Shown piece after piece: positions 1 through 35,037 of a stretch of 35,037 nucleotides of DNA. Position 1 is the first letter of the stretch. Each line of letters begins with the position of its first letter. The stretch covers positions 1 to 35,037 of the forward strand of contig SBHJ01000107.1 of the NCBI GenBank assembly GCA_006226465.1, written 5' to 3'. The stretch comes from Alphaproteobacteria bacterium. Lineage in GTDB: Bacteria > Pseudomonadota > Alphaproteobacteria > Sphingomonadales > Sphingomonadaceae. The notes under the pieces are model-generated. The model ran no database searches and was not told where the DNA came from. It was given only the letters and a program-made list of their open reading frames with translations. Both the position numbers and the translations under genes were made by a program.

Positions 1-396
1 AAGACGCTGGCCAAGGAGCTTGGCGTCCCCGTGATCGCACTCTCGCAGCTCAGCCGCGCGGTCGAACAGCGCGAAGACAAGCGCCCGATGCTGTCGGACC
101 TGCGCGAATCCGGCTCGATCGAACAGGACGCCGATATGGTGTGGTTTATCTTCCGCGCCGATTATTATCTCGAGGCGATCCGCCCCGACATGCCGACCGA
201 GACCAGCTCGCCCGACGCGACCGAGAAATATCGCGCATGGGAAGAGCGATATCTTGACCTCAAGAACAAGGCGACGCTGATCGTCGCCAAGCAGCGCCAC
301 GGCTCGACCGGCAATGTCCCGCTCCACTTCCAAAGCGAGATCACCAAGTTCACCAGTCCCAATCGCAAGGATTATTCCGATTGGGGCTACGAATAG
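1..396 (+). CDS. dnaB: Replicative DNA helicase DnaB, C-terminal part (5' truncated by window edge)
   Basis: Frame open from base 1; motifs [42 protein letters not shown] and [21 protein letters not shown] are characteristic of the DnaB RecA-fold C-terminus. Confidence 0.96.
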
Positions 397-405
397 CTAC
401 CCGGA

Positions 406-1599
406 TCAAAGCCCCAGGTTGAGCCGGCGGGTCACCGTATAGTCCACAGTCGAGACCAGGAACCAGGCGAGGTTCCAGCGTATCCGGTTGAACAGGGTCG
501 CTCGCTTGCGATGTTCCTCCAGGTCAATCGCATGCGATGCCGCGCGGTGATGTTCGATATGCCGGCGCATGTGCTCTGCCAGCGCTGTGTCTTCAATCCG
601 CAACATGATCTCGAGATTGAGAAACAGGCTGCGCATGTCGAAATTGGCGCTGCCAATATAGGTAATATCGTCGATCACGATCAGCTTGGTGTGCAATTTG
701 CACGGCTGGAATTCGTGCAAAGTTACCTTGTTCTCAAGCAGGTAGGTGTAAAGCGATCTGGTCGCACCGATGGTCGCGCCATTATCGGACTTCGCCGCCG
801 TCACCAACCGCGCCTGCCCACGCTTCGCGACAGCGGCAATCTTGCGCATCAACAGGTTGGACGGAGAAAAATAGGCCATCATCATGTCGAGCTGCCGCGC
901 CGCATCGAGATCGCGACGGATATTGAGCAGCAGGGGCGATGGCCTAGCCGTGGGGCCACCGATCAGCACCTCGACTGGACCCGTCCCAGCCTTCCAACGG
1001 CGTACCGCGCGGCTGATCTGGAGCCAGTGCGAAGGGCGCCCCGAAACCCATTCTTCCAGCCGGGCGAACCATTTTACCAGGCGCGCTACCGCCGGACCTT
1101 CGATCACCACGCCCAGATCGTTCCAGCCGTCGTCTGGCGGTGGCGCAAAATATTCATCCGCAACATTGAACCCGCCGACCAATGCCCGGGTGCCATCGGC
1201 AATCACGATCTTCTGGTGGTTGCGGATCAGGAAATGCCGGGTCCACTTGGGGCTGAACAGCCAGAATGTTCCGCCGGCCTTCACCAGCGGGCGGAACATC
1301 GTACCATCCCCTGCTGCGCCAAAGCCGTCAACGATCAGGCGCACATCGACGCCGCGCTGCGCAGCGGTGACGAGCGCTTCAAGAACGCGCCGGCCGGTCC
1401 GATCATCCTCGAAGATGTAGAATGAAAGTTGCACCGATCGGGACGCCCCTTCGATCAGATCGAGCAATGCTGCGAGCCGGTCGGCACCTGCAGCAACCAC
1501 CTCCAACCGATGCTCGCCCGCATTGACCGTGAACGACGCGGGATCGCGAAAATCAGCGACATCCTCGGATGGTTGCAATTCGCCTGGGCGTTCGTTCAT
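406..1599 (-). CDS. Phospholipase D-family / cardiolipin synthase-like protein
   Basis: Two HKD-type motifs: HFLIRNHQKIVIADGTRALVGGFN and KLHTKLIVIDDITYIGSANFDMRS. Confidence 0.9.
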   Translation of the reverse strand: MNERPGELQPSEDVADFRDPASFTVNAGEHRLEVVAAGADRLAALLDLIEGASRSVQLSFYIFEDDRTGRRVLEALVTAAQRGVDVRLIVDGFGAAGDGTMFRPLVKAGGTFWLFSPKWTRHFLIRNHQKIVIADGTRALVGGFNVADEYFAPPPDDGWNDLGVVIEGPAVARLVKWFARLEEWVSGRPSHWLQISRAVRRWKAGTGPVEVLIGGPTARPSPLLLNIRRDLDAARQLDMMMAYFSPSNLLMRKIAAVAKRGQARLVTAAKSDNGATIGATRSLYTYLLENKVTLHEFQPCKLHTKLIVIDDITYIGSANFDMRSLFLNLEIMLRIEDTALAEHMRRHIEHHRAASHAIDLEEHRKRATLFNRIRWNLAWFLVSTVDYTVTRRLNLGL

Positions 1600-1707
1600 T
1601 GCCCTGCTTTAGGACAAACGTTGTGACTAGCGCAATTTCTTGACTCTGCGCCGCTTGCCCCCTAGGTGCAGCGCCTTTCCGACACCCGCATTTAATTGGA
1701 GTGCCCC

Positions 1708-2052
1708 ATGGCGCGCGTTACTGTCGAAGATTGCGTCGACAAGGTTCCCAACCGTTTCGATCTCGTCCTGCTTGCCGCCGAACGTGCGCGTGAGATTTCA
1801 GGTGGGTCCGAACTGACCATTGATCGCGACCGGGACAAGAACCCAGTTGTCGCCCTGCGCGAGATTGCCGAACAGACGGTCAAACCGAAGGATTTGAACG
1901 AAGCTATCGTTACCGGACTGCAGAAAATCCTGCCCGATGACGAGGATGAGGCCGATGAAATCGGCTCGCTCAGCCAGTCGGCAGAGGCGCTGCGGATTAC
2001 TGCATCGGCTCCCACCCGTTCGACATCGATCGGCGGCGACTACGACGGTTGA
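1708..2052 (+). CDS. rpoZ: DNA-directed RNA polymerase omega subunit
   Basis: [30 protein letters not shown]...[14 protein letters not shown] is the omega signature. ATG at 1708 chosen over the ORF-track start at 1696. Confidence 0.96.
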
Positions 2053-2076
2053 TTACGGCGTTAGTTGAATCAATCA

Positions 2077-2101
2077 GGCCGCCCCTTGGGCGGCCTTTTT
2101 G
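2077..2101 (+). terminator. Intrinsic terminator downstream of rpoZ
   Basis: aggccgccc-cttg-ggcggcct followed by TTTTT: GC-rich perfect stem plus T tract. Confidence 0.88.
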
Positions 2102-2170
2102 CTTTTTGGGCCTGCGACAAGTTGAAATTCGCGGCGCTGGGTCGCATTATCCCCGCATCAGGGGGGCTGG

Positions 2171-3229
2171 ATGGGCGACATTACCGAAGGTTTTGGCAGC
2201 GCGATCGAAGGTGGCCTGCTTGGACGTGCGATCGAACCGAAGCATGGGGAAGGCAGGGCCGAGGCAAGCGGCCAGTGCCTTAATTGCGGTACCGAGCTGA
2301 TTGGCCTGTATTGCCATGTATGCGGGCAAAAGGCCGATGTGCATCGCAGCCTCAGCGCAATCTTGCACGACCTCGTTCACGGCGTGCTGCATCTCGATGG
2401 AAAGTTCTGGCACACCCTGCCACTGCTAACCCTCAAACCCGGTGAGCTGACGCGGCGGTATATCGATGGCGAGCGAGCCAAGTTCGTCAGTCCGATGGCG
2501 ATCTTCCTGTTCAGCGTGTTCCTGATGTTTGCGGTATTCCAGATGGTGGGACTGAGCGCGCCAACCGATTTCTCGACGGTGGATACGCTCAAGGCCAATG
2601 TCGAGAAGGCGCAAGTGGAAGCTGAAGATCAGGTCATTGAGCAGCGTCAGCGCGTGGCCAAGATGTCCAAGGATAGTCCGCAATACCCGGACGCGGTTGC
2701 GCGACTGAAGCGATATGAGGAAGAGCTTGAAGGCCTGCAGCAAGTCGAAACCCTGGCTGTCGAGAAAAATAGCAATCTCACCTTCAACGGGACCGGGATC
2801 AAGCCGATCGACGAAGGCCTGATCAAGAAGTGGCGTGAAAATCCCAGCCTGATGCTCTACAAATTACAGGCTAATGGATACAAATTCAGCTGGTTGCTGA
2901 TCCCGATCTCGATCCCATTCCTCTGGCTGCTGTTCGCGTGGAAGCGTCGCTTCAAGGCCTACGACCATGCGATCTTCGTGACATATTCGATCGCGTTTAT
3001 GTCATTGCTGTTCATTGTTCTGTCGGTCCTCGCGACGCTGGAGATCGGCGGTGGCTGGATCTTCGGGATGCTGGCGATCATCCCGCCGCTGCACATCTAC
3101 AAGCAGTTGCGAGGTACATATGATCTCTCGCGATTCTCTGCGCTGTGGCGCACCCTTGCGCTTATGATCCTGATCATCGCGATCCTGATAATCTTCCTGT
3201 GGCTGCTGGTATTGCTGGGCGCATTCTGA
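2171..3229 (+). CDS. DUF3667-like membrane protein with N-terminal zinc ribbon
   Basis: CLNCGTELIGLYCHVCGQ zinc ribbon followed by LHLDGKFWHTLPLLTLKPGELTRRYIDGERAKFVSPMAIFLFSVFLMF; several TM segments. Confidence 0.8.
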   Translation: MGDITEGFGSAIEGGLLGRAIEPKHGEGRAEASGQCLNCGTELIGLYCHVCGQKADVHRSLSAILHDLVHGVLHLDGKFWHTLPLLTLKPGELTRRYIDGERAKFVSPMAIFLFSVFLMFAVFQMVGLSAPTDFSTVDTLKANVEKAQVEAEDQVIEQRQRVAKMSKDSPQYPDAVARLKRYEEELEGLQQVETLAVEKNSNLTFNGTGIKPIDEGLIKKWRENPSLMLYKLQANGYKFSWLLIPISIPFLWLLFAWKRRFKAYDHAIFVTYSIAFMSLLFIVLSVLATLEIGGGWIFGMLAIIPPLHIYKQLRGTYDLSRFSALWRTLALMILIIAILIIFLWLLVLLGAF

Positions 3230-3235
3230 ACGCAA

Positions 3236-3652
3236 TCAGCGGCAGGGATACCGTTTCTTCATCAGGTCAGCAAAGGCAGCATCGATCGATAGCCGCGATT
3301 GGGCCTCCGGCGAATAACTACGCAAATGTGCCAGCAACTCGTCCCGGTCCAGATCGGCATCACCCGGTGGGCAACTATGCGGCGGCCGGCCGGCTTTCCT
3401 GTCACTGGCCATCCGCGCGCGATAATTTCCTGCCGCGGCCTGGGCCTCCGCTCTCAGAGCTTTCCGTTCGCTCGAAAACAGCGCCGCGGCCCCCATCTTC
3501 TGGAGTTCGCCGGCCTTTTGGAGAAAAATTGCAACCTTCATTTCGCCGGGCTCGGCGATGAGCGGCGCGGAGGCCAATAAAAGCCCGAACGGCAAGGCCG
3601 CCAAAATCCGCTTCGCCTTTGTAGGGTGCACTCGCTTGCAAACGGCCATCAA
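3236..3652 (-). CDS. Hypothetical protein with N-terminal hydrophobic segment (possibly exported)
   Basis: Open frame between convergent and co-directional genes; ILAALPFGLLLASAPLIA resembles a signal peptide; no family recognised. Confidence 0.5.
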   Translation of the reverse strand: MMAVCKRVHPTKAKRILAALPFGLLLASAPLIAEPGEMKVAIFLQKAGELQKMGAAALFSSERKALRAEAQAAAGNYRARMASDRKAGRPPHSCPPGDADLDRDELLAHLRSYSPEAQSRLSIDAAFADLMKKRYPCR

Positions 3653-3689
3653 TGCACCTTACCGAATTGCCCGAGATCGAACGCTAATT

Positions 3690-5651
<1,962 letters not shown>

Positions 5652-5762
5652 CGAGAGGGATTCCTTTCATCAGCTGCCAATGTAGGCACAGGCGGGTGAA
5701 TGGCAAGATAACGCGGGTTACCTCGCACAAAAGAAGCGACAGCGCAGTCGGCTTAATTTGAC

Positions 5763-5801
5763 TTGATCAATCATTCAACTTTTGCTTGATTGATTGTTCA
5801 A
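5763..5801. promoter_or_regulatory. Candidate operator: two tandem TTGA-N8-TCAA elements upstream of the tetR-type gene
   Basis: TTGATCAATCATTCAA (5763-5778) and TTGATTGATTGTTCAA (5786-5801), identical at 12 of 16 positions, spaced 7 bp, just 5' of ATG 5818. Confidence 0.5.
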
Positions 5802-5817
5802 CCAAGAGGCGATTCGC

Positions 5818-6423
5818 ATGAATTCCGCCACACGCCAGAAGATCGTAATGACCGCGCTGGAGCTGTTCTATGTGAAGGGCTACAATTCGACGTCGATCGC
5901 GGACATCCTCAGCCGCAGCCAGGTCCATTCGGGTAGCCTTTATCACTTCTTTCCGGGCAAGCAGGATGTGCTGGTTGCCGTGCTCGAATTCTATCGCGAC
6001 GGTATAAGGGAAAATCTGCTCGATCTCGCCTGGATGGGCGTCGATGATCCGATCGACAGGATTTTCGCGCTGCTCAATGGCTATCGCACCGGACTGCTGG
6101 AAAGCGACTTTGCCTGGGGCTGCCCGATCGGAAACCTTGCGCTCGAATTGTCGGAGCCGGACCCGAACATCCGCAAGCTGCTGGACGTCAATTTCAAGAA
6201 CTGGATCGCTGCAGTTGAAGGATGCCTGCACGATGCGGGCGCTCGCCTGCCGGAGGGAACCGATCGTCATGCGCTGGCTGAATTCATCCTAACGACCATG
6301 GAGGGCGCAATCATGCAGGCGCGCACGGCGCAGGACATTGCAGTGTTCGATCGCAACATAGCTGTGCTGCGAGAGCATGTCGCCCTGCTTGAAAATGCCG
6401 CCAGACAAATTTGGATCAATTGA
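5818..6423 (+). CDS. TetR/AcrR family transcriptional regulator
   Basis: N-terminal HTH: RQKIVMTALELFYVKGYNSTSIADILSRSQVHSGSLYHFFPGKQDVLVAVLEFY. ATG 5818 preferred; the ORF-track start at 5794 is a TTG inside the candidate operator. Confidence 0.93.
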   Translation: MNSATRQKIVMTALELFYVKGYNSTSIADILSRSQVHSGSLYHFFPGKQDVLVAVLEFYRDGIRENLLDLAWMGVDDPIDRIFALLNGYRTGLLESDFAWGCPIGNLALELSEPDPNIRKLLDVNFKNWIAAVEGCLHDAGARLPEGTDRHALAEFILTTMEGAIMQARTAQDIAVFDRNIAVLREHVALLENAARQIWIN

Positions 6424-6436
6424 ACGGGAGGGAATT

Positions 6437-6829
6437 ATGGAAGTGAACTGGATTGCGGTGGTCGCAGCTGCGGTTTCCGCCTTCGTGCTGGGCGGCGTAT
6501 GGTACGGGCCCCTGTTCGGCAAGAAGTGGATGGAGCTTGTGGGGCTGAGCGAGGAACAGGCAAAGAGTGCCAACATGGGCAAGGTATTCGGCGGTGCATT
6601 CGCCCTGTCGCTGATCGCAGCCTTCGTCTTCGCCATGTTCCTGGGGCCAAAGCCGGGCGTCGAATTCGCCACGGCCGCCGGGGCATCGGCCGGTCTGTGC
6701 TGGGTCGCTGCGACTTTCGGCATCAATTATCTGTTCGCCCAGCGCCCGTTCGGTCTGTGGTTGATCGACGGCGGCTACGCCACGTTGCAGTTCACCCTTT
6801 ACGGGCTGGTGATCGGCCTGCTTGGATAG
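6437..6829 (+). CDS. DUF1761-like small membrane protein
   Basis: MEVNWIAVVAAAVSAFVLGGVWYGPLFGKKWMELVGLS...; four hydrophobic segments; immediately downstream of tetR. Confidence 0.75.
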   Translation: MEVNWIAVVAAAVSAFVLGGVWYGPLFGKKWMELVGLSEEQAKSANMGKVFGGAFALSLIAAFVFAMFLGPKPGVEFATAAGASAGLCWVAATFGINYLFAQRPFGLWLIDGGYATLQFTLYGLVIGLLG

Positions 6830-6860
6830 TTTCCGCCGGTCGGCTGGGCGGCATTGCTGC

Positions 6861-7835
6861 TCAGCCGATGAGCCGGTCGATCAGCCAATAGCTGGCGGTG
6901 ATGCCGATGCCATAGGTTGCCAGCTTCAGAGCTGGTTCCTCGGCGCGTGGGGCCATTCGGTTGATTGCCGCGCGCAGGCCAATCACGCCGGCGATGACGA
7001 GCAGTTGCCCCGCTTCGACCCCGACATTGAACGAAAGTAACGCAGCCGGGACCTCGCCTTCGGGCAGTCCGATCTCGCGCAGTGCCCCGGCAAAGCCGAA
7101 ACCGTGCAACAGGCCGAAAGCGAAGGCGACAGCCCAGGGCCAGCGACTGGTCCAACCCTCCATACCCCCACGTGCAAGTTCCACGGCCAGGAACACTATG
7201 CTCAGCGCAATCAGCGCCTCGACCGGTTGCTGCGGCAGCCCAGTATAACCCAGCGTTGCAGCGACAAGGGTGATCGAATGTGCGACCGTGAAAGCGGTTG
7301 CTGCTTTCACAACCGGCCACCCGCCCCGGACCAGCAGAACCAGCGCGATCACGAATAATAGGTGATCCCAACCGATCAGGATGTGTTCGGTACCGATCGT
7401 GAAATAGCTGCGCAGCACCTGCCAGCGATCCGGGCGCGCGAGAATGGTTGCGGAAGGGTCGCGCGCAGTCAGGCGGAAGCTCTGAACCGGGCGATCGAGC
7501 AGTGCCACGCGCAGCAAGGCATCGGCACTTCCAGCCAACTGCGGCAGCGAAATCTGTCCACCAGCAACTGCGCCCTGGCATCGAACATCGGCGTGGCCAA
7601 TCAAGGCAGCCGCCGCTACGCGCCGTTGCGGCTCGGCAATAAAACTGCAGTTCTTAGGGATCCGCGGCACCACCAGGTCGACCGGACCCGGCGTCGAAAC
7701 CGGTTGTTTCCAGTCAAGCGACCATTGCCCCGGGGCCTGTTCGGTGAAATCGATCGCGACCGGACGCAATTCATCGGCATGGGCCGGCTGGGCCAGCGAC
7801 ATCAGCGCCGCGAGCGCCAACCACAGCCTGATCAT
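6861..7835 (-). CDS. HupE/UreJ-family membrane protein
   Basis: Signal peptide, then GTEHILIGWDHLLFVIAL, AFTVAHSITLVAATLG, FGLLHGFGFAGALREIGLP, SFNVGVEAGQLLVI motifs. Confidence 0.85.
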   Translation of the reverse strand: MIRLWLALAALMSLAQPAHADELRPVAIDFTEQAPGQWSLDWKQPVSTPGPVDLVVPRIPKNCSFIAEPQRRVAAAALIGHADVRCQGAVAGGQISLPQLAGSADALLRVALLDRPVQSFRLTARDPSATILARPDRWQVLRSYFTIGTEHILIGWDHLLFVIALVLLVRGGWPVVKAATAFTVAHSITLVAATLGYTGLPQQPVEALIALSIVFLAVELARGGMEGWTSRWPWAVAFAFGLLHGFGFAGALREIGLPEGEVPAALLSFNVGVEAGQLLVIAGVIGLRAAINRMAPRAEEPALKLATYGIGITASYWLIDRLIG

Positions 7836-8641
7836 TGCTCGATCTCTACCCGATAGGCATCGCGCAGCACCTGGTACGCCTTGGCCCGGCGGTCGGCGAT
7901 CGTGGCGCTGCGCCAGTCATTTTCGACGTCATTGCGGACCGCTTCGAATGGAGGAATCCTTCCGGGTTCAAGTTTGCGCAATCGAACCAGGTGCCAACCC
8001 AGTCCAGACGCCACCGGCCCCTGCCATGCACTCACTGGCTTGAGCCTATCGATCGCTTCAAGAAATCTCTCGCCAAAAGTGTTGGCCACACCGTCGCGAT
8101 CTTCACGTTCGAGGCTTTTCGGCAAGCTGATCCGTTCACCGACTTTGTCGGGTTCTGTTCCGGAATTCAGCCGCGCCAAGCCAGCCTTCGCCGCAGATTC
8201 ATCGGAGAACCATATTTGATCGAACGAATACCTGGTTTCCTCGGCGAACTTGGCCGAATGCTCAGCGTACCAAGCCTTCAGCGTATTCTCGGATGGCATT
8301 TCGGTCTCCGCCCGGGCACTTGCGGCCATATCCATTTTCTGCGCCAGGCGTCTCCGAACGATGGCATCATCGCGGTCGAAACCGAGCCGGATCGCCTCGC
8401 GATAGAGAATCTCGTCATGGACGTAGTTTTCGACCAGTCCGGCAAGTTCGGAATCGGTCGGCGGCCTGCTCATCATCTGCTCGAATCCGAGCGCGATCTG
8501 CGCCTGTACCTCGCGATCGACCGAGATCACCCGGCTTGATGGGTCCACTTCGTTCCCGCGCAATGCGAAGAATGCGAATACCAGCGCCCCAGCGACGAGG
8601 AAGTGGACCAGCGGCTCGCGGGTCCAACCCGGGAGTTTCAC
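7832..8641 (-). CDS. Membrane-anchored parvulin-like peptidyl-prolyl isomerase
   Basis: N-terminal TM anchor, SurA/PpiC-like helical region (LVENYVHDEILYREAIRLGFDRDDAIVRRRLAQKM) and parvulin-like C-terminus (GLGWHLVRLRKLEPGRIPPFEAVRNDV); overlaps the hupE-like start by 4 bp. Confidence 0.8.
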   Translation of the reverse strand: MKLPGWTREPLVHFLVAGALVFAFFALRGNEVDPSSRVISVDREVQAQIALGFEQMMSRPPTDSELAGLVENYVHDEILYREAIRLGFDRDDAIVRRRLAQKMDMAASARAETEMPSENTLKAWYAEHSAKFAEETRYSFDQIWFSDESAAKAGLARLNSGTEPDKVGERISLPKSLEREDRDGVANTFGERFLEAIDRLKPVSAWQGPVASGLGWHLVRLRKLEPGRIPPFEAVRNDVENDWRSATIADRRAKAYQVLRDAYRVEIEQ

Positions 8642-8652
8642 AGACTATCCCT

Positions 8653-10575
8653 TCAGCTCGCGGTCGGTTTCAGCCAGATTGGCGAACTATATGCACGCTC
8701 CTGCGCCACAGCATCGTCCAGCGCATCCTTAGGTAACTTGATCCCGAACCGAACCATGTCGAACAAGGTCCAACGGGGTGTTGGAATCTCCAGGACGCGA
8801 ACATAATAGAAGGCCCGCTGGCCGGCGCGATAGTCAGGGTCGGTCCAGGCTGCCCTGAGCTCTGCGGTGCCGATCGTGTTGGTGTATTTGGCGGTCTTGC
8901 GATCGACCGTGTCACCCACGGCGGGGACCTTGCCGCCGCTCTTCACGCGCTTGTCCATATCAGACCAGACCACGTCATAGACCTGCTCATGCATATTACC
9001 AGCGGCATCGACCCAACCCTTGACCACCTGGACACGGTCAAGGTTGGCCCCATCGGGATCCTTGAGCGCTGAAATCAGGAAGCTCGGGGCCTTGCCGCCA
9101 TCGCTCAATTCACCACCCATCGGAACACCGCTGGTATAGCCCTTGCGTACCCAGTCACCGTCCCAGTCCGCGGCACTGAAATCGAATCCGCCGAACACTC
9201 GCAGCACCATGCGCGGGCCGGTGGTGGCATAGACTTCACGTCGCTTGAATGCGTCGAATATCTCCGCGCGCGTATTGCCGCGAGCCCAGGCCGCGGCATA
9301 GCCGCCCGCAAGGTAGTGCCAGCCAAACCGCCCCGATGTGGTACCGAGGTTCTGCGAGTGAAGCGCACGATCCTTGATCGCCGGCTCATTGCCGGTGTGC
9401 TTGCCGAAGAAATTGTCCTCATCGCCGGTTGCCAAGGCCGTGTGGCTATCGGTGGAACCAATCAGGCCGAAAGCGTAGGGATTGACGCCCAACTTCTGCT
9501 CGAGCGAAATTCCGCGCTTCAGGGCTTCGCGAACATAGTTGCCAGCGAACATATCCGGCGTGGTCTTGCGGGTCAGCGGCAAGTTGCCCAGTTCCCATCC
9601 CTTGATCCCGAAACCGGCGAATTCGTCATTGGGGGAAAGGAACGGATGTGTCTCGCTGTCGCCTTTGATCTGCGTCGCTTCGACCACGGGTTCGTGCATT
9701 GCTCGGCGCTTGGCATAATCGGCCGTCATCGGGCTGCCGTCGGCCAGGGTAAGCTGGAACATCAAACCGTTGGAAACATTGGAATTGTGCGGGATTGCCA
9801 GCACCTGGCCACCGGTTTTCTTGGCATAGCCTTCCATATAGCTCCACAAACCGGTCACATCGCTATCAAGGCCCGGATAGGGAACGACCTGCTTTGTTTT
9901 CGCGCTGCCATCGCGGAACATCACCACGCGGTGGAGATTGTTGCCATCGGGCATCAGCGTGTATTCGAAGCCTGCCAAGGCAGTGAACTTGCCCGGCTTG
10001 TTGTAACGATCGAGCGTATCGAGATGCGTTGTCCAGATCTCACTGGTCGCCTTGTCCTGCTCTTCCTGCGAATTGAGCAGCGCTTCGGGGATGGTTCCGT
10101 TTGCAGCCGCATTGATAAGCTCGGCAATCGCCCGTTGCGATTGTTCGGGGCTTTCATGCATCATGTCGTACCAGCGCAGCACGGTCTCGTCGTTCATCGC
10201 CAAGATGGCGACGCGCGGCGCTTCATAAAGGCGACGCGTCGAGCCGAGTCCGTCGGAATGGTCTGCGATGACGAGGAAATCGAGCGGGCGGGAAAGCTTG
10301 GCCTTGACCCCGGTTGTGGAAGTCACTTCTTCGCCGCTGGCAAATTTAAGTGCATCTTCGGGTCCAAGCCTGACACCAAACCCAAATGCGTCGATCGAAT
10401 TATTGGTGTGGAGATGCGTGTCGCCCCAATAGGGGCGATCAGGAAATTCGGCGAGCTCGATCGTGCCTTCGCCATCGCCAGTTTGGCTTTCATCAGGTCC
10501 ACCCAAGGCACTGCACCCGGCAAGCAACATCGCAGCTCCGCCTGCCAGCGCCCAACGTGCAAGATTCCTGCGCAT
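8653..10575 (-). CDS. DUF3604-family lipoprotein (PHP-like metallohydrolase fold predicted)
   Basis: Lipobox-like MLLAGCSALG; RPYWGDTHLHTNNSIDAFGFG signature; start moved from 10605 to the internal ATG at 10575 to expose the signal peptide. Confidence 0.85.
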   Translation of the reverse strand: MRRNLARWALAGGAAMLLAGCSALGGPDESQTGDGEGTIELAEFPDRPYWGDTHLHTNNSIDAFGFGVRLGPEDALKFASGEEVTSTTGVKAKLSRPLDFLVIADHSDGLGSTRRLYEAPRVAILAMNDETVLRWYDMMHESPEQSQRAIAELINAAANGTIPEALLNSQEEQDKATSEIWTTHLDTLDRYNKPGKFTALAGFEYTLMPDGNNLHRVVMFRDGSAKTKQVVPYPGLDSDVTGLWSYMEGYAKKTGGQVLAIPHNSNVSNGLMFQLTLADGSPMTADYAKRRAMHEPVVEATQIKGDSETHPFLSPNDEFAGFGIKGWELGNLPLTRKTTPDMFAGNYVREALKRGISLEQKLGVNPYAFGLIGSTDSHTALATGDEDNFFGKHTGNEPAIKDRALHSQNLGTTSGRFGWHYLAGGYAAAWARGNTRAEIFDAFKRREVYATTGPRMVLRVFGGFDFSAADWDGDWVRKGYTSGVPMGGELSDGGKAPSFLISALKDPDGANLDRVQVVKGWVDAAGNMHEQVYDVVWSDMDKRVKSGGKVPAVGDTVDRKTAKYTNTIGTAELRAAWTDPDYRAGQRAFYYVRVLEIPTPRWTLFDMVRFGIKLPKDALDDAVAQERAYSSPIWLKPTAS

Positions 10576-10707
10576 TGATTCCTCTCCCGCTATTCTGGTT
10601 TGCAAGCGAGTGTGCTCTGCGAGAGGTTGCGCGTCAAGCGACGCGCCGCAAACTAGCGCTGCCGTAACGTCAATGCCAGACCATCGATTGGTCGAATGAT
10701 TTTCGTC

Positions 10708-11160
10708 TCAGGCGATTCGTTTCTTGAGCATTGCGGAGCGCTCGCAACGGCACACCACTTCGTCGCGCTGGTTGAGCATTTCATGGGCAAAAACGACCAC
10801 CCCGGCATTTGGGCGAGACTTGCTATCACGCAGCTCCTTCACCTCGGTCGTGGCCCGCAGCGTGTCGCCGATGAACACAGGCTTGGGCATGGCGAGCTTG
10901 TCGTATCCGAGATTGGCAACAAGCGAACCAAGCGTCGTGTCTCCAACCGACAGACCTACCATCAACGAGAATGTAAAAGTGCCGTTGACCAGGATCTGGC
11001 CGAACTCGCTCGCCTTGGCGGCCTCGATGTCGAGATGGAGCGGCTGCGGATTGTGCGTCATGGTGGTGAAAAGGAGATTGTCGGTCTCGGTCACCGTGCG
11101 ACGGATCTCGTGTTCGATCCGCTCACCAACCTGCCATTCGTCGAAGAATTTTCCGGCCAT
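10708..11160 (-). CDS. MaoC-family dehydratase (hotdog fold)
   Basis: GKFFDEWQVGERIEHEIRRTVTETDNLLFTTMTHNPQPLHLD is a MaoC/R-hydratase signature. Confidence 0.9.
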   Translation of the reverse strand: MAGKFFDEWQVGERIEHEIRRTVTETDNLLFTTMTHNPQPLHLDIEAAKASEFGQILVNGTFTFSLMVGLSVGDTTLGSLVANLGYDKLAMPKPVFIGDTLRATTEVKELRDSKSRPNAGVVVFAHEMLNQRDEVVCRCERSAMLKKRIA

Positions 11161-11165
11161 GGCCC

Positions 11166-12248
11166 TCAGCCCTCCGCCTTCCAGCGCGCGACAACCTCGG
11201 CGCCGTCCTGTGCACTGCTGCGCACCCTACCCGGGGTTCTGTCGAAGCGCGGCGCAGGCGCGGTATGCCAGCGGCCATCGTGTTCTACGTAGGCGCCGCG
11301 CGCCTTCATGTGATGGTGCTCGCGCGCATCGTCGAGTGCAATCACCGGAGCAAAGCAGGCGTCTGTCCCTTCCAGGATCTCGCACCATTCAGCCATGGTC
11401 CTGGTTTTGAACAGCGCCGCCAGCTTGTCGGCATAGTCGTCCCAATTCTGGTTGTTCATCTGGCCGTCGCGCAGTTCGACTGGAGCATTCGCGCGTTCGA
11501 GCAGCTCGGCATAAAACTGCGGCTCGATCGCGCCGACACTGATTTCGCCGCCATCGGCGCATTCGTAACAGCGATAGAAATGCGCAGCGCCGCCCAACAG
11601 GCCATGCCCGCGCTTGGTGGTGCGAAATGCGCTAGGCGGCTGGCCAAAGAAGAAACTCATCAGGCTGGTGACGCCATCGACTATCGCAGCATCGACCACT
11701 TGCCCCCGGCCACTGCGCTCGCGCTCGTAGAGCGCCGCGAGAATGCCGAATGCACAATACATCGACCCGCCACCGAAATCGCCAACCAGGTTCTGCGGCG
11801 GGATCGGCAATTCGTTCTTCTTGCCAATGGCGCTGAGCGCCCCAGTGATGGCGATGTAGTTAAGGTCGTGTCCAGCAGCCATGGCGAGCGGGCCTTCCTG
11901 CCCCCAGCCGGTCATCCTCGCATAGACCAGCCGCTCGTTCGCAGCGAGCAGCACCTCCGGCCCGAGTCCCAGACGCTCCATCACGCCTGGCCGATAACCC
12001 TCAACCAGCACATCGGCATGGGTCAAAGCGTCGAGTACGAATTGATGCCCCTCCGGGCTTTTCAGGTCCACTTCGACCCGGTGCCGTGCACGCTCCACAA
12101 CCGGGTTCATGGCCTGCCCGCCCGGCCGTTCGATCCGCACAACCTCCGCCCCCAGGTCGGCCAGCAACATGGCGACATGCGGGCCGGGCCCTATTCCCAC
12201 AAATTCGACTACCTTGAGACCGGTTAGCGGACCATTCGACTGCGACAT
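11166..12248 (-). CDS. CaiB/BaiF CoA-transferase family protein (alpha-methylacyl-CoA racemase-like)
   Basis: GPLTGLKVVEFVGIGPGPHVAMLLADLGAEVVRIERPGG; ATG at 12248 preferred over the extended ORF start 12482. Confidence 0.92.
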   Translation of the reverse strand: MSQSNGPLTGLKVVEFVGIGPGPHVAMLLADLGAEVVRIERPGGQAMNPVVERARHRVEVDLKSPEGHQFVLDALTHADVLVEGYRPGVMERLGLGPEVLLAANERLVYARMTGWGQEGPLAMAAGHDLNYIAITGALSAIGKKNELPIPPQNLVGDFGGGSMYCAFGILAALYERERSGRGQVVDAAIVDGVTSLMSFFFGQPPSAFRTTKRGHGLLGGAAHFYRCYECADGGEISVGAIEPQFYAELLERANAPVELRDGQMNNQNWDDYADKLAALFKTRTMAEWCEILEGTDACFAPVIALDDAREHHHMKARGAYVEHDGRWHTAPAPRFDRTPGRVRSSAQDGAEVVARWKAEG

Positions 12249-12361
12249 CAAGTCAATCTCCCTTTGCAACGCTGCATGGCGCGGGCGCGCGCAACTGGCA
12301 AGGGTGGGAATCTGCAAGACGTAGATTGACTTTGCCAACGGCCACACCGGATAGATCAACC

Positions 12362-12808
12362 ATGAAGCGGGTCCTGGCAACGGCATCGGGAGGGGGGCAC
12401 TGGGAGCAATTGATGCTCCTTGTGCAAGACTTCCCATCTTGCGACCTCCGTTTTGCCACCACCGATGCCGGACAAGCGGCACACTCCGGCAAGTTGCGGG
12501 TGCTTACTCTGCCCGATTGCAACCTGACCCAACCGATCAGTGCATTGCATTGTGCCGTGGTTTCGCTCGGCCATGTGTGGCGCTTTCGCCCGCAAGTGGT
12601 GATCTCGACCGGCGCAGCACCCGGGTTCTTTTGCATCCTGTGGGGGCGAATGCTGGGTGCCCGGACTTTGTGGATCGACAGCATTGCCAATGCCGATCAG
12701 ATCTCTCTTTCCGGCCGAATGGCCTTGCTGATCGGGGCAAGATGCCTGACACAGTGGGAACACCTGGCTAACGATGCGCGCGTCGAGTTCAAAGGATCGG
12801 TGCTGTGA
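12362..12808 (+). CDS. PssD/Alg14-like glycosyltransferase subunit
   Basis: MKRVLATASGGGHWEQLMLL...PQVVISTGAAPGFFCILWGRMLGARTLWIDSIA is typical of Alg14-like proteins; paired with an Alg13-like ORF. Confidence 0.85.
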   Translation: MKRVLATASGGGHWEQLMLLVQDFPSCDLRFATTDAGQAAHSGKLRVLTLPDCNLTQPISALHCAVVSLGHVWRFRPQVVISTGAAPGFFCILWGRMLGARTLWIDSIANADQISLSGRMALLIGARCLTQWEHLANDARVEFKGSVL

Positions 12809-13290
12809 TCCTCGTCACAGTCGGGATGCAGCTCGGCTTCGAGCGACTTATCCGAGCCGTGGATCGGATCCAGCCGGATTGCGGTGTTGACTTTGTCGCA
12901 CAGACCGGCCCGACCAGTTACGTCCCGACCAACTTGGTATCGAAGGCGCAATTCGGGCCTGCCGAATTCGAAGAACTCGCATCGCGCGCCGCACTGATCG
13001 TCAGCCATGCGGGTATCGGTACCGTCCTCTTGGCAAAGCGACTGCGAAAACCGATCGTCCTGTTCCCGCGCAAGGCCGGACTGGGCGAGCACCGGAACGA
13101 CCACCAACTCTCAACAGCCGCACAACTGGCGGGACACAGGGGCATCTTTGTCGCGATGGCTGAAACAGAGTTGCGCGATGCGATATCGCTGGGGCTGGCC
13201 TGCGGGCCAATCGGGCACGAAATCTCGCCCACGCTTGGCCGCTTGCAGTCTGCGGTAGCCAGCTTCGTCGCTTCAGGAACGCTGCGTTAA
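12805..13290 (+). CDS. PssE/Alg13-like glycosyltransferase (GT28 C-terminal domain)
   Basis: MILVTVGMQLGFERLIRAVDR...ALIVSHAGIGTVLLAKRLRKPIVLFPRKAGLGEHRNDHQ; 4-bp overlap with the upstream gene. Confidence 0.88.
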   Translation: MILVTVGMQLGFERLIRAVDRIQPDCGVDFVAQTGPTSYVPTNLVSKAQFGPAEFEELASRAALIVSHAGIGTVLLAKRLRKPIVLFPRKAGLGEHRNDHQLSTAAQLAGHRGIFVAMAETELRDAISLGLACGPIGHEISPTLGRLQSAVASFVASGTLR

Positions 13291-13349
13291 CCGCACCAGT
13301 TCGTCGGAATTGGCAGCGCCGCGCTGATCGTGGTGATCTTTGCGAAGCA

Positions 13350-13910
13350 TCACGAAGGAGACTGAGCCTTGCGATATCGCCATGCGGCATATCCGGCAAC
13401 CAAGCTTGCTCCGATATCGATCACCCAGTTGAGGTGCGGACCGGCATAGAGCAGTCCGTCGATCGCGTGGAACGAAATCAATCGTAGGGCCACCAGCCCC
13501 AGAATGGCAAGTGCCGCGATCTTGCCGAGAAACAGATAGACGGCTTCTGGCGCGCCATTCAAATGGCGCGAACCGCGCCATATCCATGCTGCGGCTGCGG
13601 CAAGCACAATTATGGCAATTGCACTGAGCATAGCCTGCCACTCGCGACGGCCCGCATAGGCCCCTCGCGCTTCGAGCATGCCGCGCAGCACCTCACGCGC
13701 ATAATCTTCCAACATCAGCAGGCGACTTACGGCCAGAAGCACGAAAAGTACGACCAGGAACGACCAAAGAGGGGCCTGGCCATTGCGGCGCCCAGCATGC
13801 CTTGCGGCACCGAGCGCTCGCCAACACAGCAGCGCCACGGCACAATAGACCACGCATGCCGCGAAGCTAAGTGGACTGGGCATCATCGCGCCGCCGAAAT
13901 TTGCTCGCAC
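13350..13910 (-). CDS. Hypothetical membrane protein
   Basis: Multiple hydrophobic segments (FAACVVYCAVALLCWRAL, FLVVLFVLLAVSRLLML, AIAIIVLAAAAAWIW, ILGLVALRLISF). Confidence 0.6.
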   Translation of the reverse strand: MRANFGGAMMPSPLSFAACVVYCAVALLCWRALGAARHAGRRNGQAPLWSFLVVLFVLLAVSRLLMLEDYAREVLRGMLEARGAYAGRREWQAMLSAIAIIVLAAAAAWIWRGSRHLNGAPEAVYLFLGKIAALAILGLVALRLISFHAIDGLLYAGPHLNWVIDIGASLVAGYAAWRYRKAQSPS

Positions 13911-13913
13911 CAG

Positions 13914-13936
13914 TAATGCATTATCGATTGATCGAT
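13914..13936. promoter_or_regulatory. Palindrome cluster in the divergent intergenic region upstream of the wza-like gene
   Basis: Perfect palindrome TAATGCATTA (13914-13923) abutting ATCGAT-TG-ATCGAT (13923-13936). Confidence 0.35.
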
Positions 13937-14041
13937 TAAGACCATTTAATTGTCCAGCTTGCCCACAGTCTGATCCACCGGCCGTGTTGCACCGCCACAG
14001 GCAAGCGCTTAGTCAAAGCGTGGATCGCAAAGGGCAAATGA

Positions 14042-14761
14042 GTGAAGGAATCGCAGGCTTATAGCCGGTATCGTGCTGCGCTTGTTCTTGCGCTTGCTCC
14101 AGCCATTTCTGCCTGCAGCACCACTGCGCCACATGTGGGCCCTGTATCGGCAAGCCCGGTCGTAGCGCTGGGCCAATCCGGATACGAGATCAGGCAATCC
14201 GCTCAATACTTATTACGCCCAGCCGATGTGATCTCGGTCACGGTTTTCCGCGAGCCCGATCTTACAGTCCCGAGCGTCCCGATTGGCGCGGATGGAACGG
14301 TCGCCTTGCCGCTGATCGGAACTCTGTCGGCGGCCGGCCTGACCACTGCCGACTTGACCGACGAGGTTGCCCGCCAGCTCGACGATTCGGGGCTCAAGCG
14401 CCCCAAGGTCAGCATAAACATCCTGGAATTCGGATCGCACCAGGTTACGGTCGAAGGCGGTGTAGAGAAGCCGGGCGTTTACGACTTCAGGCCCGGAAGC
14501 AAACTCTCTTCGGCCATTGCCCTGGCGAGCGGTCCCAATCGTGTCGCCAAACTGCGCGAAGTCGCGATTTTTCGCGAGAATGCGCAAGGAATGTCGGTCG
14601 CACTGTTCGATTACTCCGCAGTCCGCGATGGCTCCATGATCGATCCAGTCATCGAACCAGGCGATCGCGTGGTGGTAGGCATTTCGGGCCTGTCGCAGTT
14701 CTGGCAGGATTTCTTGAAGGCGCTGCCAGCCTTCGCGATCTTCAGTAATGTGAATTTCTGA
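14042..14761 (+). CDS. Wza-like polysaccharide export lipoprotein (GTG start)
   Basis: Lipobox-like APAISACSTT; YLLRPADVISVTVFREPDLTVPSVPIGADGTVALPLIGTLSAAGLT (Poly_export) and SLBB-like VTVEGGVEKPGVYDFRPG. Confidence 0.92.
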   Translation: MKESQAYSRYRAALVLALAPAISACSTTAPHVGPVSASPVVALGQSGYEIRQSAQYLLRPADVISVTVFREPDLTVPSVPIGADGTVALPLIGTLSAAGLTTADLTDEVARQLDDSGLKRPKVSINILEFGSHQVTVEGGVEKPGVYDFRPGSKLSSAIALASGPNRVAKLREVAIFRENAQGMSVALFDYSAVRDGSMIDPVIEPGDRVVVGISGLSQFWQDFLKALPAFAIFSNVNF

Positions 14762-14764
14762 AAT

Positions 14765-16993
14765 ATGGCAGGTGCTGCACACATCCAATCCGATCCTAGG
14801 GAAACGCCGGCGGTTCGTCCCTGGGTGGATCGATACCTACCCGATGCGCAATATGGCAAGCAGCCGGACAATGCGCTGGTCAATACGGCCTATTTGCGCG
14901 GCGCCTTGTTTCGCCAGCGGCACCTGATCCTCGCGACAATCGGCCTGGTACTGCTCGCCAGCCTGGTGATCACATTGTTGATGACGCCAATGTACCGTGC
15001 GATCGCGACTGTCCGGATCGATCCCTATGGCAACAATATTGTGCAGGGGCAGGACATCGAACCGGGACTCGCATCCAACGAGATCACGCGATTCATGCTC
15101 ACCCAAGGCACGGTGATTGAGAGCAAGAAGCTGGCGTCGCGCGTTGCCGACAGGTTGAATTTGGCAAACGACCCGGCTTTTGTTGGCGAAATCGAAGACA
15201 GTCCTGATACTGGTCAGGCCGATGCAAAGAACGCGCAGGCAGCGCGCCAAAAGCTGGCAATCGATTTGCTGCAGGCCAATGTCGAAGCCGATGTCCCGAT
15301 CGATAACCGGATTGTCCCGATCAGCTTCGAATCCGATGATCCCGCGATCGCTGCCAGGATCGCCAATGCCTATGCAGACGAATTCGTCCAGGAGGAGACC
15401 CGGCGAAATATCGAGGTCAATCGATATGCGCAGGACTACTTGCAGAGCCAAATCACGGACGTTCGCCAGAAATTGGAAGCCGCTGAACTTGAGGCGAACG
15501 CCTATGCCAAACAATCGGGGATCGTTCGCCAGAACGATGGCATCGCAACTTCGCTCTTCGGCGGTGGCACATCCGCGCCGACGATAACTGCGGCCAATCT
15601 GGCGCAGGTCAACGAAACCTACACAACCGCCAAGGCAACCCGGATCGACGCGGAGCAGCGCTGGCGTGGAGCCGCAGGCACGCCAGCGATGCAGCTCAAG
15701 GAAGTACAGTCAAACACCGCGGTCCAGGAGCTGCAACGGCTGCGCGGGGACCTGAAACGCGAACTCGCGGACCTCCAGCAGCGCTATGACGACAATTATC
15801 CCGCGGTGGTGGAGGTTGAGGCCCAGATCGGTGGAGTCGAAGGCGAGATTTCGCGCCTCGCCGCCGATATCAAGTCGGGGATCCGCCGCGAGTTTGAAGT
15901 GGCCGCACGGCAGGAGCAGGCGTTGCTGGGCGAGCGCCAGCGTGTTTCGCAATTGGCGCTGGGCGAACAGGACCGCCGGGTGCGCTTCGGCATTCTCGAT
16001 CGCGAAGCCGAAGCACTGCGCAACCAGCTGGCGAACTTGCTGCAACGCTATAACGAGATAGCGACTGCGGCCAATGTTCAGGCCGGCACTGTCACGAAGC
16101 TGGATGAGGCCGACATTCCAGTCGAACCTGTTTCGCCCAACCTGGTCAAAAACCTGCTGGTTGCGCTGATTGCCGGTATCGGCCTCGCGGGCGGTCTAGC
16201 GGTTTTGCGAGAGACCTTTGACGAACGCTTGCGTTCGCTTGAAGAAATTGAGGACCGGCTGGGCCATCCCCTGCTCGGCCACACTCCGTTTATTCCCGAG
16301 AGCGAATTGGAGGAGCAGATCAGCAATCCCTTCAGCCCGCTGATGGAGAGCTATTCTTCGATCCTGACCTCACTCGATTATTCGTTGCCGCGCGAAAGGA
16401 ACGTGCTGCAATTCACGAGCAGCCAGGCATCGGAAGGCAAGACGACAACTGCGATATTGCTGGCCGAACTTCTCGCACGACATGGTCGTAAGACTCTGTT
16501 GGTTGATGCCGACCTGCGCAAGCCGTCAGTTGCCGCGCACCTTGGCCACAGCACTCCGGAAGTCGGTTTTGCCGAAGTGATCTTGGGCCGAACCGAGCTG
16601 CGTGATGCACTTTTGCCGGACATGCCTGAAAACCTCGACGTCCTGCCTGTCGCAGTGACACCGCCCAATCCGGTCGAGCTGTTGGCCTCCGGCGCGATTG
16701 GACGATTCGTCGACAGTGTACGAAACGAATATGCCACTGTGATCTTCGATACGTCCCCGGTCATGGGCATCGCCGATGCGCCCCTGCTTTCGCGCAATGT
16801 CGATGCGACGATCTTCATCGTCGAGGCAAATCGGGTGCAGTTCGGACAGGCGCGCGCCGCGCTGAAACGACTGCGTAGCGTTGGCACAAATGTGGTTGGT
16901 ATTGTACTGACGAAGTATCGGGCGCTGCACGCCGGGCAATCGTATGATTACCAATACCGCTATTACCACTACACTCCGGGAAAGTCTGACTGA
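14765..16993 (+). CDS. Wzc-like polysaccharide co-polymerase / BY-kinase fusion
   Basis: Wzz/GNVR region, two TM segments, BY-kinase Walker A FTSSQASEGKTTTAILLAELLARHGRKTLLVDADLRKP, and Tyr-rich tail YDYQYRYYHY. Confidence 0.95.
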   Translation: MAGAAHIQSDPRETPAVRPWVDRYLPDAQYGKQPDNALVNTAYLRGALFRQRHLILATIGLVLLASLVITLLMTPMYRAIATVRIDPYGNNIVQGQDIEPGLASNEITRFMLTQGTVIESKKLASRVADRLNLANDPAFVGEIEDSPDTGQADAKNAQAARQKLAIDLLQANVEADVPIDNRIVPISFESDDPAIAARIANAYADEFVQEETRRNIEVNRYAQDYLQSQITDVRQKLEAAELEANAYAKQSGIVRQNDGIATSLFGGGTSAPTITAANLAQVNETYTTAKATRIDAEQRWRGAAGTPAMQLKEVQSNTAVQELQRLRGDLKRELADLQQRYDDNYPAVVEVEAQIGGVEGEISRLAADIKSGIRREFEVAARQEQALLGERQRVSQLALGEQDRRVRFGILDREAEALRNQLANLLQRYNEIATAANVQAGTVTKLDEADIPVEPVSPNLVKNLLVALIAGIGLAGGLAVLRETFDERLRSLEEIEDRLGHPLLGHTPFIPESELEEQISNPFSPLMESYSSILTSLDYSLPRERNVLQFTSSQASEGKTTTAILLAELLARHGRKTLLVDADLRKPSVAAHLGHSTPEVGFAEVILGRTELRDALLPDMPENLDVLPVAVTPPNPVELLASGAIGRFVDSVRNEYATVIFDTSPVMGIADAPLLSRNVDATIFIVEANRVQFGQARAALKRLRSVGTNVVGIVLTKYRALHAGQSYDYQYRYYHYTPGKSD

Positions 16994-17057
16994 CGGTTGG
17001 CATCGAAACGGATAGGCTCACCGGCACAACCCGGTCGCTGCGCATAGAGCTCTTGGC

Positions 17058-18233
17058 ATGAACGAGCCTCCTCTCCTGAACATTTGCCACATTTCTGGCG
17101 ACTTCCCTGACCCGATCAGGCGTGAGAAGACGCCAGCGCTGCGCCGCTTGATCGAACTCACTGCCGCACAATTCCATCACCGCGTTATATCGATAAATCG
17201 GACGGGGCCCGGTTCCGCTCCGGCCCAGGTGCCGTTCGAATTTGGCATGGCGATCACCTATCCGGCTCCGTCGTTGGGGCTGTTCCATGCGACAATGCTC
17301 AACCGATTGGGTAGTTCGATGGCCACGCTTGCCAATGAAAACGGCAAGCCGGATCTTCTGGTAGCCCACAAGCTCACAATCGAGGGAATTGCCGCATATC
17401 GTGCGGCGCGCCTTCTGGACGTGCCATACGCGCTGATCGTCCAGGGCAACACGGATTGCAAGATTCTGCGCGCACGCCCTGACCTGCGACCGCTGTTCAG
17501 GCGCATTTATCAGCGGGCCGCAATCGTGTTCCATCTTGCCCCATGGTCGCGCGACAGCGTCGAAGGCATGCTGGGTGTACGCCACCGTTCTTCGCGACTT
17601 CTGCCATGCGCATTGGCAGAAGACACAATGATCGGTCCCCGCCCCGGCGGGCAAGGGTTCCTTTCGGTGTTCAACCTCGACGGTTATCGAAACAAGAACC
17701 TTGCAGGCTTGGCCAAAGCAATGACGGCCCTGGCCGCTGGTGGAACGGAACTATCGTGCCGGATAGCGGGGGGTGGAAATGATGAGGCGCTGCGGGCTTG
17801 CCAAGCCATTGCCAACCGCACGCCCGGCATGGAGCTGCTTGGCCATTGCAGGCACGAAGAACTTCCCAAGATGTTGAATGCTTCGACAGCTATGGTCCTC
17901 CCGTCGAAAAGGGAGAGTTTCGGGCTGGCCTTTATCGAAGCGTTGATGTCGGGCACGCCGATCATCCATCCGCGCGGCGCAGCCGTTGCAGGATACTTTG
18001 CCGGGTGCGGTTTTGCCTTGACTGTTGATCCGGCGGACCCGCGCGACATTGCCGGTGCGATGGCATATGCAATCGAGAACGAGGCTGAGCTGAAGCGCGA
18101 GTTAGGCGCATGGCAACTTGGGGCTGATGCCCGGCGCTTCAAGCGAGCGCAAATCGCGCTGGACCTTGCCTCCGGCTTGCGTGCGGCAGCCGAAAATGGC
18201 CTGGGCTCAGCCCAGCCTGCGGTTCAGCAATGA
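17058..18233 (+). CDS. GT4-family glycosyltransferase
   Basis: C-terminal GT-B motif KMLNASTAMVLPSKRESFGLAFIEALMSGTPIIHPRGAAVAGYF. Confidence 0.9.
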   Translation: MNEPPLLNICHISGDFPDPIRREKTPALRRLIELTAAQFHHRVISINRTGPGSAPAQVPFEFGMAITYPAPSLGLFHATMLNRLGSSMATLANENGKPDLLVAHKLTIEGIAAYRAARLLDVPYALIVQGNTDCKILRARPDLRPLFRRIYQRAAIVFHLAPWSRDSVEGMLGVRHRSSRLLPCALAEDTMIGPRPGGQGFLSVFNLDGYRNKNLAGLAKAMTALAAGGTELSCRIAGGGNDEALRACQAIANRTPGMELLGHCRHEELPKMLNASTAMVLPSKRESFGLAFIEALMSGTPIIHPRGAAVAGYFAGCGFALTVDPADPRDIAGAMAYAIENEAELKRELGAWQLGADARRFKRAQIALDLASGLRAAAENGLGSAQPAVQQ

Positions 18234-19556
18234 CACTCCGGAAAAGGGTATCGCGAAGCTGACGCTGGTCGCGGCGCCCAGCAGCAGGAAGAACCATGTG
18301 TGCATCCCGCCAACGTATGCGACCGTGAACCCGGCCAGCACCAGCAAGAAGATCGCGATTGCCACGCCGACGAACAGTTTGCGGTCCGGTTCTGCCAGGG
18401 ACAGGCTGGTGGCGCTCAAGCGAAAAATCAAGATCCCGCACACGGCCAGAAACAACACGCTGGGCAGGAAGCCGTGGCGGATGGCGAGCAACAGCCAATG
18501 GTTGTCGATGCTGTTGGTCATCCAGGCCGCGCGTTCGAAATCGGTGTAGCCGATACCGAACCAGGGATTACGCTCGACCGAACGGATCCCGAAATCCCAG
18601 ATCATCTTCCTGTAATATGCAGTGCCGGGATTAAGAGTGAAGCGGATCAATACCGAGATCAGTCCGCTTTGGCTCGCGGCTTGCAAACCAATCAGCACAA
18701 TGCCGCCCGCCACCAGGGCGCCCCGCCAATTCAGGATTTCGACCTTTTGCTGGATCCGGTCGTAAGCCACCAATACGATCGCGAGGATCAGAGAAAGCCA
18801 GGCGGCCGAACTTATGGAGAAGACGGCACATAGACCGGCCGAAATGCCGAAATAGAGTGGCCAGCGCTTCACCCCCCCTTGCAGGATCAAGGGTACGAAG
18901 CTGGCCAGAAACAGCCCCGCCAGGATTGGATGAGGAAATGGCCCGGCTGCACGGAGCATGCCGAGCCGGTAGTCAAAGGTACCGTCGAACAGCCCGACTT
19001 CCATTCCGTTTTCATAGCTTGATAGGGGGCCGAACTGGCTTGCCGCCCAAGGCCGAATCAAGGCCTGGCCTGAAACCGATTCGACCACCATACCCACGCC
19101 CACGAAAATCAGAACCGGCACCGCCATGACGATGGCGCGACGAAAGTCCAGCGGCGAACGAGCACAGATTCGCGCGACAAAAAATGGCGGGAGGATATCG
19201 ATCAGCAACGCACCTCCGCGAATCAGCCCTTCAGTCGCACCGTAAAAAACGATGAAGGACATCTGCATCCACAGCGCGCCGGCCAGAACTATTGCATCTA
19301 TCGCATTCAGTCTGATCTGCGCGCGGAACAGCCGGTTCAATAGCCAAGGCAGGAAGGCAAACGCTGCCATTCGATAGGGGTAGATCGATAGGCCACCGAC
19401 GACGAGCCTGACTTCCTGCGGCAGGCAAGCCGAATAGAGCATGATCAAGAACGGGATGAGACCGAATATGCTCACGTTCGCGCCACTCGCACCGACCTCG
19501 GTCGCGAACGCAGGCGATGAGTCTTGCTCAGCTGGCTCAAATGTCGTCGCAGTCAT
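18207..19556 (-). CDS. O-antigen/EPS polymerase-like (Wzy) multi-TM protein
   Basis: About 10 hydrophobic helices; KMIWDFGIRSVERNPWFGIGYTDFERAAWMTNSIDNHWLLLAIRHGFL resembles the Wzy_C-type loop. Confidence 0.8.
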   Translation of the reverse strand: MTATTFEPAEQDSSPAFATEVGASGANVSIFGLIPFLIMLYSACLPQEVRLVVGGLSIYPYRMAAFAFLPWLLNRLFRAQIRLNAIDAIVLAGALWMQMSFIVFYGATEGLIRGGALLIDILPPFFVARICARSPLDFRRAIVMAVPVLIFVGVGMVVESVSGQALIRPWAASQFGPLSSYENGMEVGLFDGTFDYRLGMLRAAGPFPHPILAGLFLASFVPLILQGGVKRWPLYFGISAGLCAVFSISSAAWLSLILAIVLVAYDRIQQKVEILNWRGALVAGGIVLIGLQAASQSGLISVLIRFTLNPGTAYYRKMIWDFGIRSVERNPWFGIGYTDFERAAWMTNSIDNHWLLLAIRHGFLPSVLFLAVCGILIFRLSATSLSLAEPDRKLFVGVAIAIFLLVLAGFTVAYVGGMHTWFFLLLGAATSVSFAIPFSGVSLLNRRLG

Positions 19557-19707
19557 CTAGGTCCTGCCTCAGCTCGATCACAACTAGGCCGCTCGTGTGA
19601 CTGCCAGCAAGATGCAGGACGAATCTCGCGTGGGAAACAAAGCATTTTCCTACACGAACTCCCGACGTTAGACGATGTTCTCTTTTTGTTCACATTAGGA
19701 GTCCGCC

Positions 19708-19977
19708 ATGCCCAAAGACAACTTCCAGAGCACTTCCGACAGTGTCACCGCCCCCGCTTCACGTTGCTTCGAAATCACGCCCAACGATTCGGTCGAACTG
19801 GTAGAGGCAACCAAGGCCATTTACGTCGGAACCGGCGGCGACGTTACGCTGCGCTCGCTCGATTCCGCTGCGGACGTAACATTCCGCAATATCCAGGATG
19901 GCTCGATCATCGATGTCCGTGTTTCTGCGCTGCGCGCGACGGGCACTTCCGCCAGCGACATCGTAGGGCTCGCCTGA
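19708..19977 (+). CDS. Spike base protein, RCAP_rcc01079-like (GTA/phage head-spike base)
   Basis: Short protein with PASRCFEITPNDSVELVEATKAIYVGTGGDVTLRSL...VTFRNIQDGSIIDVRVSALRATGTSASDIVGLA, the recognised ITPsDS..L..at+AlYVG..GDV...VTF.n...GS...VRv..+.ATGT.A..IV.L pattern; RBS aggag before ATG. Confidence 0.75.
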   Translation: MPKDNFQSTSDSVTAPASRCFEITPNDSVELVEATKAIYVGTGGDVTLRSLDSAADVTFRNIQDGSIIDVRVSALRATGTSASDIVGLA

Positions 19978-22061
19978 TGGCGGGCTTTGGATTTGGTATG
20001 GGCTTTCGCATTGCGCACGCTCACAAGCCAAACCTTCGTACGGCTGAAACACCATTGATCGCCCCTGGCGCGGGGTGGACCGGCGTTGCTGGCTCAGGCT
20101 TCTCCTCAACTCCAGCCGACCTGGCGAGAACCACGGCCAAGCCAGCCATGCGGCTGCTGGTTTTGCCCAACCTGACCTTTTCGGACGAGCTGCTGGTTGG
20201 CGTCTATGCTGGTGCAAACAATGGTGGCTCGCTCTATGCCAACATGGGCCTCTCGCACGTCACCGTGCATTACGAAGGCGCAAGCCACGACATCACCGCA
20301 CCCGGCTTCGCGACTTTCAATGACGCCAACGGCAATCCGGTCACTTACTACGGGTGGTGGATCAAGTTGCAGAAGCCGGTCGGGGTTTCCGGCGAGGCGC
20401 GGGTCTATTTCGAAGCGGTGCCCGCCAACCCTGCCATGCAGCATCGGGTGATTGGGCCGTACAGCTTCTTCCCGCGCGACGTATTCCCGGCCACCGGAAC
20501 CTTGCACGATTATGAGCTGGAGATCGCCCCAACCCCCGCTGAAATCGCTGGGCAGCGCTACAAGAGCTTCACCAATGCGCTCAACTACCTGCGTACGGAA
20601 AGCCTCTCTGTCACGGTGTGGAACCCGCGCCTGACCTGCACCGAGGGTGGGACAATCGACCTCACCGCCAGCTCTAACGCAGCTGCGATCAAGGGCTGGG
20701 TCACGGTCGAAGCCTCCCAGCCGATAACCTTCGCCAAGTCTGATGGTGTTCGCGACACCGACGCAACCTTCCGCCCCAGGCTGGCCAGCTTCCTGTTTCG
20801 CGGAGCAAATATCACCTTCGACACGTCGAACGTTACCCAGTTCTACACCGAACTGAACGAACGTGCCGCTTTCGACGGAGTAAAGATCACCAACTCGCGC
20901 GGGCGTACTGCCCTGTGGCGAAAGGGTGTGCCCAACATGAATCGTTGGGTGCGCGAGAGCAGCTACTTCACCGAATGCGTCCTTGAGAACATTCGGGACA
21001 TCTGCGCCAATACCCAGTTGGCGCGCGGTTGCAGCTTGACCGGCATCCTCAACGATCCCTTCCAGGACGCCCTCTGCGTGGTCGGGAACACGATCGACAC
21101 CGTGAACAACGACCCATGTGCGGTCGATGTCCCGGCATTGACGGTGCAATACGTGGGCGCAGGTGCCTCCGCCACTCTGGAACTAACCGGCACTTCGGAC
21201 GCCAGTTCCCGCACGTTTACCGCCAAGGTTGGCGGATCGAGCGTGGGAACCTTCACGGTTCAGAACTCGCTCGCTGCGTTCAACGCCAACACCAATTATA
21301 CGGTGCAGAACGTGGTGGACTGGCTGAATGGCCTCTCTGGCTGGAGCGCCACCGTGCTCGACAACAGCCGCCGTGCAGCGGCCCTTTCGACGCTGGGCAA
21401 TCAGGGCGCGACCTTTGCTGCAACCGATGTCAAGACCGCACCTGTGACGCTGGCCACCCACTTCGGTCTCCATTCCGACTGGTACGGCAACAATGTCGGC
21501 GGTACGGGCGAGAATGTGATCGTGGCAGACAACAAGGGGATCAACCTGCGGACGCAGAATATCTTCATTGCGGCCTCCAGCCCTGCTCCGAAGGACTTCA
21601 TCTTCGCCAACAATGCGCTGGACAATCGGTTCGACAACCCGACCGGCGAGATCGACAATGCCAACCACTTCTCGCAACTCTCTGCAGCTGCGCACAGCCA
21701 TGTGGTGGTGGTCCACAACAGTATGCCTTCGCAAGGCATGATGCTGCGCGCCGACCTGGGCTACAACCCGGACGCTTACTGTCTGGTCGCCAACAACAGC
21801 TTCCGCTCGCTCGCGTGGTTTGGAACCCCCGACGCAAACCTGGTCATATCCAACAATCACCTGCACGTCGGGCAGAGTGCTCCCAGCGGCTCTACCGGGA
21901 CCACCGCGGGAGGCGACCACACTAGTCTCTATGCAGATGCTCCATCGGGTGATTTCACGCCTGCAGGCGCGCTGGCAACAAACAAGAAACCCGCGACGCT
22001 AAAATTCGATATCTCGCAAAAAAAGCGCGGCACCGTCGCACCGGCGGGGGCAGCGATCTAG
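19977..22061 (+). CDS. Large beta-helix (head-spike/tail-spike-like) protein, translationally coupled to the spike base gene
   Basis: Starts MAGFGFGMGF at a TGATG junction. Long repetitive beta-rich region with runs such as IFANNALDN, HVVVVHNSMPSQGMMLRADL, YCLVANNSF, NLVISNNHLHV; C-terminus KKRGTVAPAGAAI. ORF-track extension to 19524 is spurious because it overlaps the spike-base gene in another frame. Confidence 0.72.
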   Translation: MAGFGFGMGFRIAHAHKPNLRTAETPLIAPGAGWTGVAGSGFSSTPADLARTTAKPAMRLLVLPNLTFSDELLVGVYAGANNGGSLYANMGLSHVTVHYEGASHDITAPGFATFNDANGNPVTYYGWWIKLQKPVGVSGEARVYFEAVPANPAMQHRVIGPYSFFPRDVFPATGTLHDYELEIAPTPAEIAGQRYKSFTNALNYLRTESLSVTVWNPRLTCTEGGTIDLTASSNAAAIKGWVTVEASQPITFAKSDGVRDTDATFRPRLASFLFRGANITFDTSNVTQFYTELNERAAFDGVKITNSRGRTALWRKGVPNMNRWVRESSYFTECVLENIRDICANTQLARGCSLTGILNDPFQDALCVVGNTIDTVNNDPCAVDVPALTVQYVGAGASATLELTGTSDASSRTFTAKVGGSSVGTFTVQNSLAAFNANTNYTVQNVVDWLNGLSGWSATVLDNSRRAAALSTLGNQGATFAATDVKTAPVTLATHFGLHSDWYGNNVGGTGENVIVADNKGINLRTQNIFIAASSPAPKDFIFANNALDNRFDNPTGEIDNANHFSQLSAAAHSHVVVVHNSMPSQGMMLRADLGYNPDAYCLVANNSFRSLAWFGTPDANLVISNNHLHVGQSAPSGSTGTTAGGDHTSLYADAPSGDFTPAGALATNKKPATLKFDISQKKRGTVAPAGAAI

Positions 22062-22072
22062 GGCGGTCGGAC

Positions 22073-23536
22073 TCACGCAGCGTCCCCACCTTCCTTTCTG
22101 CGCCCAAATCGAAGCAGTTCGTACGGGATCATGGTCAAGGATCGCAAGGCCATGATCCCGCCCAAGGTACAGGCGGCCAGGAGCGACGCTTTCCATCCGA
22201 ACAGCAAGGGATGCAACCCCGCCGCTAGCGCGATTGCTCCAACGGGCAACCACAGTTGAGGCCACAACCCACCCAACGGCAAGCCACTCCGCGCAAACAG
22301 CAAGCCGCAATCGACGGCACAGCGGATGGCGAAAGCCGCTGCAAATCCCGGCAGGCCAAAGGCTCCCCCCAGCAACAGCAGCAGCGAGATATAGAATGGC
22401 AGCTCGGCCAGATGGAGCAGGGCGACCGAGCGAGGACTCCCTCGTGCCTGCAACAGGTTAAAGGGAACCTGGGCCAAGGCATTGACCCAAAAGCCGGCTA
22501 GCAGGATGCGTGCGACCAGGATCGAACGGGGGTCCAAATTTGCACCGATCCACAGGTCCAGGAGCGGTTCGGCGAGGCAAATCAGAATAACGATCGGAAC
22601 TGCGTAAAGGATGGCAATAGCGGCTGCGACCTGATTAGCGGAGGCATTCGCCTGTCCCGCATTGTCGCTGGCAAAACGCGGGAACATCACGGTCAGCAAT
22701 GCCTGGGGAAATACCTGCGTCCTGCTACCGACCTGATATGGCACGGCGTATGCGGCGACAGCGACGGCGCCCAGGAACGTGCCGATCAGGAACCTGTCGG
22801 ATAGAATCATGAAAGGCCCGATCACCGCGCTCAGCATGACCCATTTGCCAAAGCGAAACAGTTCAGCTGCTTCGGATGTGCTGGCCTGCCATGGCTGGTC
22901 CTTGAGCAAGTGTCGCCACATTCCGCCAAGCGCCAGAGTCAGCCCGAATGCCCTTCCCGCCAGCGATGCCGCGATCAAGGCGCTCATGTGGTTGCTACCC
23001 AGAGCCGCCACCCCGAGCGGAAACAGCTGCATCAAAGAATTGCCGATGAATGTCGCTAGCGCGGCGGTGCCGAAATTCTGGCTGCCAATAAGGCTGCCAT
23101 GCGCCACGCCGAATATCGTCACGACAGGAATTGTCGCGCCGACAAGCCAGACCGTGTCGATCAGTTCCGCGCGAAGTTCTGCGGAGACATCAAACGGGCC
23201 GGTGAAAAACAGATAGGCCGCTATGCCAGCGAGCACGCCCAAGGCGATCCCGATCGCGCTGTTGGCAACCAGCGCCGTACAGATGGTCTGAGCGCGAGCC
23301 GTGTGCTGGTTGCCCGTCATTGCTGCAATACGCTGCGTGACGGCACGCCCGATACCGAAGTCGGCCTGTCCGAAGTAGCCGAGCAAGAGCCACACAATGG
23401 TCAGCGCACCGAAGCGTGCGGCACCTATGTGTCCGATCAGCAACGGAATGGTGATCAGGGCAATTGCAAGCGGTCCCACACCGCCCATCAGGCTGAAAAA
23501 GCTGTCGCGCAGCGTGGTCGGAGCAGAATGTTTCAC
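22073..23536 (-). CDS. Polysaccharide flippase (Wzx-like)
   Basis: About 12-14 TM segments; FFSLMGGVGPLAIALITIPLLIGHIGAARFGALTIVWLLLGYFGQADFGIGRAVTQRIA is typical of the oligosaccharide flippase N-terminus. Confidence 0.88.
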   Translation of the reverse strand: MKHSAPTTLRDSFFSLMGGVGPLAIALITIPLLIGHIGAARFGALTIVWLLLGYFGQADFGIGRAVTQRIAAMTGNQHTARAQTICTALVANSAIGIALGVLAGIAAYLFFTGPFDVSAELRAELIDTVWLVGATIPVVTIFGVAHGSLIGSQNFGTAALATFIGNSLMQLFPLGVAALGSNHMSALIAASLAGRAFGLTLALGGMWRHLLKDQPWQASTSEAAELFRFGKWVMLSAVIGPFMILSDRFLIGTFLGAVAVAAYAVPYQVGSRTQVFPQALLTVMFPRFASDNAGQANASANQVAAAIAILYAVPIVILICLAEPLLDLWIGANLDPRSILVARILLAGFWVNALAQVPFNLLQARGSPRSVALLHLAELPFYISLLLLLGGAFGLPGFAAAFAIRCAVDCGLLFARSGLPLGGLWPQLWLPVGAIALAAGLHPLLFGWKASLLAACTLGGIMALRSLTMIPYELLRFGRRKEGGDAA

Positions 23537-24438
23537 TTCGCTTCCTGTTGGCGGCCGGGCTTCGGCAGCAACGCGTAGCCTTCGGCGAGGTGCAGTTCCT
23601 CGACAAGCATGCGACGGAGATTCTCCCGCCAGTGATCGGTACTATCTCCGAGCAATTCACGCGTCGCGCTGTCATCCAGCACTGAAAAGGCGGGACGCCG
23701 CGCCGGCGTAGGATGTTGGTCGGTTGAAATCGGGTGAACCGCCGGAAGGCGTGGAACGAGACCCAATGCCTGAGCCTCTTCGGCAATCGCCGTGGCAAAG
23801 CCATACCAGCTCGTTTCGCCGGCATCGCGGTGGTGGTAGGTGCCGGGGCTGTCTGCCGCTGCAAGCGCCCAGATCGTGCGGGCAGCTTCGGGTGCCCAGC
23901 TCGGCGAACCTACCTGGTCGTTGACCACTCTGAGCTCGTCCTGTTCGCGCATAAGTCGCAGCATGGTCCGCACGAAATTGTGGCCGCCTGCGGCATATAT
24001 CCAACTGGTACGCAGGATAATTGATTCATCGCCGGATGCGTCTTCGCCCAACGCCTTGGATCTTCCGTAAACCGACAGTGGATTGCGAATATCATTAGGA
24101 AGATAAGGGCGCTTCGCCTGCCCATCGAAAACGAAATCGGTGGAAACCTGCAGCAAGCGCCCGCCATGGTCGGCAAGCGATCGGGCAAATGCTCCGGGAG
24201 CCTCGGCGTTTACTGCCATGGCCAGCTCGACTTCCTGCTCCGCCCGATCAACCGCAGTAAAGGCACCGGCATTTATCACGAGATCGGGTCGTTCGGCCCG
24301 TACCAGCCGCGCAATCTGCACATGATCCGCCAAATCAAGCGCTGCCCGGTCCAGTCCCCGGCACTCCCAACCCTCCGGAACGCTTGCAAGCAGCGCCTTG
24401 CCCAATTGTCCGCTGGCCCCGGTGACCAGCACCTTCAT
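23533..24438 (-). CDS. rfbD: dTDP-4-dehydrorhamnose reductase
   Basis: MKVLVTGASGQLGKALL, NAGAFTAVDRAEQE, LLQVSTDFVFDGQAKRPY, SVYGRSKALGE, ILRTSWIYAAGGHNFVRTMLRL; ATG at 24438. Confidence 0.95.
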   Translation of the reverse strand: MKVLVTGASGQLGKALLASVPEGWECRGLDRAALDLADHVQIARLVRAERPDLVINAGAFTAVDRAEQEVELAMAVNAEAPGAFARSLADHGGRLLQVSTDFVFDGQAKRPYLPNDIRNPLSVYGRSKALGEDASGDESIILRTSWIYAAGGHNFVRTMLRLMREQDELRVVNDQVGSPSWAPEAARTIWALAAADSPGTYHHRDAGETSWYGFATAIAEEAQALGLVPRLPAVHPISTDQHPTPARRPAFSVLDDSATRELLGDSTDHWRENLRRMLVEELHLAEGYALLPKPGRQQEAK

Positions 24439-24986
24439 GCGAAGACCGGGACTTCGGCCAGTGATAGGCCCCGAGCGTCTCTTTCCGAGATCACGAGTTC
24501 CGCACCTTCCAACGGCCATTCTATGCCCACCGCCGGATCGTTCCATGCCAGGGTGTGTTCGTGTTCCGGCATATAAGGTGCGGTGCATTTGTAGAGGAAA
24601 TCGGTGCCATCTCTTAACGTAAGGAACCCATGGGCAAAGCCTGCGGGAATCCACAGCATGCGCCTGTTCTGATCTGTTAGTTCTACCCCGATCCACCGAC
24701 CGAAATCGGAAGAAGACCGGCGCAGGTCAACCGCTACGTCGAAAACGGCTCCGTTGACGACCCGCACAAGTTTGCCCTGTGCCATCGGAATCTGGAAATG
24801 GAGCCCGCGCAAGACGCCCTTGCGCGAACGACTATGATTGTCCTGCACGAATTCCACATCGAGCCCCGCTTCTCGAAAGCCTTCGGCGTTCCAACTTTCC
24901 AGAAAGAGCCCCCGCGAATCTTCATGCACCTGCGGCTCGATGATCACCGGGCCAGGAATTTCGCACGGGATGAGCTTCACTTGCAT
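24435..24986 (-). CDS. rfbC: dTDP-4-dehydrorhamnose 3,5-epimerase
   Basis: EDSRGLFLESWNAEGFREAGLDVEFVQDNHSRSRKGVLRGLHFQ...FGRWIGVELTDQNRRMLWIPAGFAHGFLTL; ATG at 24986, 4-bp overlap with rfbD. Confidence 0.95.
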   Translation of the reverse strand: MQVKLIPCEIPGPVIIEPQVHEDSRGLFLESWNAEGFREAGLDVEFVQDNHSRSRKGVLRGLHFQIPMAQGKLVRVVNGAVFDVAVDLRRSSSDFGRWIGVELTDQNRRMLWIPAGFAHGFLTLRDGTDFLYKCTAPYMPEHEHTLAWNDPAVGIEWPLEGAELVISERDARGLSLAEVPVFA

Positions 24987-25044
24987 CCGGATCGATCTCT
25001 CGAAGTGTCTGGCCTCGACGACTTGCCGCATGGCGCTGGCTTGA

Positions 25045-26292
25045 TCAACCGGCTTCACCCGCAATGAACGAATCTTCACCGGTCGAGAACTCTCCAGCGA
25101 TCCAGCTGCAAAGCGAAGCATAGCCCGCATATTCGCCACTTCGCTTGACTGTGCTCCTCGCCTTGAAGAAACGAACGCCCTTCTCAATCGCCCATCTGGG
25201 GTAGCCGAGCCAGCGCAGCCTGCTTCGAGGTGACCGCTGCGTGAGATAAGCCAATTCGTTCTGGTTGGGATGAAGGGCCCGGGCGGCCGCCGACATTGTC
25301 CCTGTGCCCCCTTCACTGCGGCCCGCCAGTCGCCACAGTTGCGCGAGCTGACGATGCGTCTCGCCGCGAGCCAGCATGGCACGATCTGCTGCGTCGAGTA
25401 TGTGTACCGGGATCAGTGACTGACTCTCGATCTGCGCTGGAATCCATTCTGCGCCATGCCGCAGCCCAAGCATCACCACCAGCTCCAGCGGCCGCATCAA
25501 TTGCAGTTCGCGCGCTTTGGACAAAACGGCTTCCCAATCCAACGCATTCGCCTTGGCGAGATAATGCAAGTCGGCAAGAATTGTGGGGCCATTTGAGAAA
25601 ACGTGGTGAAGCGTCGCATGCTCGACCAGGTGGAGCAGGTTCAGCCGAGCCGATGGGACGCGGATAGCCTCGCCCATCAGCTCGATCTCTTCGGTTTCGG
25701 CACGGATCATTTCGCACAGCCGTGCATCGCCCGCCCAACCGCGCGCATTCAGCCGGTGATGCAATTCGATCACCAGGCCATGCTCTTCATCGACTATCTC
25801 AGGCAATTGGTGTCCGAACTCAGGCCCATATTGACCGGCCCAAGGCGCGGGTACGAAGCCCTCCTGCGACAGGAGCAGGCTGTGCGCTTGCTCCACTTCC
25901 GATGCAGGCAACAGCAAATCCACATCGCGCAAGACCCGCAGTTGCGGCGCAGGATAATCGCGATAGGCCAATGCGACGCCCTTCAGCGCGATCGGTTCCA
26001 TGCCGGCTTCATGCAGCACCCGCATCGTTCGAACCAACCCGCGCGCCTGTGCAAGGCTGGTCAGCGCCTGATCGCGCGCTTCATGTGCCAATTGTCGCGA
26101 GATCGGGGTTTCGCTTCCGGCCCTGGCGGCAATGTGATGGATCAAGGCCGCGCAGCGCGAACGCTGGGCGAGCATCAACAAGTGATCGCTTTCGCTTTTG
26201 GATAGGCGAGCCAGCGGGTCTGCATTGTCACCTTCGGGATTGGCGAGGCAGGCCAGTAGCACCTGGGCGGCCATATCCTGCGCGAGCTTCAT
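25045..26292 (-). CDS. Nucleotidyltransferase-family protein (NTP_transf_5-like), lasso/RiPP-cluster associated
   Basis: MRVLHEAGMEPIALKGVALAYRDYPAPQLRVLRDVDLLLPASEVEQAHSLLLSQEGF (G-V..A..Y....LR.l.DvDlLl); ATG at 26292 overlaps the ABC transporter stop by 4 bp. Confidence 0.8.
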   Translation of the reverse strand: MKLAQDMAAQVLLACLANPEGDNADPLARLSKSESDHLLMLAQRSRCAALIHHIAARAGSETPISRQLAHEARDQALTSLAQARGLVRTMRVLHEAGMEPIALKGVALAYRDYPAPQLRVLRDVDLLLPASEVEQAHSLLLSQEGFVPAPWAGQYGPEFGHQLPEIVDEEHGLVIELHHRLNARGWAGDARLCEMIRAETEEIELMGEAIRVPSARLNLLHLVEHATLHHVFSNGPTILADLHYLAKANALDWEAVLSKARELQLMRPLELVVMLGLRHGAEWIPAQIESQSLIPVHILDAADRAMLARGETHRQLAQLWRLAGRSEGGTGTMSAAARALHPNQNELAYLTQRSPRSRLRWLGYPRWAIEKGVRFFKARSTVKRSGEYAGYASLCSWIAGEFSTGEDSFIAGEAG

Positions 26293-27983
26293 GGCGCGGT
26301 GCCTTGCCGGTCCAGATCGACAATCTGGTCGGCAATCCCGATCAGCCTCTGGTCGTGGCTCAAGAGCACAACGGTGCACTGCCCGCGGAGCGACCCGACC
26401 GAATGGATGATCGCATCGCAATTGTCCTGGTCGAGCCCTGCACTGACCTCGTCGAGAATCAACAATTGGGGAGCACCCAGCAGTGCTCGTGCCAATGCAA
26501 TTCGCTGCTTTTCACCTCCGGATAACTGCCGGGCTCCTTCGCCCATCCTGGTAGCTAGACCATCGGGCAATTGTCTGACGAAACCGGCCGAAGCCATCTC
26601 CAATGCACGCCACATCTCCGCTTCGTCTACCTCGCTTCGCCCCCAGCTGAGGTTTTCGGCGATCGTCCCGTCAAACAGGTATGGCTCCTGCTCGACATAG
26701 GCGACGTTCCTTCGCCAACCGATCCGGCTGGTGGCATCGAGTGCCATCCCATCGATCAACACTTCGCCGCTATCGGGAACGACCAACCCCGCCAAAATGT
26801 CGGCAAGGCTGCTCTTGCCCGAGCCTGAAGCGCCGCTGACAGCCAGGATCGACCCCTGCGCTACTTTGAGATTGAGTCCATCGAAGACTGAGCGCTCGCG
26901 CCCATGGTAGCGCAAGGTCACATTACTCAATTCCAGCCCATGCTCCAGCGTTACCGCCTGTGCGCCATGATCGAGAAATTCTTCCTGTGCTCGGGCCTCT
27001 GCAATCAGCGACTGAACACTTGCAAGCGCGGGAACGTTGTAGCGCCAGCCGCGCATTCCCTGCTGTATGTTGCCCGCCAGGGGTACAATCCTTGCTATGA
27101 TGGCGACAACCGGGAGAAAAATTGCCAGCGGCATCGCAAACATGGCCAGCGCTCCGAAGACCATTCCCGCCAGCAGCATCACCGCGATGACCTGGAACAG
27201 CATCAGGGTCTCATGGCCGGCCCTGAAGAATCGGGTTTCCAGCTCCACCAATCGGCTGGATGCGCGCGCGAAATTCTGTGCCAGTTCGTGCTCGGCGCCA
27301 ACAATGCGCGCCGCGCGCAGATGCTTCAGCCCGTTCGAAACCAACCGCTGCAATTCGGAATGTGCGCGCACATAGGCCTCGCCTTCTTGCGCATTGCGCC
27401 CCCGCAGCAGCCCGAGCACGAAGGCCGCCGCGACCCCGAGCACGACCACCATCACAGTCAATTGCCAGGATATCAGAGCCGCCGCCGCCACCAGCAAGAA
27501 CAGAGTGACGGCTGCCGCCAGGATTGACAGCGCCTGATCCATCAGTCCCGCAGCCCGGTCAGCCTCGAGCATGATTAGGCTTGCATGATCCGCACTGTTC
27601 TGACGCGCCAGCCAACGCCAGTTCGCGCCGAGTATCGCCTCGTGAACCATGCGCCGCAATCGGTTCGCCAGCTCAAGGTCGAGTGCACGGCGGCTCTCGT
27701 TGCTGGCATAGACAATCAGCGCACGCAGGCTAACCAGGGCCACAACTGCGATCAGCAGCCAGCCGAGCGGCAACTTCGCCACCGGAGCAAGCCATTCCGG
27801 CTGAATCGTGCCGTCATCTGCCTCCGCAACCAATCGTGTGATCGGGACCAGCAAGACCAGGCCAATCCCTTCAGTCAGGCTCGACGCCACCATCAGCATT
27901 CCGAGTACGGCCAGTCGGCCATGCCCAGCCTGACGCATCAGCAAAGCGATCGCCGCTCGGTTCGACATTGGCCCCTCAACCAT
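26289..27983 (-). CDS. ABC transporter, fused permease/ATP-binding (lasso exporter D-type)
   Basis: VSGASGSGKSSLADILAGLVVPDSGEVLIDG, Q-loop and RQLSGGEKQRIALARALLGAPQLLILDEVSAGLD signature; 5-6 TM N-terminus; start 27983 overlaps the upstream stop. Confidence 0.93.
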   Translation of the reverse strand: MVEGPMSNRAAIALLMRQAGHGRLAVLGMLMVASSLTEGIGLVLLVPITRLVAEADDGTIQPEWLAPVAKLPLGWLLIAVVALVSLRALIVYASNESRRALDLELANRLRRMVHEAILGANWRWLARQNSADHASLIMLEADRAAGLMDQALSILAAAVTLFLLVAAAALISWQLTVMVVVLGVAAAFVLGLLRGRNAQEGEAYVRAHSELQRLVSNGLKHLRAARIVGAEHELAQNFARASSRLVELETRFFRAGHETLMLFQVIAVMLLAGMVFGALAMFAMPLAIFLPVVAIIARIVPLAGNIQQGMRGWRYNVPALASVQSLIAEARAQEEFLDHGAQAVTLEHGLELSNVTLRYHGRERSVFDGLNLKVAQGSILAVSGASGSGKSSLADILAGLVVPDSGEVLIDGMALDATSRIGWRRNVAYVEQEPYLFDGTIAENLSWGRSEVDEAEMWRALEMASAGFVRQLPDGLATRMGEGARQLSGGEKQRIALARALLGAPQLLILDEVSAGLDQDNCDAIIHSVGSLRGQCTVVLLSHDQRLIGIADQIVDLDRQGTAP

Positions 27984-29919
27984 CGTTCGAACCTTCGACG
28001 AATTGGACAAATCGGGCAAGCGCGATACCGCGCGGCACGGCGCAAGTCATGCGCAACCAATGGTCTGCACCCTTAACCTCGGTCCCTTCATGCATTTCCA
28101 GATATTGCCTGATCCGCGGCAAGTCGATCACGCTATCCGCAAGCGAGCCATCGCCGATCCGGGCAAGCGACCTGAGCATCGATCCCCGATCACGCGCCAC
28201 TCTCCCCAGAAAGTCGGCTGATTGGATCGCGTTTTGTCTGCCTTCGACAATTTCGTCTGGGATACGCCCCTTGAGCAATCGGCGCGCCAGACTGCGCGGC
28301 ATGCCGTTGCGCAAATACTGCTCGTCAGGGACGCCGGAGCAGAACTCCACCAAAGGACGGAAGGCCAGGGGGCTGCGGGTCTCGACGCCATGCAACAGGC
28401 GCAATCCCAGCGCGATTTCACCGCCTTCCGATTGCGCGGCCGCCAGCATACTGACCCTCGCCTTTGCAGCGGAGGCCGGGGCATACATCCAGGGATCGTT
28501 GCCATCCGCCTCGGCCCGGGCCAGCGCCCCGCGAACGATCTCGCTATTCGGGTCGAGCGGGCACCAAGTTTCGAGCGGTGAGACCGACAGCCCGCGCAAT
28601 TCGTCGATCCGGCGACGCCAAGTGAACGGCAAGTGCGGCATAGCCGCCAGAGACAGAGCCTTGCGCCAGAGCGGACGCTGATCAGGCGAAGCGTTCAGTT
28701 CACGCAGCAGGTGCGCCCATTTGCCGCGCTTCAACCAGGTGGGATAGCCGGTCATTCCATCGTAGCTGAACGCCGCATCGCCAAATTCGCCATCCAGCAG
28801 TACATGTTTGCCGTCGCCGGCAGCCTTGCGATAGAGCCCATGCAGCCAATGCATGTTCATTTCGTTGAAACCGGGACAGCCTGACAGCAGGGCCATCGCA
28901 TCGATATCCGCACCGAATTCTGCCTCTTCGCCAGTCAGGAACACCGGATCGAGCTGCGGATGCATCTCGGCAAATGCATGAACTCGGGCGGATTCATCGT
29001 AAATGAGCCGAGGATTGGCCTTGGGGACCCAGCCCGCAATTGGGACAGCCGTGTAGGACCTCACCCGTTGATCCTGCGGCAATCGGGCAATCAGTGAAGC
29101 AGCGACCGCTTGTGAATCGAGCCCGCCCGACAATTGCAGCGCAGGCGACACAGCTCCTTCGATATTTGCACACACGGCCCGGTCCAGAAGGCCATTGAGC
29201 GCATCGAGGTAGTCCTGGTCGCCAGAAAAAACTTGCGGCGTTACCCTGCCGATATTCCAGAACTGCGCGCTGCGCTCGCCAGCAAGGTCATGGTGTTGCC
29301 GACTTCCGCACGGAACGCGCGACAGGCCCCTGTAATAGCTGCGGCTTCCATCGCCGAAATTGAACAGCGCGACATCAGCGATGCGATGCGGGTCGAGCCG
29401 CAGCTCGACCCCGGACGCGAAGATCGTGCGCGGCAGCGAGGCGGCGATCAACCTGCTCCCGTTGCGCCAGACATAGAGCGGCGGGGCGATGAGCGGCGAA
29501 CGCGCCAGCCGCACGTTTGCCCGATCGGGAAACCATTGGACCGCGGCATATTCACCGACAATTTCTGTGTCGCAGCGCTCGCCCCAGCAGCGAAAGGCGG
29601 CCGCGTAAAGCTCAGCGTCAGACAACTGGGGGGAAGCGCTCAGTCGATCCGCCAAAAATCGGCGCTCCAACAGTCGGCCTGCGAGTATAGTGTAAATGCC
29701 ATCGGCATCCGGTTCCAGCTCCAGCGGCATGATACCCGGCCTATCCGAACCGGGCAGCGCATCGGCCCTCTGGGCGAAGGCAGCTCCCGATTGCATGCAG
29801 TGCCTGATATCCCCGGCCTTGCCCAGTTTCAGGCTGGCTACCATTCGATCCCAGGCCCGCTCCGGCCAGCTTGCCCCAGACAAATCGAATGCGGCGCAGA
29901 TGAGCAGTTGGCGCTGCAC
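27976..29919 (-). CDS. Asparagine-synthetase-like lasso cyclase (C protein)
   Basis: PP-loop LQLSGGLDSQAVAASLIARL; C-terminal Asn_synthase region with LDGEFGDAAFSYDG; N-terminal pseudo-glutaminase lacking the Cys2 nucleophile; directly next to B2. Confidence 0.88.
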   Translation of the reverse strand: MQRQLLICAAFDLSGASWPERAWDRMVASLKLGKAGDIRHCMQSGAAFAQRADALPGSDRPGIMPLELEPDADGIYTILAGRLLERRFLADRLSASPQLSDAELYAAAFRCWGERCDTEIVGEYAAVQWFPDRANVRLARSPLIAPPLYVWRNGSRLIAASLPRTIFASGVELRLDPHRIADVALFNFGDGSRSYYRGLSRVPCGSRQHHDLAGERSAQFWNIGRVTPQVFSGDQDYLDALNGLLDRAVCANIEGAVSPALQLSGGLDSQAVAASLIARLPQDQRVRSYTAVPIAGWVPKANPRLIYDESARVHAFAEMHPQLDPVFLTGEEAEFGADIDAMALLSGCPGFNEMNMHWLHGLYRKAAGDGKHVLLDGEFGDAAFSYDGMTGYPTWLKRGKWAHLLRELNASPDQRPLWRKALSLAAMPHLPFTWRRRIDELRGLSVSPLETWCPLDPNSEIVRGALARAEADGNDPWMYAPASAAKARVSMLAAAQSEGGEIALGLRLLHGVETRSPLAFRPLVEFCSGVPDEQYLRNGMPRSLARRLLKGRIPDEIVEGRQNAIQSADFLGRVARDRGSMLRSLARIGDGSLADSVIDLPRIRQYLEMHEGTEVKGADHWLRMTCAVPRGIALARFVQFVEGSNDG

Positions 29920-29920
29920 T

Positions 29921-30352
29921 TCAGGCCGCTCCGAATTGATCGAAGGTCATGACCGGACAGTAATCGGTCCGAACACATTGGCCGATCAACATTTGGCCAC
30001 CTTGCTCGACCCAGGCGTGATAGGCATGCGGCCCATTCCGGTCGATGCGATGCACGGCGACAACCAACCGCGATGACAGGCGTGCGCGCCGCAACATCCA
30101 TTGCAATGCAACTGCCTTGGGCAGGCATTTGCTCTTACCCGGCAGCCGCATCGCAGCGCGTTCGATCCGTCGGGCGATCGCCAATGCGGTAGCAGCGTCA
30201 GCGGAAACCGGACAGCTATTCCCGTCGGCTCCGGCGATCGACCCAAGCGTCGATCGAAAAGTGCGAAGCGGCGCGATACGCACCAAAGCACGCGCCAGTG
30301 CCAACCAGGCCATGGCCTGCAAAGTGGCGAGGCGGCTACGCCACACGTTCAC
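29921..30352 (-). CDS. Lasso peptide biosynthesis B2 protein (transglutaminase-like leader protease)
   Basis: KCLPKAVALQWMLRRARLSSRLVVAVHRIDRNGPHAYHAWVEQGG carries the Cys/His of Transglut_core3 B2 proteins. Confidence 0.88.
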   Translation of the reverse strand: MNVWRSRLATLQAMAWLALARALVRIAPLRTFRSTLGSIAGADGNSCPVSADAATALAIARRIERAAMRLPGKSKCLPKAVALQWMLRRARLSSRLVVAVHRIDRNGPHAYHAWVEQGGQMLIGQCVRTDYCPVMTFDQFGAA

Positions 30353-30366
30353 TCCAGCCCCCCCGG

Positions 30367-30636
30367 TCAGCTGTACTCGGCGAAACCTGCGTCAACCAGT
30401 CGGTTGGTGAATTGAGCAACAGAACGCCGACAATGATCATGCCCGACATCATAGCTATTGAGCAGCGATTGGACGATAGCATCGGGATCATTGCTGTGGT
30501 CAAGCGCCCGCCAGATTGCGAGGCCCGTACCTGCCAGCGAGAAGAATGCGCCTGTATCCGCTTGGACGAGAATTAATTCGCCATCGATCTCGGCGGCAAG
30601 ATATTTGTCAGGCCGTTTTCGGATGGATGTGCGCAT
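30367..30636 (-). CDS. PqqD-like RiPP recognition element (lasso B1)
   Basis: 89 aa; DKYLAAEIDGELILVQADTGAFFSLAGTGLAIWRALD matches PqqD/B1; next to B2. Confidence 0.85.
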   Translation of the reverse strand: MRTSIRKRPDKYLAAEIDGELILVQADTGAFFSLAGTGLAIWRALDHSNDPDAIVQSLLNSYDVGHDHCRRSVAQFTNRLVDAGFAEYS

Positions 30637-30661
30637 GCAGGATACTATTGTTTAGCCATGC

Positions 30662-30817
30662 TCAACTTGGGGTGGCTGATTTGCCATTGCTGATCTTGTT
30701 ATCGCCCGGCGGAAACGCATTTCCGGCGATTGCAGTCAGATCGACCGTCAATTGAACCAATTCCGGGTCAGACCACTGTTCCCGCCGTGTATCACCAAAT
30801 TCATTTTTACCGGGCAT
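30662..30817 (-). CDS. Candidate lasso-peptide precursor (A), 51 aa, absent from the supplied ORF track
   Basis: Manual translation: MPGKNEFGDTRREQWSDPELVQLTVDLTAIAGNAFPPGDNKISNGKSATPS. Located between the kinase and B1, co-directional; RBS-like gggaag 5' of ATG; WxxPxL leader motif, Thr near the leader/core boundary, Asp39 as macrolactam acceptor candidate, C-terminal Ser. Confidence 0.72.
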   Translation of the reverse strand: MPGKNEFGDTRREQWSDPELVQLTVDLTAIAGNAFPPGDNKISNGKSATPS

Positions 30818-30930
30818 CGTGAGGCTTCCCAAGCGGTCGGTCCGTATCGCGGATCATGCTTAATCATAGGTGAATCGCGAATGAGCGACAACCGCGGCGG
30901 CATTTCACTCCACCGATCTTCTGGAGCCGG

Positions 30931-31791
30931 TCAGAGCCCTGCAGCTTGGAGAATTTGAGAGGTGCGCTCGCAGGCTTTAGCGACTGTTGCCGATTCGCGA
31001 GGCCTTGTCAGGCGCCAGAAACGCACCTCGCTTGCTAGTTTGAGCATGATGTCGGCATGAAATCCGTGGTTACCTCGCGCTGCGTGAATGAAGCTGCGAT
31101 ACATGGCTTGCGGCAGCATGTTGAGCTTGGTTGCCCCGGTTACCGGGATCAAAGCGAATTCTTTGCCGATCTCGAGGAAGATCAGGTCGCCGAGCGGCAA
31201 CACCCTGGTTTCGCTTCGTCTTGCTTGGCCATAGTGCTTGTCGGGTACGGTTGCGACCGGGCCCAAGGGTGCCACCGCGAGCTGCTTCAATGCATCGCTC
31301 CACAGTTTCATGGGCCGCTTGTCGGGCAGGCAGACTGGCGGGCTTCCCTGAACAGGAAGCACGATCAGTGTGTCGTCGCAGACGTGATCGTAGCCATAGT
31401 CGATCAATCCCGCCGCCAGCGTCGATTTCCCGCCTCCGGAATCGGCGGTGAAGGCGATCACGCGGTCATTGCGCGAGACTGAAGAGGCATGGAGGGGGAC
31501 AAGTCCATTGTACCATGCGACCGCGCCATAGACTGTGCCCCATAAATAGAGCTCGAATTCGCCGCGCAGCGCCTCATCGGGCAATTCGACAATGACCCCG
31601 CCATCCTTGCGATAGTGGAAGCGGATGCCTCCGGGGGTCTCGAACCAGAAGCGATCGCGCGCCATGCAGAGATGGCCGTCCCGATATATAAGCTCTCCCT
31701 CGATGTCGGGGACTGGCAATATCTGTACCGCCATGGCCTGCCTTAGCCCGGCGTTCGCTGCCTCAATTTTGTCGACCGGATCTTCCGCCAT
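30931..31791 (-). CDS. HPr kinase/phosphorylase-like kinase (lasso precursor kinase type)
   Basis: Walker A AFTADSGGGKSTLAAGLIDYGYDHVCDDTLIVLP, typical HPrK-like core; upstream of the precursor candidate. Start could be the internal ATG at 31734. Confidence 0.82.
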   Translation of the reverse strand: MAEDPVDKIEAANAGLRQAMAVQILPVPDIEGELIYRDGHLCMARDRFWFETPGGIRFHYRKDGGVIVELPDEALRGEFELYLWGTVYGAVAWYNGLVPLHASSVSRNDRVIAFTADSGGGKSTLAAGLIDYGYDHVCDDTLIVLPVQGSPPVCLPDKRPMKLWSDALKQLAVAPLGPVATVPDKHYGQARRSETRVLPLGDLIFLEIGKEFALIPVTGATKLNMLPQAMYRSFIHAARGNHGFHADIMLKLASEVRFWRLTRPRESATVAKACERTSQILQAAGL

Positions 31792-31885
31792 CGGTCTGTA
31801 GTAGAGGCATTCCCGCAGGCCGAAAAGTGCGGCGCGATGTACCTACGCTTGCAGACCGACCGGCAGCACGGTAGAATCCCATTAC

Positions 31886-32215
31886 GTGCACGAAAGGGTA
31901 TCCAAATTGAGGTCGATAGCCTGCAGATTTGCGCTGACTTCAGCTGCCGTCGCCATGGCGCTGGCACCGCTCGTCGCTGAAGCCAATACGCGTGCGGATG
32001 CCAGTCCGGTCTATTATGTCGCCGCGCCAAATGCCCAGCCTGAGTTGCAGAGTGCACCGGAACGCAAGAAGCGCAAAGCCGGTTTGATCTCCGGAGAGGA
32101 TCTGAGTTCGGTCCTGCTTCTGGCCGGGGGGTTTGGATTGGCATTCGGCCTGATCCTGGCGGGTGGCTCATCGAGCGGTGGCAACACTCCGAACCAGTCC
32201 AACGGTGCCAACTAG
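31886..32215 (+). CDS. Small exported/membrane hypothetical protein (GTG start)
   Basis: Signal-like CRFALTSAAVAMALAPLVAEA; C-terminal TM VLLLAGGFGLAFGLILAGGSSSGG. Confidence 0.55.
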   Translation: MHERVSKLRSIACRFALTSAAVAMALAPLVAEANTRADASPVYYVAAPNAQPELQSAPERKKRKAGLISGEDLSSVLLLAGGFGLAFGLILAGGSSSGGNTPNQSNGAN

Positions 32216-33518
32216 CGCCAGGTCCCAACTGACGCTGCTGCTCTGTACCGCCGTGCTGTTCGGCGGTGGAGGTGTCGCCTACGGATTGATGAACCTTGCG
32301 GTTCAATTGGTTGCCCTGGTCATCCTTGCGGTAAACCGGGAAGCATTCACCGCATTCTGGATCAATGCGCCGCGGCCACTGGCGGTGCTCGTGGCGCTGT
32401 CGATCGCGATACCCCTGGCGCAGCTCGTTCCGCTTCCTCCCGATTGGTGGCAGGCCTTGCCCGGACGCGAACTGGCCGCGGAAGCGCGCAGTGCGATCGG
32501 CGCAAACGGATGGTATGGCGCTTCACTCGACCGCAACCGCACCTTGGTAGCGCTGAGCGGCTTGATTGCACCGATGTGCGTGCTGGTCCTGGCCTGGCGC
32601 TTGTCCCAACAAGATTTGGAGCGAGCAGGACTGGTTCTTGTCGCCCTTGCGCTGGCCAACTTTCTGATCGGCGTTCCGCAAGTCCTTTCCAACGGTGCGA
32701 CAGCGATCCCTTATCCGGAAAACCTGATGCCGGGCGTGCTGTTCGGAACTTTTGCAAACCGCAATTCGACTGCGATCTTCCTCGTCGCCTGTCTCGCCTT
32801 GCTAGCGCTGCCATTGGGACGGGCGGGAACGAGCGATCAGCGAGCTATCCGGTTGGTAGTTGGATCCTTGTTGATCGTGGCGATCGTTCTTACCCGCTCG
32901 CGCAGCGCAATGGTGCTGACCACGCTGCCACTTGGGCTGATCGCCTACCAGCAATACTCGCAGTCACAGTGGAGCTTCGCGACCGGATGGAAACGCCCGG
33001 CATTCGTGTTGATCGGCGCGGCTGCGGTATTGGGAGCACTCGCGGTTGCGGTGCCCAACACACGAATCGCGAATAGCTTGGCGCGGTTTTCTGCAGAGCA
33101 GGACGCACGAACATACATTTGGGAAGATGCGACCTTTGCAGCCCAGCGATATTGGCCGGTTGGCGCGGGAATGGGCACATTTGATGAAGTTTTCCAGGCT
33201 GACGAAGCGCTCGAAAACCTGACCCTACGCCGCGCTGGCCGCGCGCATAATGATTATCTGGAAGTCGCGATTGAGGCCGGTTTGCCGGGCATTGCGCTGG
33301 TCGCTGCATGGTTGGCCTTGATCGGCTGGCTGACGCTCGTGGCGCGATCCAGCCCGCACCGGCGAGCCGCATGGACAGGATCGACCATTCTCGCAACTTT
33401 CGCGCTGCAATCTATCACAGATTACCCGCTTCGCTCACAGGCCCTCTTATGCGTCGCTGCTTTCGCGCTCGCATTGCTGGTGAGAAGTGCCCACCCGGAT
33501 CGCGAGCGGCAGCAATGA
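32163..33518 (+). CDS. O-antigen ligase/polymerase-family protein (start uncertain; GTG 32205 is plausible)
   Basis: Multi-TM; Wzy_C-type ARTYIWEDATFAAQRYWPVGAGMGTFDEVFQ...RAGRAHNDYLEVAIEAGLPGIALVAAWLALIGW. Confidence 0.85.
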   Translation: MAHRAVATLRTSPTVPTSARSQLTLLLCTAVLFGGGGVAYGLMNLAVQLVALVILAVNREAFTAFWINAPRPLAVLVALSIAIPLAQLVPLPPDWWQALPGRELAAEARSAIGANGWYGASLDRNRTLVALSGLIAPMCVLVLAWRLSQQDLERAGLVLVALALANFLIGVPQVLSNGATAIPYPENLMPGVLFGTFANRNSTAIFLVACLALLALPLGRAGTSDQRAIRLVVGSLLIVAIVLTRSRSAMVLTTLPLGLIAYQQYSQSQWSFATGWKRPAFVLIGAAAVLGALAVAVPNTRIANSLARFSAEQDARTYIWEDATFAAQRYWPVGAGMGTFDEVFQADEALENLTLRRAGRAHNDYLEVAIEAGLPGIALVAAWLALIGWLTLVARSSPHRRAAWTGSTILATFALQSITDYPLRSQALLCVAAFALALLVRSAHPDRERQQ

Positions 33519-34204
33519 TCCGCTGGGTTTGGCCACTTCTTATGCTGGCGGCCGGCATCGTTGTCACGATGGTTCAGGTCGATCGACAGTCGCGCCGTTC
33601 ACCCGAAATTGCGGCCTTTGCACCCGAAGCGGTGCGCGGCTTTGGCCAGTACCATGTCGCAGCTGGCTTGCTGCACGATGGAGAGATTGGGCCGGGGGTT
33701 GAGGCAGCGCGCAAATTGGTCGCTGCCCGTCCAATGCCGGCCGAAAACCTGCGCCTCTACGCCCAAGCGCAGCTGCTTGCCGGAAATCAACAGCAAGCCG
33801 CCGTGGCATTCCAGCAGGCAGCTCGCCACGGTTGGCGCGATGCGATCGCGCAGGAAGTGCAGCTACGGCTGGCGCTGGCGGCTGACGATCATGCGGAAGC
33901 CGCACGCCGATTAGCGGCCTTGTGGGCTACGACTGGCGAAAGCGTGAAACTTGTGGAGCTGTCCTCGCTGACCCTGGCCGATGACGAAAGCCGGGAGGCC
34001 TTTGCCCAAATTCTGGCTGACTCACCGCGCTGGAACCGGCGGTTTCTCTATATTGGGTCGCATTCGCTGTCGCCTGAACAATTCCGCCAAGTGCTGGAAG
34101 TGGCAATCGCGCGCGGTGCGTCCTTCAATTGCCAGGATGGGCGGTCAGCAAATCGAGAAAACTGTCGTCTTTCGCCAGTCAATCCGGATCAAGCCGCGCG
34201 GTAG
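33515..34204 (+). CDS. Hypothetical membrane-anchored TPR-like protein
   Basis: ATGA overlap with the upstream ligase stop; N-terminal TM; helical repeats rich in Ala/Leu (AENLRLYAQAQLLAGNQQQAAVAFQQAARHGW). Confidence 0.65.
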   Translation: MIRWVWPLLMLAAGIVVTMVQVDRQSRRSPEIAAFAPEAVRGFGQYHVAAGLLHDGEIGPGVEAARKLVAARPMPAENLRLYAQAQLLAGNQQQAAVAFQQAARHGWRDAIAQEVQLRLALAADDHAEAARRLAALWATTGESVKLVELSSLTLADDESREAFAQILADSPRWNRRFLYIGSHSLSPEQFRQVLEVAIARGASFNCQDGRSANRENCRLSPVNPDQAAR

Positions 34205-34330
34205 CCATACCTGCGATCGATACCAAGATCACACATACCCAGCCCTGCGAATGAACACAGCACGAGAACCCTTGCTTCGCGCTGTATTGCGCGGCAGTGT
34301 CGCGGCTCTGTTTCCGGGAGGGGAAATTTC

Positions 34331-35037
34331 ATGCACCGCTTTATGTCCGCGATTTTATTGGCAATCGCTTTCCTGTCACCGGTGCAAGCATCTACACCCA
34401 AAGAAGAGCTGATGGTCCCAACCGAGGGTGCGCGCCATTACGTGATCAGCTCGATTGCCAGCAAGACCGGCGATATCTGGTCGTGGGAATTGCCGGACGG
34501 ACGGATCGCCTATCGCATGTCGATGTCCCTGCGCGGCTGGATCACCGAGACAGACCAAGTCGTCACACTTGATGCCAACGCACGTCCCATCGCCATTTCA
34601 GTGCGTGGGTTCACCGATGAAGGCGATGCGACCGAAAATTTCTCGGTCGATGCCAATGGCGTGGCGCATTGGACCACCTCGGTCGATGCGGGTTCGGCAC
34701 AATTGGGGGGCAAGGTCTATAATTCCTATGGCGGACCGTGGCTGGCGCAAGAGCTGGATGTGGCCTTGCTGGTTGCTGCGGGTGATGCCGGGATCGATCT
34801 CTTGCCTGGAGGCCACGCCAGCATCTCGATTGGCGAAGCGGTGGAAATCGAAGGCCCCGACGGGCCCGTCGCGGTCAAGCTAGCCTTCATCAATGGATAT
34901 GGCTTCGCGCCCAGCCCCGTCTGGCTCGACGATCAGGACCGGTTTTTCGGCAGGGTGGGAATCATATCATTTCTTCCCGCCGGCTTCGAAGGCAAGGCTG
35001 TCGAACTCAAGCAAATCCAGGATCGCGAGACCGCCAA
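34331..35037 (+). CDS. Exported protein, possibly an amidohydrolase-family N-terminus (3' truncated by window edge)
   Basis: Frame open from ATG 34331 to the window end: MHRFMSAILLAIAFLSPVQASTPKEELMVPTEGARHYVISSIASKTGDIWSWELPDGRIAYRMSMSLRGW...; signal peptide clear; family guess only. Confidence 0.6.
   Translation, partial: MHRFMSAILLAIAFLSPVQASTPKEELMVPTEGARHYVISSIASKTGDIWSWELPDGRIAYRMSMSLRGWITETDQVVTLDANARPIAISVRGFTDEGDATENFSVDANGVAHWTTSVDAGSAQLGGKVYNSYGGPWLAQELDVALLVAAGDAGIDLLPGGHASISIGEAVEIEGPDGPVAVKLAFINGYGFAPSPVWLDDQDRFFGRVGIISFLPAGFEGKAVELKQIQDRETA

Follow-up and report, generated by a model that had tools for sequence, protein, structure and literature searches.

A pair of overlapping genes within an exopolysaccharide (EPS) locus of Erythrobacter probably encodes the head spike of a gene transfer agent (GTA) similar to that of R. 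capsulatus (RcGTA), which would be expressed together with the GTA regulon and hold on to the EPS of that same locus. The window, meaning the whole stretch of DNA that was analyzed, is 35,037 nucleotides long. Its relevant features are these:

14042-14761, plus strand: Wza-type polysaccharide export protein (Pfam PF02563)
14765-16993, plus strand: Wzc-type chain-length kinase (Pfam PF02706, PF13807, PF13614)
17058-18233, plus strand: glycosyltransferase group 1 (Pfam PF00534)
18207-19556, minus strand: EPS polymerase with a Wzy_C domain, divergent left neighbour of the pair (Pfam PF04932, E 2.7e-9)
19645-19653, plus strand: putative GTA-regulon box TTTTCCTAC, 54 bp upstream of the base ATG
19677-19691, plus strand: LexA-type direct repeat GTTCTCTTTTTGTTC (GTTC-N7-GTTC), its regulator presumed
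19708-19977, plus strand: 89-aa head-spike base gene of the Rcc01079/GhsA family, assigned by sequence matches and predicted fold, with 50 homologues in the genus
19977-22061, plus strand: 694-aa probable head-spike fibre gene, predicted right-handed beta-helix (AlphaFold), translationally coupled to the base
19980-20006, plus strand: putative docking peptide AGFGFGMGF, fibre residues 2-10, equivalent of Rcc01080 IALGLGLGL
21129-21401, plus strand: fibre insert, about residues 385-475, resembling a phage tail-sheath domain (Foldseek, tblastn)
22073-23536, minus strand: Wzx-type flippase, right neighbour of the pair (Pfam PF13440 / PF01943)
23533-24986, minus strand: RmlD and RmlC, dTDP-rhamnose synthesis (Pfam PF04321, PF00908)

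The base and fibre ORFs overlap through TGATG, with the TGA at 19975-19977 and the ATG at 19977-19979. Both are encoded on the plus strand, and the flanking wzy and wzx are both on the minus strand. The first-pass annotation had placed the pair inside a polysaccharide locus, between wzy and wzx, with no other phage structural genes in the window. This description holds: both ORFs are present, their neighbours were typed by Pfam, and a Pfam scan of 20 window proteins revealed no phage structural protein. The source MAG comprises 2.14 Mb in 330 contigs and is 68% complete. One of its contigs (C210) carries the homologous region of a second strain, with the same gene order and 87% nucleotide identity (base 96%, fibre 91%, Wzy 89% identical to the window), and the arrangement is therefore not a misassembly. 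A lasso-peptide-like cluster occupies positions 25045-31791 of the window and includes NTP_transf_5, an ABC transporter, an asparagine synthase and Transglut_core3, along with a PqqD-like 89-aa ORF and an HPr-kinase-like gene (both by eye); no lasso precursor was found in this cluster.

By sequence and predicted fold, the 89-aa protein is a homologue of the RcGTA head-spike base Rcc01079. A phmmer search against the PDB aligned residues 5-84 of its 89 residues with Rcc01079 (E 1.8e-9) and also returned the spike base of phage Carin1 (E 0.067), and phrog_12296, labelled "tail fiber", was matched at E 2.6e-19. The predicted model is a jelly-roll (pLDDT 88) whose top Foldseek match is 6tb9 (RcGTA capsid; Rcc01079) at TM 0.79/0.84, with Carin1 also among the best. 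The family assignment made at first reading is borne out by both searches. Glu12 of the RcGTA base, which coordinates a cation, aligns with Thr14 of the window base.

The spike bases of Carin1, phrog_12296 and RcapNL belong to the same family as the window base, but they are phage-encoded and lie outside host polysaccharide loci. Homologous bases are also present in two prophages (L033 and L029). These occurrences are what would be expected if the pair served a resident prophage or passing phages, as a cargo gene of the EPS locus, and not a GTA. We regard this as very improbable, because the copies in the genus have no surrounding phage genes, the same locus is conserved over dozens of species, and promoter elements described below are common to the spike, the GTA holin and the main GTA cluster. 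In prophage L033 (G095:C107) the base gene is found between a capsid gene and connector genes, as named by eye.

The preferred reading as a GTA head spike calls for a partner of the Rcc01080 type, which the 694-aa protein had been proposed to be. The RcGTA spike has five bases that grip residues 2-10 (IALGLGLGL) of a single Rcc01080 fibre (PMC7296036). Relatives of the window fibre carry variants of the docking peptide such as PGIGLGFGL and PGFGFGFGF. Across several orders, this Gly-hydrophobic motif was found in 54 of 97 distinct coupled downstream proteins, versus 28 of 1443 control genes (odds ratio 63), and 104 of 113 downstream genes overlap the base gene by 1 or 4 nt. The AlphaFold model of the fibre (pLDDT 90) is a right-handed beta-helix in which the first 21 residues, docking peptide included, are disordered. 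The proposed identity is thus supported by the docking peptide, the coupling and the modelled beta-helix. The fibre gave no significant PHROG or Pfam match, and a whole-fibre Foldseek search of the PDB returned nothing with E < 0.001. Matches to ACE2 in the PDB sequence search were rejected as chance.

Structural alignment of the fibre model by VIA-align gave Z values of 13-16 against polysaccharide lyases, epimerases and phage tailspikes, including RbmB (Z 16.2), AlgE6 (Z 15.6), PL6 lyases, and the tailspikes of Sf6, HK620 and CBA120. All share the right-handed beta-helix, but sequence homology to the window fibre is not detectable for any of these groups, and beta-helix likeness is by itself no proof that the fibre has enzymatic activity. 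The insert in the fibre resembles neck-tail and baseplate chains of phage 812 (Foldseek probability 1.00, rmsd 3.1-3.5 over about 117 residues) and the tail sheath of Bordetella phage PHB04 (tblastn E 4e-4).

The upstream regions provide the strongest link between the spike and the GTA, as judged from their motif content. The box [CT]TTTCCTAC is present in 49 of 51 Erythrobacter spike promoters, 46-74 bp before the base gene (mode 54), and has only 5 other matches in 1.9 Mb of EPS-locus DNA. The same box occurs in 28 of 30 GTA_holin_3TM promoters, 27 of which (of 30) carry the palindrome AACC-N5-GGTT, and the GTA holin of the window's own MAG (G000:C159) is preceded by both. Downstream of the box, GTTC-N7-GTTC is found in 20 of 52 spike promoters, the window's included, where about 0.002 would be expected per 90 bp; in 18 of the 52 the palindrome takes its place. 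Half of the GTA main-cluster promoters (10 of 20) have the palindrome as well, and the strict form TAACC-N5-GGTTA has just two occurrences in one genome (G082), one in the spike promoter and the other in that of the first GTA gene. The spike-type box was found in just 1 of the 20 main-cluster promoters, the common element there being the palindrome. From the box and the palindrome together, the spike appears to have its regulation in common with GTA genes. LexA is no more than the likely reader of GTTC-N7-GTTC, since this repeat is not enriched genome-wide and its AT-rich copies precede genes judged by eye to be uvrD and mmcB.

Two further occurrences of these elements were seen. The box ACTTTCCTACA also precedes a DUF6456 gene at L202:1569-2036 (G090) and L214:970-1440 (G088), which might encode a GTA regulator. 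At L179 (G021), TAACC-N5-GGTTA lies beside a reverse-strand TTTCCTAC match upstream of a resolvase/recombinase gene.

The spike family was identified in 50 of 99 congeners, and a GTA capsid or tail gene (TIGR02217) in 46 of the 99. Where both are on one contig, the spike typically lies 130-330 kb from the GTA cluster. Scored by capsid and TIGR02217, spike and GTA show a modest tendency to co-occur (odds ratio 3.3, p 0.014, genomes at least 90% complete). We rejected the GTA "absences" scored in this way as a sign of weak co-occurrence: TerL and gp1 show remnants in most such genomes. With TerL added as a marker, a GTA or remnant is found in 48 of 50 spike-bearing genomes versus 23 of 31 tested genomes lacking the spike (p 0.006, a value that ignores kinship). 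The first-pass annotation had asked whether the genome has GTA or other particle genes, and in particular a capsid-tail cluster. The MAG does encode the GTA holin, with the same promoter box as the spike, and a full-length GTA-type terminase (TerL) ending about 100 bases before its contig end; a search of this 68% complete assembly for portal, capsid and distal-tail genes found none. The copies in congeners are less diverged than this terminase (about 60%), whose contig may therefore be of foreign origin.

At least 15 spike pairs remain intact although the GTA cluster of the genome concerned has been deleted or truncated. Their retention, like the fold that the fibre shares with polysaccharide lyases and epimerases and the Tat-like signal on the partner in two species, would fit co-option of the pair for GTA-independent handling of EPS, perhaps as an enzyme that processes EPS on the cell or after release, with its virion ancestry being mere history. 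We consider this unlikely. The docking peptide, the base gene and the GTA-type promoter are all kept, and in one GTA-deleted genome (G049) the spike pair is decaying. Furthermore, most coupled partners, the window fibre included, have no evident signal peptide; no Sec or Tat pattern was seen by eye in the N-terminus of the window fibre, MAGFGFGMGFRIAHAHKPN. The two Tat-like partners (L061:9977-13060, TRRSFMFGA; L064:9846-12908, SRRAFLVGA), possibly exported versions, come from Erythrobacter colymbi and a Porphyrobacter MAG.

In at least 10 congeners the GTA main cluster is deleted at an identical junction, with the terminase at about codon 150 joined to a gene at the cluster end that we take to be DUF2793-like (L222, L272 and L274-L281, in G021, G030, G066, G048, G080, G009, G084, G089, G025 and G097). 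In G053 and G051 the left breakpoint is the same and the right side differs. Where intact sisters are available (G021/G090, G030/G061), both flanks of the common junction group with the sister, and this deletion has thus apparently arisen more than once.

As for the linkage of the spike pair to polysaccharide genes, nearly all copies in the genus lie at most 10 kb from homologues of Wza, Wzc and/or Wzy. Similar pairs are found in EPS clusters on plasmids of the Rhodobacterales (Rhodovulum, Sulfitobacter and Marinovum). In other orders, the neighbours of homologues are rich in glycosyltransferases, Wzy_C proteins and flippases, and some copies are placed elsewhere. In R. capsulatus, the head-spike genes Rcc01079-Rcc01080 (GhsA/GhsB) lie beside the capsule genes rcc01081-rcc01086 and are co-regulated with capsule genes (PMC10218006). 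The linkage is thus a recurrent pattern, not one peculiar to the window, and with the adjacency already published for R. capsulatus it is not in itself new. New here are how widely the linkage is distributed, its occurrence among Wzx/Wzy genes, the size of the fibre, the promoter code and the covariation with Wzy. Among Sphingomonas/Sphingobium relatives (L103, L112, L120 and L140) the pair is in a conserved common setting; in L103, dapB and nth are upstream of the pair and a phage-type lysozyme is downstream, perhaps a GTA lysis module.

The fibre varies together with the polymerase. Over 32 loci, the Mantel r of the fibre body is 0.73 with Wzy, versus 0.48 with Wzc and 0.29 with Wza, and the partial Mantel r for fibre and Wzy is 0.64 given Wzc and Wza. 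Among distant pairs the fibre-Wzy correlation is 0.45, the corresponding values being 0.16 (base) and 0.04 (Wzc). One pair of loci, L063 and L068, is 92% alike in Wzc, yet only 31% in Wzy and 57% in the fibre. The suggestion that fibre and wzy be compared is therefore answered by a fibre that tracks Wzy. Such covariation can reflect proximity, selection for matching, or both. The linkage might even be functionless, an ancient insertion passed down along with the EPS locus, its covariation arising from proximity alone: neighbouring genes recombine together, and the base correlates with Wzy too (r 0.53). This also seems improbable to us. The base, although located between fibre and Wzy, follows the polymerase less closely than the fibre does (partial r 0.54 for fibre and Wzy when Wzc, Wza and the base are all controlled for), the fibre-Wzy correlation reaches r 0.85 where Wzy is non-adjacent, more than 1 kb away, and spikes are linked to polysaccharide genes in R. 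capsulatus (PMC10218006) and on the Rhodobacterales plasmids as well. The conserved linkage and the covariation together support the earlier view that the spike is linked, and perhaps co-evolving, with the polysaccharide; co-transfer of neighbours may account for part of the covariation.

If the pair is a GTA head spike, five jelly-roll bases on a capsid vertex would enclose the N-terminal Gly-hydrophobic peptide of a single fibre, by analogy with RcGTA. The beta-helix of the fibre would then hold, and possibly cleave, the exopolysaccharide that the enclosing Wzx/Wzy locus produces. Transcription of the pair would be separate from that of the EPS genes and start from a promoter composed of the GTA-holin box and a second element, the LexA-type repeat in the window strain and the AACC-N5-GGTT palindrome in others. 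With the GTA-holin box in their promoter, spikes would be made alongside GTA particles. Since the spike sits inside the polysaccharide cassette, recombination would tend to swap lock and key together. Particles would in this way stay directed at cells that wear the same coat as the producer, and co-transfer may be a selected trait.

The window pair has in common with the RcGTA spike a homologous base, a coupled partner with a Gly-hydrophobic N-terminal peptide, and a position off the main GTA cluster beside polysaccharide genes (PMC10218006, PMC7296036). It differs in its fibre, a predicted beta-helix of 694 aa (up to 2470 aa in relatives), whereas Rcc01080 has 325 aa and is lectin-like, and in being embedded between wzy and wzx with its own promoter code. 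Phage tailspikes are trimers attached to the tail, whereas the window fibre, on the RcGTA model, would be attached by its peptide to the capsid vertex, one per spike. A base gene followed by a coupled gene whose product starts with a Gly-hydrophobic peptide, together with the [CT]TTTCCTAC box, also makes a sequence rule for GTA receptor-binding proteins that homology search misses.

More tentatively, the EPS locus could be a transferable lock-and-key cassette, a possibility to which we give rather less than even weight, in which receptor polysaccharide and spike are inherited and exchanged as a unit, directing GTA exchange to cells with the same cassette. One proposal for why suicidal GTA production persists is that a polysaccharide receptor restricts delivery to close kin. 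A spike that lies in the polysaccharide locus, appears to be switched with the GTA holin and tracks the polymerase makes this proposal directly testable in Erythrobacter. The cassette, if real, would be a greenbeard-like address label and would be relevant to the question of how GTA production, costly as it is, withstands cheaters.

Follow-up and report, generated by a model that had tools for sequence, protein, structure and literature searches.

Does the short gap between the kinase and B1 genes of this sphingomonad cluster hide the precursor of a lasso peptide, and if so, where would the leader end and which ring would the core form? The window (the whole stretch of 35,037 nucleotides analysed here) carries a complete cluster in the order K-A-B1-B2-C-D-N, in which A is an unannotated ORF of 51 codons (table below). 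The initial annotation had proposed this ORF as a lasso precursor, with coordinates that are exact and a translation that agrees letter for letter with ours. It does lie co-directional between the kinase and B1, as was stated, although the gap measures 294 bp and not 295. The ATG, at 30817 on the minus strand, is immediately preceded by the purine-rich GGGAAG, and the stop codon occupies 30664-30662. As is the rule in the lasso class, the candidate precursor adjoins B1/B2 and C genes. With Pfam, the products of B1, B2, C, D and N score above the gathering score, and with NCBIfam B2 passes the curated cut-off, while B1, C and K match lasso or HprK-related models below theirs; the family-model scores of K are weak, with the conserved H, GxGKS and DD residues present. 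The precursor peptide itself matched no Pfam or NCBIfam family.

Features of the precursor gene and its cluster in the window (leader, core and ring as predicted)
Feature	Position	Strand	Evidence
K, HPr-kinase-like peptide kinase	30931..31791	-	HprK_rel_A 1.9e-10, below cut-off; H / G-G-K-S / D-D invariant in 22 relatives
A, precursor peptide gene, 51 aa	30662..30817 (stop codon included)	-	Homologues in the same place in 16 other loci; dN/dS 0.145
Leader, predicted, residues 1-31	30725..30817	-	Family alignment; BsfA register Tyr(-17)/Pro(-14)/Leu(-12), Ile(-2) (PMC10368454)
Core GNAFPPGDNKISNGKSATPS, predicted	30665..30724	-	Gly1...Asp8 register and invariant C-terminal Ser
Macrolactam ring GNAFPPGD, 8 residues, Gly1-Asp8, predicted	30701..30724	-	Asp8 in 15/17 homologues
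B1, stand-alone PqqD-like RiPP recognition element	30367..30636	-	PqqD 5.2e-14, above gathering score; lasso_PqqD_Bac 1.2e-12; TbiB1 structure 5v1u 1.9e-8
B2, transglutaminase-fold leader peptidase	29921..30352	-	NF033537 lasso_biosyn_B2 75.5 bits, cut-off 33; Cys and His-Ala-Trp invariant in 23 relatives
C, asparagine-synthetase-like macrolactam cyclase	27976..29919	-	NF033535 4.5e-37, below cut-off; Asn_synthase 7.7e-23; SGGLDS present
D, ABC transporter	26289..28019	-	ABC_tran 5.5e-30
N, NTP_transf_5 nucleotidyltransferase-like, PsmN/BsfN counterpart	25045..26292	-	PF14907 3.1e-38; after D or C in relatives

An ORF this short could be spurious, with the true precursor encoded elsewhere, and the leader/core motif does little to settle the matter. 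The DNA pattern W-x2-P-x-L-x9-[I/V]-x-x7-D is matched five times in the 2.14 Mb of the organism's own genome versus twice in a reversed control, so that the motif alone yields a few chance matches per genome and is by itself weak evidence; the case for a precursor gene thus rests on place and conservation. Two of the five matches are the window ORF and a copy on C308, another contig of this genome, and both sit between a kinase and B1. The C308 copy, whose precursor is 82% identical to that of the window, is syntenic: its genes follow the window's order, from Wzy and a small secreted ORF through K, A, B1 and B2 to the beginning of C. Between the two precursors the differences are distributed 8/2/17 over codon positions 1/2/3 (dN 0.100, dS 0.689, ratio 0.145), and the corresponding ratios of the neighbouring genes are 0.157 for K, 0.206 for B1 and 0.275 for B2. 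The precursor ORF is therefore under purifying selection. This bias toward synonymous substitutions, together with the conservation of position and residues in 17 loci, effectively refutes a spurious ORF, an explanation to which we leave almost no probability. Inspection of the window found no better precursor candidate. The C308 contig (G000; L002, L060) shows ~80% DNA identity and falls in the same bin; it represents either a contig of a sister species or a paralogous cluster.

The wider family was assembled from two homologues in other genera, followed by precursor and kinase profile searches for a short ORF after the kinase. A direct scan of genome contigs with the 51-aa peptide gave no match, after which the kinase profile was used, and a single-sequence search of 300 genomes of the family returned mostly noise, from which two homologues stood out clearly, along with some weak matches that later proved to be relatives. 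The resulting alignment holds 17 distinct sphingomonad precursors (the window, the C308 copy and 15 further sequences from other genomes), which are related by descent, so that the counts given below are not independent trials. All 17 have a kinase gene on one side and a PqqD-like B1 gene on the other, and by this placement, the conserved residues and the purifying selection the ORF is almost certainly the lasso precursor of its cluster. The gene content K-A-B1-B2-C-D-N is kept in six named genomes, and its order recurs in Novosphingobium hassiacum, N. jiangmenense, Altererythrobacter lutimaris and several Erythrobacter(aceae) records. One locus (L067, G584) has a sulfotransferase-like gene between kinase and B1, and no precursor of the window's family was found there.

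Within this alignment, Trp(-17), Pro(-14), Leu(-9), Asp(-6), Leu(-5) and the C-terminal Ser are invariant. The numbering takes W15 of the window peptide as -17, P18 as -14, L20 as -12, I30 as -2 and A31 as -1. The WxxPxL leader recognition motif that had been noted at W15, P18 and L20 is borne out, with position -12 being Leu in 15 precursors and Val in two. Position -2 is occupied by Ile (11 precursors) or Val (6), and core position 8 by Asp in 15, in agreement with the earlier remark that Asp39 is spaced for macrolactam closure; Asp8 is the sole acidic core residue in 14 of these 15. The two remaining precursors, both close relatives, have Gln8 and a core free of acidic residues.

Thr at leader position -2 is usual in lasso precursors, though not strictly defining since BsfA, and the window precursor lacks it, having Ile30 instead. 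The bsf system offers a precedent, given that BsfB2 together with BsfB1 has been shown experimentally to cut BsfA after Ile(-2), the ring being assigned as Gly1-Asp8, and Ile/Val(-2) precursors of Sphingomonadales have already been listed (Duan et al. 2023; PMC10368454). As Ile(-2) is an experimentally accepted natural variant, the claim made here is one of membership in the Ile/Val(-2) subset, whose signature of Ile/Val(-2), an aromatic residue at -17, Pro(-14) and Leu(-12) is present, with Ile/Val, Trp and Pro found throughout the 17 precursors. The alignment thus gives good support to a predicted cleavage between Ala31 and Gly32, with Ile30 as the penultimate leader residue and GNAFPPGDNKISNGKSATPS as the core. 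With Ile30 in that role, the predicted ring is therefore the 8-residue GNAFPPGD, in which Asp39 (core Asp8) is the likely acceptor; Gly1 and Asp8 provide the suitable first residue and the Asp/Glu at core positions 7-9 expected of the class. Four canonical Thr(-2) precursors from the same genus as the window (L080, L082, L083, L085) show an identical register of Y(-17), P(-14), T(-2), Gly1 and Asp8.

The earlier reading had left the ring open at 8, 9 or 10 residues, of which only the first stands up well. In paeninodin the ring has 9 residues, and a comparable Ala1-Asp9 ring would arise here if the leader were cut one residue earlier, between Ile30 and Ala31. Ala is common as a first ring residue and the distance to the Asp is equally conserved. 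Such a start would, nevertheless, place Arg first in four homologues and Glu in a fifth, would put Ala/Ser at -2 and would depart from the 8-residue register of BsfA and the same-genus Thr(-2) relatives; we consider it improbable. In the Gly32 register, the first core residue among the 17 precursors is G, A, S, T, N or Q. Metanodin is reported to have Asn as its first ring residue, so that the homologue with N1, and perhaps also Q1, looks less unusual. The 10-residue ring would follow from taking Thr28, previously highlighted near the cleavage site, as the true penultimate residue, with the core beginning at Ile30. That arrangement would restore a canonical Thr(-2) and would shift the Trp to -15, where PbaA has it, yet the Thr28 column is varied in the 17 homologues (S7, T4, D3, G1, A1, E1) while the Ile30 column contains Ile or Val only. 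Thr28 is consequently ruled out as the -2 residue, a core from Ile30 is very improbable, and a 10-residue ring is not needed.

We conclude that A very probably encodes the precursor of a phosphorylated lasso peptide resembling paeninodin and pseudomycoidin, with an 8-residue ring and phosphorylation at Ser51, made by the K-A-B1-B2-C-D-N operon. Characterised relatives suggest how the enzymes might act, how the tail might be threaded, which residue might be phosphorylated and what N might do. B1 would bind the leader through W(-17)-x2-P(-14)-x-L(-12), a WxxP arrangement typical of the recognition motif of paeninodin-type leaders and present in all 17 precursors. K would then phosphorylate the C-terminal Ser51 of the linear precursor, and B1/B2 would cut between Ala31 and Gly32, reading Ile30 in place of the usual Thr(-2). 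C would activate Asp39 and join it to the amine of Gly1, which would close the 8-residue ring. The phosphate may receive a sugar or a nucleotide from N, and export of the product would fall to D. Ser51 is the likely phosphosite of K by analogy, the C-terminal Ser being the residue modified by PadeK, ThcoK, SyanK and PsmK and occurring, as expected of phosphorylated lasso peptides, in 17/17 precursors. PsmN, for its part, has been tied to the addition of a hexose to the phosphate. BsfA is phosphorylated on Ser3 and not at its C-terminus (PMC10368454), a BsfK-type site that is unavailable in the window peptide, whose third core residue is Ala.

Of all the steps, threading is the least certain, since the tail is without an aromatic plug and has only Lys, Ile and Lys to offer. 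Hence the product could instead be cyclised and unthreaded (a branched cyclic peptide), or could remain linear with its phosphate, in the manner of the kinase/RRE-based LPP peptides, an unlikely outcome with which the short, plug-free tails of the window peptide and most of its homologues would agree, as would the reported co-occurrence of kinase/RRE RiPPs with lasso clusters. B2 and C are, on the contrary, kept and Asp8 is nearly invariant, so that cyclisation at least is to be expected, and the leader motif is WxxP rather than the YxxP of LPPs. Counted against the threaded, Ser51-phosphorylated lasso peptide that we favour are the BsfA Ser3 phosphosite, the tail without a plug, the position of Trp in PbaA (-15), which indicates that the leader spacing is not universal, the two Gln8 relatives and the B1, C and K scores below cut-offs.

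Comparison with known systems places the peptide in a kind already described (phosphorylated and paeninodin-like, with an Ile(-2) precedent), and it is new as far as our searches reach, the supplement of PMC10368454 apart. The invariant C-terminal Ser as likely kinase site, the nucleotidyltransferase gene and the published Ile(-2) precedent had all escaped the initial annotation. The bsf cluster of Bradymonas sediminis (PMC10368454) matches that of the window in all seven gene types (A, B1, B2, C, D, K and N), and BsfA shares Ile(-2), the aromatic(-17)/P(-14)/L(-12) register and the Gly1-Asp8 ring, which in the window peptide is predicted. BsfA differs in having Tyr(-17), a phosphorylated Ser3 and a terminal Asp, against Trp(-17), Ala at core position 3 and a terminal Ser. 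Paeninodin (PadeA/PadeK) and SyanA/SyanK of Sphingobium yanoikuyae likewise combine an HPr-kinase-like K with a conserved C-terminal Ser, and paeninodin also has the split B1/B2 and the WxxP leader; the window departs from both in its Ile instead of Thr at -2, its extra N gene and its core, and from paeninodin in a ring predicted to be one residue smaller. Pseudomycoidin, from the psm cluster, pairs a kinase with a nucleotidyltransferase-like N and has a C-terminal Ser phosphosite; its producer is, unlike the organism studied here, a Bacillus, and the likeness is drawn from gene types and phosphosite and not from the core. The LPP peptides, kinase/RRE RiPPs of Bacillota, have a YxxP leader, which the window peptide lacks. 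What had been an unannotated ORF is a real precursor, for which a specific core and ring are now predicted, together with an [M+H]+ of 1940.946 for the macrolactam and 2020.912 with one phosphate, and many related precursors would be missed by rules demanding Thr(-2) and Asp/Glu at positions 7-9.

Two by-products of the analysis are worth more attention. The first is an exchange of Tyr for Phe in B1 that accompanies the exchange of Thr for Ile/Val at -2. In the B1 motif G-x-[Y/F]-x-x-L, the variable residue is Phe in all 23 Ile/Val(-2) clusters compared (Phe31 in the window) and Tyr in 4/4 B1 proteins beside Thr(-2) precursors, a small sample from one genus, that of the window. On our reading of the alignment, Tyr38 of PadeB1 and Tyr33 of FusE probably correspond to this residue, in which case the window B1 has Phe where PadeB1 has Tyr. 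The Y38A variant of PadeB1 still bound the leader and hardly supported cleavage, and in FusE, Tyr33 is suspected of contacting Thr(-2) (PMC10368454). The family alignment amounts to a clean natural experiment on the reading of position -2 by B1/B2, with Thr paired to B1 Tyr and Ile/Val to B1 Phe. The pairing of Phe with Ile/Val(-2) is not universal, because BsfB1 keeps Tyr alongside Ile(-2) (PMC10368454).

The second by-product, and the most surprising thing met in this work, lies outside the window. A sister sphingomonad clan, in which the genes run K-B1-B2-A-C-(D), has leaders that end in D-[V/I]-A. Its core position 8 is taken by Gln or, in some cases, by Glu or Asp, and the Gln8 precursors too would escape the rules mentioned above. 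Among the matches listed in a profile search, 28/30 loci have Gln8 and 2/30 Glu8 (four of the 30 being seed sequences), and 19 of the 30 encode a core without any Asp or Glu. The Gln8 loci are L057, L058, L119-L121, L124-L129, L131 and most of L134-L163, and their precursors end in Ser; some carry an Asp7, which could serve a 7-residue ring. The 11 Gln8 loci checked all encode C, and two of them, L057 and L058, have the gene order of the window's clan. No catalytic N-terminal glutaminase Cys, which could deamidate Gln, was apparent by eye at the N-termini of the C proteins of the Gln8 clan. No description of Gln8 clusters was found in the literature searched, a search lying outside most subscription journals. 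It is conceivable, if distinctly unlikely, that the window peptide is part of a broader sphingomonad superfamily whose ring-closing position 8 can be Asp, Glu or, in most of the sister clan, Gln. The C proteins of Gln8 loci would then close rings by a chemistry undescribed for lasso cyclases, either by transamidation or by deamidating the Gln ahead of ligation, and in these small-tailed peptides a modified C-terminal phospho-Ser, bearing a sugar or nucleotide from N, would act as the stopper that holds the tail in its threaded state. At alignment position 279 of C, the residue following SGGxDS is Gln in nine Asp8 cyclases of the window's clan and Pro in most Gln8 cyclases, including both Gln8 members of the window's clan.

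The surroundings of the operon have some recurrent elements as well. On the plus strand, a small divergent ORF at 31886-32215 has a start resembling a signal sequence and contains the motif A[EQ]A[NG]TRA as well as a hydrophobic stretch; many related loci (L003, L004, L052-L055, L057) carry a similar ORF next to their kinase gene. The lasso operon itself is set inside a polysaccharide locus (23533-25382 and 32163-33518), with dTDP-sugar genes downstream and a Wzy/O-antigen ligase gene upstream, and the Wzy neighbour is retained in most relatives.
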